Origin: Nocardioides plantarum
Lineage (GTDB): Bacteria; Actinomycetota; Actinomycetes; Propionibacteriales; Nocardioidaceae
DNA: 64,000 nucleotides
Assembly (NCBI RefSeq): GCF_006346395.1
Contig: NZ_VDMS01000001.1
Span: forward strand, 1,178,001 to 1,242,000
Direction: 5' to 3'
The translations under genes were made by a program, and so were the position numbers. Of this stretch, positions 1 through 64,000 are shown piece after piece. Under the pieces are notes generated by a model. The model searched no databases and was not told the DNA's origin. It saw only the letters and a program-made list of their open reading frames with translations. How positions within the stretch are numbered: position 1 is the first letter of the stretch; the number at the start of each line of letters is the position of its first letter.

Positions 1-505
1 CGTACCTGGTGGTGACGGGCTGAGGATCGAACGTCGAGTCCGCCGCGGTCACGTCGAGCTCGTAGGGCTGCTCGGTCGCGCCACCGTCGGTCGTGATCGT
101 CTCGGAGGTGACCTCGACCCGGTCGAGGTAGACCCGGCGCTTGGTGCTGAACGGGGCGCGCAGCTTCTTGGCCAGGTCGTAGGCCTGGAAGGTGAAGGTG
201 AAGTACTTCTTCCCGCCGGGGTACCACTCGTTGGTGCGGGGCGTGGCCTTCGTGGGATAGATCGTGAAGACGAAGTCGACCTTGGTGGCCCCGTTGGTCG
301 ACAGGTGGGACTGGAAGGTCCCGTCACGGGTGAACTGGGAGTCGACCAGGTCGGTCGAGGCCGTGGCCGACGTGGGCGCCTGGGGCGCGGGCTCCTTGTC
401 GTCACCGCCGCTCAGCACGCTGCAGCCGCTGGCCGCCAGCGCGAGCACCAGGGAGGCCAGCAGCACGCGGAGGGGGCCGGGAGCCTTGCTCGAGAGGCCC
501 CTCAT
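1..505 (-). CDS. Lipoprotein, C-terminus cut by window start
   Basis: About 168 codons are visible on the minus strand; the gene runs off the left edge. The N-terminus has basic residues, a hydrophobic stretch and a lipobox (LAASGC, Cys about residue 27), so the mature protein should be lipid-anchored to the outer face of the membrane. After a Gly/Asp- and Ala/Pro-rich linker the chain reads as a beta-rich domain without motifs I recognise. Its ATG overlaps the TGA of the upstream glycosyltransferase (ATGA), so the two are probably translationally coupled and functionally linked, perhaps in making or exporting a surface polysaccharide. That role is inferred from context only. Confidence 0.75.
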   Translation of the reverse strand, partial: MRGLSSKAPGPLRVLLASLVLALAASGCSVLSGGDDKEPAPQAPTSATASTDLVDSQFTRDGTFQSHLSTNGATKVDFVFTIYPTKATPRTNEWYPGGKKYFTFTFQAYDLAKKLRAPFSTKRRVYLDRVEVTSETITTDGGATEQPYELDVTAADSTFDPQPVTTRY

Positions 506-1989
506 GCCCGGTAGCCGCGGTGACGCTTGGAGATCTTGACGAACATCCAGACGGTCTGCAGGGCCGTGATGAGACCGAGCACCGGCCAGCACGCGGCGAG
601 GACGTCGGAGCGCGTGGCGATCGGCAGCTGGTACCAGACCACGCCGCTGATCACGAGGAACACGACGAGCGCGATGAACGGGTAGAGGAACGCGGTGCCC
701 TTGCCGCGCTCGGCCTTGGCCTGCGCGGCCCAGTTGTCGGTCTGCTGGCGGCTGAAGAACTTCAGCCAGGCGCGCACGAAGTGGCCCATTCGGATCCACA
801 TGTAGAACTCGGCGGGGAACATGAGGATCCCGAAGAGGTAGTCGCGTCGGTTGACGAAGGCCATCGACTTGGCGACCTTGACGTTGAGCAGGACGGCCGC
901 GATCGGCGGGATCGCCCAGTACCACTGGAAGACCAGCGCGTCGATGGTGATCGACCCGGCCAGCAGCATCAGGAACCCGAGCCGGGTGATGATGTTGACG
1001 ACCATCGAGAGGTGCTCGAACCAGCGCAGGCGCAGGTTGGGGTGCAGCGGCTGGCCCTTGGTGTCGCCGCGCTGCCCGGGCCACATCAGGTCGATGGCGC
1101 CGAAGTTCCACTTGACCTGCTGGCCGTCGAGGGCGCGCAGCGTCTCCATGCCGCCGACGTGGGCGCGCGCCTTGGCGCTGATCTTGGTGAGGTAGCCGGC
1201 GCTCTTGATCTGCAGCGACAGCAGGGAGTCCTCGACCTCGCTGTCGCTGACCCACGGGGTGCGCTGGTGGCTCTCGCGCATCACGTCGCGCAGCGCCGCG
1301 GTCGAGAAGATCGAGAACTGGCCACCGAGCACCGCCATGTTGCGGCCCTTGAGCAGGTTCTGCATGTTGAACGCCGAGAACTGCGCGCGCTGACCGGCGA
1401 TGAGCAGCTTGGGCATCAGCCCCTCGATGGCGCTGTCGTCGATCGAGTAGATCGCCGAGATGCCGCCGATGCGGTCGTCGGAGGAGATCTCGTCGACCAG
1501 CGCCTCGAGCGCGTCGGGCTCGGGGGTGGTGTCACCGTCGACGCCGAGCAGGAAGTCCATGTGCTCGACCAGCGAGTAGCCGTAGTTGAGCGCGCCGACC
1601 TTCTTGTCGGGGTTCTTGCCGATGTCGTGGACGTAGATCAGCGTGGACTGCTCGCCGGTCGCCGTCATCCGCGTCTGCGGGCCGGCGTAGTGGCTGGCGA
1701 TCTCGACGGAGTCGTCGCTGGAGTTGTTGATGATCACGTGGATGACGTCGGGCAGCCGGCTCTGCATCAGCAGGGAGTCCAGCACGCCGGCGATCGTCTC
1801 GGCCTCGTTGTAGGCCGGGATGATGCATCCGACCGTGGCGCGCTGCTCCGGGATCGAGGCGACCTCGCCCAGGAACTGGTCGGCGTAGGCCTCCAGCTCC
1901 GGGTCGGGGAGGCGCACGAACGGCGAGGAGGTGACGGGCACCGTGGGGTCGAGGCCCGTCGCTGCGGTGGGGGGATGGTCGATGCTCAC
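502..1989 (-). CDS. Membrane glycosyltransferase family 2
   Basis: 495 aa. The cytosolic GT-A domain shows IIPAYNE at 56-62, a DGD metal/nucleotide motif at 151-153, an ED acid pair at 253-254 and QQVKW at 290-294, the last resembling the QxxRW motif of processive beta-glycosyltransferases (cellulose, hyaluronan, poly-GlcNAc synthases) with Lys for Arg. From about residue 325 hydrophobic segments alternate with basic loops, consistent with a C-terminal membrane domain that could feed polymer across the membrane. No PilZ domain is visible. The gene is coupled (ATGA) to a downstream lipoprotein, and a secreted beta-domain protein lies just upstream on the same strand. The sugar donor and product cannot be told from sequence. 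Confidence 0.88.
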   Translation of the reverse strand: MSIDHPPTAATGLDPTVPVTSSPFVRLPDPELEAYADQFLGEVASIPEQRATVGCIIPAYNEAETIAGVLDSLLMQSRLPDVIHVIINNSSDDSVEIASHYAGPQTRMTATGEQSTLIYVHDIGKNPDKKVGALNYGYSLVEHMDFLLGVDGDTTPEPDALEALVDEISSDDRIGGISAIYSIDDSAIEGLMPKLLIAGQRAQFSAFNMQNLLKGRNMAVLGGQFSIFSTAALRDVMRESHQRTPWVSDSEVEDSLLSLQIKSAGYLTKISAKARAHVGGMETLRALDGQQVKWNFGAIDLMWPGQRGDTKGQPLHPNLRLRWFEHLSMVVNIITRLGFLMLLAGSITIDALVFQWYWAIPPIAAVLLNVKVAKSMAFVNRRDYLFGILMFPAEFYMWIRMGHFVRAWLKFFSRQQTDNWAAQAKAERGKGTAFLYPFIALVVFLVISGVVWYQLPIATRSDVLAACWPVLGLITALQTVWMFVKISKRHRGYRA

Positions 1990-2087
1990 GGGAGGAGTCT
2001 CCTCGTCGGGGTTCCGGTTCGGCGCAGTTTCACCGCATGGGGGAGGAACAGTTTCTCAACGAATCCTCAAGAGTCGAGGACCGTGGA

Positions 2088-3398
2088 TCAAGGTGTGGGT
2101 GTCGCGGTGGGTGTCGGCGTCGGCGCAGGCGTCCGGCACTGCTCGCCGTCCTGCGCCGAGTCGGGCTGGTGCTTGAGCAGGAGGTTGCCCGCGTAGGTGC
2201 GCTTCCCGGTCTGCAGGGAGACGGCGACCTTGGTGACGGCGTACTTGCAGTAGCTGGTGCTGTTGCCGCCGCTGCCGGGGCCGAGGTAGTCGCTGTAGGG
2301 GCCGGGACCGGCCACGACCCGCAGGCCGTACTGGGTCGTGAGCTGCCCGTCGAGCGTGTAGGCCCCGCTGGCCGACGACGTGGTGGTGTCGAGGACCTTG
2401 CCGTTCTTGTCGAACAGCCGCACGACCGCCTTGCTCAGGCCGACCGTCGGGTGGTTGGCGTCGACGATGCGTCCGGTGATCCAGCCGCCGCGCTTGGTGA
2501 GCCGGGCGCTGCCGAAGACCAGGCGCTGCGAGCGCACCTCGGTGCGGACGCTGACGGTGGCCGGCAGGTAGTTGCCGATGCCGGGGACCTGGACGCGGTA
2601 GCGGCCGGGGAACAGACCCTTGAAGGTCACCGATCCCTGGCGGACGCGGGCGGTCCAGAACTGACCGGTGCGCACGCTGACCGCGGTGACCGAGGCGGTG
2701 GTGCGGGCCGGCTCCTTGCCGGCGTAGACGTCGAGCAGGAGGTTGCCGGCCCGGGTGACCAGGCGCAGGTCGACCTGGCGGAACTTGCTGCCCTTGACCG
2801 AGCCGAGGTAGGTGCTGCGCGCGACCCAGGTCTGCTTGCGGTCGTAGGTGAAGACGGAGTACTTGCCCGCCGGCAGCCCGCCGAGCGCGTAGTTGCCCTT
2901 GCCGTCGGCGGTGGTGGTGAAGCTCTGCTCACTGGTGTTGGCGGCCACGACCTTGGCCCCGGCCGCGGCCTTGCCGCCGGCGAGGACCTTGCCGCCGATG
3001 GACGCACCGCGGCGCATCCGGACGTTGCGGACCGTCGTGCTGCCGGTGTAGACGGTCACGCTGACGGTGGCCGGGGCGTTCTTCGTGACGTCGTAGGCCG
3101 GCCGCTGGTCGACGAACTGCAGGAAGTACTTCCCGGGCTTGAGGGTCAGCGAGTAGCCGCCGGCGTCGGCCTTGCGGGTGCCGAGGTAGCGCCACCCGGC
3201 GTCGAACCAGAGCACGTTGGTGCGCGGGGTGCTGCTGCCGGACTGGACGATCGCGCCGCGCACCTTGCCGGTGGCGGTGGCCGCGGAGGCCGGGGTCGCG
3301 GCCAGGCTCAGGCCGACGAAGAGGGCCAGCAGGAGGCCGACCAGCAGGCGCACGGCGTACGACGAGGTCGTCCCAGCGGAGGGAGCACGGTGGTTCAT
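2088..3398 (-). CDS. Secreted protein with carboxypeptidase-regulatory-like repeats
   Basis: 436 aa from ATG 3398. I chose this start because it is followed at once by a signal peptide (hydrophobic core LLVGLLLALFVGLSLA, cleavage after ATPASA); in-frame codons further upstream would put a non-signal stretch in front. The mature part is Gly/Thr/Val-rich with repeated segments of the type KGLFPGRYRV, AGGYSLTLKPGKYFLQF and ASGAYTLDG, the hallmark of small CarboxypepD_reg-like or prealbumin-like beta-sandwiches; I count four or five. The C-terminus is a Thr-Pro repeat tail (TPTPTATPTP). Likely an extracellular structural or adhesive protein; no catalytic motif is seen. It lies about 100 bp upstream of the GT2 gene on the same strand. 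Confidence 0.75.
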   Translation of the reverse strand: MNHRAPSAGTTSSYAVRLLVGLLLALFVGLSLAATPASAATATGKVRGAIVQSGSSTPRTNVLWFDAGWRYLGTRKADAGGYSLTLKPGKYFLQFVDQRPAYDVTKNAPATVSVTVYTGSTTVRNVRMRRGASIGGKVLAGGKAAAGAKVVAANTSEQSFTTTADGKGNYALGGLPAGKYSVFTYDRKQTWVARSTYLGSVKGSKFRQVDLRLVTRAGNLLLDVYAGKEPARTTASVTAVSVRTGQFWTARVRQGSVTFKGLFPGRYRVQVPGIGNYLPATVSVRTEVRSQRLVFGSARLTKRGGWITGRIVDANHPTVGLSKAVVRLFDKNGKVLDTTTSSASGAYTLDGQLTTQYGLRVVAGPGPYSDYLGPGSGGNSTSYCKYAVTKVAVSLQTGKRTYAGNLLLKHQPDSAQDGEQCRTPAPTPTPTATPTP

Positions 3399-3582
3399 GA
3401 CGCCATCATGAACCGCGAACCTCAAGACCCGTGCGTCGAAGGCACCACGACCCCTCAAGTTCCGCCGTTAGAGCGCCGGACCCGGGTCGCGGGACCCTCC
3501 CTTCCCACGGGCGGCGGGGCCGCACATACTTCGAGCACCGCGGGCCCCCGCGCCACCGCCCTCCTCGACCCCGGAGCACCGC

Positions 3583-4119
3583 ATGACTGCCCCCCGCCCC
3601 CTCCGTCTCCTGACCCTCCTCGCCGCCCTGGTCGTCCTCGTCGCCGCCCCGACGGCCGTCCCCGCGGCCCAGGCCGCCGGCGCCTCCTCGGCCGGCGCCC
3701 GCGACGCCGACCTGACGACGTACCGCAGCGGCATCTCGGTGCGCCGGGAGACCAACGTCAGCACCAAGCTGGCCAAGCTGCCCGCGGACTACCGGCGCGC
3801 CGTGCGGGCATGGCTGGAGAGGGCCTACCAGGAGGCCGGGGCCGACGAGGCGTGCGCCAACAGCCCGCGCCTGACGGCCTACGCCTACCACCGCGACGGC
3901 TTCGTCACCAGCAGCCAGGGCATCTCCCCCGCCACCGGGGAGCCCGACTCCTGCGCCCAGGGTGGCTACGCCTCCATCTGGTCCAAGCGGGGCGGCCCGT
4001 GGCGCGAGGTGATCAAGGGCCAGGAGCCGCCCTCGTGCCGCGCGCTGGTCTGGCACCGGGTGCCGCGGTCCATGGTCGACCGGTGCTTCGACGACCAGGG
4101 TCAGCCGGTCACCTACTAG
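3583..4119 (+). CDS. Secreted protein of unknown function
   Basis: 178 aa. The N-terminus is a clear Sec signal peptide (hydrophobic LLTLLAALVVLVAAP, Ala-rich AQAAGA cleavage region). The mature domain of about 145 aa has four cysteines (in ADEACANS, DSCAQGG, PSCRAL, VDRCFD), which could form two disulfides, and several Trp/Tyr residues (YASIWSKRGGPWREV). I do not recognise the family. It stands alone, divergent from the secreted repeat protein to its left and convergent with the gene at 4180; a strong hairpin follows its stop codon. Confidence 0.65.
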   Translation: MTAPRPLRLLTLLAALVVLVAAPTAVPAAQAAGASSAGARDADLTTYRSGISVRRETNVSTKLAKLPADYRRAVRAWLERAYQEAGADEACANSPRLTAYAYHRDGFVTSSQGISPATGEPDSCAQGGYASIWSKRGGPWREVIKGQEPPSCRALVWHRVPRSMVDRCFDDQGQPVTY

Positions 4120-4138
4120 GTCGTCCCTCTCACGCGCG

Positions 4139-4175
4139 GCAGCGCCCGCCCCGGACACGTCGGGGCGGGCGCTGC
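4139..4175. terminator. Perfect 14-bp stem between convergent genes
   Basis: GCAGCGCCCGCCCC at 4139-4152 pairs exactly with 4162-4175 around a 9-nt loop. It sits between the stop codons of the secreted-protein gene (ends 4119) and the oppositely oriented reductase gene (ends 4180), where a bidirectional terminator is expected. There is no U-tract on either strand, as is common for GC-rich actinobacterial terminators. Confidence 0.7.
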
Positions 4176-4179
4176 GGCC

Positions 4180-5358
4180 TCAGCCGACGACCTCGAACGT
4201 GATGCCACGCGCGCTGAGCCGGGTGATCAGGTTGTCGCCCATCGCCTGCGCGGTGGTGACGCTGCCGACGGTCGGCGGGTTGTCGTCGAAGGCCAGGCAC
4301 AGCGCCGACTCGGCGAGCATCTTCGCCGTCTCTCCGTAGCCCGGGTCTCCCCCGCTCACCTTGGTGCGCAGCGAGCGGCCCTCGGACTCGGCCACGAACT
4401 CGACGGTGAACCACGACTTCGCGCGCTTGGCCTCGTCGGGCCCGTGGCCCTGCGGGACCCGCTTGAGCAGGAGGTTGCGCGCGGGCGGCACCTGCGCCGC
4501 GACCCCGATCACCGAGACCGCCGCGAGCCCACCGAGCGCGTAGCGCAGCGTCTTGGTGCCGGCGTAGTGGGAGTAGCGGAAGTCGGGGCCGTACGCCGCC
4601 AGCGCGGCGCCGCTGCGCGCGACCACCTGCGGGTCGATCGTCGGCATCGGCAGCAGCCAGTAGCCGAGGTCCTTGTCGCGGTGGGGCTTGCCCGCGACGG
4701 CGCGGGACTTCCGCCCGTCGGCGGGACGGCCCTCGGCCCGGCGGCGCGTCTTGGCGGCGGCCGACATCTGCTTGGCGCGCGAGAACGCGCCCATCGCGGA
4801 GTGGAAGGTGCCGCCGGACGCGCTCCCGGACGCGCGGACGACGCCGCGCAGCGTCACCGGCCCGGTGGCCTGCAGCTCCTTGACGGTGAAGTAGGCGCCG
4901 AGGTCGTGCGGGATCGAGTCGAAGCCGCACGCGTGCACGATCCGCGCCCCGCTGGCGACCGCGGTCTCGTGCTGGGCGACGTAGGTCGTGTCGACGAACT
5001 CCGGCTCACCGGTCAGGTCGACGTAGTCGGTGCCCGTCTCGGCGCACGCGGCGACCAGCGGACCGCCGAGCTGCTGGTAGGGCCCGACGGTCGTGACGGC
5101 GACCTTGGCCCGGCGTACGACGTCGGCGAGCGCGCCCTGGTCGCCCGCGTCGACGACGACGAGCTCGAGCTCGCCCAGGTCGGGGTGCGCGGCCGCCAGC
5201 CGGTCGCGGACCGCCTCGAGCTTGGTCCGGTTGCGCCCCGCCAGCGCCCAGCGCAGGCCGCTCGGACCGTGCTCGGCCAGGTAGTCGGCCGTGAGGCCGC
5301 CGGTGAACCCGGTGGCACCGAACAGGACGAGGTCGAGGTCGCGCGTGGTCTCCGCCAT
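4180..5358 (-). CDS. Saccharopine dehydrogenase-like / trans-acting enoyl reductase family protein
   Basis: 392 aa from ATG 5358 (an upstream in-frame codon at 5385 has no support). The N-terminus is a Rossmann fold beginning with VLFGATGFTGG (about residues 10-20), followed by GRNRTKL, typical of the saccharopine-dehydrogenase NADP-binding family; the conserved YVDLTGEPEF and HACGFDSIPHDLG stretches match actinobacterial and mycobacterial proteins annotated as trans-acting enoyl reductases (Rv2449c and Rv2953 relatives). In mycobacteria Rv2953 acts with polyketide synthases in phthiocerol lipid synthesis; no PKS is nearby here, so the substrate is unknown. Monocistronic and divergent from the sigma factor gene. 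Confidence 0.8.
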   Translation of the reverse strand: MAETTRDLDLVLFGATGFTGGLTADYLAEHGPSGLRWALAGRNRTKLEAVRDRLAAAHPDLGELELVVVDAGDQGALADVVRRAKVAVTTVGPYQQLGGPLVAACAETGTDYVDLTGEPEFVDTTYVAQHETAVASGARIVHACGFDSIPHDLGAYFTVKELQATGPVTLRGVVRASGSASGGTFHSAMGAFSRAKQMSAAAKTRRRAEGRPADGRKSRAVAGKPHRDKDLGYWLLPMPTIDPQVVARSGAALAAYGPDFRYSHYAGTKTLRYALGGLAAVSVIGVAAQVPPARNLLLKRVPQGHGPDEAKRAKSWFTVEFVAESEGRSLRTKVSGGDPGYGETAKMLAESALCLAFDDNPPTVGSVTTAQAMGDNLITRLSARGITFEVVG

Positions 5359-5400
5359 GGCGCCATCGTGGCACTTCGCCCACATCGGACCCGACGGGGT

Positions 5401-5427
5401 GGAACCTTCGAGACCTCACACCACGTC
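5401..5427 (+). promoter_or_regulatory. Candidate ECF-type promoter of the sigma factor gene
   Basis: GGAACC at 5401-5406 is followed after 17 nt by CGTC at 5424-5427, resembling the GGAAC / CGTC elements used by many ECF sigma factors. It lies 70 nt upstream of the SigE-type sigma gene, so autoregulation is plausible. This is pattern matching only; the spacer is at the long end of the usual range. Confidence 0.35.
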
Positions 5428-5496
5428 GTACGCCAGAACGCCGCACCACCCAGCCCTCCCCCAGCTCCCCCTGCTCGCCCTCCCGAGAAGAGACCC

Positions 5497-6048
5497 ATGG
5501 ACCACGACGCGGACTACGCGGCCTACGTGCGCGAGTCGTGGAGCACCCTCGTGCGCTCCGCGGTCTTCCTCGGCTGCCCGCTGCACGAGGCCGAGGACCT
5601 GGCCCAGACCACGCTGGTGCGCTGCTACACCGCGTGGCCGACCGTGGCCGCCGCCGACAACCGCGCGGCCTACGTCTACCGGATGCTGCTCAACTGCCTG
5701 CGCGACAGCAAGCGCCGGCGCTGGTGGGGCGAGCGGCCGGCCGAGCGGCTGCCCGAGTCGCGGACCACCGTCGTGCGCGACGACACCGCCGACGTCGACA
5801 CCGCCGACGCCGTGCACCGGGCCCTGGCCGGGCTCACCAAGATCAACCGCGACGTCGTCGTGCTGCGCTACTTCACCGGCCTGAGCGAGCAGCAGACCGC
5901 CGAGGTGCTCGGCGTCCCGGCCGGCACCGTCAAGAGCCGGCTCTCCCGGTCGCTGGCGCAGCTCGCCCGGGACGCCCACCTGGCCGACCTGCGGCCCGAG
6001 TTCCAGCCCACGCTCCAGCCCGAACCCACCGAGGGAGCCACGTCATGA
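5497..6048 (+). CDS. SigE-family RNA polymerase sigma factor (ECF-like)
   Basis: 183 aa. Region 2 is at about residues 8-75 (SAVFLGCPLHEAEDLAQTTL then YVYRMLLNCLRDSKRRRWW), and region 4 at about 105-160 (INRDVVVLRYFTGLSEQQTA, EVLGVPAGTVKSRLSRSL). There is no region 1 or 3, which places it with ECF-type factors, specifically the actinobacterial SigE family of about 170-180 aa. The ATG at 5497 follows a purine-rich GAGAAGAGA. Its TGA overlaps the ATG of the next gene (ATGA), and that protein has a short cytosolic N-terminus and one membrane span, the layout of an anti-sigma regulator. Confidence 0.9.
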   Translation: MDHDADYAAYVRESWSTLVRSAVFLGCPLHEAEDLAQTTLVRCYTAWPTVAAADNRAAYVYRMLLNCLRDSKRRRWWGERPAERLPESRTTVVRDDTADVDTADAVHRALAGLTKINRDVVVLRYFTGLSEQQTAEVLGVPAGTVKSRLSRSLAQLARDAHLADLRPEFQPTLQPEPTEGATS

Positions 6049-8123
6049 CCGACCTGGAGAAGCACTGGGACGACCTGGCCGTCGGGCCCGCCCCCGTCGA
6101 CGCGATCCTGCGCCGCGCCCGCCGTACGTCGCTCGGCCCGGCCGCGACCGGTCGGCGCCGGCCCGAGGACCGGCTGCGTCGCTCGCTGACCACCGTCGCC
6201 GTGCTCGGCGGCGTCGCCGCCGCCTTCGTGGCCGGCACGATCGTGCCCGACGCGGGCGGGCCCGACGGCCCGGTCGCGGGCGGTCTCGGCGGCAACGCGA
6301 CCCCGGTCGCGTTCCACGGCGAGCTGCAGGCGAAGTCCTGCGACGGCCTGCTCGCCTCCTACGTGGACCGGAGCGTCGACCTGGTGACGAAGGACGGATG
6401 GGGCGACCCGTTCCTCGTGAACCGCGCGGCGAGCAACTGGGTGCAGGAAGACGGCCTTCGCCGGCTGGATGACTTCAGCACCGCCAGGGACAGCGTCATC
6501 CCCCGGAGCACCTCCCTCGACCAGGCCGCCGGAGCGACGTCCAACTTCGGCAAGACCTCGAACGCCAAGTCCTCCGACACCGGCACCAACGTCCAGGAGA
6601 CCGGCGTCGACGAGCCCGACAGCGTCAAGACCGACGGCACGGTGCTGATCCGCCTCCGCGGCGCCGTGCTCACGACGTACGACGTCTCCGGCGACACCCT
6701 CGACCAGCTCGGCCGGCTCGACCTGGGCGACTTCCACGACGGCGAGATCCTCCTGGCCGGCTCGACGGTGGTCGCGGTCGGCAACGACGGCAGCCGCTAC
6801 TCCCCCGACAGCGTCCAGGGGGCCGCCCTCGGCACCGGGGCCGGCAGCCCGTCGCCGCAGACCCGGGTGCTGAGCGTCAGCATCGACGACCCCGCCGCTC
6901 CCCGGCTCGAGCAGACCGTCGACTACGACGCCGCGCTCGTGGCCGCCCGCCAGCACGGCACCGACGTCCGCGTCGTGCTGTCCAAGGGCCTGCCCGACCT
7001 CGCCTTCGAGGACGGGGCGACCGCCGAGGAGAACCGCAAGCTCGTCGAGAGGACGACGCTCGACGACTGGCTCCCCCACGTCTCCGTCGACGGTGGTGAG
7101 TCCACCGACCTGCTCGACTGCGACCGGGTGGCCGTGCCGCGCGCCGACCTCGCCCCCGCCACGATGGCGGTCGTCGGCTTCGGCGCCACCACGCCCGGCA
7201 CGACCGACGCCCTCGGGCTCGCCGGCGACGCGCCCCTGACCTACGAGTCGGACGACCACCTCTACCTCGCGGCCAGCGCGCCGGGCAGCAGCTTCGACGG
7301 CTGCTTCGACTGCCTGCGCCGCACGACGGCGTCCGGCTCGGCCACCGGCGCCTCCGACGGGACCTCCCACGTCTACGACTTCACCGTCGACGGCACCGGG
7401 GCGACCTACGTCGGCGCCGGTGAGGTCGAGGGCTCGATCCGCGACCGCTGGTCGATGGACGAGTACGACGGCGTGCTGCGGGTCGCGGTCGGTCCGTCGA
7501 CCGAGACCGCCGACGCCAGCTCGATCGTCACCCTGCGCGCGCAGGGTGAGGAGCTGGTCGAGATCGGCCGGATCGACGACCTCGGCGCCAACGAGGACAT
7601 CAAGGCCGTGCGCTGGTTCGACGGTCTGGCCCTGGTGGTCACCTTCCGGCAGATCGACCCCCTCTACGCGGTCGACCTCACCGACCCCACCAAGCCGGTC
7701 CTCGAGGGCGAGCTGAAGATCCCCGGGTTCTCCAGCTACCTCCACCCGCTCAGCTCCGTGCGGGTGCTGGGCATCGGCTCCGACGGCCGCAACCGGGCCC
7801 AGGCCGGGTTCTTCGACGTCTCCGACCTGACCGACGTACGCCGCCTCGACAAGCTGACCTACGCCCCGGGCACCCAGGCCAGGGCCGGTGACGACCCGCG
7901 CCAGTTCACCTGGGTCCGCGAGGCGCGCAGCGCACTGACCGTGATCGCCCGGGGCAACAAGGGCTTCGTGTCCGAGCTGCACATCGAGAACGGCCGGATG
8001 ACCAACACGATGACCGAGGTCGAGTACGGCCGCGACGTCGACGCCGTACGGCTGGTGCAGGTCGGCGACGGCAAGGTGGTCCTGGTGACCGGTGAGGACG
8101 TGCGGTTCTTCCCGCTGGCCTAG
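6045..8123 (+). CDS. Membrane-anchored beta-propeller protein, putative regulator of the sigma factor
   Basis: 692 aa. Residues 1-46 are a cytosolic segment (MTDLEKHWDDL, Arg-rich), 48-68 one membrane helix (TTVAVLGGVAAAFVAG), and the rest is extracellular. From about residue 150 the sequence matches the actinobacterial and archaeal secreted beta-propeller family (PF09826-type): VQETGVDEPDSVKTDG, then repeated blade-like segments (YAVDLTDPTKPVLEGELKIPGFSSYLHP split by loops) near the C-terminus. A Cys pair in FDGCFDCLRR suggests a disulfide. The start overlaps the sigma gene stop by 4 nt. I infer that the N-terminal tail binds the sigma factor and that the propeller senses an outside signal; no zinc-binding anti-sigma motif (HxxxCxxC) is present, so the mechanism would be non-classical. 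Confidence 0.82.
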   Translation: MTDLEKHWDDLAVGPAPVDAILRRARRTSLGPAATGRRRPEDRLRRSLTTVAVLGGVAAAFVAGTIVPDAGGPDGPVAGGLGGNATPVAFHGELQAKSCDGLLASYVDRSVDLVTKDGWGDPFLVNRAASNWVQEDGLRRLDDFSTARDSVIPRSTSLDQAAGATSNFGKTSNAKSSDTGTNVQETGVDEPDSVKTDGTVLIRLRGAVLTTYDVSGDTLDQLGRLDLGDFHDGEILLAGSTVVAVGNDGSRYSPDSVQGAALGTGAGSPSPQTRVLSVSIDDPAAPRLEQTVDYDAALVAARQHGTDVRVVLSKGLPDLAFEDGATAEENRKLVERTTLDDWLPHVSVDGGESTDLLDCDRVAVPRADLAPATMAVVGFGATTPGTTDALGLAGDAPLTYESDDHLYLAASAPGSSFDGCFDCLRRTTASGSATGASDGTSHVYDFTVDGTGATYVGAGEVEGSIRDRWSMDEYDGVLRVAVGPSTETADASSIVTLRAQGEELVEIGRIDDLGANEDIKAVRWFDGLALVVTFRQIDPLYAVDLTDPTKPVLEGELKIPGFSSYLHPLSSVRVLGIGSDGRNRAQAGFFDVSDLTDVRRLDKLTYAPGTQARAGDDPRQFTWVREARSALTVIARGNKGFVSELHIENGRMTNTMTEVEYGRDVDAVRLVQVGDGKVVLVTGEDVRFFPLA

Positions 8124-8173
8124 GTCATGTCGACCAGGCCGGCGGGGCGATGACGCGACGTAGATTGGGCGGC

Positions 8174-8439
8174 ATGTGCCGCAACATCCGCCCGCTCAAC
8201 AACTTCGCGCCGCCGGCCTCCGACGACGAGGTCCACGCCGCCGCCCTGCAGTACGTCCGCAAGGTCGCCGGCACCACCAAGCCGTCGGCCGCCAACCAGG
8301 CGACCTTCGACCGGGCGGTCCACGAGATCGCCCACCTCACCCGCCACCTGGTCGACGACCTGGTCACCACCGCCCCACCCAAGGACCGCGCGGTCGAGGC
8401 CGAGAAGGCCCGCGCCAAGGCGCGCCTGCGGTACGGCGC

Positions 8440-8443
<4 letters not shown>
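8174..8443 (+). CDS. DUF2277 family protein
   Basis: 89 aa. The sequence begins MCRNIRPLNNFAPPA and continues ALQYVRKVAGTTKPS, the characteristic opening of DUF2277, a small family of unknown function found mostly in actinobacteria and proteobacteria. Length agrees with the family. The start at 8174 restores the conserved N-terminal MCRNI. The TGA overlaps the GTG of the Sir2 gene (GTGA), so the two are translationally coupled; a link to protein deacylation is possible but unproven. Confidence 0.88.
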
Positions 8444-9327
<884 letters not shown>

Positions 9328-9387
9328 CGAAGTTTCGTACCAGGAGAAGGAGTTTCACCGCCGTAGCGGTGAATCTCCCAACGCGTG

Positions 9388-10074
9388 TCAGAGCCGCTTC
9401 ACAAAGATGTGCTCAGCCGCCTCGGGCACGATCTCGGCGGTCTCGCCGCCGGAGCCGATCAGCACGCCCTCGTCGGTGGTGATGGCGGTGATGGTCTTGT
9501 CGGGCATCGCGCCGACGCGGCGCAGGGCGCTCATCAGCGCCTCGTCCTTCTGCATCTCCTCGGAGATCCGGCGGACCAGGACGACGGCCTCGCTGCCGGT
9601 CGCGGCCTTCGAGAGGGGCTCGACGCCGGCCATGAACTCCTCGCCCAGCTCGCTCTCGCCGAGCTCGTCGAGGCCGGGGATGGGGTTGCCGTAGGGCGAC
9701 TCGGTGGGGTGGTCGAGCAGCTCGACGAGGCGGCGCTCGACGGTCTCGGAGATGACGTGCTCCCAGCGGCAGGCCTCCTCGTGGACGAGCTCCCAGTCGA
9801 GGCCGATGACGTCGGTGAGGAGCCGCTCGGCGAGTCGGTGCTTGCGCATCACGCGGGTGGCCAGGCGGCGACCGTCGTCGGTGAGCTCGAGGTGGCGGTC
9901 GCCCTCGACGGTCAGCAGGCCGTCGCGCTCCATGCGGGCCACGGTCTGCGAGACCGTCGGGCCGCTCTGGTGCAGGCGCTCGGCGATCCGGGCCCGCAGA
10001 GGCACGATGCCTTCCTCGACGAGCTCGTAGACGGTCCGCAGATACATCTCGGTGGTGTCGATGAGGTCGCTCAC
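9388..10074 (-). CDS. ideR: Iron-dependent regulator IdeR/DtxR
   Basis: 228 aa from GTG 10074, giving the conserved opening VSDLIDTTEMYLRTVYELVEE. Residues 5-70 are the winged helix (SGPTVSQTVARMERDGLL), 75-140 the metal/dimer domain with MRKHRLAERLL and VHEEACRWEHV; the Cys in ACRWEH indicates an Fe2+-responsive DtxR/IdeR rather than an Mn2+-responsive MntR. An SH3-like C-terminal domain follows, as in full-length IdeR. With Fe2+ it represses siderophore and iron-uptake genes and activates iron storage. It is monocistronic and divergent from the photolyase gene with a 67-bp intergenic region. Confidence 0.92.
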   Translation of the reverse strand: MSDLIDTTEMYLRTVYELVEEGIVPLRARIAERLHQSGPTVSQTVARMERDGLLTVEGDRHLELTDDGRRLATRVMRKHRLAERLLTDVIGLDWELVHEEACRWEHVISETVERRLVELLDHPTESPYGNPIPGLDELGESELGEEFMAGVEPLSKAATGSEAVVLVRRISEEMQKDEALMSALRRVGAMPDKTITAITTDEGVLIGSGGETAEIVPEAAEHIFVKRL

Positions 10075-10141
10075 GTGCCTAGTCTGACGCATCTCCGACG
10101 GGGTGGGTACGCAGGCGGTCCCCGCTGGCACAGTCGGGCAG

Positions 10142-11470
10142 ATGACGTCCGTGATGTGGTTCCGCCGCGACCTGCGCAGCGCCGACAACCCGGCGCTCCT
10201 CGCGGCCCTCGCCGACGGGCCGACCCTGCCGCTGTTCGTCCTCGACCCGGCCCTGTGGGACCCCGCCGGGCCGTCGCGCCGCGCCTACCTCGTCGCGAGC
10301 CTGCGCGCGCTGCGGCGCGACGTCCCGGTCTCGGTCCTCCAGGGCGATCCCGTACGCCGCGTGGTCGAGGCCGCGCAGGAGGTCGGCGCCACCAGCGTCC
10401 ACATCGCCGCCGACTTCGGCCCGCACGGCCGCGAGCGCGACGCCGCCGTCGAGCAGGCGCTGCGCGACGCCGGCGTCGAGCTGGTCCGCACGAGCTCGCC
10501 GTACGCCGTCGCTCCCGACCGGGTCAAGAACGGCAGCGCCCAGCCCTACAAGGTCTTCACGCCGTTCTCGAAGGCCTGGGGCGAGCACGGGTGGCGCGCG
10601 CCGGCGGGCGCGCTGCCGTCCGACGCGCGCTGGCGCCACCTCAAGGAGACCGTCGACCTGCCCGACGTCGAGCTGCCCGAGGGCCTCGAGCTGCCCGAGG
10701 CCGGCGAGGCCGCGGCGATCGACGCCTGGCACGACTTTGCCGACCGGCTCGCCGACTACGACGAGGCCCGCAACCTGCCCGGCGTACCGGGCACCTCGCG
10801 GATGAGCCACCACCTGAAGTGGGGCGAGATCCACCCGCGCACGATCCTCGCGGACCTCGGCGGCCCCCGGGGCAAGGGCCCGGCGACCTATCGCACCGAG
10901 ATCGCCTGGCGCGACTTCTACGCCGACGTCCTCTTCCAGCGCCCCGACTCCGCCCGCGACTACTACCGGCCCGAGTTCGCCTCCATGCAGTACGACGACC
11001 CGGGCGCCGACCTCGACGCCTGGAAGGAGGGGCGCACCGGCTTCCCGATCGTCGACGCCGGGATGCGTCAGCTCCTGGCCACCGGGTGGGTGCACAACCG
11101 GCTGCGGATGATCGTGGCCAGCTTCCTGGTCAAGGACCTCCACGTCGAGTGGCAGCACGGCGCGAGGCACTTCATGCACTGGCTCGTCGACGGCGACCTC
11201 GCCTCCAACCAGCACGGCTGGCAGTGGACCGCCGGCAGCGGCACCGACGCCTCGCCCTACTTCCGCGTCTTCAACCCCACCAGCCAGGGGCGCAAGTTCG
11301 ACCCGGCCGCCGACTACATCAAGCGGTGGGTCCCCGAGCTCGCCGACGTCGCCGACCCCCACGAGCCCAGCGCCGACGACCGCGACCGCGTCGGCTACCC
11401 CGCCCCCATCGTCGACCACCAGGCCGAGCGCCGGGAGGCCCTCGACCGCTATGAGGCCATCAAGTCCTGA
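10142..11470 (+). CDS. phr: Deoxyribodipyrimidine photolyase
   Basis: 442 aa from ATG 10142 (MTSVMWFRRDLRSADNPAL). N-terminal alpha/beta antenna-chromophore domain (1-130), then the helical FAD domain with WRDFYADVLFQRP, TGWVHNRLRMIVASF and WQWTAGSGTDASPYFR, the class I CPD photolyase/cryptochrome signature. The conserved Trp residues for photoreduction lie in that region. The enzyme repairs UV-induced cyclobutane pyrimidine dimers using visible light. A single gene with an interspersed repeat directly after it. Confidence 0.93.
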   Translation: MTSVMWFRRDLRSADNPALLAALADGPTLPLFVLDPALWDPAGPSRRAYLVASLRALRRDVPVSVLQGDPVRRVVEAAQEVGATSVHIAADFGPHGRERDAAVEQALRDAGVELVRTSSPYAVAPDRVKNGSAQPYKVFTPFSKAWGEHGWRAPAGALPSDARWRHLKETVDLPDVELPEGLELPEAGEAAAIDAWHDFADRLADYDEARNLPGVPGTSRMSHHLKWGEIHPRTILADLGGPRGKGPATYRTEIAWRDFYADVLFQRPDSARDYYRPEFASMQYDDPGADLDAWKEGRTGFPIVDAGMRQLLATGWVHNRLRMIVASFLVKDLHVEWQHGARHFMHWLVDGDLASNQHGWQWTAGSGTDASPYFRVFNPTSQGRKFDPAADYIKRWVPELADVADPHEPSADDRDRVGYPAPIVDHQAERREALDRYEAIKS

Positions 11471-11472
11471 CG

Positions 11473-11566
11473 GTGGGTCTCGAGACGGTTGCTAGCGCAA
11501 CCTCCTCGACCAGGGTGGGTCACGGTGGTCGAGGAAGGCGCGCTAGCGCCTGTCTCGAGACCACCC
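11473..11566. repeat. Inverted interspersed repeat (GGTCTCGAGAC...CTCGACC family)
   Basis: Two copies of one repeat face each other. The left copy reads GGTGGGTCTCGAGACGG, then a small hairpin GGTTGCTAGCGCAACC, then TCCTCGACC; the right copy is its near reverse complement with the hairpin GGCGCGCTAGCGCC and ending GTCTCGAGACCACCC. Related pieces (GGTCTCGACAAGCTCGACC) begin the tandem array at 26886. It lies between the photolyase and the next gene and can form a long stem, so it may act as a terminator as well as being a dispersed repeat. Confidence 0.75.
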
Positions 11567-11579
11567 GCCGGCCGCTAGC

Positions 11580-12332
11580 GTGACGACCGTGGCCGACACG
11601 CTCGCTCCCCTGACCATCCCGCCCCGCTTCCGCGGGCCGACCTCGTCGGGCAACGGCGGGTGGACCGCCGGGGCGCTGGCGTCCTACCTGGCCCCCGGTC
11701 CGGTGCGGGTGATGCTGCGGGTCCCGCCGCCGCTCGACGTACCGCTGACGGTCGAGACCGTGACCGACGAGCGCGGCCACGACGGCGCCCGCGCGCTGCG
11801 CGACGACGTCCTGGTGGCCGAGGCTGCCCCCGCGGAGGCCGACGTGCCCCGGGTGGAGGCGGTCGGCGCGGACACCGCGCGGGCCGCCGGGGCGTCGTAC
11901 GCCGGGCACCGCTTCCACCCCTTCCCGTCCTGCTTCGCGTGCGGCACCGACCGCGGGGAGGGTGACGGGCTGCGGATCTTCCCCGGCCGCGTCGCCGACG
12001 ACGCCGAGGACCGGGTCCGGGTGGCCGCGACCTGGACCCCCGACCCGAGCCTCGGCGGCGACGCGGCCTCGTTGGCCGTCACCTGGGCCGCCCTCGACTG
12101 CATCGGCGGCTGGGCCGGCGACCTCGAGGAGCGGCTGATGGTGCTCGGCTCGATGACCGCCCAGGTCCGCGACCTGCCGCGCGTCGGCGAGGAGCACGTC
12201 GTGGTGGGCGGGGCCCGCGGGTCGAGCGGACGCCGTACGTTCACCGCTGCCAGCCTGTACGCCGCCGACGGGCGCCTGCTCGGCTCGGCCGAGCACGTCT
12301 GGTTCGCCGTGTCGCCGGAGGACTTCTCGTGA
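11580..12332 (+). CDS. Thioesterase-superfamily (double hotdog-like) protein
   Basis: 250 aa from GTG 11580 (GTG 11589 is possible). The N-terminal half has NGGWTAGALASYLAPGPVRV, similar to acyl-CoA thioesterase-like hotdog domains; the middle contains FPSCFACGTDRGEGDGLRI, and the second half AALDCIGGWAG and LLGSAEHVWF, giving two apparent hotdog halves. Probably an acyl-CoA thioester hydrolase or a non-catalytic relative; substrate unknown. Its TGA overlaps the GTG of the GH13 gene (GTGA), so the two are co-translated, though I see no metabolic link. Confidence 0.6.
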   Translation: MTTVADTLAPLTIPPRFRGPTSSGNGGWTAGALASYLAPGPVRVMLRVPPPLDVPLTVETVTDERGHDGARALRDDVLVAEAAPAEADVPRVEAVGADTARAAGASYAGHRFHPFPSCFACGTDRGEGDGLRIFPGRVADDAEDRVRVAATWTPDPSLGGDAASLAVTWAALDCIGGWAGDLEERLMVLGSMTAQVRDLPRVGEEHVVVGGARGSSGRRTFTAASLYAADGRLLGSAEHVWFAVSPEDFS

Positions 12333-13951
12333 GCGCCCGCGAGTGGTGGCGCGACGCCGTCGTCTACCAGGTCTACGTGCGCAGCTTCGCCTCGTCCGGC
12401 GAGCGCGGCGGCGGGCCTGGCGTCGGCGACCTGCCCGGCATCACCAGCCGCCTGCCCTACCTGCGCGACCTCGGGGTCGACGCGGTGTGGATCACGCCGT
12501 TCTACACCTCGCCGCAGCACGACCACGGCTACGACGTCGCCGACTACCGCGACGTCGACCGGCTGTTCGGCACCCTCGACGACGCGGACCGCCTCCTCGC
12601 CACCGCCCACGAGCTGGGGCTCAGGCTGATCGTCGACCTGGTGCCCAACCACACCTCGAGCGACCACGTGTGGTTCCAGGCCGCCCTGGCCGCGGCGCCG
12701 GGCAGCCCCGAGCGCGCCCGCTACCTGTTCCGTGACGGCAAGGACGGCGCCGAGGGGCCGGGCAGCGAGCCGCCCAACAACTGGCAGTCGGTGTTCGGCG
12801 GACCCGCCTGGACCCGCGTGATCGACGACGGCCGGCCGGGCCAGTGGTACCTCCACCTCTTCGACTCCTCCCAGCCCGACCTCGACTGGCGCAACCCCGA
12901 GATCGGCGACATGTTCGAGTCGGTGCTGCGGTTCTGGCTCGACCGTGGGGTCGACGGGTTCCGGGTCGACGTCGCCCACGGGCTGCTCAAGGTCGAGTCG
13001 CTGCCCGACCAACAGCAGGTGCTGCCGCCGCCCGGGCCGGACTCCCCGCCGGCCAGCATGGTCGAGCGCACCCAGGACGACGAGCCGATGTGGGACCAGC
13101 CCGAGGTCCACGACGTCTACCGACGCTGGCACCGCGTGCTCGCCGAGTACTCCACCGACGGGGCAGCCGGGGCCGACCGGATGGCGGTGGCCGAGGCCTG
13201 GACCCGCACCCCGGAGTCCATGGCGCGCTACGTGCGGCCCGACGAGCTGCAGCAGGCGTTCAACTTCGGCTGGCTGCTCGCCCCCTGGTCGGCGACGTCG
13301 TTCGGCGACGTCGTGACCGGCACGTTCGCCGCGCTCGACCCGGTCGGCGCCACCCCGACCTGGGTGCTCAGCAACCACGACGTCGTGCGCCACGTCACCC
13401 GGTACGGCGGTGGCGCGCAAGGCCTGGCCCGGGCGCGGGCCGCGACCCTGACCATGCTGGGCCTGCCGGGCTCGTCGTACCTGTTCCAGGGCGAGGAGCT
13501 CGGCCTCGAGGAGGTCGACGTCGCGCCACAGGACCGGCAGGACCCGTCCTGGTTCCGCACCGGCGAGGTCGGCCGCGACGGCTGTCGGGTGCCCGTGCCG
13601 TGGTCGGGCGACGCGCCGCCGTACGGCTTCGGTCCGGGCGACACCCAGCCCTGGATCCCGCAGCCCACCGACTGGGCGCCGCTCACCGTCGCGGCGCAGA
13701 CGGGGGTCGACGGCTCGACGCTCGAGCTCTACCGCGCGGCGCTGACCGCCCGCCGCGGGCTGCCGCCGGCCACGTCGGTGGAGGTGCACGTCGACGGCGA
13801 CGTGCTGCTGATCGAGCGGGGCGAGGTCACCATCGCCCTCAACTGCGGGACCGCTGACACCACCCTGCCCGCCGGTGACGTGCTGCTGGCCAGCGGACCC
13901 TGCGGCGACACGCTGCCACCGGACACGGCGGTGTGGGTCAGACGGCGTTGA
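12329..13951 (+). CDS. GH13 alpha-glucosidase
   Basis: 540 aa from GTG 12329. All four GH13 regions are present: DLVPNHTS (103-110), GFRVDVAHG (210-218, nucleophile D214), VAEAW (acid/base E289) and LSNHDVVRH (D351). The sequence QSVFGGPAW and QPDLDWRNPEI agree with the oligo-1,6-glucosidase/alpha-glucosidase/trehalose-hydrolase subgroups and with Streptomyces AglA-type enzymes. No signal peptide, so it acts on imported alpha-glucosides in the cytosol. The stop codon falls inside a 21-bp repeat that recurs at the end of the marR-like gene at 14880. Confidence 0.9.
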   Translation: MSAREWWRDAVVYQVYVRSFASSGERGGGPGVGDLPGITSRLPYLRDLGVDAVWITPFYTSPQHDHGYDVADYRDVDRLFGTLDDADRLLATAHELGLRLIVDLVPNHTSSDHVWFQAALAAAPGSPERARYLFRDGKDGAEGPGSEPPNNWQSVFGGPAWTRVIDDGRPGQWYLHLFDSSQPDLDWRNPEIGDMFESVLRFWLDRGVDGFRVDVAHGLLKVESLPDQQQVLPPPGPDSPPASMVERTQDDEPMWDQPEVHDVYRRWHRVLAEYSTDGAAGADRMAVAEAWTRTPESMARYVRPDELQQAFNFGWLLAPWSATSFGDVVTGTFAALDPVGATPTWVLSNHDVVRHVTRYGGGAQGLARARAATLTMLGLPGSSYLFQGEELGLEEVDVAPQDRQDPSWFRTGEVGRDGCRVPVPWSGDAPPYGFGPGDTQPWIPQPTDWAPLTVAAQTGVDGSTLELYRAALTARRGLPPATSVEVHVDGDVLLIERGEVTIALNCGTADTTLPAGDVLLASGPCGDTLPPDTAVWVRRR

Positions 13952-13957
13952 GCGCCG
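13937..13957. repeat. Left copy of 21-bp direct repeat
   Basis: Exact 21-bp match to 14880-14900; core TCAGACGGCGTTGAGCGCC. This copy encodes the last codons and TGA of the GH13 gene. The match in the other copy encodes, on the opposite strand, the last codons of the MarR gene. The two copies bracket a 922-bp accessory segment. Confidence 0.85.
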
Positions 13958-14012
13958 GGACAGAGGCTGTCTGAACGTCCGACAGCCATCCCGGCACCGC
14001 CAGTCCTGTCCC

Positions 14013-14447
14013 CTACTCGGCGTCGACCGCCTCCCAGTCGCTCTCGAACTCGTCGTTGGTCATCAGATGACCGTCGCGGCCGTACCTGTACTTGCCGACC
14101 ATCCGACCTCGCCAGCACTCCTTGGGACCCAGCGGATATCGGTTGGCTTCGTCGTTCTCCTGGTCGAGCTCCTCTTGGGCGTACTCGTCTCCTACGACCG
14201 AGACGATGATCTCCGCGACGGACAGTCCGTCGACCTTCCCGCTGACCCTGCGAACGTAGACGTTGGCCGGGTTGAACCCGTGCACGTCGGAGACCACGAG
14301 GTCTCCGACGGCAATCGAGTGGTTCTCGTAGCCGATCTGGCCGACATACTCCGCGGGGTAGCGGATCAGACTCGGATACGTCCACGGTCGCGGGTCGTCA
14401 GTCGACGTCGCGAGCGTCAACCGCTCGGCAATCCACGCCGCAAGCAC
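14013..14447 (-). CDS. Hypothetical protein, possibly C-terminal part of a frameshifted gene
   Basis: 144 aa from GTG 14447. The sequence is protein-like and less GC-rich than its neighbours, with a hydrophilic acidic C-terminus (DEYAQEELDQENDEANRYPL, MTNDEFESDWEAVDAE) and no membrane span. I do not recognise a family. In the same frame the chain extends upstream without a start codon (AVEAAAAGGIPLPVLAAWIA) to a TGA near 14506, while a 29-codon ORF in another frame ends at 14488; the two may be one gene broken by a frameshift. It lies within the segment bounded by the 21-bp repeats. Confidence 0.5.
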   Translation of the reverse strand: MLAAWIAERLTLATSTDDPRPWTYPSLIRYPAEYVGQIGYENHSIAVGDLVVSDVHGFNPANVYVRRVSGKVDGLSVAEIIVSVVGDEYAQEELDQENDEANRYPLGPKECWRGRMVGKYRYGRDGHLMTNDEFESDWEAVDAE

Positions 14448-14487
14448 CGGGAGGGGAATCCCGCCGGCTGCCGCGGCTTCGACGGCA

Positions 14488-14577
14488 TCAGAGGTCTCTC
14501 ACGAGATCCGTGCGCATCGCCTCGACGGCCGCATCGAAGAAGTCAACGAGCGTGAGGTAGTTGGTCTCACCGCTCAC
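14488..14577 (-). CDS. Small ORF, possible N-terminal piece of the gene at 14013
   Basis: 29 codons starting GTG 14577, reading VSGETNYLTLVDFFDAAVEA then MRTDLVRDL. It looks like the opening helix of a real protein and starts 16 nt after the stop of the upstream 67-aa ORF. It ends just where the downstream reading frame (14013-14447) becomes open, which suggests a frameshifted single gene. Alternatively it is a chance ORF. Confidence 0.3.
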   Translation of the reverse strand: MSGETNYLTLVDFFDAAVEAMRTDLVRDL

Positions 14578-14592
14578 GATGGCGTGCCTTGC

Positions 14593-14796
14593 TCAACGCG
14601 CCAGTCGATCGAGGGCATGCCGGTTGCGCTCTGCCGCCCGACGAAGGAGCTCACGGACGGCGTCGCGGCTGTCATCCCCCTCACGGCGGCCCGCCGTGGT
14701 CTGGGCGATGAGGGTCTGCTCGTCCTGGACCACCGACTTGTCGCCGTGGGGCGACCGCTGGGTCACGTCGGCGGGCGGGACCGCGGGAGAACTCAT
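14593..14796 (-). CDS. Small hypothetical protein
   Basis: 67 aa from ATG 14796. Hydrophilic; the second half (RREGDDSRDAVRELLRRAAE then RNRHALDRLAR) should form an amphipathic basic helix. There are no cysteines or membrane segments and I do not recognise it. It is followed closely by the small ORF at 14488 and the ORF at 14013 on the same strand, suggesting a short operon carried by the segment between the 21-bp repeats. Confidence 0.45.
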   Translation of the reverse strand: MSSPAVPPADVTQRSPHGDKSVVQDEQTLIAQTTAGRREGDDSRDAVRELLRRAAERNRHALDRLAR

Positions 14797-14879
14797 GAGG
14801 TCATGGTCTCACTCGATCGGCAGCCACCACAGCAGTTGCGCTGCGCCTGTGCACAACCCGGGTCGAGACCGCGACCGAC

Positions 14880-14900
14880 GTCAGACGGCGTTGAGCGCCG
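14880..14900. repeat. Right copy of 21-bp direct repeat
   Basis: Identical to 13937-13957. Here it encodes, on the minus strand, the C-terminal ALNAV and stop of the MarR regulator. If the segment between the copies is removed and one copy kept, the GH13 and MarR genes become convergent with overlapping ends. Confidence 0.85.
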
Positions 14901-15321
14901 CGTTGTAACGACCCAGCTCGGACACGAACGACGTCAGCTCGTCATCGGACCACTCCGAGAGCTTCTCGCCGAGCTGCTTCTGTCGGTGCTCGACGACGTC
15001 GGCCAGCCGGGTGTGGCCCTCGTCGGTGACCGACAGCAGCGTGGCGCGGGCGTCGGCGGGGTCCTTGGCGTGGGTCAGCAGGCCGAGCTCGACGAGGTGC
15101 TTGACCTGACGGCTCACCGCACCCTTGTCGACGTCGAACAGCTCGGAGATCGCCGAGGCGCGCACGGGCTCGCCCTGGGCGATCGTGGTGAGGATGAGGT
15201 AGGACGCGGGCTGCAGGTCGGGGTGGACCAGGCGGGCGCGGTCGCCGATCACCCGGCGTACGCGTCGGATGAGCACGCCCACCTCGGTCTCGAGGTCACG
15301 CAACGTGTCGGTCCGACTCAT
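14881..15321 (-). CDS. MarR-family transcriptional regulator
   Basis: 146 aa. Winged-helix core at about 35-105 (ASYLILTTIAQGEPVRASAI, SELFDVDKGAVSRQVKHLVE, DPADARATLLSVTDEG), flanked by dimerisation helices. Family members repress drug-efflux operons and let go on binding small aromatic ligands. Its ATG overlaps the TGA of the upstream MFS gene, so exporter and regulator are made from one transcript, and it probably represses that operon. That transcript also carries a leader-peptide attenuator (17026-17205). Confidence 0.92.
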   Translation of the reverse strand: MSRTDTLRDLETEVGVLIRRVRRVIGDRARLVHPDLQPASYLILTTIAQGEPVRASAISELFDVDKGAVSRQVKHLVELGLLTHAKDPADARATLLSVTDEGHTRLADVVEHRQKQLGEKLSEWSDDELTSFVSELGRYNAALNAV

Positions 15322-16925
15322 CGCAGCTTCGCCGCCGGGACGGGCACGGTCGCCCCGGTCTCGACGGGCTCGCCCACGAGCTCGTCACGGTCGTCGACGG
15401 TGGTCCGCAGGGGGACCTCCTTGATGAAGAGCACAGACACGAGGGCAAGGATCGCAAACGGCACGGAGATCAGGAAGATGTGTCCGATGGCTGTGCCGAA
15501 CGCGTGCTCGTAGAGGTCGCGGACCGGGGCCGGCAGCGCCTTGAGGTCGGGGATCGAGCTGCTCTGGTGGCTGGTCTCGGTGATGCCCATCGCGGACAGG
15601 CCGGAGCGCACCTTGTCGGCCACCTGGGTGGACAGCACGGCGCCCAGCGCCGAGACGCCGATCGACCCGCCGAGCGAGCGGAAGAACGCCACGACCGAGC
15701 TGGCGGCACCCATGTCCTCGAGCTTGGTGTTGTTCTGGACCGCCAGGACGAGGTTCTGCATCGTGGCGCCCAGGCCGATGCCGACCAGGGCCATGAAGAG
15801 GGCGACGACGACGAGCGGGGTGTCGGCGTCGATCGTGCCGAGGAGCGCGAGGCCGACCACGACGAACACGAGGCCGCCGACGAGCCAGCGCTTCCACACG
15901 CCGGTGGCGCTGATGATCCGACCGCTGACGATGCTCGAGACCAGGAGTCCGCCGACCATGGCGATCGACATCAGGCCGGCCTCGGTCGGGCTCATCCCCC
16001 GGGCGAGCTGGAAGTACTGGCTGAGGTAGACGGTGGCGCCGAACATCGCGATGCCGACCATGACCGAGGCGGTGGTGGCCAGGGCGGTGGTGCGGTCGCG
16101 GAAGAGGCGCAGCGGGATGACGGGCTCGATGGCGACCTTCGCCTCGACGTACAGCGCGGCGGCGATGGTGAGCACGCCGGCGGTGACCAGGATCGCGGTC
16201 GTGGTGGAGGCCCAGGCGAACGAGGAGCCGGCGAGGGAGACCCAGATGAGCAGCAGGCTGACGCCACCGATGATGAGCGTCGCGCCGAGGAAGTCGATGT
16301 GCACCTCGCGCTTGACGACCGGCAGGTGCAGCTTGCGCTGCAGGACGAAGAACGCGGCCAGGGCGAACGGCATCCCGACGAAGAAGCAGCCGCGCCAGCC
16401 GAGCGGGCTGTCGACGACGAGTCCGCCGATGAGCGGGCCGGAGACGGTCGCGAGGCCGAAGACAGCGCCGATGTAGCCGGAGTAGCGGCCGCGCTCGCGC
16501 GGGGAGACCATCGAGGCGATGACGACCTGGACCAGCGCGGTGAGGCCGCCGACGCCGAGGCCCTGGACGACACGACCGCCGATGAGGACGCCCATGCTCG
16601 GGGCGAACGCGGCGATCAGCGACCCGATCGTGTAGATCACCAGCGCGCTCTGCACCAGGAGCTTCTTGCTGAACAGGTCGGACAGCTTGCCCCAGATCGG
16701 CGTGGTCGCCGTCATGGCCAGCAGCGTCGCGACGACCACCCACGTGTAGCCCGACTGCGACCCGTTGAGGTCGGTCACGATCCGCGGCAACGCGTTAGTG
16801 ACCACGGTGCTCGAGAGCATCGCGACGAACATCGCGAGCAGCAGCCCGCTCAGGGCCTCGAGGATCTCGCGGTGCGTCATCTGTACGGCGGGCTGGTGGG
16901 ACTCGGTCACGGTGTCTGGCTCCAT
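15318..16925 (-). CDS. MFS drug exporter, DHA2 (14-TM, EmrB/QacA) family
   Basis: 535 aa from ATG 16925; upstream in-frame codons run through the leader structures and are not plausible starts. The chain has about 14 hydrophobic helices; GGRVVQGLGVGGLTALVQVV (around residue 120) matches the motif C region of antiporter-type MFS proteins, and LSDLFSKKLLV the motif A loop. Predicted role is proton-driven export of drugs or other hydrophobic compounds. The hydrophilic C-terminal tail is short. Expression appears to be controlled twice: by the co-transcribed MarR regulator and by the upstream leader peptide and terminator. Confidence 0.9.
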   Translation of the reverse strand: MEPDTVTESHQPAVQMTHREILEALSGLLLAMFVAMLSSTVVTNALPRIVTDLNGSQSGYTWVVVATLLAMTATTPIWGKLSDLFSKKLLVQSALVIYTIGSLIAAFAPSMGVLIGGRVVQGLGVGGLTALVQVVIASMVSPRERGRYSGYIGAVFGLATVSGPLIGGLVVDSPLGWRGCFFVGMPFALAAFFVLQRKLHLPVVKREVHIDFLGATLIIGGVSLLLIWVSLAGSSFAWASTTTAILVTAGVLTIAAALYVEAKVAIEPVIPLRLFRDRTTALATTASVMVGIAMFGATVYLSQYFQLARGMSPTEAGLMSIAMVGGLLVSSIVSGRIISATGVWKRWLVGGLVFVVVGLALLGTIDADTPLVVVALFMALVGIGLGATMQNLVLAVQNNTKLEDMGAASSVVAFFRSLGGSIGVSALGAVLSTQVADKVRSGLSAMGITETSHQSSSIPDLKALPAPVRDLYEHAFGTAIGHIFLISVPFAILALVSVLFIKEVPLRTTVDDRDELVGEPVETGATVPVPAAKLR

Positions 16926-17025
16926 GGGGGATAGAAGGTTGCCGAGGTCAACCGTATTCCCCGATGGTTGACACTGGCAACCATCGTGACCTGTCTCACG
17001 GAGCCGGGGTCCGTCGACCGCACCC

Positions 17026-17100
17026 GAAAAAGGGACAACCCGCAGGCGTGGTCTCCGTGGAGACCGCCCCCGGGGACATGGTCCGGGTTCGCCTGCGGGT
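17026..17100 (-). terminator. Intrinsic terminator in the MFS leader (attenuator)
   Basis: On the minus strand ACCCGCAGGCG (17100-17090) pairs perfectly with CGCCTGCGGGT (17048-17038), followed by TGTCCC and a run of five U (17031-17027). Inside the loop is a second perfect hairpin, GGTCTCCACGGAGACC (17065-17050). It lies downstream of a 12-codon leader peptide and about 100 nt before the MFS start, so read-through should decide operon expression. Confidence 0.8.
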
Positions 17101-17123
17101 CGGGTGACTGCGGTGGATTGACC

Positions 17124-17168
17124 AGCAGCCTCGTCGGGTAGTCGGGCCCGACGTGTTGCTGGGCTGCT
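17124..17168 (-). promoter_or_regulatory. Leader stem-loops directly after the leader-peptide stop
   Basis: In the transcript AGCAGCC (17168-17162), which overlaps the leader stop codon, pairs with GGCTGCT (17130-17124), and inside it CGTCGGG (17153-17147) pairs with CCCGACG (17138-17132). A ribosome stopped near the end of the leader peptide would cover the first arm. CCCGAC also recurs just before the terminator (minus strand, around 17105), so an alternative antiterminator pairing is possible. Pairing was judged by eye. Confidence 0.65.
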
Positions 17169-17205
17169 AGTGCGCAGCCACCTCACTTGTCCTATGGGAA
17201 TGCAT
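17167..17205 (-). CDS. Leader peptide MHSHRTSEVAAH
   Basis: 12 codons, ATG 17205 to TAG 17167. A very strong Shine-Dalgarno AAAGGAGGT (17225-17217) precedes it with a slightly long spacing of 11 nt, and a good sigma-70-type promoter lies just upstream, so the transcript begins almost at the ribosome-binding site. Such short, strongly initiated ORFs ahead of a terminator are typical of ribosome-stalling or amino-acid attenuation control of resistance and efflux genes. I cannot tell which antibiotic or condition stalls it; the peptide contains three His and two Ala near its end. Confidence 0.75.
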   Translation of the reverse strand: MHSHRTSEVAAH

Positions 17206-17237
17206 TGTGTAGGACCACCTCCTTTCCGTGTACGGCG

Positions 17238-17266
17238 AGCCTAGGTCGGCGCGTGGGCCGCGACAA
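17238..17266 (-). promoter_or_regulatory. Promoter of the leader-MFS-marR operon
   Basis: Minus-strand -35 TTGTCG (17266-17261) and -10 TAGGCT (17243-17238) with an ideal 17-bp spacer. The inferred start is close to 17231, only a few bases before the Shine-Dalgarno of the leader peptide. The segment just upstream of the -35 (CAATTCCC) is relatively AT-rich. Confidence 0.7.
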
Positions 17267-17342
17267 GGGAATTGAACCGACCCCGAGAGCGGGGGGACCC
17301 GGCCGGTCCGCGTGGCCCTCGGCCGACGGACCGCCGGATCCA

Positions 17343-17392
17343 GGGTCGTGTGCCTGACGACGACCTGTCCGACGTTCTCAGGCACACGACCC
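17343..17392. repeat. Perfect inverted repeat with 15-bp arms
   Basis: GGGTCGTGTGCCTGA (17343-17357) is the exact reverse complement of 17378-17392, with a 20-nt loop. It lies between the two divergent promoters (17238-17266 and 17449-17476), so it is not positioned to terminate either known transcript. It could be a large operator, a cruciform, or a relic of a mobile element. Confidence 0.7.
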
Positions 17393-17440
17393 CCGACCGT
17401 GGAACCAAGGGCTGAGTCACACCCGCGCCGCACAAACCGT

Positions 17441-17480
17441 TCTCATTGTTGACGCTTGTTCGCGAATGTATACAATGAGA
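17441..17480 (+). promoter_or_regulatory. Leaderless promoter embraced by an inverted repeat operator
   Basis: -35 TTGACG (17449-17454) and -10 TACAAT (17471-17476) with a 16-bp spacer. The ATG of the XRE gene is at 17484, only 7 nt after the -10, so the mRNA is probably leaderless. A perfect 9-bp inverted repeat, TCTCATTGT (17441-17449) and ACAATGAGA (17472-17480), covers both promoter elements with half-sites about 31 bp apart (three helical turns), as expected for autorepression by the XRE protein. Confidence 0.65.
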
Positions 17481-17483
17481 TAC

Positions 17484-17957
17484 ATGCCCGCAGCGAGTCC
17501 CTCCACCAGCGCCGAGCAGAGAGCGGACCTCGAACGACTCGGGGCGCGCCTGCGCGAGCGCCGCAAGGCCCTGGGGGTCACCGCGGTGGCGTGCGCCGAG
17601 GCCGCCGGCGTATCGCGGGTCACGTTGCACCGCATCGAGACGGGCAATCCGTCCGTCACGATCGGCGCCTACGCCAACGTCGCAGCCTCCTTGGGGCTTC
17701 ATCTGGTGGTGCCGATCCTCGAAGGACCTGGCACTGGCCGAGCCGCTGAGCGGACCCCCGTCCAGGTCGGTGACTATCCGGGCCTCCGCGCGCTGGCCTG
17801 GCAGACGGACGCAGGGACGACCATCACTGAGTCCGAGGCCCTCAATCTCTACGAACGCGGGTGGCGTCACCTTGATCAGCAGAGCTTGACCGACCGCGAG
17901 AGAGCCTTCATCCAGCACCTTGCTGACACCTACAGCCACGGGTCGCTCCTTGTTTAG
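17484..17957 (+). CDS. XRE-family regulator / putative antitoxin
   Basis: 157 aa from ATG 17484; the in-frame ATG at 17466 is rejected because it lies within the promoter. The Cro/CI-type helix-turn-helix is at about 18-72 (RERRKALGVTAVACAEAAGV, SRVTLHRIETGNPSVTIGAY). The C-terminal 80 residues form a separate domain (GDYPGLRALAWQTDAGTTIT, TDRERAFIQHLADTYSHGSL) that may bind the partner protein. The gene overlaps the downstream AbiEii-like nucleotidyltransferase gene, the usual antitoxin-then-toxin order. Probable job: autorepressor and neutraliser. Confidence 0.82.
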   Translation: MPAASPSTSAEQRADLERLGARLRERRKALGVTAVACAEAAGVSRVTLHRIETGNPSVTIGAYANVAASLGLHLVVPILEGPGTGRAAERTPVQVGDYPGLRALAWQTDAGTTITESEALNLYERGWRHLDQQSLTDRERAFIQHLADTYSHGSLLV

Positions 17958-18681
17958 GCGCCAGCACCACCAGCACGTGGCCGAGGTGCTGTCGAAGTTG
18001 GACGCACCCCTCTTGGCCGCGCACGACTGCTGGTTCGGGGGTGGCACCGCGATCGTTCTCGCCCATGACGAGTACCGGGAGTCGGTGGACATCGACTTCC
18101 TCGTCTCTGATCCGCAGTCGTACCGGGCGCTACGAGAACTCGTGCGGGACAAGGGCCTGCGAGGTCTGGCCAGACAAGACCTCGACGTGACACGAGCTCC
18201 CCTGATCGATGGGTACGGCATCAGGACAGCGGTCCTCGTGGCTGGCGTCCCCATCAAGCTCGGGATCATCCTCGAGGCCAGGATCGACCTCGATGCTCCG
18301 CCCCCCGGCGGGGAGATCTGCGGTGTTCGTGCACTGACCAGGACTGATCAGGTCGCCAGCAAGCTTCTCGCCAACGACGACCGCTGGGCCGACACCTCCA
18401 CCTTCAGCCGTGACCTCATCGACCTGTCCATGATGAGACCGGACACCGTCACCCTCGAAGCCGGCGCACGCAAGGCAGTGGACGCATACGGCAGGTCGAT
18501 CGGTGAAAGCCTGTTCAAGGCGATCGAGAGTCTGCGTGAGCGCCCGCAGCGGCTCGAGGAGATCGTTCGCGCCCTCAAGATGGATGCACCGCGAGCGGCG
18601 GTGTGGCAGGCCGTTCGCGACCTGGCGGCGACGTGCGAGAAGGTCGATGGCCTCGACCCGGCTGCGTTCCGCGCGAGCTGA
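17920..18681 (+). CDS. AbiEii/AbiGii-type nucleotidyltransferase (putative toxin)
   Basis: 253 aa if it starts at TTG 17920; TTG 17950, overlapping the XRE stop by only 8 nt, is equally reasonable. Nucleotidyltransferase motifs are clear: GGGTAIVLAHDEYRESVDID at 40-59 (GG[G]T plus the DxD metal ligands) and a helical C-terminal half (TDQVASKLLANDDRW, FSRDLIDLSMM). AbiE/MenT-type enzymes add nucleotides to tRNA or similar targets and give phage exclusion or growth arrest when not neutralised. Here the partner is an XRE protein rather than the classical AbiEi. Codon use is a little less GC-biased than nearby core genes, fitting an acquired module. Confidence 0.82.
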   Translation: MLTPTATGRSLFRRQHHQHVAEVLSKLDAPLLAAHDCWFGGGTAIVLAHDEYRESVDIDFLVSDPQSYRALRELVRDKGLRGLARQDLDVTRAPLIDGYGIRTAVLVAGVPIKLGIILEARIDLDAPPPGGEICGVRALTRTDQVASKLLANDDRWADTSTFSRDLIDLSMMRPDTVTLEAGARKAVDAYGRSIGESLFKAIESLRERPQRLEEIVRALKMDAPRAAVWQAVRDLAATCEKVDGLDPAAFRAS

Positions 18682-18729
18682 GACCACGTCCAAGAGCGAC
18701 CGTGGGCCCGCGCCGACGGGGACTGAGGC

Positions 18730-20730
18730 TCAGACCGGCGTGACCGGCTCGGCCGCCGCCGCGAACTGCGCCTGGTAGAGCCGCGCGTAGGCACCCTCGG
18801 CCGCGAGCAGCTCGGCGTGGGTGCCCTGCTCGACGATCGCGCCGGACTCCATCACCAGGATCAGGTCGGCGTCGCGGATCGTGGAGAGCCGGTGGGCGAT
18901 GACGAACGACGTCCGGTCGCTGCGCAGCGCGGCCATCGCGTGCTGGAGCAGCAGCTCGGTGCGGGTGTCGACCGAGGAGGTCGCCTCGTCGAGGATGAGC
19001 AGCGCCGGGTCGGTGAGGAACGCGCGGGCGATGGTGACCAGCTGCCGCTCCCCCGCCGACAGGTTGGAGCCCTCCTCGTCGACCACCGTGTCGTAGCCGT
19101 CGGGCAGCGAGTGCACGAACCGGTCGACGTACGTCGCCCGCGCCGCCTCGAGCACCTCGGCCTCGGTGGCGCCGGGCCGGCCGTAGGCGATGTTGTCGCG
19201 GATGGTGCCGCCGAAGAGCCAGGTGTCCTGCAGGACCATGCCGATGCGCCCGCGCAGCACCGAGCGCGGCAGCGCGGTGATGTCGGTGCCGTCGATGGTG
19301 ATCCGGCCGCCGTCGAGCTCGTAGAACCGCATCACCAGGTTGACCAGGGTGGTCTTGCCGGCGCCGGTCGGGCCGACGATGGCCACCGTCTGCCCGGGGC
19401 GGGCGACCAGCGACAGGTCGGTGATGAGCGGCTGCTCGGTGTAGGCGAACGACACGTGCTCGAAGGCGACCTCACCGCGGGTCAGCGTCCTGCTGCCGCC
19501 GTCGGCGTGGTCGGAGGCGGTGATCTCCTCGACCTCCTCCTCGGCGTCGAGCAGCTCGAAGACCCGCTCGGCCGATGCGACGCCCGACTGCAGCAGGTTG
19601 ACCATCGAGGCGACGGTGGTCAGGGGCTGGGTGAACTGCCGGGTGTACTGCACGAACGCCTGGACGTCGCCGAGGCTCAGCGACCCGCTCGCCACGCGCA
19701 GCGCGCCGATGACGGCGACGATGACGTAGTTGAGGTTCCCGACGAACATCATCACCGGCATGATCAGCCCGCTGACGAACTGCGCGCGGAAGCTCACGTC
19801 GTAGAGCTCGGCGTTCTGCCGGTCGAACTCCTCCTGCACCGCCTCCTGGCGCCCGAACACCTTGACCAGCGAGTGGCCGGAGAAGGTCTCCTCGATGTGG
19901 CCGTTGAGCTTGCCCGTACGCCGCCACTGGGCGACGAACTGGCTCTGCGAGCGCTTCATGATCGCCCGGGTGACGAGCAGCGAGACCGGCACGCTGATCA
20001 GCGCCACCAGCGCGAGCAGCGGCGAGATGAAGAACATCATCCCGAGCACCGCGAACAGCGAGACCAACGAGGTCAGCAGCTGGCTCATCGTCTGCTGCAG
20101 CGTGGTCGACACGTTGTCGATGTCGTTGGTGACGCGGCTGAGCAGCTCACCGCGCGGTGAGCGGTCGAAGTAGCCGAGGGGCAGCCGGTTGATCTTGTCC
20201 TCGACGTCCTGGCGCATCCGGCGCACGGTGCGCTGCACGACGCCGTTGAGCACGTAGCCGGCCAGCCAGCTCAGCACCGACGCGCCGACGTAGATCGCGA
20301 GCACCAGCAGCAGCACCCGGCCGACGGCGTCGAAGTCGACGCCCGCGCCGGGTACGACGTCCTGACCCTGCACCGCATCGGGCAGGTCGGCCTCGGGGGT
20401 GCCGGCCGGGAACTGCCGGCCGATGAAGCCGTTGAAGACGAGGTCGGTGGCGCGACCGAGGAACAGCGGGCCGACGGCCATCATCGCGACGCTGGCGACG
20501 GAGATGACCACGACGAGCAGGGCCGGCCAGCGGTCGGGCGCCATCCGGCGCAGCACGCGCCTGGCCGACGGGCCGAAGTCCATGGCCTTCTGGGCGACCA
20601 TGCCGCCGCCCATCGGGCCGCGGCCGGGGCCGCCGCCCGGCGCCTCGATCCGCTCGGTGGCCTTGAACTCCGTGACCTGCTTGGGCTTGCGGGCCTGCTG
20701 GGGGGCCTGCTGGGGGGTCTGCTCGCTCAT
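18730..20730 (-). CDS. ABC exporter half-transporter, catalytic subunit
   Basis: 666 aa from ATG 20730. A Gln/Pro- and Gly-rich N-terminal tail of about 60 residues precedes six membrane helices (about 70-400) and an ATPase domain: Walker A GPTGAGKTT, signature NLSAGERQLV (atypical, SAGE for SGGQ), Walker B LLILDEATSSVD with the catalytic E582, and switch H613 (IAHRLSTI). It retains full catalytic residues, whereas its partner (20727-22466) does not; together they resemble asymmetric heterodimeric multidrug exporters. The gene overlaps the partner by 4 nt and belongs to the TetR-ABC-ABC operon. Confidence 0.92.
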   Translation of the reverse strand: MSEQTPQQAPQQARKPKQVTEFKATERIEAPGGGPGRGPMGGGMVAQKAMDFGPSARRVLRRMAPDRWPALLVVVISVASVAMMAVGPLFLGRATDLVFNGFIGRQFPAGTPEADLPDAVQGQDVVPGAGVDFDAVGRVLLLVLAIYVGASVLSWLAGYVLNGVVQRTVRRMRQDVEDKINRLPLGYFDRSPRGELLSRVTNDIDNVSTTLQQTMSQLLTSLVSLFAVLGMMFFISPLLALVALISVPVSLLVTRAIMKRSQSQFVAQWRRTGKLNGHIEETFSGHSLVKVFGRQEAVQEEFDRQNAELYDVSFRAQFVSGLIMPVMMFVGNLNYVIVAVIGALRVASGSLSLGDVQAFVQYTRQFTQPLTTVASMVNLLQSGVASAERVFELLDAEEEVEEITASDHADGGSRTLTRGEVAFEHVSFAYTEQPLITDLSLVARPGQTVAIVGPTGAGKTTLVNLVMRFYELDGGRITIDGTDITALPRSVLRGRIGMVLQDTWLFGGTIRDNIAYGRPGATEAEVLEAARATYVDRFVHSLPDGYDTVVDEEGSNLSAGERQLVTIARAFLTDPALLILDEATSSVDTRTELLLQHAMAALRSDRTSFVIAHRLSTIRDADLILVMESGAIVEQGTHAELLAAEGAYARLYQAQFAAAAEPVTPV

Positions 20731-22466
20731 GCCATGACCTCCTCGGCCGAGAGCTGGGACGCGACGATCTCCTGGTAGGTGGAGCAGGTCTCGAGCAGCT
20801 CGGGGTGGGTGCCGCGACCGACGACCCGGCCGTCCTCGAGCACGACGATCTCGTCGGCGTCGCGGATGGTGGAGACCCGCTGGGCGACCACGACGACGGT
20901 CGCCTCGGTGATGACGGGGGCGAGCGCGGCCCGCACCCGGGCGTCGGTCGCCAGGTCGAGCGCCGAGAACGAGTCGTCGAAGAGATAGATGCCGGGGCAG
21001 CGTACGACGGCGCGCGCGATGGCCAGCCGCTGCCGCTGGCCGCCGGAGAAGTTGGTGCCGCCCTGCACGACCGGCGCGTCGAGACCGTCGGGCAGCGCCT
21101 CGACGAAGTCGCGGGCCTGGGCGACGTCGAGGGCGGCCCACAGCTCGTCGTCGGAGGCGTCGGCGCGGCCGTGGCGCAGGTTGGTGGCGACGGTGCCGGA
21201 GAAAAGGTAGCCCTTCTGGGGCACCAGCCCGATCTGGTCCCACAGGACGTCGGGGGCGAGGTCGCGCACGTCGACCCCAGCGACCCGGACGGCGCCGGAC
21301 GTCGCGTCGAACAGCCGCGGCACCAGGTTGACCAGCGTCGTCTTGCCGGCGCCGGTGGAGCCGATCACGGCGACGGTCTGGCCGGGACGGGCCCGCAGCG
21401 AGACGCCGTCGAGCACGGGCGCCTCGGCGCCGGGGTAGGCGAAGGTGACGTCGTCGAGGTCGAGCTCGCCACGGCGGGCCGGGTCGGGGGTCACGGGCTC
21501 GGGCGACGGCACCACGGAGGACTCGGTGTCGAGCACCTCGACGATCCGGTCGGCGCAGACCGCCGAGCGCGGCACCTGCATGAGCATGAAGGTCGCCATC
21601 ATCACCGACATCAGGATCTGCATGAGGTAGCTGAGGAACGCGGTCAGGGCACCCACCCCCATCTGGCCGTCGTCGACGCGGTGGCCGCCGAACCAGATGA
21701 CCCCGACGCTGGCGACGTTGACCACCAGCATCACCAGCGGGAACATCGTCGCCATCCAGCGCCCGGCGCGCACGGCGACCTCGGTGAGGTCGTCATTGGC
21801 CTGCCCGAACCGCTCGCGCTCGTGGGGCTCACGGACGAACGCGCGGACCACACGGATGCCGGTGATCTGCTCGCGCAGCACCCGGTTGACCTCGTCGATG
21901 CGGCCCTGCATCAACCGGAAGCTCGGCACCATCCGCGTGATGACGAAGCCGACGGAGACGAAGAGGGCGGGTACGACGACCGCGAGGATCCAGCCGAGGC
22001 CGGCGTCCTCGCGCAGCGCCATGACGACGCCACCGACCATCATGATCGGCGAGGACGCCGCGATCAGGCAGGTCATCAGCACCAGCATCTGCACCTGGGT
22101 CACGTCGTTGGTGCCGCGGGTGATCAGCGACGGGGCGCCGAAGTGCTGCAGCTCGCGGGTCGAGAAGCGCCCGACCCGGTCGAAGAGGTCGGCACGCAGG
22201 TCGCGGCCGAACGCCATGGCCGTGCGGGCGCCGTACCAGGCGGCGCCGACCGATCCGGTGATCTGGAGCAGGGAGACGGCGAGCATGATCGCGCCGATCC
22301 GGACGATCGCGCCGGTGTCGCCGACCGCGACGCCCTCGTCGATGATCCGGGCGTTGAGGCTCGGCAGGTAGAGCATCGCGAGCACGCTGACGAGCTGGAG
22401 CCCGACGACGGCGAGCAGCCAGGAGCGGTAGGCGGGCAGGCGTTCGCGCAGGAGGCGGAGGAGCAT
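20727..22466 (-). CDS. ABC exporter half-transporter, degenerate-site subunit
   Basis: 579 aa. Six membrane helices (about 15-320), then an ATPase domain with intact Walker A (GSTGAGKTT) and signature NFSGGQRQR but Walker B FDDSFSALD, where Asp498 stands in for the catalytic Glu, and Gln529 (AQRVSTI) replaces the switch His. This is the pattern of the non-hydrolysing half in heterodimeric type IV exporters such as BmrC and TM287. It starts within the TGA of the TetR gene (TGATG) and ends in the ATGA overlap with the partner half. Confidence 0.92.
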   Translation of the reverse strand: MLLRLLRERLPAYRSWLLAVVGLQLVSVLAMLYLPSLNARIIDEGVAVGDTGAIVRIGAIMLAVSLLQITGSVGAAWYGARTAMAFGRDLRADLFDRVGRFSTRELQHFGAPSLITRGTNDVTQVQMLVLMTCLIAASSPIMMVGGVVMALREDAGLGWILAVVVPALFVSVGFVITRMVPSFRLMQGRIDEVNRVLREQITGIRVVRAFVREPHERERFGQANDDLTEVAVRAGRWMATMFPLVMLVVNVASVGVIWFGGHRVDDGQMGVGALTAFLSYLMQILMSVMMATFMLMQVPRSAVCADRIVEVLDTESSVVPSPEPVTPDPARRGELDLDDVTFAYPGAEAPVLDGVSLRARPGQTVAVIGSTGAGKTTLVNLVPRLFDATSGAVRVAGVDVRDLAPDVLWDQIGLVPQKGYLFSGTVATNLRHGRADASDDELWAALDVAQARDFVEALPDGLDAPVVQGGTNFSGGQRQRLAIARAVVRCPGIYLFDDSFSALDLATDARVRAALAPVITEATVVVVAQRVSTIRDADEIVVLEDGRVVGRGTHPELLETCSTYQEIVASQLSAEEVMA

Positions 22467-23062
22467 CAGTGGTCTTTCTGGTCTACGGGGCGCAGGAGGC
22501 CGTGCAGGACGGTGGAGACGATCTGCTCGGGGCTGAGCAGGTGGCCGTCGGCGATGTGCTCGTGGCTGCCGGCGAAGGTCAGCAGGCGCAGGGTGTGGAC
22601 GAACTCGTCGACGGGGCAGGCGAGCCGGTCGGCGTCGGCGCCGACGACGCCGTGGAGCAGCAGCCGGAGCCGGGCCCGCCACTGCGCGGCGGCCGGGTCG
22701 TCGTGCACGTGGTCGGGCGGGCGGACCAGCCCGACCTTGCGCATCAGCGAGAAGGTCGCCCGGAACCGCTGCTGGAGGATGGCGACCAGCGAGAGGAGTC
22801 GCTGCTCGAGCGGGAGGTCGGCGTCGATCTCCTCGATCCGCTGGACCAGGTCGCCGGGCTCGAAGGCGCGCTGGACCGCCGCCTCGAGCAGCTCGTCCTT
22901 GGTGTCGACGACCCGGAAGATCGTGCCCTCGGCGACACCGGCCGCCTCGGCGATCTGCTTGGTGGTCACGTTGCTGCCGTGCTCGCGCATCAGCCGCAGG
23001 GTGACGTCGACCAGCGCCTCCCGTCGGGCGTCGGGGGCCATCGCGGGGGCTCGTGGGCTCAC
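22466..23062 (-). CDS. TetR-family repressor
   Basis: 198 aa from ATG 23062 (ATG 23041 is also possible). N-terminal helix-turn-helix at about 14-60 (TLRLMREHGSNVTTKQIAEA, AGVAEGTIFRVVDTKDELL); the C-terminal helical domain should bind a ligand. First gene of the operon with the two ABC exporter halves, which it probably represses until a substrate drug is present. A perfect 20-bp palindrome lies 14 bp upstream of the start. Confidence 0.92.
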   Translation of the reverse strand: MSPRAPAMAPDARREALVDVTLRLMREHGSNVTTKQIAEAAGVAEGTIFRVVDTKDELLEAAVQRAFEPGDLVQRIEEIDADLPLEQRLLSLVAILQQRFRATFSLMRKVGLVRPPDHVHDDPAAAQWRARLRLLLHGVVGADADRLACPVDEFVHTLRLLTFAGSHEHIADGHLLSPEQIVSTVLHGLLRPVDQKDH

Positions 23063-23075
23063 CGCGCCACTCTAA

Positions 23076-23095
23076 GTGAGTGAGCGCTCACTCAC
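23076..23095. promoter_or_regulatory. TetR operator, 20-bp palindrome
   Basis: GTGAGTGAGCGCTCACTCAC is perfectly self-complementary and resembles known TetR-family operators of the TGAGTGAGCGCTCACTCA type. It lies between the divergent tetR gene (start 23062) and the small + strand gene (start 23130), so it could control both. Confidence 0.8.
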
Positions 23096-23129
23096 AACTG
23101 GTTTCGGTCTTGCGGACTACCGTGGCGCC

Positions 23130-23309
23130 ATGACCGACGGCCCGAGCGAGAAGAACGTCGACCAGCGAGCCGAGCTGCTCCCCGAGGAGCGGGCGGCGGG
23201 CAGCGACGACACCGACGCCCAGGCCCGCGCCATCCTCGAGGAGTCGCAGGAGCGCACCGACGACCCCGAGGGCACCCGGCACGACTCCACGCAGACCCCG
23301 GGCGGCTAG
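23130..23309 (+). CDS. Small acidic hydrophilic protein
   Basis: 59 aa, highly charged and Asp/Glu-rich (SDDTDAQARAILEESQERTD), with no hydrophobic core, so probably an intrinsically disordered or helical protein. I know similar short conserved actinobacterial ORFs but no function. Its last 34 codons are duplicated exactly at 26169-26271, where the copy ends PD instead of PGG. This gene therefore marks the left edge of the accessory segment. Confidence 0.6.
   Translation: MTDGPSEKNVDQRAELLPEERAAGSDDTDAQARAILEESQERTDDPEGTRHDSTQTPGG
23199..23301. repeat. Left copy of 103-bp perfect direct repeat
   Basis: Identical over 103 bp to 26169-26271. It covers codons 24 to 57 of the small acidic protein gene. 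The segment between the copies (23302-26168, 2867 bp) has lower GC and unrelated genes. Confidence 0.95.
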
Positions 23310-23346
23310 GCCATCCAGACGGGTTGTCGACGACCGCGACACTCAA

Positions 23347-23559
23347 TCAGGTCGGGGCGCCCCGGTAGGCGCCGAGGTCGCACGGGTGCATCGCGCGGCC
23401 GAGACCGAGTCGCGCGACGAGCCGCACGGGCGGCTGCTGCGGCTCCCGGTTCGAGTCGGCGTCGATCGACAACCCGCACCCGACGTCGAGCCCGTAGGAG
23501 GAGCGCAAGGGAGAGTCGACTGGCCTGGTGGTCTCGACGCGACGCTTCTCGGTCAGCAA
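23347..23559 (-). pseudogene. C-terminal remnant of a beta-helix / choice-of-anchor-type surface protein
   Basis: About 70 codons open on the minus strand, ending HPCDLGAYRGAPT. The GAYxGAP ending and the preceding SIDADSNREPQQPP stretch resemble the C-termini of secreted parallel beta-helix (choice-of-anchor Q-like) proteins, which are several hundred residues long. No good start codon or ribosome-binding site exists (only TTG 23559, overlapping the lipoprotein stop), so I read this as a truncated remnant left near the edge of the accessory segment. The family link is tentative. Confidence 0.4.
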
Positions 23560-24188
23560 CCCTCGTACTCTCCATGGTCACTGCACAGCACGAACGACCA
23601 CGGTACGTCTACGTCGAATCTCTTCCCGTCCGCCATGTATTCGACCACGACCGAATCGACGACCACCCCATCCCCGTTGTCAGTGTGCAGTTCAGTGAGC
23701 AACTCGATCCGACCTGCGCTCGGCGATGGTGGCGCACAACGACGTCGAACCTGAAACCCTTCCGGGTCAAGCTCCAGGTCGCCCGGAACCTGCCTTTGCA
23801 CTTCGGGATTGCTCAGTTCACCGCGAACGGCCGAGAGCGGGGCCCACACGGCCGAATCCGGTCGTTGTCGCTCCTTCGCGACGGGGACAATCCTGATGGC
23901 GGGCTGGATCGTGGCACCGGGTGTTGCGCGCGACATGTAGCGAATCTCCGAAATCGTGACTGTCGGGCCGTCGGTGCACAGCAGCAACCCGCCGAAAACC
24001 GCACCTCGGTTGTCCTCACCCTCTAGCGACCCGAGGGTCCCACGACCACCGCTACCGTTCGACACGCTCAGTGGGCCGCCCGAGATGGGCTTAGAAGATC
24101 CACCGTCGCCGCCAGCTGTCGGTGAGGGCGGTGAGGTACACCCGCTCACGAAGAAGGTGAGTGCCATGACCACCCAAAGACGAGACAT
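23553..24188 (-). CDS. Lipoprotein of unknown function
   Basis: 211 aa from ATG 24188, preceded by AGAGGG at good spacing (GTG 24203 is an alternative). Signal peptide WVVMALTFFVSGC ends in a lipobox with Cys about residue 16, then a Ser/Pro/Gly-rich linker. The mature domain (about 60-211) is beta-rich with three further cysteines (LLCTDG, RRRCAPP, FVLCSDHGEYEGC). No family recognised. GC content is below that of the surrounding core genes. Same strand and close to the secreted protein gene at 24328, so the two may be co-transcribed. Confidence 0.68.
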   Translation of the reverse strand: MSRLWVVMALTFFVSGCTSPPSPTAGGDGGSSKPISGGPLSVSNGSGGRGTLGSLEGEDNRGAVFGGLLLCTDGPTVTISEIRYMSRATPGATIQPAIRIVPVAKERQRPDSAVWAPLSAVRGELSNPEVQRQVPGDLELDPEGFQVRRRCAPPSPSAGRIELLTELHTDNGDGVVVDSVVVEYMADGKRFDVDVPWSFVLCSDHGEYEGC

Positions 24189-24327
24189 CAATTGCCCTCT
24201 CACTCTCGGCCGCGAGGCATGCAGAAGGACACATTGAATGCGAGTGGAGCGTAAGCCACCGCACGGAGAACCCCACGCATCCAGGCGACTGAGTCGTCGC
24301 TCAGCGGGACCCCTGCGCCGGCTGCCT

Positions 24328-25674
24328 TCATTCTACCCAATAGGGTCGGTCGACCATCTTGCCAGCAAGTGCCGGGTATTCGTCGTACCCGCAAAGCGAG
24401 TGCTTTGCGCTTCCAGCGAACTTGTACGAAAGCCTGTTTGACTTCGTGTAAGCCTTTTTCACCGACAGGTTGATGCCAATGATCTTGGCAAACTTGACCG
24501 CAGCGCCGTAACTGTAAGCCTTGCCCCTGTCGTCCGTTCGATCGAACTGGTAGTTTCTCGGCTGATTCGCGCAGTACTTCTTCCATCCGGGGCGGACTAG
24601 CCCGCTTGTGTTGTCCTGGGCACCGCCGGTTTCGACGTGGGGGCGCTGGTAGCGGGTCTCGCCCTTGCACCCCTCACCAAGAACGTAATAGTGGTAGTTC
24701 ACCTGTATCTGGTAGCTGCGGGCGACCTTGAGGGGGTCCCAGGTCCCCGTCCATGAACCGCCCACAGTCCGCGTTCCGCTCGCTTTGTAGTCGAATCCGC
24801 TGCCACCAGAAGTCTCTACGCCGATTGCCACACCATATTCAGTCTCGTTGGAACTCCCTTGACTGTGCGCCATCCACGACGTGGTGTACCCGGCCGGGTA
24901 CGAAGTTCCGATAATGGAGTACACGTTCCGATCGCCCTTGTATTTCTCCTTGAGACATTGCTGGGCGTCACGAGAATCCGTAGTCGGCACTTCAGCTTCG
25001 ACAAACTGCTCGGGTGGTATGTCGACTCCGTCGAGTTCCTCGTCGTCCTCGTCGTCGCGTGTCACATCATCCCCCCTCAGCTGCGCCGAACTCTTCAGTA
25101 CCGGATAACCAGCCGAAGTTCGCGACCCGCTCAATCGCGGGGATGAGTCCAAGACTGAAATCCAGCTGTAGTGAGACGTGGGCTGATTCGACGATCGAGC
25201 GCCGCTTCCTTCAGGCAAGGGTTGGAGCCCAGCGCGAGCCGACAGGAAAGTTGTCCACGTGTCACCGCGAGCGTCAGTAACATAAAGAATGAAGTCCACA
25301 ACGCCGTCGGGCCGCCGTGCGGAGTCAGGAACATCCAAAGGACTAGCAAGCACCGAAAATTCCGAGCCTAGATCCCCGAGGGTAGCGGGAACCGGAAGGA
25401 GTGATTTAGTGGAGCCCACTAGCTCTTCACCTGTCGAGGGAGGCACAGCAAACAACTGGACCTTCCGCGCCTCTCCTGCGCTTGGGACGGACGCAATCAC
25501 TAGAGGCGGCACGTCCCTCGGCGACGCAGCAAAAGACGACGTCTGTATCGGCGAAAACATAGACGCTACAAGCGTCAAGGAAATAGCGATCGCTAGTTGA
25601 ACGCCGCGTCGCCAAGCTCGGGAACTGCGACGGCAAATTTTCTGCATGGCGTATTGACGCATGGGATCCACCAT
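24328..25674 (-). CDS. Secreted protein of unknown function, low GC
   Basis: 448 aa. Start at ATG 25674 is uncertain (ATG 25662 or 25647 also fit). A basic stretch and hydrophobic segment (VQLAIAISLTLVASMFSPI) form a signal peptide cleaved near SSFAASP. Residues about 60-230 are Ser/Pro-rich with an acidic run (RDDEDDEELDGVD); the C-terminal 200 residues are Tyr/Gly/Lys-rich and beta-like (SYQIQVNYHYYVLGEGCKGE, WKKYCANQPRNYQF) with four cysteines. The base composition and use of A/T-ending codons differ clearly from neighbours, suggesting transfer. No recognisable catalytic motif. Confidence 0.68.
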   Translation of the reverse strand: MVDPMRQYAMQKICRRSSRAWRRGVQLAIAISLTLVASMFSPIQTSSFAASPRDVPPLVIASVPSAGEARKVQLFAVPPSTGEELVGSTKSLLPVPATLGDLGSEFSVLASPLDVPDSARRPDGVVDFILYVTDARGDTWTTFLSARAGLQPLPEGSGARSSNQPTSHYSWISVLDSSPRLSGSRTSAGYPVLKSSAQLRGDDVTRDDEDDEELDGVDIPPEQFVEAEVPTTDSRDAQQCLKEKYKGDRNVYSIIGTSYPAGYTTSWMAHSQGSSNETEYGVAIGVETSGGSGFDYKASGTRTVGGSWTGTWDPLKVARSYQIQVNYHYYVLGEGCKGETRYQRPHVETGGAQDNTSGLVRPGWKKYCANQPRNYQFDRTDDRGKAYSYGAAVKFAKIIGINLSVKKAYTKSNRLSYKFAGSAKHSLCGYDEYPALAGKMVDRPYWVE

Positions 25675-26168
25675 TGGTCAAAATGGCAAGCTCTCACTCT
25701 GCCCTCAAAGGCCCGTGGCGGCGCTCCGGGATGTAGTGCGGCACCACAGGCGGAGCGGCTTGCGCTGTCAACATGGCTCGACAACTGTTCGGACTGAGCC
25801 CCGTCCGACCGGACTTGTTCGCGGAGAAAAGTTCTTCGGAGTGGGTAAGTTCACCCCCTTTGATCCGTCGCGGCGTGCTATCGGGGTACACGCTTAGCGC
25901 CACGTCGGAGGTTTCGTTAATCCGGATGCCCAGGACGCGCGCAGGAGGGGGCAGCGTCGAGGGTCAGGACCCAACCGGGTGGTGTACTTCTATCGCGTCA
26001 CCGTCCACGACGTAACAGGACCCACGTCGCGACTTCCGGCCGAGCTCCACGGAGTTCCGGTCCGCGACTGCGCGGCATACCTGCGAAGCCGTCTCGAGGT
26101 CCCGCCATCCGCTCCTCAGCCGGTCACCCCGGAACCCCCGGACACACGGCCCGAACCGCGAGCTGTCC
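25675..26168. other. Gene-poor stretch inside the repeat-bounded segment
   Basis: No convincing gene. On the minus strand a reading frame ending at 25964 (VELGRKSRRGSCYVVDGDAI then EVHHPVGS) looks protein-like but has no usable start and runs into the 103-bp repeat, so it may be the C-terminal fragment of a gene truncated at the junction. The part at 25675-25900 is AT-richer and probably holds the promoter of the secreted-protein gene. Confidence 0.4.
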
Positions 26169-26271
26169 GGCAGCGACGACACCGACGCCCAGGCCCGCGC
26201 CATCCTCGAGGAGTCGCAGGAGCGCACCGACGACCCCGAGGGCACCCGGCACGACTCCACGCAGACCCCGG
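26169..26271. repeat. Right copy of 103-bp perfect direct repeat
   Basis: Identical to 23199-23301. The reading frame of the small acidic protein is preserved here (SGSDDTDAQ to TQTPD and TAG) but without its start. The stop codon is directly followed by the end of the tag gene on the other strand. Confidence 0.95.
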
Positions 26272-26272
26272 A

Positions 26273-26860
26273 CTAGCGGGGCTCACCGCCCCGGCGGAAG
26301 CATCCGGTCAGGTGGGGGTCGAACAGGCCGAGGGCCTCCATCAGCGCATACATCGTGGTGGGCCCGACGAAGGCGAAGCCGGCCTTCTTCAGCGCCTTGG
26401 ACAGCGCCGCCGACTCGGCCGAGGTCGTCGCCATCGTCGCCGTGTCGTCGTACGCCGGGCGGTCGGCCGGGGCGAACGAGAGCACGAACGCCTCGAGCCC
26501 CTCGCGCTCGCGCAGGGCGAGGGTGGCGCGGGCGTTGGTGACGGCGGCAGCGATCTTGAGCCGGTTGCGCACAATGCGGACCTCGCCCATCAGCCGCGCC
26601 TGGTCGGCGTCGTCGAACGCGGCGATCCGCTCGGCGTCGAAGCCGCAGAACACCTCGCGGAAGGCCTCGCGCTTGAGCAGGATCGTCGACCACGACAGGC
26701 CCGACTGGAACGCCTCGAGCGTCAGGCGCTCAAGGTAGGCGGCCTCACCGTGGACGCGGGTGCCCCACTCGGTGTCGTGGTAGTCGCGCATCACCGAGGC
26801 GGTCGGGCCCGCCCACGGGCACCGGGTGACGCCGTCGTCGCCGAGCAGGGGTCCGACCAT
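26273..26860 (-). CDS. tag: DNA-3-methyladenine glycosylase I
   Basis: 195 aa from ATG 26860, which has CAGGA at good spacing; ATG 26869 (MTPMVGP) is the alternative. Family motifs: CPWAGP near residue 14, YHDTEWG with the first zinc-ligand His, WSTILLKREAFREVF (helix-hairpin-helix region) and DPHLTGCF with the second His and Cys four residues apart. Tag excises 3-methyladenine from alkylated DNA in base excision repair. It ends 2 bp beyond the right copy of the 103-bp repeat, and a tandem repeat array lies just upstream of its start. Confidence 0.92.
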   Translation of the reverse strand: MVGPLLGDDGVTRCPWAGPTASVMRDYHDTEWGTRVHGEAAYLERLTLEAFQSGLSWSTILLKREAFREVFCGFDAERIAAFDDADQARLMGEVRIVRNRLKIAAAVTNARATLALREREGLEAFVLSFAPADRPAYDDTATMATTSAESAALSKALKKAGFAFVGPTTMYALMEALGLFDPHLTGCFRRGGEPR

Positions 26861-26885
26861 GGGCGTCATCCTGCCGGGTCTCGAC

Positions 26886-27043
26886 AAGCTCGACCACCGA
26901 GGGACGGCTCGACCACCGAGGGACGGCTCGACCACCGAGGGACGGCTCGACCACCGAGGGACAGGCTCGACCACCGAGGGCCGGGCTCGACCACCGAGGG
27001 CCGGGCTCGACCACCGAGGGCCGGGCTCGACCACCGAGGGCCG
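26886..27043. repeat. Tandem repeat, eight units of 19-20 bp
   Basis: The core CTCGACCACCGAGGG occurs at 26889, 26908, 26927, 26946, 26966, 26986, 27006 and 27026. The first four units end in ACGG (period 19) and the later ones in CCGGG (period 20). It begins with GTCTCGACAAG, linking it to the dispersed repeat family seen at 11473-11566. It separates the divergent tag and lipoprotein genes. Confidence 0.9.
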
Positions 27044-27083
27044 CTCAGCGCCCGGGGTCGGCCGGCGTGTCTATGCTGCGCCG

Positions 27084-27979
27084 GTGCCCCGTCGATGTCG
27101 TGCCGCCGTGGTGGCGGCCCTCCTGGGCCCCGTCGTCGTGCTGGCCGGCTGCTCGGGCGGCGACGACGGCGCCGACACCGGTTCGGCCGCCACGCCGACC
27201 GCGGTCGGGGACCGGCCGCTCGTCGAGGTGCTCGACGCGGGCGCCGACGACCGACGGGTGCTGGCCTTCGACCCGGCGCCGGACTCCTCGTCGGAGGCGA
27301 CGATCGAGGTCGCCCAGCGGGTCTCCCGCGACCAGGAGCCGACGGTGGTGCCCCCGGTCTCGATCCCGTTCACGTCGAAGGTCACCGGCGTCGACCGCGC
27401 TGACGGAGACAGCGACGCGACCCTGACGACGACGCAGACCTACGACCGGCCGACCGTCGATGCGACGGGGTCGAGCTCCTCGGCCGTCAGGGACGTCGAG
27501 CAGGCCCTGTCGTCCCTGGCCGGGACGACGTCCACGCTCGTCGTGCGCCCCGACGGCACCACGGTGGAGGCGGCGAGCGGTGTCCCGGCGGCGGATTCGG
27601 TCGATGCCCAGGTGCGCGAGCTGGTGGCGGTGCTGCCCTCCGAGGCGGTCGGGATCGGTGCCCGCTGGACGGCGACCTCGGTGGACCAGGTCGACGGAGC
27701 CGTGGTCGACCAGGTCGCGACGTACGCGCTGACCGCGCTCGACGGCGACGCCTACGAGATCGAGGTGACCATCGACCAGACCTACCGTCCGGGCCAGGTC
27801 GAGGAGGTCGAGGTCAGCTCGGGACGCGGCACCCTCACCGCCACGCTCACCGGGTCGCTGGACCGTCTCCTGCCCGACACCGCGCGGGGCAACGTCGCGT
27901 CCCAGGTGTCCTACGTCGTGGGCGGTCAGCTCACCGAGGTGCGCACCACCGCGACGCTGGGGCTCGAGGCCGGCGTGTC

Positions 27980-27983
<4 letters not shown>
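27084..27983 (+). CDS. Lipoprotein of unknown function
   Basis: 299 aa from GTG 27084. Signal peptide [15 protein letters not shown] with lipobox Cys at about residue 23, followed by a low-complexity Gly/Asp linker. The rest is a Thr/Val/Asp-rich beta domain ([38 protein letters not shown]) repeated in style with another half upstream, but no known family. It overlaps the convergent histidine kinase gene by 4 bp at the stop codons, so no terminator separates them. Confidence 0.72.
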
Positions 27984-29151
<1,168 letters not shown>

Positions 29152-29155
<4 letters not shown>

Positions 29156-30123
29156 CTGCGCTCCCGCAGCCGGACGTGGGGCAGCTCGGGCGCGGGGACC
29201 GGGGCCCGGTCGTCGCCGACCGGGATACCGAAGTGCCCGTCGGCGTACGTCGATCCGTCGGCTCCCCCGTGGACCTGCGCCTGCCACGCGGCGCGGAAGG
29301 CCACCACCTCGTCGTGGGTGCGGCCCACGAAGTTCCACCACATCACGACGGCCTCGCCGAACGGCGGGCCCCCCAGGAGCAGCAGCCGGACCGGCTCGTC
29401 GCCGGCCACGAGGTCGAGACGAGCCGAGCCGGGTGGCACGTAGACGAGGTCGTGGGTCGCCGCGTCGTGCCCGGCGACCCGCACGGTGCCGGTGTCGAGC
29501 AGCACGCCGTGCTCGAAGCCCGCGTCGACGTCGAGGGCGACGGCGGTCCCCGGGGCGAGCAGGAGCTCGGCACCGAGCAGGGGCGTGGCCGTCTCGACCG
29601 GCGAGGTCACCCCCAGCAGCGAGCCGAGGAACACGCGGGCCTCGAGCCCGTCGCCCCGCACCGGGTCCGGGGCGTGGTGGACGAACCCGGGCTCGCCGTG
29701 ACGTGCGTGCTCGGGCAGCGCGACCCAGAGCTGCGCACCGTGGAGCGTCGTGCTCGCCGCGGTCGAGATCTCGGAGTGGCTGATGCCCCGACCGGCGGTC
29801 ATCAGGTTGACCTCGCCGGGGCGGACGAACGCGTGGTGGCCGGCGCTGTCGCGGTGCTCGATCTCGCCGGTGAAGAGCCAGCTGACGGTCTGCAGGCCGG
29901 TGTGGGGATGCGGCGGCATCACCATGTCGAGGTCGTCGGGGCCGTAGTGGTCGACGAAGCACCACGCGCCGATCAGGCTGCGCTGCCGCGACGGCAGCGT
30001 GCGTCGTACGGTCATCGCCCGCGGGCCACCCAGCGGCACCTCGCGAGGCCCGAGCACCTCGACGGCGACGGCCGGCCCAGCGGCGCAGGTGACCTCGTCG
30101 GGGTGGGGGTCGAGCGCGCTCAT
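29152..30123 (-). CDS. Pirin-family protein
   Basis: 323 aa from ATG 30123. Cupin metal-site motifs of pirins are present: [20 protein letters not shown] (HxH ligands near residue 75) and RGISHSEIS; a second, pirin-C domain follows ([37 protein letters not shown]). Pirins bind Fe and have been linked to redox sensing or quercetinase activity. Upstream of and coupled to a PAS histidine kinase, an unusual pairing that may suggest redox signalling. Confidence 0.9.
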
Positions 30124-30304
30124 CCGCCTATCGTGACACCGCCGCCGCCCCTCGGCACCGGTGGACGGGGTTCGTGACCCGCCCGCTCTCCTCGGCAATA
30201 GCCCGCTGAGGCCTGTCCCCCGACACCTCGGACGCGCTACTTTTCAGCGCCGACCGCGCCGACGCGGTCCCCGACCCTGTTGTTGCGACCCCGAGGAGCC
30301 CCCC

Positions 30305-30880
30305 ATGTCCGACTACCCGCCGCCGCCGCCCTCCCAGGGCGGGTACGGCGCCCCGCCGCCGCCGCTCGGTCAGCCGCGGCCCGGTGAGCTGATGGACCGG
30401 TTCCTGGCCCGTCTCATCGACGGCGTCCTGCTCGGCATCGTCTACGTCATCCTGTTCGCGATCTTCGTCGCGATCCTGGTCAGCGACCGGACCTACAACT
30501 TCGAGAGCGGCGACTACGAGGGCGGCAGCCGCTTCCTGTTCGGGATCGTCTTCGGCGTCGTCGCCGGCGCCCTGAGCCTCGGCTACTACGCGTTCATGGA
30601 GTCCTCGCGTGGTGCCACCATCGGCAAGCAGGTGATGAAGCTCAAGGTCGTCGGCCCTGACGGGGTCAGCAACCCGACGATGGAGCAAGCCGTGAAGCGC
30701 AACATCTTCACGGCCGCGCCGATCGGCTACATCGTCCCGATCGTCGGGCCGGCCATCGCCGGCCTGGCCGCCCTGGTCGGCGAGATCCTGATCGCGGTCG
30801 GCATCAACAACGACCCGGTCAGGCGCCAGGCCTGGCACGACACCTTCGCCGGCGGCACCCAGGTGCTCAAGATCGGCTGA
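30305..30880 (+). CDS. RDD-family membrane protein
   Basis: 191 aa. A Pro/Gly-rich cytosolic N-terminus (YPPPPPSQGGYGAPPPPLG) precedes an RDD domain: FLARLIDGVLLGIVYVILF, a second helix around FGIVFGVVAGALSLGYYAF, the conserved GATIGKQVMKLKVV, and a last helix before RRQAWHDTFAGT-type ending. The function of most RDD proteins is unknown; some have been connected to transport or signalling. Single gene with a hairpin terminator after it. Confidence 0.88.
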   Translation: MSDYPPPPPSQGGYGAPPPPLGQPRPGELMDRFLARLIDGVLLGIVYVILFAIFVAILVSDRTYNFESGDYEGGSRFLFGIVFGVVAGALSLGYYAFMESSRGATIGKQVMKLKVVGPDGVSNPTMEQAVKRNIFTAAPIGYIVPIVGPAIAGLAALVGEILIAVGINNDPVRRQAWHDTFAGGTQVLKIG

Positions 30881-30901
30881 GTCCCCCGCACCCCAGCACG
30901 C

Positions 30902-30935
30902 ACGGCGCCGGATCCCCCTGCGGGACCGGCGCCGT
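30902..30935 (+). terminator. Hairpin terminator after the RDD gene
   Basis: ACGGCGCCGG (30902-30911) pairs perfectly with CCGGCGCCGT (30926-30935), followed by TCGTCGTC. It lies 21 nt after the RDD stop codon. Confidence 0.7.
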
Positions 30936-30964
30936 TCGTCGTCGGTGGCCACTACATTGCCGCC

Positions 30965-31486
30965 ATGGGTCTGCTCACACCGCTCGCCGTGCGCATCGGT
31001 GCGCTCTCCTGGATGCCCCGGCTGCTCCCGCAGGTCGTGTGGGTCGACACCCGCCTGCAGCGGGCGTCGCGCGGCCGGGTCACGGTGCTCGACCTCGCGG
31101 GGCTGCCCAACCTCGCGCTGACCGTCGCCGGCCGCAAGAGCGGCCTGCCGCGCACCACGCCGTTGCTGTGCGTGCCCCACGACGGCGGCTGGCTGATCGC
31201 CGGCTCCTACTTCGGCGGACCCCAGGTCCCCCTGTGGGTCGGCAACCTGCGCGCCGCCACCACCGCGCACGCCCGCGTCCGCGGACGGATCCACGAGGTC
31301 ACCTGGCGTGAGGTCGAGGGCGCCGAGCGGGCCGAGCTCTGGCAGGTCATGCTCCGGACCTGGCCCAACTACGCGACGTACGAGGAGCGCACGAGCCGGG
31401 TGATCCCGGTGTTCGTCCTACGGCCGGTCCGAGGTCAGTACGACGGCGGGGCGACCGGCGGCGGACCCGGCGGCATCGGCGGGTAG
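30965..31486 (+). CDS. Ddn-like F420-dependent (deazaflavin) oxidoreductase family protein
   Basis: 173 aa. The split beta-barrel core shows LALTVAGRKSGLPRTTPLLC, GGWLIAGSYFGGPQVPLWVG and NLRAATTAHARVRGR, which are typical for the deazaflavin-dependent nitroreductase family (Ddn/Rv3547 group) that uses reduced F420 for quinone or nitro reduction. The Gly-rich tail (GGATGGGPGGIGG) overlaps the 3' end of the convergent gene by 52 bp. Confidence 0.88.
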   Translation: MGLLTPLAVRIGALSWMPRLLPQVVWVDTRLQRASRGRVTVLDLAGLPNLALTVAGRKSGLPRTTPLLCVPHDGGWLIAGSYFGGPQVPLWVGNLRAATTAHARVRGRIHEVTWREVEGAERAELWQVMLRTWPNYATYEERTSRVIPVFVLRPVRGQYDGGATGGGPGGIGG

Positions 31487-31854
31487 CCGGGCGTCTGGGG
31501 GCGCTGCGTGTCGGCCGCGACGACGTCCTTGTGGAAGCGCTTGTGCACGTAGATCGGCCGGCCCAGCGACTCGCACTTCCACCACAGCCCCGACGGGGGC
31601 CCGATCTGGACGGTCCGCGGCACCTCGGCCAGGACACCGGTGACCTTGGTCTGGCTCATCCGGGTCCCGTCGAGCACGAGGATGCGGCGGTCGGTCACCA
31701 CGACCGTGCGGTAGCGGTTGGCGAACAGCACGATGAACGCCGACAGCAGGACCCACCACTGGGTGATCTTCTGGCCACCGAAGACCGCCTGGACCCGCTC
31801 GCCCGGTTGCAGGAAGGGCTGAGCCCTCGTGACCATCGTGTCGCGTAGCGCCAT
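31435..31854 (-). CDS. Small membrane-associated protein of unknown function
   Basis: 139 aa from ATG 31854 (MALRDTMVTRAQPFLQPGER). One hydrophobic segment (WWVLLSAFIVLFANRY) is followed by VVVTDRRILVLDG, a pattern like bacterial PH-type or YdbS/YcxB-like membrane proteins, and a Pro-rich tail. It lies 73 bp downstream of the FHA-ABC gene on the same strand and could belong to that transcription unit. Confidence 0.65.
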   Translation of the reverse strand: MALRDTMVTRAQPFLQPGERVQAVFGGQKITQWWVLLSAFIVLFANRYRTVVVTDRRILVLDGTRMSQTKVTGVLAEVPRTVQIGPPSGLWWKCESLGRPIYVHKRFHKDVVAADTQRPQTPGYPPMPPGPPPVAPPSY

Positions 31855-31927
31855 GCACCGAACCCTAGCCTGGGGTCGCCCCAGGAATCGGCGTCCGACA
31901 CGGGGTCTGCGTCGCACGGGACCGCCG

Positions 31928-34414
31928 TCAGCGGTCGGACGTCGCGCTGCGTCGTACGAGCAGGTAGCCCAGCACGGTCGTCAATGCGGTGAGCAGCAGC
32001 AGCACGAGCACCGCGAGCACGAAGTGGCCGCCGCCGCCGAGCAGCGGGTCGCCGGAGAAGCGGTCGTCGCCGGAGCGGTCGAGCCCCATGGCGCTGCCGG
32101 CGGCGGCGTACGCCCAGCGCGAGGGGGCGAGCCAGGCGACCTGGGCGAGCAGCGGGCGGCCGTGGATCTGGAACAGCGAGGCCGACAGCACCAGCTGGAC
32201 CATGATCATGCCGACCAGCGCCGGCATGGTCTGCTCGGTGCTGGTGACGACGGCCGAGAGGGTCAGGCCCGCGACCACCATCGAGGTCGCGAGCAGGCCG
32301 ATCACCAGCGCGAGCCGGACGCCGCCCAGGCTGCCGTCGGGCCCGGGGAGACCCACGACGGCGATGAAGGTGACCACGAGGCCCTGCACGAACGCCGCCG
32401 AGCCGAGCACGATGATCTTGCTCGCGAAGTAGACGCCGGGCGAGAGCCCGACGGCGTACTCGCGACGAAAGATCGACCGCTCCCCCACCAGCTCGCGGAT
32501 GGCCAGCGCGGTGCCCATCAGGCAGGCCGCGACGATGAGCACGATGAGGCGCTGCAACGACTCGGCGGGCGAGAACGCGAGATCGACCGTGCACGCGTCG
32601 AGCGAGCCACCGGGCGGGCAGACGAGCGAGCTCTCGAGCGAGAGACCGTCGCCGCCGGGGACCAGCCGGCTCAGCAGCCCGAGCACGAGCGGCAGGGCCA
32701 GGAGCATGGTGAGCAGCAGCCGGTCGGCCACGACCACCGCGAGGTTGCGGCGGACCAGCGTCGACAGTTGCTTGCCGAACGACTGGCGCGGCGCGACCGG
32801 CACCGGGGCGGCGGTCGCGCGCAGGGCGGCGGTCTCGGTGGAGGGTCGCGGTGCGGCGATGCGCGACCAGAGGTCGGGCTCGTCGAGCCGGTCGAACACC
32901 TCGGGGTAGCTCGCGACCCCGAAGTGGTCGAGGACGCCGGAGGGCGGGCCGAAGTAGGCGGTCCGGCCGCCGGGGGCCAGCACCATCACGTTGTCGCAGA
33001 CGTCGAGCGCGAGCACCGAGTGGGTGACCACCACGACGACGCGCCCCTCGTCGGCCAGGGTGCGCAGCTGTCGCATGACCTCGAGGTCGAGGCCCGGGTC
33101 GAGGCCCGAGGTCGGCTCGTCGAGGAACAGCAGCGGCGGCGCGGTGAGCAGCTCGGTGGCGATCGAGACGCGCTTGCGCTGCCCGCCGGAGAGCTGGCTG
33201 CCGATGCGGTTGTCGAGCCGCTCCTGGAGCTGCAGCTGGCCCGCGACCGTGCGCACCCGCTGGTCGCGCTCCTGCGGCCGGGTGTCGGGCGGCAGCCGCA
33301 GCTCGGCGGCGTAGGCCAGGGCCTGGCGGACCTTGAGCTGGGGGTGCTGGATGTCCTGCTGCGGCACCAGGCCGATCTGGAAGCGCAGCTGGTCGTAGTG
33401 GGCGTAGAGGTCGTGGCCCTGCCAGACGACGCGGCCGTGGGTCGCCGGGCGCAGACCGGTGAGCGCCCCCAGCAGGGTGGACTTGCCGGCACCCGAGGGA
33501 CCGATCACGGCGGTCAGCGACGACGGGGCGAGCGTGCAGGAGACGTTCTCGAGCAGCAGCCTGCCCCCGTCGACGACGACGGTGAGCCCGTCGGCGTAGA
33601 GGGTGAACTCGTGCTGCGTCGCCGACGACAGCAGCTGGGCGCCGTCCCAGCGGAAGGTCTGGTTGCCGACGATGACCTCGTGGCCGGGCTCGAGCGCGGC
33701 GGCGCCGACGACCCGGTGGCCGTTGACGAAGACGCCGTTGAAGCTGCCGAGGTCGTGGACGACCGCAGGACGCCCGAGCTGGAGCCGGGCGTGGAACCGC
33801 GAGACCAGCGGGTCGTCGAGCACGACGTCGTTGGACAGGTCGCGCCCGATCGTGACCGAGCCACCGGGGACGGCGTGCGCCGGCATCATGGTCCGGCCGT
33901 GGGTGAGCTGCCCGGGCGGGACGACCTGCTGGGCCACCACGGGCGCCTGGCCGGCGCGGGGCGGCGGGGTCGCGACGTACGGCGGCGGGGTGGGTTGGGA
34001 GGGCTGCTGCGGGGCTGTCGGGACCGGCGGGGGTGCCTGGGCCGAGGCTCGGTAGGGCGGCGGCGTCGGGGGCACGTACGGCGGCGGGGTGGGGGCCACC
34101 GGCGGGACCGGCACCGTCTGCCAGGCCTGCACCGCCTCGCCCTGGGGGTCGCCGAGGTGGAGCACCGTGGCCCCGGCGTGCAACGGCTCGCGTCCGATGC
34201 GCCGACCGGCCACGAAGGTGCCCCCGGAGCTGGCGTCCACGGCGTACCAGGACGCGCCCTGGCGCTCGAAGGTCAGGTGGTGCCGCGAGGCCCGCGGGTC
34301 GTCGACGACGAGGTCGCAGGTCTGCTCTCGTCCGACGACGACGCGCTCCTGGTCGAACTCGCGTCGCCCGCGCGCGGTCTGCACCACGAGGCGTGCGGGG
34401 TCGAGGTCGGTCAT
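31928..34414 (-). CDS. FHA-FHA-ABC transporter (Rv1747-like)
   Basis: 828 aa. FHA domain 1 at about 8-75 (VVGREQTCDLVVDDPRASRH), a Pro-rich linker (about 100-160), FHA domain 2 at about 175-250 (TIGRDLSNDVVLDDPLVSRF, DLGSFNGVFVNG), then an ATPase domain (Walker A GPSGAGKST, signature QLSGGQRKRVS, Walker B LLFLDEPTSGLD) and an ABC-2-type membrane domain with six helices (about 550-825). The layout is that of mycobacterial Rv1747, whose FHA domains bind phosphothreonines made by PknF and whose export role concerns cell-wall lipoglycans. A cognate kinase is plausible at 46485-47900. Confidence 0.92.
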   Translation of the reverse strand: MTDLDPARLVVQTARGRREFDQERVVVGREQTCDLVVDDPRASRHHLTFERQGASWYAVDASSGGTFVAGRRIGREPLHAGATVLHLGDPQGEAVQAWQTVPVPPVAPTPPPYVPPTPPPYRASAQAPPPVPTAPQQPSQPTPPPYVATPPPRAGQAPVVAQQVVPPGQLTHGRTMMPAHAVPGGSVTIGRDLSNDVVLDDPLVSRFHARLQLGRPAVVHDLGSFNGVFVNGHRVVGAAALEPGHEVIVGNQTFRWDGAQLLSSATQHEFTLYADGLTVVVDGGRLLLENVSCTLAPSSLTAVIGPSGAGKSTLLGALTGLRPATHGRVVWQGHDLYAHYDQLRFQIGLVPQQDIQHPQLKVRQALAYAAELRLPPDTRPQERDQRVRTVAGQLQLQERLDNRIGSQLSGGQRKRVSIATELLTAPPLLFLDEPTSGLDPGLDLEVMRQLRTLADEGRVVVVVTHSVLALDVCDNVMVLAPGGRTAYFGPPSGVLDHFGVASYPEVFDRLDEPDLWSRIAAPRPSTETAALRATAAPVPVAPRQSFGKQLSTLVRRNLAVVVADRLLLTMLLALPLVLGLLSRLVPGGDGLSLESSLVCPPGGSLDACTVDLAFSPAESLQRLIVLIVAACLMGTALAIRELVGERSIFRREYAVGLSPGVYFASKIIVLGSAAFVQGLVVTFIAVVGLPGPDGSLGGVRLALVIGLLATSMVVAGLTLSAVVTSTEQTMPALVGMIMVQLVLSASLFQIHGRPLLAQVAWLAPSRWAYAAAGSAMGLDRSGDDRFSGDPLLGGGGHFVLAVLVLLLLTALTTVLGYLLVRRSATSDR

Positions 34415-34441
34415 GGCGCAGTCACCCTAGTGGCCGCGATC

Positions 34442-36751
34442 TCAGGACCGGCGGAACGAGCGCAGCGCCACCATCGCCCGCACACGCCGCTTCCACGGGG
34501 CCGACCCGGTCATCAGCCGCCGCTCCTCGTCGACCATCGCCCAGAACTCGTCGGCGACGGCCGGGTCGGGGTCGCTGGGACCGAAGACGATGCCGTCGGC
34601 GGTGCGGGCGAGGTCGAGGGCTGCGGGGGTGGCGACGTGGGGGGCCTGCTGGCGCCGGGTCAGGCCGGCGCCGACCGGGACGGGCTGGCCCAGGTCTCGG
34701 GCGTGGTCGACGAGCTCGCGCCAGCCGCCGACGACCCGGGACGACGCCCGGGCGGCGGCCCGCCGGCGCCGTCGACGCCAGGCCTTGAGGCCGACGATGG
34801 TGCCGGTGACCAGCAGGACCAGCAGCAGCGGTCCGCCCACCCCGAGGACCACCCACCGCCACCAGCCCGACAGGGCGCCGGGCTGGTCGTCGTCGTCGTC
34901 GGCCGGGTTGACCTTGCGGTCGTCGAGCTCGGTGTCGTTCTGCTCGGCCAGGGTCGAGGGGGGCGGGATCGGCGCGGGTGGCGGGACGACGGTGCCGCTC
35001 ATCTGCTGCTCGGTGACCGGCGGCTGCTCGGCGGGCCGGTCGAGGTCCATGAACGTCTCGGTCGGCAGGGTGCGCCACGACCCGTCGGCGACCTGCAGCT
35101 CCACCCAGGCCGAGACGTCCTTGCCGCGCACGACGCCGCCGGCCGGCACCACGGCGCCCATCACGACGCGGGCGGGGACGTCGACGCTGTTGGCGAGCAG
35201 CGCCATGATCGCGGCGTACTGCTCGTCGTTGCCGACGGGGATCGGCGCGTTGGCGAACTCGTCGCCGAGCCGCTTCTGGTGGTGGCCGGGGTGGTAGATC
35301 TTCTCGGCCTGCAGGACCCCGTCGGAGTACTTGCCCGCGGTCTTGAGGTGGTCGGCGATCTTGAAGACCCGGTCCATCGGGTCGGTGGCCCCGGCGGACC
35401 ACTGCCGCGCCTGGGTGTCGAGGAAGGCCGCGGCGTAGCGGTTGTCGGTCACCGCGCTCGACGGGGCGTCGTCCACCTCGACCTCGTCGTCGGGCTGCAC
35501 GGTCGTGAAGCGGTAGACGTCGCCCGGGCGGACGCCGGTCGGCACGACCGCGGTGGCCGAGGCGAGGTTGTAGCGCCAGGAGTCGCGCTTGGCGTCGGCG
35601 TCGCCGCGCTCGAAGTCCATCGACTGCAGGTCTCCGACGGTCGGGAGCCAGACGGCGGCGTAGCCCTCCCCCACCGTGACGGTGACGTCGAGACGCGCGC
35701 CCTCGACCGGGTTGTCGATGGTGCTCGAGACCCGCTGGAACGCATCGTCGGTCGTCGTCGGGTCGGTGTCCTCGGCGGCGCCCCAGACGATGCCGTCGTA
35801 GGAGTCGAGCGCCGCGATCCGCACGCGGGTCCCGGCGGGCACCCCCTGCACGGTCAACAACGTCTTGGTGAACAGGTTCTGCGGGTCGGCCGGCGCCGGC
35901 TCCTCGACGTAGCGGCGGAACGACGCCAGCGGCGAGGGGTACTGCCCGATGTCGAACGGCGGTCGGACCTTGCTGCGCAGCACGACCCGGCCGTCGTCGT
36001 CGCCCAGCGCGGCGGAGGTGACCGGGAGGGCCAGGACCCCGGCGACGGCGACCAGCACCAGCCCCGCCGTCGTACGCCGGGCGCGACCGGTCGCACTGCC
36101 CTCGACCGGACGCAGCCGCCGCCCCTCGCGCACCGCGAGCCAGCCCACGGCCAGGACCGCGAACCCGACGCCCTGCAGCCACAGCGACTGCGGACGGGTC
36201 ACGCCGAGCAGGATCACCGCACCCAGCAGGAGCAGCGGGGCCAGGAGCGCGACGGCCGAGCGCAGCAGCACCGGACCGGAGCGCAGGGCGCGGGTGAGCC
36301 CACCGAGCAGCCCGGCGACCAGGCCGAGGGTCCACGGCAGGACCAGCACGACCCCCGAGCCCTCGACCGGTGGCAGCGTCGTGAGCAGGTCCTTCCAGCC
36401 GCCGACGACCTGGTCGGTGACCGGGCCGAAGGGCTCCTGGGCGATCAGCACCGCGACGCCCAACCACACGGGCACGCCGAGGGTGACCGCGGCGATGCCG
36501 GGCCAGCGCAGCGCGCGGACCAGCCCGGCCAGCAGCAGGCCGACGACGACGCCGAGCAGCGACACGACGAGGTAGCCGACGCCGGTGAAGGTGGTGCCGA
36601 GGCCGAGCAGGGCCACCGTGCACAGGGCCAGCAGGAAGCCGACGTCGACCAGCGCGGCCCGGGTCGGGGTCCACCGGGACGTGGCGGATCGAGCGGGCCG
36701 GGCGGACCGGGCGGACCGGGTGGAGGTGGCGGACGAGGTGGTCGTGCTCAT
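34442..36751 (-). CDS. Transglutaminase-fold membrane protein, catalytic triad missing
   Basis: 769 aa. Five or six N-terminal membrane helices (35-225), an extracellular domain (about 250-600), one C-terminal helix (about 630-655, VVLGVGGPLLLVLLVTGTIV) and a cytosolic tail. The extracellular part has the transglutaminase core order but GNDEQYAAIMALL has Asp509 where the catalytic Cys lies (usual G[YF]CEQ), SAWVEL has Ser547 for the His, and the third acid is also absent. It is therefore a pseudo-enzyme, perhaps a scaffold. The ATG overlaps the stop of the DUF58 gene (ATGA); MoxR-DUF58-TGase is a common bacterial triad. Confidence 0.88.
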   Translation of the reverse strand: MSTTTSSATSTRSARSARPARSATSRWTPTRAALVDVGFLLALCTVALLGLGTTFTGVGYLVVSLLGVVVGLLLAGLVRALRWPGIAAVTLGVPVWLGVAVLIAQEPFGPVTDQVVGGWKDLLTTLPPVEGSGVVLVLPWTLGLVAGLLGGLTRALRSGPVLLRSAVALLAPLLLLGAVILLGVTRPQSLWLQGVGFAVLAVGWLAVREGRRLRPVEGSATGRARRTTAGLVLVAVAGVLALPVTSAALGDDDGRVVLRSKVRPPFDIGQYPSPLASFRRYVEEPAPADPQNLFTKTLLTVQGVPAGTRVRIAALDSYDGIVWGAAEDTDPTTTDDAFQRVSSTIDNPVEGARLDVTVTVGEGYAAVWLPTVGDLQSMDFERGDADAKRDSWRYNLASATAVVPTGVRPGDVYRFTTVQPDDEVEVDDAPSSAVTDNRYAAAFLDTQARQWSAGATDPMDRVFKIADHLKTAGKYSDGVLQAEKIYHPGHHQKRLGDEFANAPIPVGNDEQYAAIMALLANSVDVPARVVMGAVVPAGGVVRGKDVSAWVELQVADGSWRTLPTETFMDLDRPAEQPPVTEQQMSGTVVPPPAPIPPPSTLAEQNDTELDDRKVNPADDDDDQPGALSGWWRWVVLGVGGPLLLVLLVTGTIVGLKAWRRRRRRAAARASSRVVGGWRELVDHARDLGQPVPVGAGLTRRQQAPHVATPAALDLARTADGIVFGPSDPDPAVADEFWAMVDEERRLMTGSAPWKRRVRAMVALRSFRRS

Positions 36752-37932
36752 CGCACGCTCCAGCGCAGCAGGCCGGCCAGCTCGTCCTTGTCGCCCAGGC
36801 GCAGCACCGAGAGCCCGCTGACCTCGCTGACGGCGGGGGTCGCCCCGTCGGACAGGAGCAGCGCGATCCGGCGGACCTCGGGTGGGAAGACCGCCGAGGC
36901 GCGCAGGACGGTCTCGAGTCCCGTCTCGCCCCCGCTGAGCAGGAAGAGCAGGCTGGTGTCGGGGGCCAGCTGGACCGCCTGGCGCGCCGCGCCCACCAGG
37001 CCGTCGTGGCCCCCGCCCAGCACGGCGCGGCAGACCGCGTCGAGGGCACGGTTGCCGTCGGTGCCGGTGGAGGCCGAGGACCCGCAGACGAACGACGTCT
37101 CGAACTCGTCGGTCACCGCGCGCACCAGGATCGAGGCGGCCACCGACATCGCGGTCTCGAACGCGTCGTCGCTGCCCCAGGAGGCGACGGCGTCGTCGAC
37201 CACGACGGTGGCGTGGCTGCGGCGGGTGTCGAGGTACTGCCGGACGAGCAGCTGCGAGTCACCGGAGGCACCCATCGCCTTGGCCGAGGACCGCCAGTGC
37301 ACGTGGCGCAGGTCGTCGCCGGGGACGTACTCGCGCAGCGCGTGGAAGGCCAGGTCGCTCGGCGACAACGAGTCGGTCGAGACGCCCTCGAGGTCGCGCA
37401 GCAGCCCGGCGCCCATCTCCTCCAGGGGCACCAGCGGCGGGCGCACCAGGATCTCCTGCAGCGGGGCCCAGACCGCGTCGCGCGAGAACAGGCCCAGGGC
37501 GTCGCCGCGCCGGGTGATCGCCGGGCCCACGCCGATGACACCACGGCGCTCGGTGCGCACGGTGAAGGACTCCTCGTTGGTCGCGCCCGCGGCCAGGGCG
37601 GGGACGCCGTAGCGGTGCAGCGACTCCCCGACCGGGACCTCGAGCAGGGTCGGCAGCATCCGGCGACCCGCCGTGTTAGTGACGTCGACCCCGCCGGACA
37701 CCGATCCGCCCGCCACGACGCGCGAGGGAGCCAGGGAGATCACGACGTGCACGCGGGTGCGCCCGAGCAGGAACGGCAGGCAGAGGGCCAGCAGCAGCAG
37801 GCAGGTCGCGCCGAGCACGACGAGCTCACGCCAGTGGGTGCGGCTCGCGACGGCGAGCGCCAGCACGCCGAGCCCGAGCAGCAGCCAGCCGAGGGGACGG
37901 ACCACCCCCAGCACCCGTCGTACGGCGCTCAT
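36748..37932 (-). CDS. DUF58 domain membrane protein
   Basis: 394 aa from ATG 37932, with GAGGTG just upstream (GTG 37938 is possible). Two N-terminal membrane helices (about 14-55), then a beta domain and the DUF58 region with the signature REYVPGDDLRHVHWRSSAKA around residue 205 and a VWA-like stretch (HATVVVDDAVASWGSDDAFE). DUF58 proteins regularly accompany MoxR AAA ATPases and are thought to act with them in folding or assembling envelope proteins. Sits between moxR and the transglutaminase-like gene. Confidence 0.9.
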   Translation of the reverse strand: MSAVRRVLGVVRPLGWLLLGLGVLALAVASRTHWRELVVLGATCLLLLALCLPFLLGRTRVHVVISLAPSRVVAGGSVSGGVDVTNTAGRRMLPTLLEVPVGESLHRYGVPALAAGATNEESFTVRTERRGVIGVGPAITRRGDALGLFSRDAVWAPLQEILVRPPLVPLEEMGAGLLRDLEGVSTDSLSPSDLAFHALREYVPGDDLRHVHWRSSAKAMGASGDSQLLVRQYLDTRRSHATVVVDDAVASWGSDDAFETAMSVAASILVRAVTDEFETSFVCGSSASTGTDGNRALDAVCRAVLGGGHDGLVGAARQAVQLAPDTSLLFLLSGGETGLETVLRASAVFPPEVRRIALLLSDGATPAVSEVSGLSVLRLGDKDELAGLLRWSVR

Positions 37933-37939
37933 CGTCACC

Positions 37940-38914
37940 TCAGGCCGTCGCCACGCGGTCGGTCGGCGGGGCGACCGCGTCGAGGAGTCGCGCGATCACG
38001 GTGTCGACGGTGACGCCGGTGAACTGGGCCTCGGCGTCGAGGAGGAGTCGGTGGCACAGGACGGGGACGGCCATGGCCCGCACGTCGTCGGGGACGACGT
38101 GGTCGCGACCGTCGGCCGCCGCCCACGTCTTGGCCACGCGGATGAAGGCCAGGCACCCGCGAGCGGACAGGCCGAGCTTGACGTGGGGCTGGCGGCGCGA
38201 CTCCTCGGCCAGCTCGGCGACGTAGCCGATGACGGCGGGGTCGACGTAGACCTCGTCGGCCAGCTCGCTCATCTGGGCGATGGTCTGAGAGGTGATGACG
38301 GGGGTGACGAGCGAGGCGCGGTCGCGCACCTTGGCGTTGACGAGCAGCGCGATGGTGGCGGCCTTGTCGGGGTAGCCCACCGAGCTCTTCATCAGGAAGC
38401 GGTCGAGCTGCGCCTCGGGCAGCCGGTAGGTGCCGGCCTGCTCGATGGGGTTCTGGGTCGCGATGACCATGAAGGGGCGGCCCACGTCGTGCGGGTGCCC
38501 GTCGACGGTGACCCGGCCCTCCTCCATCACCTCGAGCAGCGCGGACTGCGTCTTGGGCGAGGCCCGGTTGATCTCGTCGGCCAGCACGATGGTGTGGAAG
38601 ATCGGTCCGGGGTGGAAGTCGAAGGTGCCCTTGTGCTGGTCGTAGACCGTGACGCCGGTGACGTCGGAGGGCAGCAGGTCGGGCGTGAACTGGATGCGGG
38701 CGTGGCTGCCCTGCACCGTGTTGGCCAGCGCACGCGCGAGCATCGTCTTGCCGGTGCCGGGCACGTCCTCGAGGAGCATGTGCCCCTCGGACAGCAGGCA
38801 GGTCAGCGTCAGGCGTACGACGTGCCGCTTGCCGAGCACCGCCTTCTCGATGTTGTCGGTGAGCTGGTCGAAGGTCTGCTTGAACCACGCAGCCTGCTCG
38901 TGGGAGATCGTCAC
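37940..38914 (-). CDS. MoxR-family AAA+ ATPase
   Basis: 324 aa from GTG 38914, preceded by GAGGAA. Walker A EDVPGTGKT near residue 50, Walker B VLADEINRASPKTQ near 110, sensor 1 IATQNPIEQAGTYRLPEAQL near 155, and the C-terminal lid domain. MoxR ATPases act as chaperones for assembly or activation of partner complexes, usually with DUF58/VWA proteins. The gene lies 10 nt after the giant Ig-like protein gene and leads the DUF58 and transglutaminase-like genes; its client might be that surface protein (inference). Confidence 0.93.
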   Translation of the reverse strand: MTISHEQAAWFKQTFDQLTDNIEKAVLGKRHVVRLTLTCLLSEGHMLLEDVPGTGKTMLARALANTVQGSHARIQFTPDLLPSDVTGVTVYDQHKGTFDFHPGPIFHTIVLADEINRASPKTQSALLEVMEEGRVTVDGHPHDVGRPFMVIATQNPIEQAGTYRLPEAQLDRFLMKSSVGYPDKAATIALLVNAKVRDRASLVTPVITSQTIAQMSELADEVYVDPAVIGYVAELAEESRRQPHVKLGLSARGCLAFIRVAKTWAAADGRDHVVPDDVRAMAVPVLCHRLLLDAEAQFTGVTVDTVIARLLDAVAPPTDRVATA

Positions 38915-38924
38915 GTGTTCCTCA

Positions 38925-41900
38925 TCAGTTGGGCCAGCGGAGGTCGTTGCTGCGGGCGAGCACGTTGCCCGAGGAGTCGCCGCACTCGGCGTGCACCGTC
39001 TCACCCGGGAAGCCGTAGTAGGGACCCGGCGACACCGTGCGGTTGGTCGCGACCTGGCGGTCGTTGATGTACTTCCCGGTCCGGGTGTCGACCAGGTCGC
39101 AGAACATCGGGTTGAACTCCCAGTTGGCGCTCTCGAACCGGATCTTGGCGCACTGCGGGACGTTGCACAGGGTGCCCGCGGCGGCGCTCCCGCCGCAGGG
39201 GTTGCTGGTGCCGTCGCGGCAGGCCTCGCCCTTCGAGATCGTCACCGTGGGGTCGGGCGGGTCCTGGGTGCGGTCCGACGTCGCCTGCCGCTCGGCGGGT
39301 CCCCGGGCGGGCGAGGCGTCGCTGAGCGTGGCGGTGAGCGTCTCGGTGTTGCTGTAGCCGATGTCGACCGCCTCCGTGCGGAAGGTGAAGGTGCCGGGAC
39401 CGGGGAGCTCGAACGTCTGGGTGCCGCGCTGCCTGCTGCGCACGGTCAGCGTCGCCGGGTCGCCGTTGGCGTCGACGGTGATCGACCACCGCACGTTCTT
39501 GCCGTTGTTGTCCCAGGTCATGTTGGTGATGTGGCCCCGGTTCAGCGGGCCGTAGGTCTGCAGGTTCTGGACGTCGGAGCGCACGCACGCGCCCTTCTCG
39601 TTGCAGGCCTCGAGCTGGAACGCGTGCGGACCGTCGTTGTCGGGCGTCGCGATCGGCTCGGTGCGGGGCCCGGTGGCGTCGAACTCGGTGAGCAGCGCAC
39701 CGTCGCGGTAGATCCGCACCCGGGACTGGGCCCCGTTGGTGTCGGGGATCGTGTAGCTCGTCGTCCCGGTGTTGTTCGCCCCCGTCGGCGCCACGGTCCA
39801 CGGACCCCAGGGCTCCGGCTCGCCGACGGCCTGGAACGTCGTGGCGGGCCCCGTCGAGGTCTTGCCCTTGCCGTTCTTGTTGGTCGCGCGGACGGAGTAG
39901 GCGTAGGTGGTGCCGTCGTACTGGATGCCGGCGTTGGTGCACGTCGTCGCCCTGATGTCGACGCAGTTGACCAGGGGCCGGCCGTCGCGCAGCACGGTGT
40001 AGCGCATCGGGCCGGGCCCGTTGGGCGGGTCGACCGCCGGCCAGGTGACCTGCACGGCGGTGTCGTCGGAGCTGGTGCGGGCCTCGGTGAGCACGGGGGC
40101 CGCCGGTCTCGCGGGCGTGCCGAACGACTGGAAGCGTCCCGAGACCCGGGCCTCGCCGCGGAAGGTCTGGTTGACGGCGTAGACCGTGAACGAGTAGGGC
40201 CGGTTGTTGTCGAGACCGGTCACGGTGAGCCGGGGGCTCCGGGTGGTGGTCGAGCCGCCGTTCTGCCACGACACGACGTACTGCTTGATCTGGGAGGTCT
40301 CGGTGGCCGGCGGGGTCCAGCGGATCTTGACGAAGCCGTCGCCCTCCTGGACCAGCTCGATCGGGCCGACCCGCCCCGGACGGGCATCGGGCGTGGCGAC
40401 CGCCGACGGCGAGCTCCACTCCGACCAGCCGACCGCGTTGTGGGCCCGCACCTGGAACCGGTAGTCGCGACCGTTCTGCAGCCCGCCCACCTCGCAGCTG
40501 GTGCCGCCGCACGACTGGGTGACGCCGCCGCTGCGCACCTCGTAGCGGTCGATCGGCGAGCCGTTCTGGGCCGGCTCGCGCCAGGTCAGCGCCACCTCGC
40601 GGTCGCGTACGGCGTTGCCCGGCACGGGGGCCGCGGGCGCGTCGGGCCGGTCGAGCACGTCGAGGACGAGGCGGCCCTCGACCTGGCGCTCGGGACCCGT
40701 CGAGCCGGTCACGTCGCTCATCACCACCAGGAACTCCGCGCGACCGTTGACCTTGTCACCGGTGCTCAGGCGCACCGTCGAGCCGTCCTTGGCGGCGCGG
40801 ACGTCGAGCCCCGTGAGCTGCCGGACGGAGACCACGGTCGGCTGGGGGTCGATGACGCCCGCCCGCAGGTAGGGCGCCAGGTCGATGGTGCGCTGCTCCC
40901 CCGCGGACATGTCGTCGAGCCGGATCGGCGCGAGGGTCGGCGGCGGGGACTTCACGACCACGATCTCGAGGAGCCCCGGAGCGCTGCCGCCGGACGTCAC
41001 CTCGAGGGTGGCCCGGCTGCCGGGCGCCGCGGCGCCGTCGGCGTTGACCTCGATCGTCGGGCCCTGGGGGTCGATGATGCCGAGCCCGTCGACCGAGGTG
41101 CGCCAGTCGGCGTCGAAGGACAGCCCGTCGACGGCGGCGGGGTCCGGTGTCCACACGTGGCACAGGGACGCGATGTCGAGGGTCACCGAGCGGGCCTGGG
41201 CCACCCGCACCGGCTCGTCCGGGCAGCGCAGGATCGGCTCGGCCGCCCCGACCTGGACCGGGACCGACAGCACGGCCTCGACGCCGTCGGGGTCGTCGAC
41301 GGAGTCGCCGGTGGTCACCTCGAAGACGACCGCTCCCGGGCCGGCGTACCGCTTCGCGGCGGCGATCTCGAAGGCGCCCTCTCCCGTGATGCGCGGGGAC
41401 AGCGCCGCGGACGGCGAGGCCGAGATGCGGTCGCGCAGGGTGAACGCGACCGGGCCGCCCGCCGGGTCGGCCACGTAGTCGGCGAGGTCGAGGTCGGCGG
41501 TGTCGCCCGGAGCGACCTCGATGGCCGCGCCGGGGATGACGTAGGGCGCACCGCCCTCGAGCGGTGGCACGTAGATGGAGGCGGTCGCTGAACCGCCGTC
41601 GGCGTCGGCCACGCGGAACGGTACGACGAGCGGCTCGCGGCCGCGCTCGACCACGACCTTGCCGCCCGACACCGAGGCCGTGACGCCCGGGGGCGCGATC
41701 ACCTCGGCGACGCGCAGGTCGGCGTCGTCGCCGTCGGGGTCGTACGCCGTCTCGAGCACGTCGACGCTGACCGAGGAGGCGTCGCCCTCGCCGTCGACGT
41801 CACCGGAGTCGATCGCGCCGTCGCCGACGGACTCCTCGGCGGCGGGGGTGCCGTAGGCGTCGAAGACCACCGGCGGGTTGTTGAACGAGTCGGCCAGGCG

Positions 41901-44900
41901 CAGCGTCGCCGTCGACTGGGAGGAGTCGAGCCCGTTGGAGACGCGGTAGACGACCTCGACGTTGCGAGCACCGGTCGCCGGTGCGGTGACGACCAGCGGC
42001 CCCTGGGGCGACTCGAGCCGCACCCCGGGCTGCTTGACCGGCAGCGACAGCGTCACCCGGTCGCCGGCGGCGACGTAGTCGTTGGCGAGGACGTCCATCC
42101 GCGCGACGCGCCCGGGCTCGGTGGTGATCGAGTCGGCGACGGCGAGCGGGGGCTGGGGCGTCCCGGGGGCGGTGACCGCGACCCGGACCTCGCCGGTCGC
42201 CTCGGCACCGAGGGCATCGACGACGGAGTAGGTGAACTCGTCGGTGCCGACGCTGCCGGGATAGGCCTGGTAGACGAGCGACGTCGCTCCGAAGCGGACG
42301 ATGCGACCCCTCGTGGGCGCCGAGGCGATGCCGACGAGCGTCACCGGGTCGCCGTCGGGGTCGACGCCCACCCCGGGCAGGCGCAGCTTGACGGTGTCGC
42401 CCGCGACGGCGCGGGCCTCGAGCACGGGCGGCTCCGGGGGCTCGTTGCGTCGGGTGGCCGGGACGACCTGGACCTCGAGGGTGCCGGGCGTGCGCTGGCC
42501 CGCCGCGTTGGTCGCGAGGTAGCGGATGGTGAAGGTCTCGGCGTCCTCGAGGGTCCGGGGCGCGACGTACCGGACGAACCGGTCGGTGACGAAGGCCTGC
42601 CCCGTCGGCACGGAGTCGTCGTCGCCGCTGCGTACGGCGAGGACGCCGGCGTCCTGGTCGGGCAGGTCGGACACGAGCTCGAGCTCGTCACCGGCCGGGC
42701 TGAAGTCGTTGTCGAGCACCGGGACCGACACCGCCCCGCCCGCGCGCACGACGGCGCGGTCGTCCTCGGTGACCGGGGTGTTGTCGGCCGGCGCCGGACG
42801 CCAGGTCACGACGACCTGCCCCTCGACGCCGGAGCGGCTGCCGTTGCTGATCGTGTAGCGGACGAGCTGCGGGTTGGGCCTCAGCTCGCCGGTACGGGCC
42901 GAGACGCGCAGCCACCGTCCCTGCACGACCGCCACGTCGAGGGAGTCGTCGCGGTCGGGCACGGCGCCCTGCACGACGAGGATGCCGCCGGTGGGGTCGA
43001 TGTCGTTGGCGACGACGTCGACGAGCGTGGCGGCCTGGCCGTAGAGCGTGACGCTGTCGGGCATCGCCACCGGCGCCTCGGGCGGCTTGTCCGGTGCCTT
43101 GACGTCGACCCGGATCCGGCCGCGGTCGAAGCGGGCGTTGCCGTAGCGCAGGTCGTAGTCGAGGAAGTAGGTGCGCGGCTTGTCGGCGACGAAGCTGACG
43201 GTGCCGTCGACCAGGTCGGTGGTGACCTTGGCGCCGCCGACCTGGGCGACCTTGCCCGCCAGCTGCGACACCGCGGTCGGCGTCACCGGGTCGGAGCCCG
43301 GCAGGTCGTTGGCCAGGGGCCGGATCGTGATGGTCTTGCCGGCCTCGCCGGCCACGACGTCGGGCTCGGCGACGCCGGGGTAGGCCTTGCGGTCCTTGAC
43401 GTCCTGGACCTGGATGGTGAGCTCGTCCGGCACCGGCTCGCCGATGCCGTCGGTGACGGCGTACTTGACGGTGACCAGGCCGCTGCGGGCCGGCGCGGTG
43501 AAGCGCACCCGGCCGGCCGAGGTGGTCCGGGCGACCGCGCCGGACCGGCCCCCACCGACCGCGGCCGCGGTGTCCAGCGCCAACGGGTCGCCGTCGGCCT
43601 TGTCGCGCCAGTCGGGCAGCACCGGGATGTCGAGGGTGCCACCGGCCGGGACCGTCCAGGTGCGGGGCTCGAAGCCCTCGCGCAGCTGGGGCGACGCGTT
43701 GGCGTCGGCGGCACGCGGGGTGACCCGCACGGTCGCGGTGTCGCTGACGCCGCTGCGGCCGTCGTCGATCGTGTAGTCGAAGCGGGTCGGCCCGGCCCCC
43801 TCGGGGAGCTCGATCTGCACCGTCTGCCCGTCGGGGCTGATGGTCACCTCGGCGTCTGGGTCGGTGAGGTCCTGGACGCTGGCGATGGCCAGCAGCCGCC
43901 CGGCCGGCGCGGTGTCGTTGTCGAGGGGGTGCAGCACGGTGGTGCGTCCGGGCCGGGCGCCGAGGTCGTCGTCCTCGGCCCGCGGCGGCCGGCGGTCGCC
44001 CTGGTCCTGGTTCTCGTTCTGCTCGTTCTTGTCGGTCTTGTCGGGCTTGAGCTGGAAGTCGTCCCAGTTGTCGAGGCGGGTGGGCTGGTCGGAGTCGAGG
44101 TCCCACACGGCACCGGTCGAGCGGTCGTTGAGGACGATCTCGCCGCGGTTGACCCGGAAGACCAGGTCGGCGGTGTCGGTGCCGAGGTCGGACACCCGCG
44201 GCTCCGCGCCGTCGCAGGCGGTGGCGACGGCGCCGAAGCCACCGGACCACGCGCCGTAGGAGCAGGCACCGAGACGCACCGGCGTCGTCGGCCGCCCGCC
44301 GATGGCGTCGCGCACGACGTCGGTCGACTCGCCGCTCGTCAGGTCGATCGCCACCAGCGCGGACGGGGTCGCCACGAGCACGGAGTCGGCGTCCGGTCCG
44401 GGCACCTGCAGCTGGGAGCCGGGAGGTACGTCGGCGTCGGGGCCGCCCACCACCTGCAGCACCCCCGACGCGGTGTCCAGCACCACGGCCCGGTCACCGA
44501 CCGCCGTGACGGTGGTCCCGGAGCCGAGATCGGCACCCAGCGCCTCGGTCGTCGGGGCTCCCAAGCCGGCTTCGCTCACCGGGAACCGGCGGAGCCTGTC
44601 GTCCTCGCCCGAGGCGACGAGCACGGACCCGTCGAGCGCGACGGCGAGCCCGGCGTCGGAGGCCGTCCTCGCGGACGGGTCGGACTCGGTGTCCAGGGCG
44701 GAGACCGGGTCGACGCCCTTGCGGGTGTCGACGCGCTCGGCCCACAGGGTGCCCTCCGCCGGGTCGAGGACCGCCAGGGTGCCGCCGGCGAGCTGCACCT
44801 GGGGGGCCGCCGGCAGCTGGGCCGTCTCGCCGTCGGGGAGCGTCACCTTGCCGGGGTCGATCACCGACAGCACCCCGGCGGAGAGGTTGATGCCGAACAC

Positions 44901-45167
44901 CGCCGCACCGTCCTGGACGACGTCGAGCTGGGCGTCCTGCTCGGCGAAGGCGACCCCGTCGAGCTGGGCGATCGGCTTGTTGATCCGGCCGTGGTAGCCG
45001 TCGTGCCCGTTGGTCACCCAGATGCCGCCGTCGTGCAGCTGCGCGTCGTGCTTGCGGTAGCCGTCGGCCTGGGTCGCGACCGCGACCACCCCGACCGCCG
45101 CGACGAGCAGCGCGAGGTTGGAGGCGATGGCGACGCGGTGGCGCTTGAACGTGCCCGGGACGGACAA
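38925..45167 (-). CDS. Giant membrane-anchored Ig-like/fibronectin III protein
   Basis: 2080 aa from TTG 45167; AGGAGG six bases upstream supports this rare start. One membrane helix (about 11-32), a first extracellular region of about 340 residues with repeated beta-propeller-like segments (GVLSVIDPGKVTLPDGETAQ), a Gln/Asn/Asp-rich linker (KNEQNENQDQGDRR), then a long series of Ig-like/cadherin-like domains to about 1500 (repeats of DYTIDDGRSGVSDTATVRVT type with NDxxP linkers), three clear fn3 domains (about 1540-1850, e.g. LTWREPAQNGSPIDRYEVRS) and a Cys-containing C-terminus. Probably a surface stalk or adhesin tied to the MoxR/kinase locus. It is divergent from the FHA gene with an 83-bp shared promoter region. 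Confidence 0.9.
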   Translation of the reverse strand: MSVPGTFKRHRVAIASNLALLVAAVGVVAVATQADGYRKHDAQLHDGGIWVTNGHDGYHGRINKPIAQLDGVAFAEQDAQLDVVQDGAAVFGINLSAGVLSVIDPGKVTLPDGETAQLPAAPQVQLAGGTLAVLDPAEGTLWAERVDTRKGVDPVSALDTESDPSARTASDAGLAVALDGSVLVASGEDDRLRRFPVSEAGLGAPTTEALGADLGSGTTVTAVGDRAVVLDTASGVLQVVGGPDADVPPGSQLQVPGPDADSVLVATPSALVAIDLTSGESTDVVRDAIGGRPTTPVRLGACSYGAWSGGFGAVATACDGAEPRVSDLGTDTADLVFRVNRGEIVLNDRSTGAVWDLDSDQPTRLDNWDDFQLKPDKTDKNEQNENQDQGDRRPPRAEDDDLGARPGRTTVLHPLDNDTAPAGRLLAIASVQDLTDPDAEVTISPDGQTVQIELPEGAGPTRFDYTIDDGRSGVSDTATVRVTPRAADANASPQLREGFEPRTWTVPAGGTLDIPVLPDWRDKADGDPLALDTAAAVGGGRSGAVARTTSAGRVRFTAPARSGLVTVKYAVTDGIGEPVPDELTIQVQDVKDRKAYPGVAEPDVVAGEAGKTITIRPLANDLPGSDPVTPTAVSQLAGKVAQVGGAKVTTDLVDGTVSFVADKPRTYFLDYDLRYGNARFDRGRIRVDVKAPDKPPEAPVAMPDSVTLYGQAATLVDVVANDIDPTGGILVVQGAVPDRDDSLDVAVVQGRWLRVSARTGELRPNPQLVRYTISNGSRSGVEGQVVVTWRPAPADNTPVTEDDRAVVRAGGAVSVPVLDNDFSPAGDELELVSDLPDQDAGVLAVRSGDDDSVPTGQAFVTDRFVRYVAPRTLEDAETFTIRYLATNAAGQRTPGTLEVQVVPATRRNEPPEPPVLEARAVAGDTVKLRLPGVGVDPDGDPVTLVGIASAPTRGRIVRFGATSLVYQAYPGSVGTDEFTYSVVDALGAEATGEVRVAVTAPGTPQPPLAVADSITTEPGRVARMDVLANDYVAAGDRVTLSLPVKQPGVRLESPQGPLVVTAPATGARNVEVVYRVSNGLDSSQSTATLRLADSFNNPPVVFDAYGTPAAEESVGDGAIDSGDVDGEGDASSVSVDVLETAYDPDGDDADLRVAEVIAPPGVTASVSGGKVVVERGREPLVVPFRVADADGGSATASIYVPPLEGGAPYVIPGAAIEVAPGDTADLDLADYVADPAGGPVAFTLRDRISASPSAALSPRITGEGAFEIAAAKRYAGPGAVVFEVTTGDSVDDPDGVEAVLSVPVQVGAAEPILRCPDEPVRVAQARSVTLDIASLCHVWTPDPAAVDGLSFDADWRTSVDGLGIIDPQGPTIEVNADGAAAPGSRATLEVTSGGSAPGLLEIVVVKSPPPTLAPIRLDDMSAGEQRTIDLAPYLRAGVIDPQPTVVSVRQLTGLDVRAAKDGSTVRLSTGDKVNGRAEFLVVMSDVTGSTGPERQVEGRLVLDVLDRPDAPAAPVPGNAVRDREVALTWREPAQNGSPIDRYEVRSGGVTQSCGGTSCEVGGLQNGRDYRFQVRAHNAVGWSEWSSPSAVATPDARPGRVGPIELVQEGDGFVKIRWTPPATETSQIKQYVVSWQNGGSTTTRSPRLTVTGLDNNRPYSFTVYAVNQTFRGEARVSGRFQSFGTPARPAAPVLTEARTSSDDTAVQVTWPAVDPPNGPGPMRYTVLRDGRPLVNCVDIRATTCTNAGIQYDGTTYAYSVRATNKNGKGKTSTGPATTFQAVGEPEPWGPWTVAPTGANNTGTTSYTIPDTNGAQSRVRIYRDGALLTEFDATGPRTEPIATPDNDGPHAFQLEACNEKGACVRSDVQNLQTYGPLNRGHITNMTWDNNGKNVRWSITVDANGDPATLTVRSRQRGTQTFELPGPGTFTFRTEAVDIGYSNTETLTATLSDASPARGPAERQATSDRTQDPPDPTVTISKGEACRDGTSNPCGGSAAAGTLCNVPQCAKIRFESANWEFNPMFCDLVDTRTGKYINDRQVATNRTVSPGPYYGFPGETVHAECGDSSGNVLARSNDLRWPN

Positions 45168-45250
45168 CGCGGCCTCCTGTGACTGGGGTGGGACGAGGGT
45201 AAACGACCTCCGGGCTGCGCCGAGCCACGAGGCCGGGTGAGAATGCCCCT

Positions 45251-46477
45251 GTGCAGGCGACCTACACCCCCGGTGACGGGCTCGTCGTGGGCGCTGGCTC
45301 GCGGTGGCTGCTCGTCACCCCGGCCCCCGGTGCCGCGGCGGCCGACGACCTCTGGGCGCTGCTCACCGGGCCGCGCGCCGAGACCGCGCTGGTCCTCGAC
45401 ACCGTGGCCGAGACCTGCGGGGCCGACGCCGCCGTGGTCCTGGTCGACCTCACCGTCGGCGCCGAGACCTCGGTGACCCGCGGCCGCGGCCGGCACCACA
45501 CGCTCGACGGGGTGCACACCCTCGACCTGGGCGAGGCCGCCCCCGACGACGCACCCGTACGACGCCTCGTCGGCGGCGTCGTCGGCGCCGCCTCGCTCGT
45601 CCTCCGCCCGGCGGCGCGGGCCGTGCTCCCGCCCGTGGTCGCAGAGCCCACCCCGGCGCCGACGGCCGGCGGGCCCGGCGGGCCCGGCGGGACCGGTGGG
45701 ACCGGTGGGCCGGTGGCGGGGCTGATCGACGGCATCCCCCCGGAGATCCTGGCCGCGGTCGCCCCGCCCCCGCCGCCTCTCCCCGAGGCGTCGGTCGTCG
45801 CCGTGCAGACCGACGAGCCGCCGCCCGAGGCCGTCCGCCTGGTCGAGCGGGTGGGCCTGACCAGCACCGTGCGCCGCGACCACCCGGGCGCCGCGCTCGA
45901 CCCCGACCCCGACCACGGCCACGACTACGACCACGACGGGCAGACCACCTACCGCCCGGAGACCGCCGGTGGCCTCCCGCCGCCCCCTCCGCCGCCCGGT
46001 CACCTGCAGCACGCGACCCACGAGATGGTCCTCGCGGTGCACTGCCCGGCCGGCCACGTCACCGCGGCCTACAGCCCGCGCTGCCGGGTCTGCCACGAGC
46101 CGGTGCCGGCGCAGGAGCCCCACCGGATGCCGCGCCCGCGGCTCGGGACGCTGCACCTCCCCGACGGCGAGCGGGTGCCGCTCGACCGCGGGGTGGTCTT
46201 CGGTCGCCAGCCCGAGCCCGTCGGCGCGGTGGCCGACTGGCCCCACCTGGTGCGGCTGCCGGCGGACTCGACGTACGTCTCCCGCAGCCACCTGGCGGTC
46301 GCCCTCGACGGCTGGCTGGTGCTGGCGACCGACCTCGGGTCCCGGGGCGGCACCACGCTGCGGGTGCCCGGGCGACCGGCGCAGCGCATCCGCGGTCACG
46401 AGCAGTACGTCTGGGAGCCTGGGCAGGTGCTCGACCTGGCCGACAGCTACGAGATCGTCTACGAGGTCACCGAGTGA
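45251..46477 (+). CDS. FHA-domain protein with His/Asp-rich segment and zinc ribbon
   Basis: 408 aa from GTG 45251. The N-terminal 130 residues are an alpha/beta domain I do not recognise. A Gly-Thr repeat (140-153) and Pro-rich stretches join it to a His/Asp cluster at 217-230 (DPDPDHGHDYDHDG), a probable metal-binding tract. Then a compact zinc-ribbon-like motif (C265, H269, C278, C281) leads into an FHA domain at about 300-405 (LDRGVVFGRQPEP, DSTYVSRSHLAVALDGWLVL). FHA domains bind phosphothreonine peptides. It directly precedes the Ser/Thr kinase and is likely a substrate or adaptor. Confidence 0.85.
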   Translation: MQATYTPGDGLVVGAGSRWLLVTPAPGAAAADDLWALLTGPRAETALVLDTVAETCGADAAVVLVDLTVGAETSVTRGRGRHHTLDGVHTLDLGEAAPDDAPVRRLVGGVVGAASLVLRPAARAVLPPVVAEPTPAPTAGGPGGPGGTGGTGGPVAGLIDGIPPEILAAVAPPPPPLPEASVVAVQTDEPPPEAVRLVERVGLTSTVRRDHPGAALDPDPDHGHDYDHDGQTTYRPETAGGLPPPPPPPGHLQHATHEMVLAVHCPAGHVTAAYSPRCRVCHEPVPAQEPHRMPRPRLGTLHLPDGERVPLDRGVVFGRQPEPVGAVADWPHLVRLPADSTYVSRSHLAVALDGWLVLATDLGSRGGTTLRVPGRPAQRIRGHEQYVWEPGQVLDLADSYEIVYEVTE

Positions 46478-46484
46478 GCCCCTC

Positions 46485-47900
46485 GTGACCGGCGCCCCCG
46501 AGATCCCCGGCTACACCTTCCTGCAGCACCTCGGCAGCGGCGGCTTCGCCGACGTGTTCCTCTTCGAGCAGGAGTGGCCGCGCCAGCGGGTGGCGGTCAA
46601 GGTCGTGCGGCCCGACGTGTCGCTCACCGAGCGTGAGAAGGGCCTGTTCGCCGCGGAGGCCAACGCGATGGCCAAGCTCGCCGACCATCCCTACATCGTC
46701 TCGGTGATCACCGCCGGGATGACCGGCGGCACCGGGCCGGCGGCGGGTCGCCCCTACCTCGTGATGCGCTACTGCCCGCCGCCCGACCTCGGGGTGCGGG
46801 TGCGCCAGTCGCCGATGCCGGTCGCCGACGCCCTCAGCACCGGCATCAAGCTCGCCAGCGCCGTCGAGACCGCCCACCGCGCGGGCATCGTGCACCGCGA
46901 CATCAAGCCCAGCAACGTGCTGGTGACCACCTACAGCGAGCCGGCGCTGACCGACTTCGGCATCGCCGGCTACCTCCACGAGATCGCCGCCGAGTCCGAG
47001 GTCCGCATCTCCTACCCGTGGTCGCCGCCCGAGCTGCTCGACGGCCGCTCCAACGGCTCGGTGGCCAGCGACGTCTACTCGCTCGGCGCGACGATCTGGA
47101 ACCTGCTGACCGGCCGCTCACCGTTCGCGGTCCAGCACGGCGACAACACGCCGCGCGCCCTGTCGGCGCGGATCCTGCACACGCCGGCCCCCGCGACCGG
47201 GCGCCCCGACGTACCCCCGGCGCTCGAGGCGCTGCTGGCGCAGTGCCTGGCCAAGCCGCCCGAGCACCGGCCCGGGTCGGCCCTCGAGCTGGCCCGCGCG
47301 CTGCAGCGCGTCGAGTCCCAGGCCGGCTACGCCCGCACGGCCATCGCGGTCGAGGGCGACCGTCCGGCCGGCGAGGGCAGCGCCCCTCCCCCGCCCTCGG
47401 GCGACCCTGACGCGACCTACGTCAAGCCGATCACCGTCATCCCCGCCTCCGGGCCTCGGGCGGCGCGGATCGAGTCGGCCGTGGTCCCCGGCGGTGCCGC
47501 CGTCGTCGAGCACGGGTCGCGGGCCGCCTGGGTCTGGGCGGTCCTGGGGGTCCTGGTCGTGGCGGCGGTGGTCGTCGCCCTGGCGCTGCGCGGCGGCGGC
47601 GAGGAGGAGCCTCCCGCGGCGCCACCGCCGACCACGCCTGCGCCCGTCGAGGACGGGCTGGTGCAGCTGCCCCCTCAGGTCGACGGCGTACGCCGTGGCG
47701 CGCAGGTCGTCTTCACCTGGCGCGCCGCCGACGCCGCGCGCGGCGGCGACACCTTCGAGTGGCGACGTACCGACACCGACGAGGGCGCCCGCACCGCCGA
47801 TCCGAGGGTCACGGTGAAGGCGGCGAGCCGGGTCTGCGTGCAGGTACGGCTCATCCGCGGGTCCGACGCGTCGGCGTTCACCGAGCGCTGCGTCGACTGA
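46485..47900 (+). CDS. Transmembrane Ser/Thr protein kinase
   Basis: 471 aa from GTG 46485 (the GTG at 46474 leads to a stop after four codons). Kinase domain 8-275: GSGGFADVF (P loop), K39, HRDIKPSN with D139, DFG at 157-159, and SYPWSPPELLDG as activation segment end. The juxtamembrane part has a threonine-containing DATYVKPITV. One membrane helix at 348-368, then a small ectodomain (about 390-471) with fn3-like beta strands and two cysteines instead of PASTA repeats. It may phosphorylate the FHA proteins of this locus; no PP2C phosphatase gene is present nearby. Confidence 0.92.
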   Translation: MTGAPEIPGYTFLQHLGSGGFADVFLFEQEWPRQRVAVKVVRPDVSLTEREKGLFAAEANAMAKLADHPYIVSVITAGMTGGTGPAAGRPYLVMRYCPPPDLGVRVRQSPMPVADALSTGIKLASAVETAHRAGIVHRDIKPSNVLVTTYSEPALTDFGIAGYLHEIAAESEVRISYPWSPPELLDGRSNGSVASDVYSLGATIWNLLTGRSPFAVQHGDNTPRALSARILHTPAPATGRPDVPPALEALLAQCLAKPPEHRPGSALELARALQRVESQAGYARTAIAVEGDRPAGEGSAPPPPSGDPDATYVKPITVIPASGPRAARIESAVVPGGAAVVEHGSRAAWVWAVLGVLVVAAVVVALALRGGGEEEPPAAPPPTTPAPVEDGLVQLPPQVDGVRRGAQVVFTWRAADAARGGDTFEWRRTDTDEGARTADPRVTVKAASRVCVQVRLIRGSDASAFTERCVD

Positions 47901-48056
47901 ACCCGGAGCGTCCCGCGCGACGATCACCCGACGATCGCCCGACGACCCGGAAGTCTCCGCCCGCCTCCCTACAGACGGGGACCGTCCGACCGACCTAGCG
48001 TGCTGCCACGTCGTCACGTTGACCAGACGCGACGGAACGGGACAGCAGGAGGAGTC

Positions 48057-48995
48057 ATGGCCGGACTCATCGGTGCCGATGTCGAGGCACTCGAGCGGCT
48101 CGCCGCCGACTTCGGCGACGGCGCGCAGGAGCTGCGCGACCTCAGTGCCCGGATCGCCGGCTCGATCGAGGCGGCCCGCGACTGGCACGGCCCCGACGCC
48201 GACCGCTGCAAGAACGAGTGGGGCACCTTCGCCCAGGAGCGGATGGCCGGCGTCAGCGACGCCCTCGCGACGGCCGGCAAGCTGCTCGCCCAGAACGCCC
48301 AGGAGCAGGAGCAGGCCAGCGGCAGCGGGGCGGCCGGTGGCGCCGCGGCCGGCTACGGCGTCATGAAGCTCCTCACCGACCTCAACACCATCAAGAACTT
48401 CCTGATGAAGCCGATCAGCGCGGTCCTCAAGGCCAAGTCCCTGGTCGACTTCCTCAAGCTGCTGCGGATGAAGGTCCTCGGCGAGCTGCTCAGCTCGGTC
48501 AAGGTCGCCGAGGCGCTCAAGGTGCTCATGCAGGGCGCCAAGGAGGGCGGCTTCCTGGCCAAGATCGGGCTCCCCGGCCTCGGCAAGCTGCTCGGGAAGG
48601 CCTTCCTGCCCCTCACCGCGATCTCCGGCGTGGTCGACGTGTTCACCGGCGGTGGCTACGACGGGTGGCGCGGCTGGGCCACCCGCGGGTTCGGGCTGGC
48701 CGGTGCCGCCGGGGCAGCGACGCTCCTGATCGGCGGAGCCGCGCTGGTCGCCTCGGCCCCCGTGACCGCCACCGTCGCGGCCGTCGCCGTGACGGCGTAC
48801 GGGCTGTGGAGCGCGGGCAACTACGTCGTCGACCACTGGAGCACCATCCGCGACACCGCGACCCGCGTGACCACGCAGATCGGCGAGACCGCCGGCCGGG
48901 CGTGGGACGGCATCAGCAGTGGCTACGAGTCGGCGATCGGGTGGGCACGCGGCCTGCTCGGCGGCGGCGCCCGACCGGCAGGAGCAGGCGCATGA
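48057..48995 (+). CDS. WXG100-like N-terminal domain fused to hydrophobic helical domain
   Basis: 312 aa from ATG 48057 with AGGAGG upstream. Residues 1-95 form a two-helix WXG100-like domain with WHG at 43-45 (RDWHGPDADRCKNEW). Residues 110-190 are amphipathic helices (KSLVDFLKLLRMKVLGELLS), and 200-260 contain hydrophobic segments (GAATLLIGGAALVASAPVTA) that could span a membrane. Such LXG/WXG fusions are often type VII secretion substrates or polymorphic toxins; no toxin domain is identifiable. Coupled by ATGA to the next gene. Confidence 0.65.
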   Translation: MAGLIGADVEALERLAADFGDGAQELRDLSARIAGSIEAARDWHGPDADRCKNEWGTFAQERMAGVSDALATAGKLLAQNAQEQEQASGSGAAGGAAAGYGVMKLLTDLNTIKNFLMKPISAVLKAKSLVDFLKLLRMKVLGELLSSVKVAEALKVLMQGAKEGGFLAKIGLPGLGKLLGKAFLPLTAISGVVDVFTGGGYDGWRGWATRGFGLAGAAGAATLLIGGAALVASAPVTATVAAVAVTAYGLWSAGNYVVDHWSTIRDTATRVTTQIGETAGRAWDGISSGYESAIGWARGLLGGGARPAGAGA

Positions 48996-49858
48996 GCATC
49001 ACCTACAGCGACGAGAAGGCCAGCCCCGCCGAGCCGGCCCCGGCGGCCCAGACCATCGCGCTCGAGATCCTCACCGACGAGGAGCTGTCGGTGCTGGTGC
49101 CGGCCCAGGGGGTCGTCGTGGCCCCGGTGCTCGACGCCGTCCCGGTGGCCGAGCGTGACGCCGTACGACGCACCGCGTTCCGCGGCCTCGTGGCCCGCGG
49201 GATCGTCGACCCGCCCGATCCCGCGGGGGTCGCGGCGGTCCTGGAGTCCTCGGCGGCCGCCACCGGCGGCGACGTCGGCATCGACCTGCGGGTCCGCAAC
49301 GACGTGCTCTCGGCGCTGACGCTACGCCAGAGCGCATCGGCCGTCGTCGCGGTCGCGCGCACCACCTCGTCGGCCCAGGACTTCTGGTACGCCCACGTGG
49401 TCGAGGAGGTCGCGCTCCTCGAGGAGGTCGGCAGCGACGGGCTGCACCGCTTCGCCCTCGGGCACGCGCGCGACCTCCCGGCCCTGCTGGCCGCGGCGGT
49501 CGTGCACCCCGAGGCCACCGACGGCGCGGGCGACGACGTCGAGCTGGCCGTGGCCCCCGACTCCGAGGCGCCCGCCGAGCTGCTCGAGCGACTGGGCCAG
49601 GCCTACCTGCGCGCCGACGTCCTCGTCGTGACCCGCGAGACCGGGGCCCCCGTCGAGCGTCCCGACCTCACCGGCCTGTTCACCGGCCCCCTCGGCTCCT
49701 GGTCGGTGGTCTCGAGCCCGGGGTCCCAGCGGGCCTGGGCCCGCGCCGAGACCGTCGCGTCGGTCACCGAACGCACCGCCGAGCTGGCGCGGATCGCCGT
49801 CGAGCACGCGCGCACCCAGGCCGGCCGGACCACGGCGCGGACGGAGGTGCCCTCGTGA
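48992..49858 (+). CDS. EspG-like / ESX-associated helper, tentative
   Basis: 288 aa. Mixed alpha/beta, acidic, no membrane span or signal peptide. The early part (ALEILTDEELSVLVPAQGVV), the central LRVRNDVLSALTLRQSASAV and the late GPLGSWSVVSSPGSQRAWAR resemble in layout the EspG-type cytosolic chaperones that accompany WXG100/PE-PPE substrates, but I am not sure of homology. It sits between two WXG100-type genes and overlaps both (ATGA and GTGA), so it probably serves them as a chaperone. Confidence 0.5.
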   Translation: MSITYSDEKASPAEPAPAAQTIALEILTDEELSVLVPAQGVVVAPVLDAVPVAERDAVRRTAFRGLVARGIVDPPDPAGVAAVLESSAAATGGDVGIDLRVRNDVLSALTLRQSASAVVAVARTTSSAQDFWYAHVVEEVALLEEVGSDGLHRFALGHARDLPALLAAAVVHPEATDGAGDDVELAVAPDSEAPAELLERLGQAYLRADVLVVTRETGAPVERPDLTGLFTGPLGSWSVVSSPGSQRAWARAETVASVTERTAELARIAVEHARTQAGRTTARTEVPS

Positions 49859-50115
49859 TCTACGGGATGGACACCGAGAGTGTCACGGCACTGGCCACCA
49901 CGATGGCCGACGTCGCCCAACGCGTACGCGCCATGGAGGCACGCCTCAGCCAGGGACTCTCGTCGACCGATTGGGTCGGCAACGACCGCAACCGCTTCGA
50001 GTCCGACTGGACCGCCCAGCACGTCGTCGCCCTGCGCCAGGCCGCCGAGGCCCTCGACGACGCCGCCCGCGTCGCCCACGACCAGGTCCAGCAGCAGGAC
50101 CGCGCCAGCGCCTGA
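49855..50115 (+). CDS. WXG100-family protein
   Basis: 86 aa from GTG 49855. Two-helix hairpin with WVG at 40-42 (STDWVGNDRNRFESDW) in the turn; length and hydrophilic helices fit EsxA/EsxB-type proteins exported by type VII secretion. The conserved YxxxD/E export signal is not evident at the C-terminus (HDQVQQQDRASA). No EccC-type ATPase or other secretion machinery gene is in the window. Confidence 0.8.
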   Translation: MIYGMDTESVTALATTMADVAQRVRAMEARLSQGLSSTDWVGNDRNRFESDWTAQHVVALRQAAEALDDAARVAHDQVQQQDRASA

Positions 50116-50140
50116 GCCCCGAGGGCTCACCCATCCACGC

Positions 50141-50211
50141 TGACCCGTCGCCCATGGGCGACGGGTCACCACCAGAACGACGCTGACCCGTCGCCCATGG
50201 GCGACGGGTCA
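50141..50211. repeat. Two identical 28-bp perfect palindromes
   Basis: 50141-50168 and 50184-50211 are the same perfect palindrome (half-site TGACCCGTCGCCCA), separated by 15 bp. Each copy is preceded by CGC. They lie between the convergent WXG100 and map genes; the second overlaps the map stop codon. Each forms a 14-bp stem without loop, and the two together could form a larger structure. Likely bidirectional terminators or REP-type elements. Confidence 0.85.
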
Positions 50212-51030
50212 GTCTCCGCCGTAGGTGACGCCGAGCGACTCGAGCATGCTCCGGCCGCCGTCGAGCGCGGTCAGGACCCAGGTGCCGCCGTCGGGCGTGA
50301 GGGTGAAGGTGTGCTCGTGGTGGGCCGCCCAGGACCCGTCGCGGGTCACGACGGTCCAGTCGTCGTCGAGGACGTCGACGTCCGCGCTTCCGAGGGTCAC
50401 CATCGGCTCGACGGCCAGGGCCAGGCCCGGCACCAGTCGCGGCCCGCGGCCCGGCTTGCCGAGGTTGGGTACGTCGGGGGGCTGGTGCATCTCGGAGCCG
50501 ATCCCGTGGCCGGTGTAGTCCTCGACGATCTCGAAGTCGCCCGACGCGCGCACGTGGTTCTCGACGGCGTGGGAGATGTCGGTGACGCGGCCGCCGAGGC
50601 CCGCGGCGGCGATGCCGCGCCACATGGCCTCCTCGGTGACCCGGTTGAGGGCGACCACCTCGTCGGGGACCTCGCCCAGGGCGACCGTGGTCGCGGCGTC
50701 ACCGTGCCAGCCCTCGACGATCGCCCCGCAGTCGATCGACACGAGGTCGCCCTCGGCGAGCACCCGCCGGCCCGGCATGCCGTGCACGACCTCGTCGTTG
50801 ACCGACAGGCACAAGGAGCCGGTGAACCCGTGGTAGCCCAGGAACGACGGGGTCGCCCCGAGCTGCCGGATGTGCTTCTCGGCGGCAGCGTCGAGCTCGC
50901 CGGTGGTCAGGCCAGGGCGCGCCAGGTCGCACACCATCTCGAGGGTGCGCCCGACCACCAGCCCGGCGCGGCGCATCAGCGCGACCTGCTCCGGCGTCTT
51001 GATCTGGACGCCGCGGTCACGCCATCCCAT
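50209..51030 (-). CDS. map: Type I methionine aminopeptidase
   Basis: 273 aa. Metal-ligand motifs of the pita-bread fold: SIDCGAIVEGWHGDAATT (two Asp), TGHGIGSEMHQ (His), ALAVEPMV and HHEHTFTLT (Glu). HDEVVHG-like NDEVVHGMPG carries the catalytic His. No N-terminal zinc or SH3 extension. It removes the initiator methionine from new proteins. Last gene of the ribosomal operon here, 12 nt after adk; infA does not follow as in many bacteria, and the operon meets a convergent WXG100 gene. Confidence 0.95.
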   Translation of the reverse strand: MGWRDRGVQIKTPEQVALMRRAGLVVGRTLEMVCDLARPGLTTGELDAAAEKHIRQLGATPSFLGYHGFTGSLCLSVNDEVVHGMPGRRVLAEGDLVSIDCGAIVEGWHGDAATTVALGEVPDEVVALNRVTEEAMWRGIAAAGLGGRVTDISHAVENHVRASGDFEIVEDYTGHGIGSEMHQPPDVPNLGKPGRGPRLVPGLALAVEPMVTLGSADVDVLDDDWTVVTRDGSWAAHHEHTFTLTPDGGTWVLTALDGGRSMLESLGVTYGGD

Positions 51031-51042
51031 GACGGCCGCGGC

Positions 51043-51618
51043 TCAGGACTCGGGGATCACGTCGAGGGCCGCGAAGATGCGCGCGGTCACCTCGGAGACC
51101 TCGCCCATGCCGTCGACCTCGACGAGGATGCCGCGGGCGCGGTAGAGGTCGATGAGGGGCTCGGTCTGCTCGGCGTAGACCTCTTGGCGCCGGCGGATGA
51201 CGTCCTCGGTGTCGTCGGCGCGGCCCTCGGTCTGGGCCCGCTGCAGCAACCGGGCGACGAGCTCGTCAGGGTCGACAGTGAGGACGACGGCCGCATCGAG
51301 CTTGTGCCCGGTGAAGCTGATCATCCCGTCGAGCTCCTCGACCTGCGCCGGCGTGCGCGGGTAGCCGTCGAGCAGGAAGCCGGGCACGGCGTCGGGCTCG
51401 TCGATGCGGTTGCGGACCATCTTGTTGGTCAGCTCGTCGGGGACGTAGTCACCGGCGTCCATGAAGCGCTTGGCCTCGACCCCCAGCTCGGTGCCCTGGG
51501 ACACGTTGGCCCGGAAGATGTCGCCGGTCGAGATCGCGGGGATGCCGAAGTGGGAGGCCACCGTGGTGGCCTGGGTCCCTTTGCCGGCTCCGGGAGGGCC
51601 CATCAGGATGAGGCGCAT
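51043..51618 (-). CDS. adk: Adenylate kinase
   Basis: 191 aa. Walker [11 protein letters not shown] at 7-16, AMP-binding [10 protein letters not shown] and GYPRT, and a short LID without zinc cysteines ([20 protein letters not shown]), as in other actinobacterial short-type enzymes. It interconverts AMP, ADP and ATP. Located 3 nt after secY in the conserved secY-adk-map order. Confidence 0.96.
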
Positions 51619-51621
51619 GTG

Positions 51622-52923
51622 TTACCGCAGGAATCCTTCGTAGTTGCGCTGCTGGAGCTGGCTCTCGATCTGTTTGACCGTGTCGAGTGCGACGCCGACC
51701 ATGATCAGGATCGAGGTACCGCCGAACGGGAAGTTCTGGTTGGCCTCGATGAGCACGAGCGCGACCAGCGGGATCAACGAGATCAGCCCGAGGTAGAGCG
51801 CACCCGGCAGCGTGATGCGGGACAGGACGTAGGACAGGTAGTCCTCGGTCGGCTTGCCCGCCCGGATCCCGGGGATGAAGCCGCCGTACTTCTTCATGTT
51901 GTCGGCCACCTCTTGGGGGTTGAAGGTGATCGAGACGTAGAAGTAGGTGAAGAAGATGATCAGCGCGAAGTAGGCCGCCATGTAGTACGGGTGGTCGCCC
52001 TTGACGAAGTGCGCGTTGATCCAGTTGATGTAACCGGGCGCGTCGGCGTTGCCCTGGTTGAACTGCACCGCCATCGCCGGCAGGTAGAGCAGCGAGGAGG
52101 CGAAGATAACCGGGATGATGCCGGCCTGGTTGACCTTGAGCGGGATGTAGGTCGAGCTGCCGCCGAACATCTTGCGTCCGACCATCCGGCGGGCGTACTG
52201 GACGGGGATGCGGCGCTGGGCCTGCTCGATGAAGATGACCGCGGCGATGATGACCATGCCGATCACGATCACGATGGCGAAGGTCCACCAGCCCTTGGTC
52301 TTGCCCACGGCCCACAGCTGGCCCGGGAAGGTGGCGACGACCTGGGTGAAAATGAGGATCGACATGCCGTTGCCGACGCCGCGCTCGGTGATGAGCTCGC
52401 CGAGCCACATGATGACGGCGGTGCCAGCGGTCATGGTCACGACCATGACGATGAACGTCGAGAGGCTGTCGCTGTGCAGGACGTTCGGGCAGTTCTGGAG
52501 CAGGTTGCCAGACCGCGCGAGAGCAACGATGCCCGTGGCCTGCAGGATTGCGAGACCGAGCGTCAGATAGCGGGTGTACTGGGTGATCTTGGTCTGGCCA
52601 GACTGCCCCTCCTTCTTCAGCGCCTCGAGCCGCGGGATGACCACGACGAGCAGCTGCAGGATGATGCTGGCAGTGATGTAGGGCATGATCCCGAGCGCGA
52701 AGATCGTCAGCTGGAGCAGCGACCCGCCGGAGAACAGGTTGATCAGGCTGTAGACACCGGTGCTGTTGGCGTCGTCACCGAGGCAGGACTGCACAGCAGT
52801 CACGTTCACCCCCGGGGCCGGGATCTGTGAGCCAGCCCGGAAGATCACGATGATGCCCAGGACGAACAACAGCTTCTTGCGAAGGTCCGGGGTCCGGAAG
52901 GCGTTCGCGAACGCGGTGAGCAC
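51622..52923 (-). CDS. secY: Protein translocase subunit SecY
   Basis: 433 aa from GTG 52923 with AAGAGGA upstream. Ten membrane helices; signature stretches include GIMPYITASIILQLL and the cytosolic loop before GFIPGIRAGKPTEDYLSYVL. It forms the core of the Sec channel with SecE and SecG. Its usual neighbour rplO is displaced by a secreted-protein gene and by 212 bp of non-coding DNA upstream, so secY may have gained its own promoter. Confidence 0.96.
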   Translation of the reverse strand: MLTAFANAFRTPDLRKKLLFVLGIIVIFRAGSQIPAPGVNVTAVQSCLGDDANSTGVYSLINLFSGGSLLQLTIFALGIMPYITASIILQLLVVVIPRLEALKKEGQSGQTKITQYTRYLTLGLAILQATGIVALARSGNLLQNCPNVLHSDSLSTFIVMVVTMTAGTAVIMWLGELITERGVGNGMSILIFTQVVATFPGQLWAVGKTKGWWTFAIVIVIGMVIIAAVIFIEQAQRRIPVQYARRMVGRKMFGGSSTYIPLKVNQAGIIPVIFASSLLYLPAMAVQFNQGNADAPGYINWINAHFVKGDHPYYMAAYFALIIFFTYFYVSITFNPQEVADNMKKYGGFIPGIRAGKPTEDYLSYVLSRITLPGALYLGLISLIPLVALVLIEANQNFPFGGTSILIMVGVALDTVKQIESQLQQRNYEGFLR

Positions 52924-53048
52924 TCGAAATCCTCTTTTCGTTAACTGATTACGAACGCTGGCCCAACGCGTCGGCTAAGCGCACTGGTTGACCTCATGAC
53001 ACATTCGCACACACCCGGTTGCCCCGGACTGCCTAGCGCTGAGCCCCA

Positions 53049-53085
53049 GTTCGGATCGCCGCGAACTGCTCGCGACGATCCGAAC
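53049..53085. terminator. Perfect 10-bp stem upstream of secY
   Basis: GTTCGGATCG (53049-53058) pairs exactly with CGATCCGAAC (53076-53085) around a 17-nt loop; the inner CGCGAACTGCTCGCG strengthens the hairpin. It lies just after the stop of the secreted-protein gene (minus strand), so it may attenuate or end transcription before secY. There is no U-tract. Confidence 0.5.
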
Positions 53086-53135
53086 CGAGGAAGTACTCAC
53101 GCCGCATCGCACCCCCATCGGGCCGACGCGATCGC

Positions 53136-53546
53136 TCAGGTCTGAAAGCCGTCCTCATCAGCGCACGCCACGTTTGCTGTTGTCGACATGACACAGAACT
53201 TGTACTGGATGAACTTGTTGTTCGTCACGGAGCAGGTCTTCGAGGTGCCGGACCCGCCACGGTTTTCGCAGACGTTGTACGTGGTGGCACCGTTGACCCG
53301 CCAGTAGAGTCGCTGGCCGAGTCCGTCCGCGGACTTGTCGGAAAGCTTCACGGTAGCGTCCGACTTCGCCGTGCTGCGCGCCCGCTCGTTGTCGTCCTTC
53401 TTCAGCACGTAGGTCTCTGAGCCTACGGATGCGAAGTAGGACTGACTCCATCCGGACGCCGCATGGGCCGGCCCACCGAAGGTGAGGGCCAAGGTCACGC
53501 CAAAGACAAGTACACCGAGCCGAGTTCCTAGCCGAGATGGCCGCAT
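53136..53546 (-). CDS. Small secreted protein inserted between rplO and secY
   Basis: 136 aa from ATG 53546, with TGGAGG five bases upstream. Signal peptide (LGVLVFGVTLALTFGGPAHA then ASG) and a mature domain of about 105 residues rich in Ser, Thr, Asn and Lys with four cysteines (YNVCENRG, SKTCSVTN, YKFCVMS, NVACADED), probably two disulfides. I do not recognise the family. Base composition is lower in GC than the ribosomal genes on both sides and the gene has 73 and 212 bp of spacer, so it looks like a later arrival in the spc operon. It may be read with the operon and hence highly expressed. Confidence 0.75.
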   Translation of the reverse strand: MRPSRLGTRLGVLVFGVTLALTFGGPAHAASGWSQSYFASVGSETYVLKKDDNERARSTAKSDATVKLSDKSADGLGQRLYWRVNGATTYNVCENRGGSGTSKTCSVTNNKFIQYKFCVMSTTANVACADEDGFQT

Positions 53547-53619
53547 ACGTCCTCCAGTTGGATCCACAGATTGTGCCGTGACCTTACCCCAGGCCGTGAC
53601 ACCGAGCGCCAGGTTGGCC

Positions 53620-54060
53620 TCAGCCCAGGGTGACCGAGCCGCCAGCGGCCTCGATCTTCTGCTTTGCCGAGGCCGAGAACGCGTGCGCGGTGACCGACAC
53701 CTTGACGTCGATGTCACCCTGCCCGAGCACCTTGACCGGCAGGCCCTTGCGGACCGCACCCTTGGCCACCAGCGCGTCGACGGTCACGTCGCCGCCCTCG
53801 GGGAACAGGGTGCCGAGCTTGTCGAGGTTGACGACCTGGAACTCGACGCGGAACGGGTTGCGGAAACCCTTGAGCTTGGGCAGACGCATGTGGATGGGCA
53901 TCTGGCCACCCTCGAACGCCACCGGGACCTGGTAGCGGGCCTTGGTGCCCTTGGTACCGCGACCCGAGGTCTTGCCCTTGGAGCCCTCACCGCGACCCAC
54001 GCGGGTCTTGGCCTTCTTGGCGCCCGGTGCGGGGCGCAGGTGGTGCAACTTGAGCGTCAT
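53620..54060 (-). CDS. rplO: 50S ribosomal protein L15
   Basis: 146 aa. Typical Gly/Arg/Lys-rich N-terminus ([19 protein letters not shown]) that threads into 23S rRNA, and the C-terminal globular part ([20 protein letters not shown]). Follows rpmD after 1 nt. The next gene downstream is not secY but a secreted-protein gene. Confidence 0.97.
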
Positions 54061-54061
54061 G

Positions 54062-54243
54062 TCACTCGACCTCCTCGAACGTCACCAGGTGACGGACGGT
54101 GTGGACCATGCCGCGGATCTCGGGCCGGTCCTCCTTCACGACCACGTCACCGATGCGCTTGAGGCCCAGCGAGCGCACGGTCTCGCGCTGGTTGGCCTTG
54201 CACCCGATGGTGGACTTCAACTGCTGGATCTTGAGCTGGGCCA

Positions 54244-54244
<1 letters not shown>
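54062..54244 (-). CDS. rpmD: 50S ribosomal protein L30
   Basis: 60 aa: [20 protein letters not shown] then [20 protein letters not shown]. Length and motif are those of bacterial L30. Its ATG overlaps the TGA of rpsE by 1 nt (TGATG), indicating coupled translation in the spc operon. Confidence 0.97.
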
Positions 54245-54876
<632 letters not shown>

Positions 54877-54912
54877 GAGTTCTCTACTCCCTGTTCGTGT
54901 TGGTCGCTGGCT

Positions 54913-55296
54913 CTAGAACACGAGCCCGCCGGAGCGGGCCCCGTCAGCCAGGGCCGCGATCCGGCCGTGGTACTTGTTGCCGGCGCGGTCGAAGACCACG
55001 GTGTCGACGCCCTGCGCCTTGGCGCGCTCGGCGACGAGCTCACCGACACGGGTCGCCTTGGCGCTCTTGTCACCGTCGAGGCCGCGCAGGTCGGCCTCCA
55101 TGGTCGAGGCCGAGGCCAGCGTCTTGCCGACCAGGTCGTCGACGACCTGGACGGAGATGTGCTTGGTGGACCGGGTCACCACCAGGCGCGGACGCTCGGG
55201 GGTGCCGGAGAGCTTCTTGCGACCGCGCACCTGGCGCTTGAGCCGCGACTGCAGGCGCTTGGACGCGTGCTTCTGCTGCTTGATCTTGACGGCCAT
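54913..55296 (-). CDS. rplR: 50S ribosomal protein L18
   Basis: 127 aa. Basic N-terminus ([20 protein letters not shown]), then [20 protein letters not shown] and the C-terminal [20 protein letters not shown]. It binds 5S rRNA with L5. Three nt after rplF. Confidence 0.97.
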
Positions 55297-55299
55297 GGA

Positions 55300-55839
55300 C
55301 TACTTACCAGCCTTTCCGACCTTGCGGCGGATGTGCTCGCCGGAGTAGCGGACACCCTTGCCCTTGTAGGGCTCGGGCTTGCGAAGCTTGCGGATGTTGG
55401 CGGCGGTCTCGCCGACCAGCTGCTTGTCGATGCCGACCACGCCGAGGCGGGTCGGTCCGTCGACGGTGAAGGTGATGCCGGCGGGCGCGTCGAAGATGAT
55501 GACGTGCGAGTAGCCGAGCTGGAACTCGAGCTGCGTGGGGCCCTTGGAGAGCACGCGGTAACCCACGCCCACGATCTCGAGCTTCTTCTCGTAGCCGTCG
55601 GTCACGCCGACGACCATGTTGTTGACCAGGGTGCGGGTCAGCCCGTGGAGCGACTTGCTGATGCGCTCGTCGTCGGGACGGGTGACGTCGAGGACGCCGT
55701 CACCCTTGACCACGGCGATCGGTGCGGGGATGGAGTGGCTGAGGGTTCCCTTGGGACCCTTGACGGTCACCAGGGGGCCGTCGATGGCCACGTCGACACC
55801 GGACGGGACCGCGACGGGGAGCTTGCCAATGCGCGACAT
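55300..55839 (-). CDS. rplF: 50S ribosomal protein L6
   Basis: 179 aa. [20 protein letters not shown] start and the conserved C-terminal [21 protein letters not shown]6 sits near the factor-binding site of the large subunit. 27 nt after rpsH. Confidence 0.97.
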
Positions 55840-55866
55840 GCTGTGTTTCTCCTATCTCGGTCTCGG

Positions 55867-56268
55867 TTACCAGACGTAGGCGAGGACTTCTCCGCCCACG
55901 CCCTTCTGGTTGGCTTGACGGTCGGTGAGCAGACCCTGGCTCGTCGAGATGATCGCGATGCCGAGGCCGCCGAGCACCTTGGGCAGGCCCGTGTGCTTGG
56001 CGTAGACCCGGAGGCCGGGCTTGCTGACACGGCGCAGACCGGCGAGCGAGCGCTCGCGGCTGCGGCCGTACTTGAGGGTGATCGTGAGCGTCTGGCCGAC
56101 GCCCTCGTTGTCGGTCACGTCGAAGGAGGCGATGTAGCCCTCCTGCTTGAGGATCTCGGCGACGCCCTGCTTGAGCTTGCTGTAGGGCATGGAGACGTCG
56201 TCGTGGAACGCCTGGTTGGCGTTGCGCAGACGCGTGAGCATGTCTGCGATCGGGTCGGTCATCGTCAT
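55867..56268 (-). CDS. rpsH: 30S ribosomal protein S8
   Basis: 133 aa. [20 protein letters not shown] start and C-terminal [21 protein letters not shown] primary 16S rRNA-binding protein and, in E. coli, the translational repressor of the spc operon through the L5 leader. A short hairpin lies in the 74-nt spacer upstream (56298-56315). Confidence 0.97.
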
Positions 56269-56297
56269 GGAAGGTCGTTCTCTCTCTTCTGTGGTTT

Positions 56298-56315
56298 CCG
56301 CTCCCGCAGGAGCGG
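56298..56315 (-). other. Small hairpin between rpsN and rpsH
   Basis: CCGCTCC and GGAGCGG form a perfect 7-bp stem with a 4-nt loop in one of the few spacers of the operon. It might be a processing site or a regulatory element; nothing more can be said. Confidence 0.4.
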
Positions 56316-56342
56316 ACCTTCAGCGGTTGGTGTGGCTGGTGG

Positions 56343-56528
56343 TCACCAGGAGGACTTGGTCACGCCGGGCAGCTCGCCGCGGTGAGCCATCTCGCGCAGG
56401 CAGATGCGGCACAGGCCGAACTTGCGGTAGACGGCCTTGGGGCGTCCGCAGCGCTGGCAGCGGGTGTAGCCGCGGACGGCGAACTTGGGCTTGCGGGCCG
56501 CCTTGACCTTCAGAGCAGTCTTGGCCAT
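56343..56528 (-). CDS. rpsN: 30S ribosomal protein S14, zinc-binding type Z
   Basis: 61 aa. Four zinc ligands C24, C27, C40 and C43 ([19 protein letters not shown]) mark the short C+ type S14. Actinobacteria commonly carry this form in the spc operon and a zinc-free paralogue elsewhere for zinc starvation. One nt after rplE. Confidence 0.96.
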
Positions 56529-56529
56529 G

Positions 56530-57102
56530 TCAGTTCTCCTTGAAGGGGAAGCCGAGCTGCTTGAGCAGCGCGCGACCCTGGTCGTCGGTCGTGGCGGTGG
56601 TCACGACGGTGATGTCCATGCCGCGCTGGCGGTCGACCTTGTCCTGGTTGATCTCGTGGAACATGACCTGCTCGGTCAGACCGAACGTGTAGTTGCCGTT
56701 GCCGTCGAACTGACCGGGGTTGAGACCACGGAAGTCGCGGATACGGGGCAGCGCGAGCGACAGCAGCCGGTCGAGGAACTCCCACATCCGGTCACCGCGC
56801 AGCGTGACGTGGCAACCGATCGGCATGCCCTCACGCAGCTTGAACTGGGCGATCGACTTGCGGGCCTTGGTCACGGCCGGCTTCTGGCCGGTGATCGCGG
56901 TGAGGTCGCGGATGGCGCCCTCGATCAGCTTGGAGTCGCGGGCGGCCTCGCCCACACCCATGTTGACCACGATCTTGACCAGGCCGGGGACCTGCATGAT
57001 GTTGGGGATCTCGAACTCGGCCTTGATCGCCGGCACGATCTCCTCGCGGTAGCGCGTCTTGAGACGCGGGGTGACCTTCTCGGCCACTGCTCCCTCGGTC
57101 AT
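56530..57102 (-). CDS. rplE: 50S ribosomal protein L5
   Basis: 190 aa. [19 protein letters not shown] near the N-terminus, [20 protein letters not shown], and [20 protein letters not shown] at the C-terminus. Binds 5S rRNA in the central protuberance. Two nt after rplX. Confidence 0.97.
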
Positions 57103-57104
57103 GC

Positions 57105-57482
57105 TCAGATCTCCTTGCCGGTCTTGCGCGAGATGCGCACGCTGCGCGTGCCCAGGTAGGTGGAGCCGTCGGGACGGCGCTTGGTGACCTCTTCGCGGCG
57201 GAAGCCGATCCGGGTCACGCCGTCACCCTCGACGAGCATCACGTTGGACACGTGGATGGGCGCCTCGGTGGTGATGATGCCACCGGTGTTGCCCGCCCGA
57301 CCGCCCTGGTTGACGACCTTGGTGTGCCGCTTGATGCGGTTGACGCCCTCGACGATCACGCGCTGCTCCTCGCGGAGCACCTTGATGACCTTGCCCTCGG
57401 CGCCCTTGTCCTTGCCGGCGATCACCTTGACGGTGTCACCCTTCTTGATGTCGACCTTCGCGGCCTTCTTCTGCGTAGCCAT
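57105..57482 (-). CDS. rplX: 50S ribosomal protein L24
   Basis: 125 aa from ATG 57482, which overlaps the rplN stop by 1 nt; the GTG at 57485 is inside that stop and is rejected. KOW motif [20 protein letters not shown], then [20 protein letters not shown]. An early assembly protein of the large subunit. Confidence 0.97.
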
Positions 57483-57850
57483 CACAGCACCTCCGGGGCG
57501 AGCGAGATGATCTTCATGAACTTCTTCTCGCGCAGCTCGCGGCCCACGGGGCCGAAGATGCGGGTGCCTCGCGGCTCGCCGTCGGCCTTGAGGATGACGG
57601 CGGCGTTCTCGTCGAAGCGGATGTAGGACCCGTCGGCACGACGGCGCTCCTTGACGGTGCGCACGATGACGGCCTTGACGACGTCGCCCTTCTTGACGTT
57701 GCCGCCGGGGATCGCGTCCTTGACCGTGGCGACGATGACGTCACCGATGCCGGCGTAGCGCCGACCCGAGCCGCCGAGCACGCGGATGCAGAGGATCTCC
57801 TTGGCACCCGTGTTGTCGGCGACCTTGAGTCGCGACTCCTGCTGAATCAC
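57482..57850 (-). CDS. rplN: 50S ribosomal protein L14
   Basis: 122 aa. [20 protein letters not shown] start and [20 protein letters not shown] near the end, the L14 signatures. Binds 23S rRNA near the subunit interface. Separated from rpsQ by a 78-nt spacer, one of two longer gaps in the operon. Confidence 0.97.
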
Positions 57851-57928
57851 TGTTGTCTCCTTGTCGAGCCGGTTCTCCGCACCTCGCGGGCGAGGAGCCT
57901 GGCTGAACGGTGTTGATGAATGAGGGTG

Positions 57929-58222
57929 TTACTTGGCCTTCTCGAGGACCTGGACCAGGCGCCAGCGCTTGGTGGCCGACAGCGGGCGGGTCTCCATGAT
58001 CAGGACCCGGTCGCCGGTGCCGCACTCGTTGTTCTCGTCGTGCGCCTTGAGCCGGCTGGTGCGACGCAGGACCTTGCCGTAGAGCGCGTGCTTGACGCGG
58101 TCCTCGACCTCGACCACGACCGTCTTGTTCATCTTGTCGCTGACGACCAGGCCCTCGCGGGTCTTGCGCGCGTTGCGCTGCACCGAGGTGTCGCTGGTGT
58201 CGCTGCTGTCAGGGGTGCTCAT
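57929..58222 (-). CDS. rpsQ: 30S ribosomal protein S17
   Basis: 97 aa. A Ser/Thr/Asp-rich N-terminal extension ([15 protein letters not shown]) precedes the conserved [20 protein letters not shown] and [19 protein letters not shown]. Overlaps rpmC by 4 nt. Confidence 0.97.
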
Positions 58223-58458
58223 GCGGTTGCCTCGTCGTTCGTGCCGGGAGCGGTACGGATGCCGAGCTCGCGCTCGCGCACCACGGTGTAGATCCGCGCG
58301 ATGTCCTTCTTGACCGTACGCAGCCGGCCGTGGCTCTCGAGCTGGCCGGTCGCGGCCTGGAAGCGCAGGTTGAACAGCTCTTCTTTGGCCTCGCGCAGCT
58401 TGGACTCGAGATCGATGTCGTTGAACTCGTCGAGCTCGTGGGCCTTGACCTCAGCCAT
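58219..58458 (-). CDS. rpmC: 50S ribosomal protein L29
   Basis: 79 aa. Two-helix protein: [20 protein letters not shown] and [21 protein letters not shown]29 lies at the exit tunnel near L23. Overlaps rplP by 1 nt and rpsQ by 4 nt. Confidence 0.97.
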
Positions 58459-58877
58459 CAGAACTCACCGGCCTCTCGGGTGATGAAGCGGCACTTCATG
58501 GGGAGCTTGTGGATGGCACGACGCATCGCCTCGCGGGCGGTCTCCTCGTCGACACCGGACAGCTCGAACATGACACGGCCGGGCTTGACGTTGGCGATCC
58601 ACCACTCGGGCGAGCCCTTACCGGAACCCATGCGGGTCTCGGCGGGCTTCTTGGTGAGCGGGCGGTCGGGGTAGATGTTGATCCAGACCTTGCCGCCACG
58701 CTTGATGTGACGGGTCATGGCGATACGGGCCGACTCGATCTGGCGGTTGGTCACGTAGTGACCCTCGAGCGCCTGGATGCCGAACTCACCGAAGGCGAGG
58801 GACGTGCCGCCCTTGGCCGAGCCGCGGCGGTCGGGGTGGTGCTGCTTGCGGTGCTTGACGCGACGGGGCATCAACAT
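58458..58877 (-). CDS. rplP: 50S ribosomal protein L16
   Basis: 139 aa. The start [19 protein letters not shown] matches the usual MLxPRRxKxRKxHR opening, which decides for ATG 58877 over 58871. [20 protein letters not shown] and [13 protein letters not shown] are the central motifs. Three nt after rpsC. Confidence 0.97.
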
Positions 58878-58880
58878 GGG

Positions 58881-59707
<827 letters not shown>

Positions 59708-59708
<1 letters not shown>

Positions 59709-60130
59709 CAGGCACCCTTTCCGTTCTTCTTGGCGACAGCGGCCGGCTGCACCACGAGCGTGATGTGGCTGGTCCGCTTGTTGATCCGGGTGGCCCGGCC
59801 CTGGGCACGGGGGCGCCAGCGCTTCATCGTCGGGCCCTCGTCGACCATGGCGATGGAGACGACCAGGTCGCTGGCGTCGAGGCCCTCGGTGGTCTCGGCG
59901 TTGGCGATCGCGCTCTCGAGGACCTTGTAGACGGTCTCGGAGGCGGCCTGCGGCGCGAACTGCAGGATCGACAGCGCGTCGTCGACGGGCAGGCCGCGGA
60001 CGAGGTCGACGACCCGGCGGGCCTTCATCGGGGTGATCCGCTGGAAGCGGGCACTCGCGAAGGCGCCCGGCTGGTCGCCCAGCAGGGTGTCGCGGCGCGC
60101 GCTGATGCGGTGACGCTCAGTGGTGGCCAT
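59708..60130 (-). CDS. rplV: 50S ribosomal protein L22
   Basis: 140 aa. [20 protein letters not shown] and the beta-hairpin [20 protein letters not shown] that lines the exit tunnel, where macrolide-resistance changes occur; the loop looks wild type. Overlaps rpsS by 1 nt. Confidence 0.97.
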
Positions 60131-60411
60131 CAGCGACGACGCCCCTTCCGGTCTTCCTTGACGTGCCCGCGGTAGGTGCGGGTCGGGGCGAACTCGCCCA
60201 GCTTGTGACCGACCATGGAGTCGGTGACGAAGACCGGGACGTGCTTGCGTCCGTCGTGCACGGCGACCGTGTGACCGATGAAGTCAGGCGTGATCATCGA
60301 ACGGCGCGACCAGGTCTTGATGACGTTGTGGGTGCCCTTGTCGTTCTCGGCGTCCACCTTCTTCTGAAGGTGGTCGTCGACGAAGGGGCCCTTCTTGAGG
60401 CTGCGAGGCAT
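60130..60411 (-). CDS. rpsS: 30S ribosomal protein S19
   Basis: 93 aa. [20 protein letters not shown] start and [20 protein letters not shown], the S19 signature. It binds the head of the small subunit with S13. 15 nt after rplB. Confidence 0.97.
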
Positions 60412-60426
60412 CTGTCTTCTTCCCTA

Positions 60427-61263
<837 letters not shown>

Positions 61264-61292
61264 GTGTCTTGTCTTCCTTAATCAGGCGCCGG

Positions 61293-61598
61293 TCAGGAGA
61301 CCGGGCCCCCGAAGATGTCGATGCGGTGGCCCTCGGCGAGGCTGACGATCGCGCGCTTGGTGTCCTTGCGCTTGCCCAGGCCGGTCTTGGTACGGCGCGT
61401 CTTGCCGACCCGGTTGAGCGTGTTGACCGAGGTGACCTTGACGTTGAAGATCTTCTCGACCGCGATCTTGATCTCGGTCTTGTTGGCCTCGGGGTGCACC
61501 AGGAAGGTGTACTTGTTGTTGTCGAGGAGGCCGTAGCTCTTCTCGGACACCACGGGTGCGATCAGGACGTCACGGTGGTCCTTGTGGATCGTGCTCAC
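61293..61598 (-). CDS. rplW: 50S ribosomal protein L23
   Basis: 101 aa. [20 protein letters not shown] and [20 protein letters not shown]. It sits at the tunnel exit and is the docking site for trigger factor and SRP. The GTG start overlaps the rplD stop by 4 nt. Confidence 0.97.
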
Positions 61599-62254
61599 TT
61601 GTCGCCCTCCTCGGTCTTGTCGAGGCCGACGGTGGTGGCGGCGGCCTTGCCCTCGCGCGTGGCGTGGGCGATGAAGGCGTCGTAGGCACCCTGGGTGAAC
61701 ACGATGTCGTCGGAGTCGAGGACGTCGTAGGTGTTGAGCTGGTCGACCGCGACGATGTGGACCTCGTGCGCGTTGCGCAGCGAGAGCCAGGTGACGGTGT
61801 CGGTGCGCTCGAGGACCACCAGGAACTTGGTCCGCGACGAGAGCTCGGCCAGCGCCAGCAGGGCGTTCTTGGTCGAGGGCTTCTCACCGGTGACGATCGA
61901 CTCGACCACGTGGATGCGCTCGTTGCGGGCCCGGTCGGAGAGGGCACCGCGCAGGGCGGCGGCCTTCATCTTCTTGGGGGTGCGCTGGTCGTAGCTGCGC
62001 GGGTGCGGGCCGTGGACGACGCCACCGCCGGCGAACTGCGGCGCGCGGGTCGAGCCCTGGCGGGCGCGGCCGGTGCCCTTCTGCTTGTAGGGCTTGCGTC
62101 CACCACCGCGCACCTCGGCGCGCGTCTTGGTGGAGTGGGTGCCCTGGCGGGCGGCGGCGCGCTGGGCGACGACGACCTGGTGGATCAGGGGCACGTTGAC
62201 CTTCGCGTCGAAGATCTCGGCGGGGAGGTCGACCTTGACAGTCTTGACAGCCAT
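61595..62254 (-). CDS. rplD: 50S ribosomal protein L4
   Basis: 219 aa. [20 protein letters not shown] and [18 protein letters not shown] form the tunnel loop. In E. coli L4 represses the S10 operon through its leader; whether that holds here is unknown. Two nt after rplC. Confidence 0.97.
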
Positions 62255-62256
62255 GC

Positions 62257-62913
62257 TCAGGCCTCCTGCTTCTTGGCAGCCGAGCGCAGCATGATCAGGC
62301 CGCCCTTGGGGCCGGGTACGGCGCCCTTGACGAGGATCAGGCCCTTCTCGATGTCGACCGCGTGGACGGTGATGTTCTGGGTGGTCACGACGTCGGAGCC
62401 CATGCGACCAGCCATCCGGGTGCCGCGGAAGACGCGACCGGGAGTGGCGCAGGCACCGATCGAGCCGGGCTTGCGGTGGTTGCGGTGAGCACCGTGCGAG
62501 GCGCCCACACCGTGGAAGCCGTGGCGCTTCATGACGCCGGCGAAGCCCTTGCCCTTGCTGGTGCCGGTGACGTCGATGACGTCACCCGCGCCGAAGGTGT
62601 CGACCGCGAGCTCCTGGCCGACCGTGTAGGTCGAGGCGTCGGCGGTGCGGATCTCGACCACGTGACGGCGCGGCGTGGTGCCGGCCTTGTCGAAGTGGCC
62701 GGCCTGCGGCTTGGTGATCTTGCGACCCTCGATCTCGCCGTAGCCGACCTGGATGGCGTTGTAGCCGTCGGGCTCGGGCAGGCGGACCTGGGTGATGACG
62801 TTGGTGGCCGCCGCGATGACGGTGACCGGGACGACCTTGTTGTTGTCGTCCCACAGCTGGGTCATGCCGAGCTTGGTGCCCAGCAGTCCCTTGACGTTGC
62901 GTTCGGTAGTCAT
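62257..62913 (-). CDS. rplC: 50S ribosomal protein L3
   Basis: 218 aa. [20 protein letters not shown] start region and [19 protein letters not shown] loop that reaches the peptidyl transferase centre, then [20 protein letters not shown]. 13 nt after rpsJ. Confidence 0.98.
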
Positions 62914-62926
62914 GGCTCTCCCGACC

Positions 62927-63235
62927 TCAGAGCTTGATCTCGATGTCGACGCCCGCAGGCAGGTCGAGACGCATCAGCGAGTCGACGGTCTTGGGCGTCG
63001 GGTCGATGATGTCGATGAGGCGCTTGTGGGTGCGCATCTCGAAGTGCTCGCGGGAGTCCTTGTACTTGTGGGGCGAGCGGATGACGCAGTACACGTTCTT
63101 CTCGGTCGGCAGCGGCACGGGGCCGGCGACCTTCGCACCCGTGCGGGTGACGGTGTCCACGATCTTGCGCGCCGAGGTGTCGATCACCTCGTGGTCATAG
63201 GCCTTGAGCCTGATGCGGATCTTCTGTCCCGCCAT
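62927..63235 (-). CDS. rpsJ: 30S ribosomal protein S10
   Basis: 102 aa from ATG 63235; earlier in-frame codons are not supported. [20 protein letters not shown] and [20 protein letters not shown] are S10 signatures. It is also the transcription-antitermination factor NusE. First gene of the operon, preceded by a leader without tuf, which in many bacteria lies directly upstream. Confidence 0.98.
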
Positions 63236-63795
63236 AGGTAGCTCGTCCTTCTCGCTCGTCCTGCGTCTGGGTCTTGGCTCCGCGTCCCACCCCCGCGGTC
63301 GGGCGTGTCGCCTGCTGTTGGAACAGACGATCCGCGCACGAACGCTTTCTGGCCCGTGGATCATGAGCCTGGAGGTGGTGCTGATCGGGTCTCCAGTGCG
63401 GTGCGGCTGCTGCCACCACCACGTCACGGCGCAGCCCGTGGGGCCGTGCTGGGAGACGCGATTCAGTAGTCAAGACCTGCCACACCCCGGCAACCCGCCG
63501 GAGCAACCTGGATATCTTGGCAGACATCGGCGCGTGGTTCCAACTTCACGCCGACGATGTGCCTCGAGCTTGCTCGCAGCACGTCGTCAGGGCGGGAGGT
63601 CGAGCGAGCACGGAGCGCCCGTCGCGAAGCGTCGGGCGGTCCGAGCGCAGTCGAGACCCGACGCCGCACCCGTGCCGCGAGCTTGCTCGCCGCCACTGAC
63701 GGACTACCCCCGCGGCCGGCTCCGTCGTACTGTCGGCACGGCAGAACGAGAACACGTTCTACATGGCTGCGGTGCGGACGACGAAGGGACACCAC
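63236..63795. other. Intergenic region with S10 leader and dispersed repeats
   Basis: No gene is convincing here. The part 63236-63480 must carry the promoter and leader of the S10 operon (minus strand); I see no unambiguous -35/-10 pair. GAGCTTGCTCG occurs at about 63567 and, as the small palindrome GCGAGCTTGCTCGC, near 63678, and GTCGAGACCCG near 63650 links this stretch to the dispersed repeats at 11473 and 26886. The right end holds the promoter of the gene at 63796. Confidence 0.5.
63749..63762. promoter_or_regulatory. Candidate KstR-like operator
   Basis: AGAACACGTTCT (63749-63760) has 5-bp complementary arms around AC and, with flanks, fits TnnAACnnGTTnnA at all fixed positions except the first T. 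KstR is a TetR-type repressor of sterol catabolism genes in actinobacteria. The site is 34 nt upstream of the decarboxylase-family start. Weak evidence from one site. Confidence 0.35.
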
Positions 63796-64000
63796 ATGAG
63801 GATCGACGTGCCCGAGGGCAAGGACCCCATCATGTACGTCTGGGGCGAGATGGTGCCGGGCATCGGGCCTGCCGCGGCCGGCTTCGCCCAGAGCGTCTAC
63901 TCCCACGGCACCCTCGGGCTCCGCGAGTTCGAGGCCGCCCGGCTGCGGATCGCGCAGATCAACGGGTGCCTGTTCTGCCAGGACTGGCGCACCGAGCGCG
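63796..64000 (+). CDS. Carboxymuconolactone decarboxylase/AhpD-family protein, C-terminus cut
   Basis: 68 codons visible, continuing past the window end. ATG 63796 has AAGGGA at suitable spacing; an in-frame ATG at 63763 is possible but overlaps the candidate operator. RLRIAQINGCLFCQDWRTER carries the CxxC of the AhpD-like fold, used for peroxide or thiol chemistry in AhpD and for other roles in the family. The visible part has no signal peptide. Function cannot be narrowed further. Confidence 0.8.
   Translation, partial: MRIDVPEGKDPIMYVWGEMVPGIGPAAAGFAQSVYSHGTLGLREFEAARLRIAQINGCLFCQDWRTER

Follow-up and report, generated by a model that had tools for sequence, protein, structure and literature searches.

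Upstream of a gene for a putative drug exporter in Nocardioides plantarum lies a compact arrangement of a promoter, a short reading frame with a strong Shine-Dalgarno (SD) sequence, nested stems and a terminator-like hairpin, which raises the question of whether the ribosome controls the exporter through this leader or whether the element is a gene in its own right. The window analyzed here is a stretch of 64,000 nucleotides (contig NZ_VDMS01000001.1, positions 1,178,001 to 1,242,000), and an earlier note on it had proposed a leader-peptide attenuator of the MFS exporter and its MarR regulator. The parts named in that note are present as stated: the promoter TTGTCG-17-TAGGCT, the strong SD, the 12-codon open reading frame (ORF), nested stems that start at the stop codon and a hairpin followed by five T, with the MFS start codon (ATG, 16925) about 100 nt past the T run. 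We conclude that this was a good observation wrongly placed: the stretch is a member of the known RNA family Ms_IGR-5, not an exporter attenuator, and has the appearance of an independent RNA linked to the ribosome, not of a switch for the adjoining gene.

The sole match above the gathering threshold in a cmscan search of the 64-kb window against Rfam is RF02471 (Ms_IGR-5), on the minus strand at 17030-17231 (93.2 bits, the cut-off being 45; E 1.6e-19), and it spans the full length of the model (positions 1-184 of 184). Rfam files Ms_IGR-5 as an sRNA of Actinobacteria. The RNA of the window is predicted to start near 17233 and to end at the T run 17031-17027; its minimum free energy (MFE) is -98.8 kcal/mol, a value equalled by none of 200 shuffles (Table 1). 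In the openly readable passages found under its name, Ms_IGR-5 (original paper reportedly Li et al. 2013) is assigned no function and is described with neither an ORF sequence nor a match to 16S rRNA nor a pseudoknot.

Table 1. Features of the Ms_IGR-5 locus and its MFS-MarR neighbors in the window
Feature	Coordinates	Strand	Basis
Predicted promoter of the RNA: TTGTCG 17266-17261, 17-nt spacer, TAGGCT 17243-17238	17238..17266	-	sequence and pattern in relatives
Ms_IGR-5 RNA gene	17027..17233	-	RF02471 match, fold z -5.04; both ends predicted
GGAAAGGAGGUGGUCC, complement of 16S tail GGAUCACCUCCUUUCU	17212..17227	-	16 nt uninterrupted (G-U allowed), 11 nt Watson-Crick only
Helix P1a: CAC 17230-17228 with GUG 17186-17184, flanking the SD bulge	17184..17230	-	shuffles, both-side changes
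Leader ORF MHSHRTSEVAAH, stop UAG 17169-17167	17167..17205	-	frame kept in 169/200 loci
GGACA, putative 5' pseudoknot strand	17188..17192	-	alternative partner GUCC of the SD region (P1b)
Helix P2: GGUGGCUGCG 17182-17173 (leader codons 8-11) with CGCAGUCACC 17112-17103	17103..17182	-	MFE, shuffles, covariation
Stem P3 from the stop codon, nested in P2	17122..17170	-	MFE; z 10.9 vs shuffled partners
UGUCC in the P5a hairpin loop, putative 3' pseudoknot strand	17074..17078	-	exact 5-mer partner in genus
Predicted terminator domain P5 (ACCCGCAGGCG/CGCCUGCGGGU), hairpins P5a 17087-17069 and P5b 17065-17050	17038..17100	-	MFE, P5 score
Separate MFS control region: palindromes GGTTGCCAGTGTCAACC 16982-16966 and GGTTGACCTCGGCAACC 16953-16937, promoter-like TTGCCA-18-TACGGT	16937..16982	-	
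MFS (DHA2/EmrB-like) exporter, neighbor outside the RNA	15318..16925	-	PF07690, 159.5 bits
MarR-family regulator, neighbor	14881..15321	-	PF12802 and PF01047

The family is widespread in the phylum. At E <= 0.001, RF02471 matched 55 of the 58 relatives and 70 of 396 genomes sampled from the whole phylum (35 of these 396 over the cut-off), once per genome except for a second partial match in G035. R1, a covariance model built here from 76 sequences, matches 143 of the 396 genomes compared with these 70, many of its best matches being sequences from which it was built; the RF02471 model could accordingly be rebuilt. A single genome of the 143 (G281) has two R1 matches, and its listed contamination is 7%. 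A pattern scan of named genomes, which demands the SD, GGAC and GAGGTG, yielded at least 120 stretches and 80 loci, among the matches listed from many actinomycete genera as well as metagenome-assembled genomes (MAGs). Some MAG contigs among the matches listed are labelled outside the phylum (L153, Deltaproteobacteria; L191, Spirochaetia; L129, Acidobacteria; L178, Acidobacteriota), and the loci in L153 (G+C 57%) and L191 (51.5%) keep P2-, P3- and P5-like stems and the ORF. MAG labels may be wrong, so a wider spread across phyla is provisional; such elements could reflect transfer, ancient origin or misbinning. A mobile or phage origin was considered and set aside: viral contigs gave a single pattern match, and the 200 nt printed around it are, by eye, without the remaining element, so that we regard it as a chance match.

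The comparisons below draw on 200 loci, namely 120 found by Rfam (with the partial or weak places G035:C58, G313, G299, G430 and G214 left out) and 80 pattern-scan loci among the matches listed; thinning reduced these to 134, of which 132 have an E anchor. Fourteen of the 132 had a misplaced anchor and do not enter the alternative-pairing and MFE-fold counts (118 loci), and two further loci were dropped from the P5 test for length (116). For alignment A1, 27 of the 132 were dropped by eye, the other 105 were thinned to 98 and 76 of the 98 were submitted, rows being selected for a clear E arm. The 80 pattern-scan loci are included in the ORF, P1a, P2 and 132-locus pseudoknot counts.

The RNA appears to have transcription signals of its own. 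The promoter pattern TTGN3-N16..18-TAN3T, scored just upstream of the element, is found at 37/37 same-genus and 79/82 same-class loci, and at 0/38 loci outside the window's class. At the 3' end, P5 scores 28.9 vs 18.0 (maximum 18.8) in shuffled sequences (n=116 loci), and in the window CCCTTTTTC, which holds the T run, follows the hairpin domain. The T tracts are weak, with at least five T within 14 nt after P5 in 37 of the 116 loci. A strict consensus scan of 16880-17420 returned no promoter and no terminator under rigid hexamer rules and with loops limited to 3-8 nt; the terminator stem of the window closes a branched loop. In their openly readable passages, published studies report RNA-seq support for Ms_IGR-5 in S. 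lividans (PMC8079986), list it as an sRNA transcription unit in S. avermitilis (PMC8780764) and describe an sRNA overlapping IGR-5 in M. smegmatis (PMC10454040). The MS_IGR-5 homologs of M. abscessus and M. smegmatis carry ribosomal reads according to the passages seen of another study, whose authors caution that most E. coli ncRNAs likewise show such reads (PMC4974804). Two further identifications were discarded: the paper checked does not support equating the RNA with Streptomyces scr4389, and the upstream ORF of a small-ORF paper on M. tuberculosis is located in the Rv0813c leader and is not demonstrated there to be Ms_IGR-5.

A link to the ribosome lies at the 5' end. The 16S rRNA of this genome ends in GGAUCACCUCCUUUCU, and the strong SD, AAAGGAGGT, is a portion of a 16-nt match to that tail. 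With G-U pairs allowed, the longest uninterrupted pairing is 16 nt in 105 of the 120 Rfam-found loci, 15 nt in 14 and 12 nt in one, compared with a background in the same loci of 12 nt at most, in 1 of 12107 30-nt windows; without G-U pairs, at least 11 nt pair in 74/120 loci. The tail of the window genome was applied to every locus, the 80 pattern loci were left out because their pattern demands the SD, and the RF02471 model behind the count itself favors the SD motif. The duplex with the tail is predicted at -29.3 kcal/mol; a plain AGGAGG string reaches -11.1, and the 53-nt P1 piece folds at -7.8. The 4.68-Mb genome contains AAGGAGGTGRTCC at two places, in the window RNA and antisense to the 16S end, and the reversed control pattern at one. 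A match that takes up the whole tail, far more than an SD requires, that is unique in the genome besides the antisense of the 16S end itself and that forms so stable a duplex would be expected of a decoy or antisense RNA that mainly masks the anti-Shine-Dalgarno or protects the 16S 3' end, translation being secondary. We nevertheless consider this unlikely, given that a conserved frame and stop are unexpected for a pure decoy and that one RNA per 30S subunit would demand a very high copy number.

Such a frame is indeed conserved. Scoring an ATG, GTG or TTG 4-14 nt after GGAGG together with a stop 9-24 nt after GAGGTG, we found 169 of 200 loci (120 Rfam-found and 80 among the matches listed) to qualify in the frame of the window ORF, and 0 and 3 in the other frames. 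Among the remaining 31 loci, 27 have, by eye, CUG (17), AUC (5), AUU (3) or ACG (2) in frame; these near-cognate starts (L085, L087, L088, L094, L102, L104 and others), which among Rfam-found loci all fall outside the window's class, recall infC-type initiation control. In the 169 qualifying loci, start codons are ATG (91), TTG (65) or GTG (13), the spacing from GGAGG to the start is 10-12 nt in 160, and stop codons are TAG (133), TGA (26) or TAA (10). The encoded peptides share the consensus end E-V-A/T-x-x, most frequently as EVAAR (47/169), and the ends RRTSEVAER and CEVTET are found in the MAG loci L191 and L153, respectively.

Conservation of the frame and of EV, together with the ribosomal reads in the passages seen of PMC4974804, would be accounted for if the RNA were a plain small mRNA with the peptide as its functional product, a reading that the data make distinctly unlikely. 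The N-terminal half of the peptide is highly variable. Moreover, 4 of the 200 loci (L107, L112, L113 and L116) have a shifted frame and have lost the EVA peptide, and by eye a TAG at the same place closes an ORF with a different peptide; because these loci still use that TAG, the position at which translation ends seems more important than the peptide. The conserved EV codons also overlap an arm of helix P2, so that RNA pairing alone could account for codon conservation. This overlap and the four frame-shifted loci likewise bear on whether the conserved EV could mark the stall site of an arrest peptide.

The fold in which these codons take part goes beyond the RF02471 consensus structure, which shows no P1a, P2 or pseudoknot. 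P2, present in the MFE structure, comprises 10 bp that join leader codons to a segment about 60 nt downstream, before the terminator domain; P3 is a 10-bp stem enclosing a 7-bp inner stem. Compared with shuffles that take no account of phylogeny, P1a pairs at 4/4 positions in 109/132 loci (mean 46, maximum 56) and P2 is present in 98/132 (mean 41, maximum 53); the P1a of the window copy has 3 bp only and fails the 4-bp test. In the MFE folds of 118 loci, P1a (3 or more bp) appears in 16, P2 in 71 and P3 in 84. In A1, 93.1% of the cells of the named helices P1a, P1b and P2 are paired vs 26-37% when slid, and 112 cells have both sides changed vs 26.8 in shuffles. Counted by pairs, those with any both-side change number 7 vs 6.2 in shuffles (182/500 shuffles reach 7), P1b hardly covaries, and unguided RNAalifold on A1 returned 3 pairs, none of them in P1a, P1b or P2.

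The pseudoknot would join a GGAYN strand upstream of the leader GUGAGG to a loop of the terminator domain, which in the window copy is that of P5a. Within the genus, an exact Watson-Crick partner of a locus' own 5-mer exists in 37/37 Rfam-found loci (22 GGAC, 15 GGAU) and is unpaired in the local fold of 34; the fifth base also follows in L011 and in the window copy. Across 132 loci, the 5-mer matches in 81 vs 33 in shuffles (maximum 47), with matches in 12/38 GGACT, 6/15 GGACA and 0/4 AGACC loci, and a 4-base test is barely above shuffles (118/132 vs mean 106, maximum 111).

The ORF is threaded through this structure, with its start codon in the P1 loop, codons 5-6 in the pseudoknot strand, codons 7-8 in the P1a arm and the stop in P3. 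Because it supplies one strand of the pseudoknot, P1a and P2, translation would have to unfold the RNA, and, judging from the sequence, translation and the long-range fold should be mutually exclusive. Relative to the open literature passages, the predicted pairing of Ms_IGR-5 with the whole 16S tail, the putative covarying P1a and P2 with the pseudoknot, and the apparent conservation of the ORF in one frame are new here. Both the conserved end of the peptide and the compensating stems that the earlier note had anticipated in relatives were thus found. Its attenuation architecture stood in part. A translated-looking ORF does lie within competing structures: of the alternative pairings around the stop, A:B (z 6.3 vs shuffled partners) is mutually exclusive with A:E (z 13.9) and B:C (z 10.9), with C:E weak (z 3.0) and the controls A:C and B:E at -0.3 and -1.0. 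P5 strands take part in none of the six pairings tested, among which a classical antiterminator was thus not seen.

Gene neighborhoods separate the RNA from any one downstream gene. A same-strand MFS gene follows in 27 of the 36 same-genus loci with enough flank (9 are without one) and, among the matches listed, in 1/147 other loci, L176, which is labelled Nocardioides; L135 and L147, also labelled Nocardioides, have no MFS neighbor. Elsewhere, a convergent THAP4/nitrobindin-type gene lies within 3.5 kb in 35/147 of these other loci among the matches listed, a pdxH-like gene is convergent with the RNA in L044, L057 and L072 (Pfam test), further convergent neighbors are TetR or NAD-ligase genes (L074, L086), and same-strand neighbors encode an M24 peptidase (L131), a GNAT protein (L126) and a metallo-beta-lactamase-fold protein (L045). 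In the 80 loci among the matches listed, a crude gene finder places the nearest gene downstream of the RNA on the opposite strand in 45 cases and on the same strand in 33; in the other 2 it finds none. The recurrent nitrobindin-type and pdxH-like genes might suggest a local device whose conditional read-through regulates downstream DNA, including by antisense to these genes; with the neighbor changing between families while the RNA stays, we regard this as very unlikely.

In the window, the MFS operon appears to be an independent unit and the RNA a separate gene. Between the two, a GTTG-N4..9-CAAC palindrome is present in 28/28 MFS loci, often twice, vs an expectation of 0.01 per region in shuffles, and a promoter-like pattern in 19/28. 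The palindrome is MarR-operator-like and may be bound by the MarR protein. In L030, where the RNA and the MFS gene are 1051 nt apart, the palindromes stay close to the MFS gene, no more than 75 nt from its conserved start motif. The earlier note had held that a transcription start downstream of the leader would count against it, and these patterns predict such a start. The best NCBIfam matches of the exporter fall below their own cut-offs. Convergent with the MFS-MarR pair is an alpha-amylase family (GH13) gene (12329-13948, plus strand), and L176 and L192 have a gene of similar sequence downstream. On the other side, upstream of and divergent from the RNA (17466-18678, plus strand), is a type IV toxin-antitoxin-like pair, in which an HTH/AbiEi-like gene (PADLOC AbiEi 3.3e-24) overlaps an AbiEii nucleotidyltransferase gene (PADLOC 7.1e-68; PF08843, 74.8 bits).

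A ribosome-mediated attenuator of the MFS-MarR operon, in which stalling on MHSHRTSEVAAH would block termination and allow read-through into the exporter, could draw on the same-strand MFS gene in the genus, the mutually exclusive pairings and the terminator domain with its T run, but it is the least probable of the explanations considered, in view of the MFS gene's own palindromes and promoter-like patterns, its rarity next to the RNA in other loci, the absence of P5 strands from the alternatives tested and an RNA much more widespread than the MFS association. With neighbors differing outside the genus, attenuation of MFS was rejected as the family function, and control of the MFS gene by the window leader is not supported. 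Proximity to an exporter can thus point to a resistance attenuator that comparison does not bear out.

We place somewhat more belief than doubt in a standalone RNA in which capture of a 30S subunit and translation gate the fold. Family membership, conservation, covariation, complementarity, frame and gene context are observed; from these we infer capture of the 30S by strand displacement, its coupling to the fold and an output. Ms_IGR-5 would be an RNA gene, usually single-copy and some 200 nt long, that has a promoter and a terminator to itself and whose 5' part exposes AAAGGAGGU in the bulge of a short stem. This bulge may capture a 30S subunit through the 16S 3' tail, zipping to as many as 16 bp and displacing part of the stem, and the docked subunit could also displace the GGAY strand. 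Initiation would follow, probably inefficiently in view of the long spacing and the frequent UUG or near-cognate start, and an ORF of about 12-19 codons would be translated. Since the ORF supplies one strand of the pseudoknot, P1a and P2 and its stop lies in P3, the translating ribosome would have to take the fold apart, whereas an empty RNA could refold. Loading and translation would in this way toggle the RNA between two states, so that it might report how frequently 30S subunits are loaded and translation occurs; the output is most likely a switched RNA stability or a trans-acting surface. If correct, this gate would explain in concrete and testable terms how a widely conserved RNA of actinobacteria works, one whose carriers include genera used for antibiotic production and research.

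A more ambitious version, possible although rather unlikely, is an RNA sensor with the ribosome itself as ligand: the 16S tail would invade a toehold, the freed GGAY strand would then pair with the distant loop, and translation would reset the RNA. Such a sensor, if true, would gauge the availability of initiation-competent 30S subunits or, through its weak start codons, initiation-factor activity, and would do so across Actinomycetota and perhaps in scattered other phyla.

The gated RNA that we favor can be set beside several known systems. Like the window copy, the Rfam family RF02471 has the 5' motif, the stop region and the terminator domain; the Rfam entry carries the type sRNA of Actinobacteria, whereas the loci compared here conserve an ORF and look-alikes occur in MAG contigs labelled as other phyla. 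Leader-peptide attenuators, of the trp type or with erm/whiB7-type upstream ORFs, likewise have a short ORF after a strong SD, folding that is altered by the position of the ribosome and a terminator. Ms_IGR-5 differs in having no single downstream gene as a fixed partner, in that no antiterminator was found and in that the position of the stop, rather than a sensor codon, is conserved. Dual-function sRNAs such as SgrS, RNAIII and SR1, and also VcdRP, are free-standing sRNAs with an ORF, as Ms_IGR-5 appears to be, but in Ms_IGR-5 the ORF itself would form one strand of long-range helices. Finally, the extended SD sites of S. aureus, in the passages seen of the study describing them, combine extended pairing with non-canonical starts and upstream ORFs (PMC13009471), features that Ms_IGR-5 shares; compared with what those passages describe, its predicted pairing covers 15-16 nt and the whole tail in 119/120 loci and resides in a separate RNA with a putative pseudoknot.
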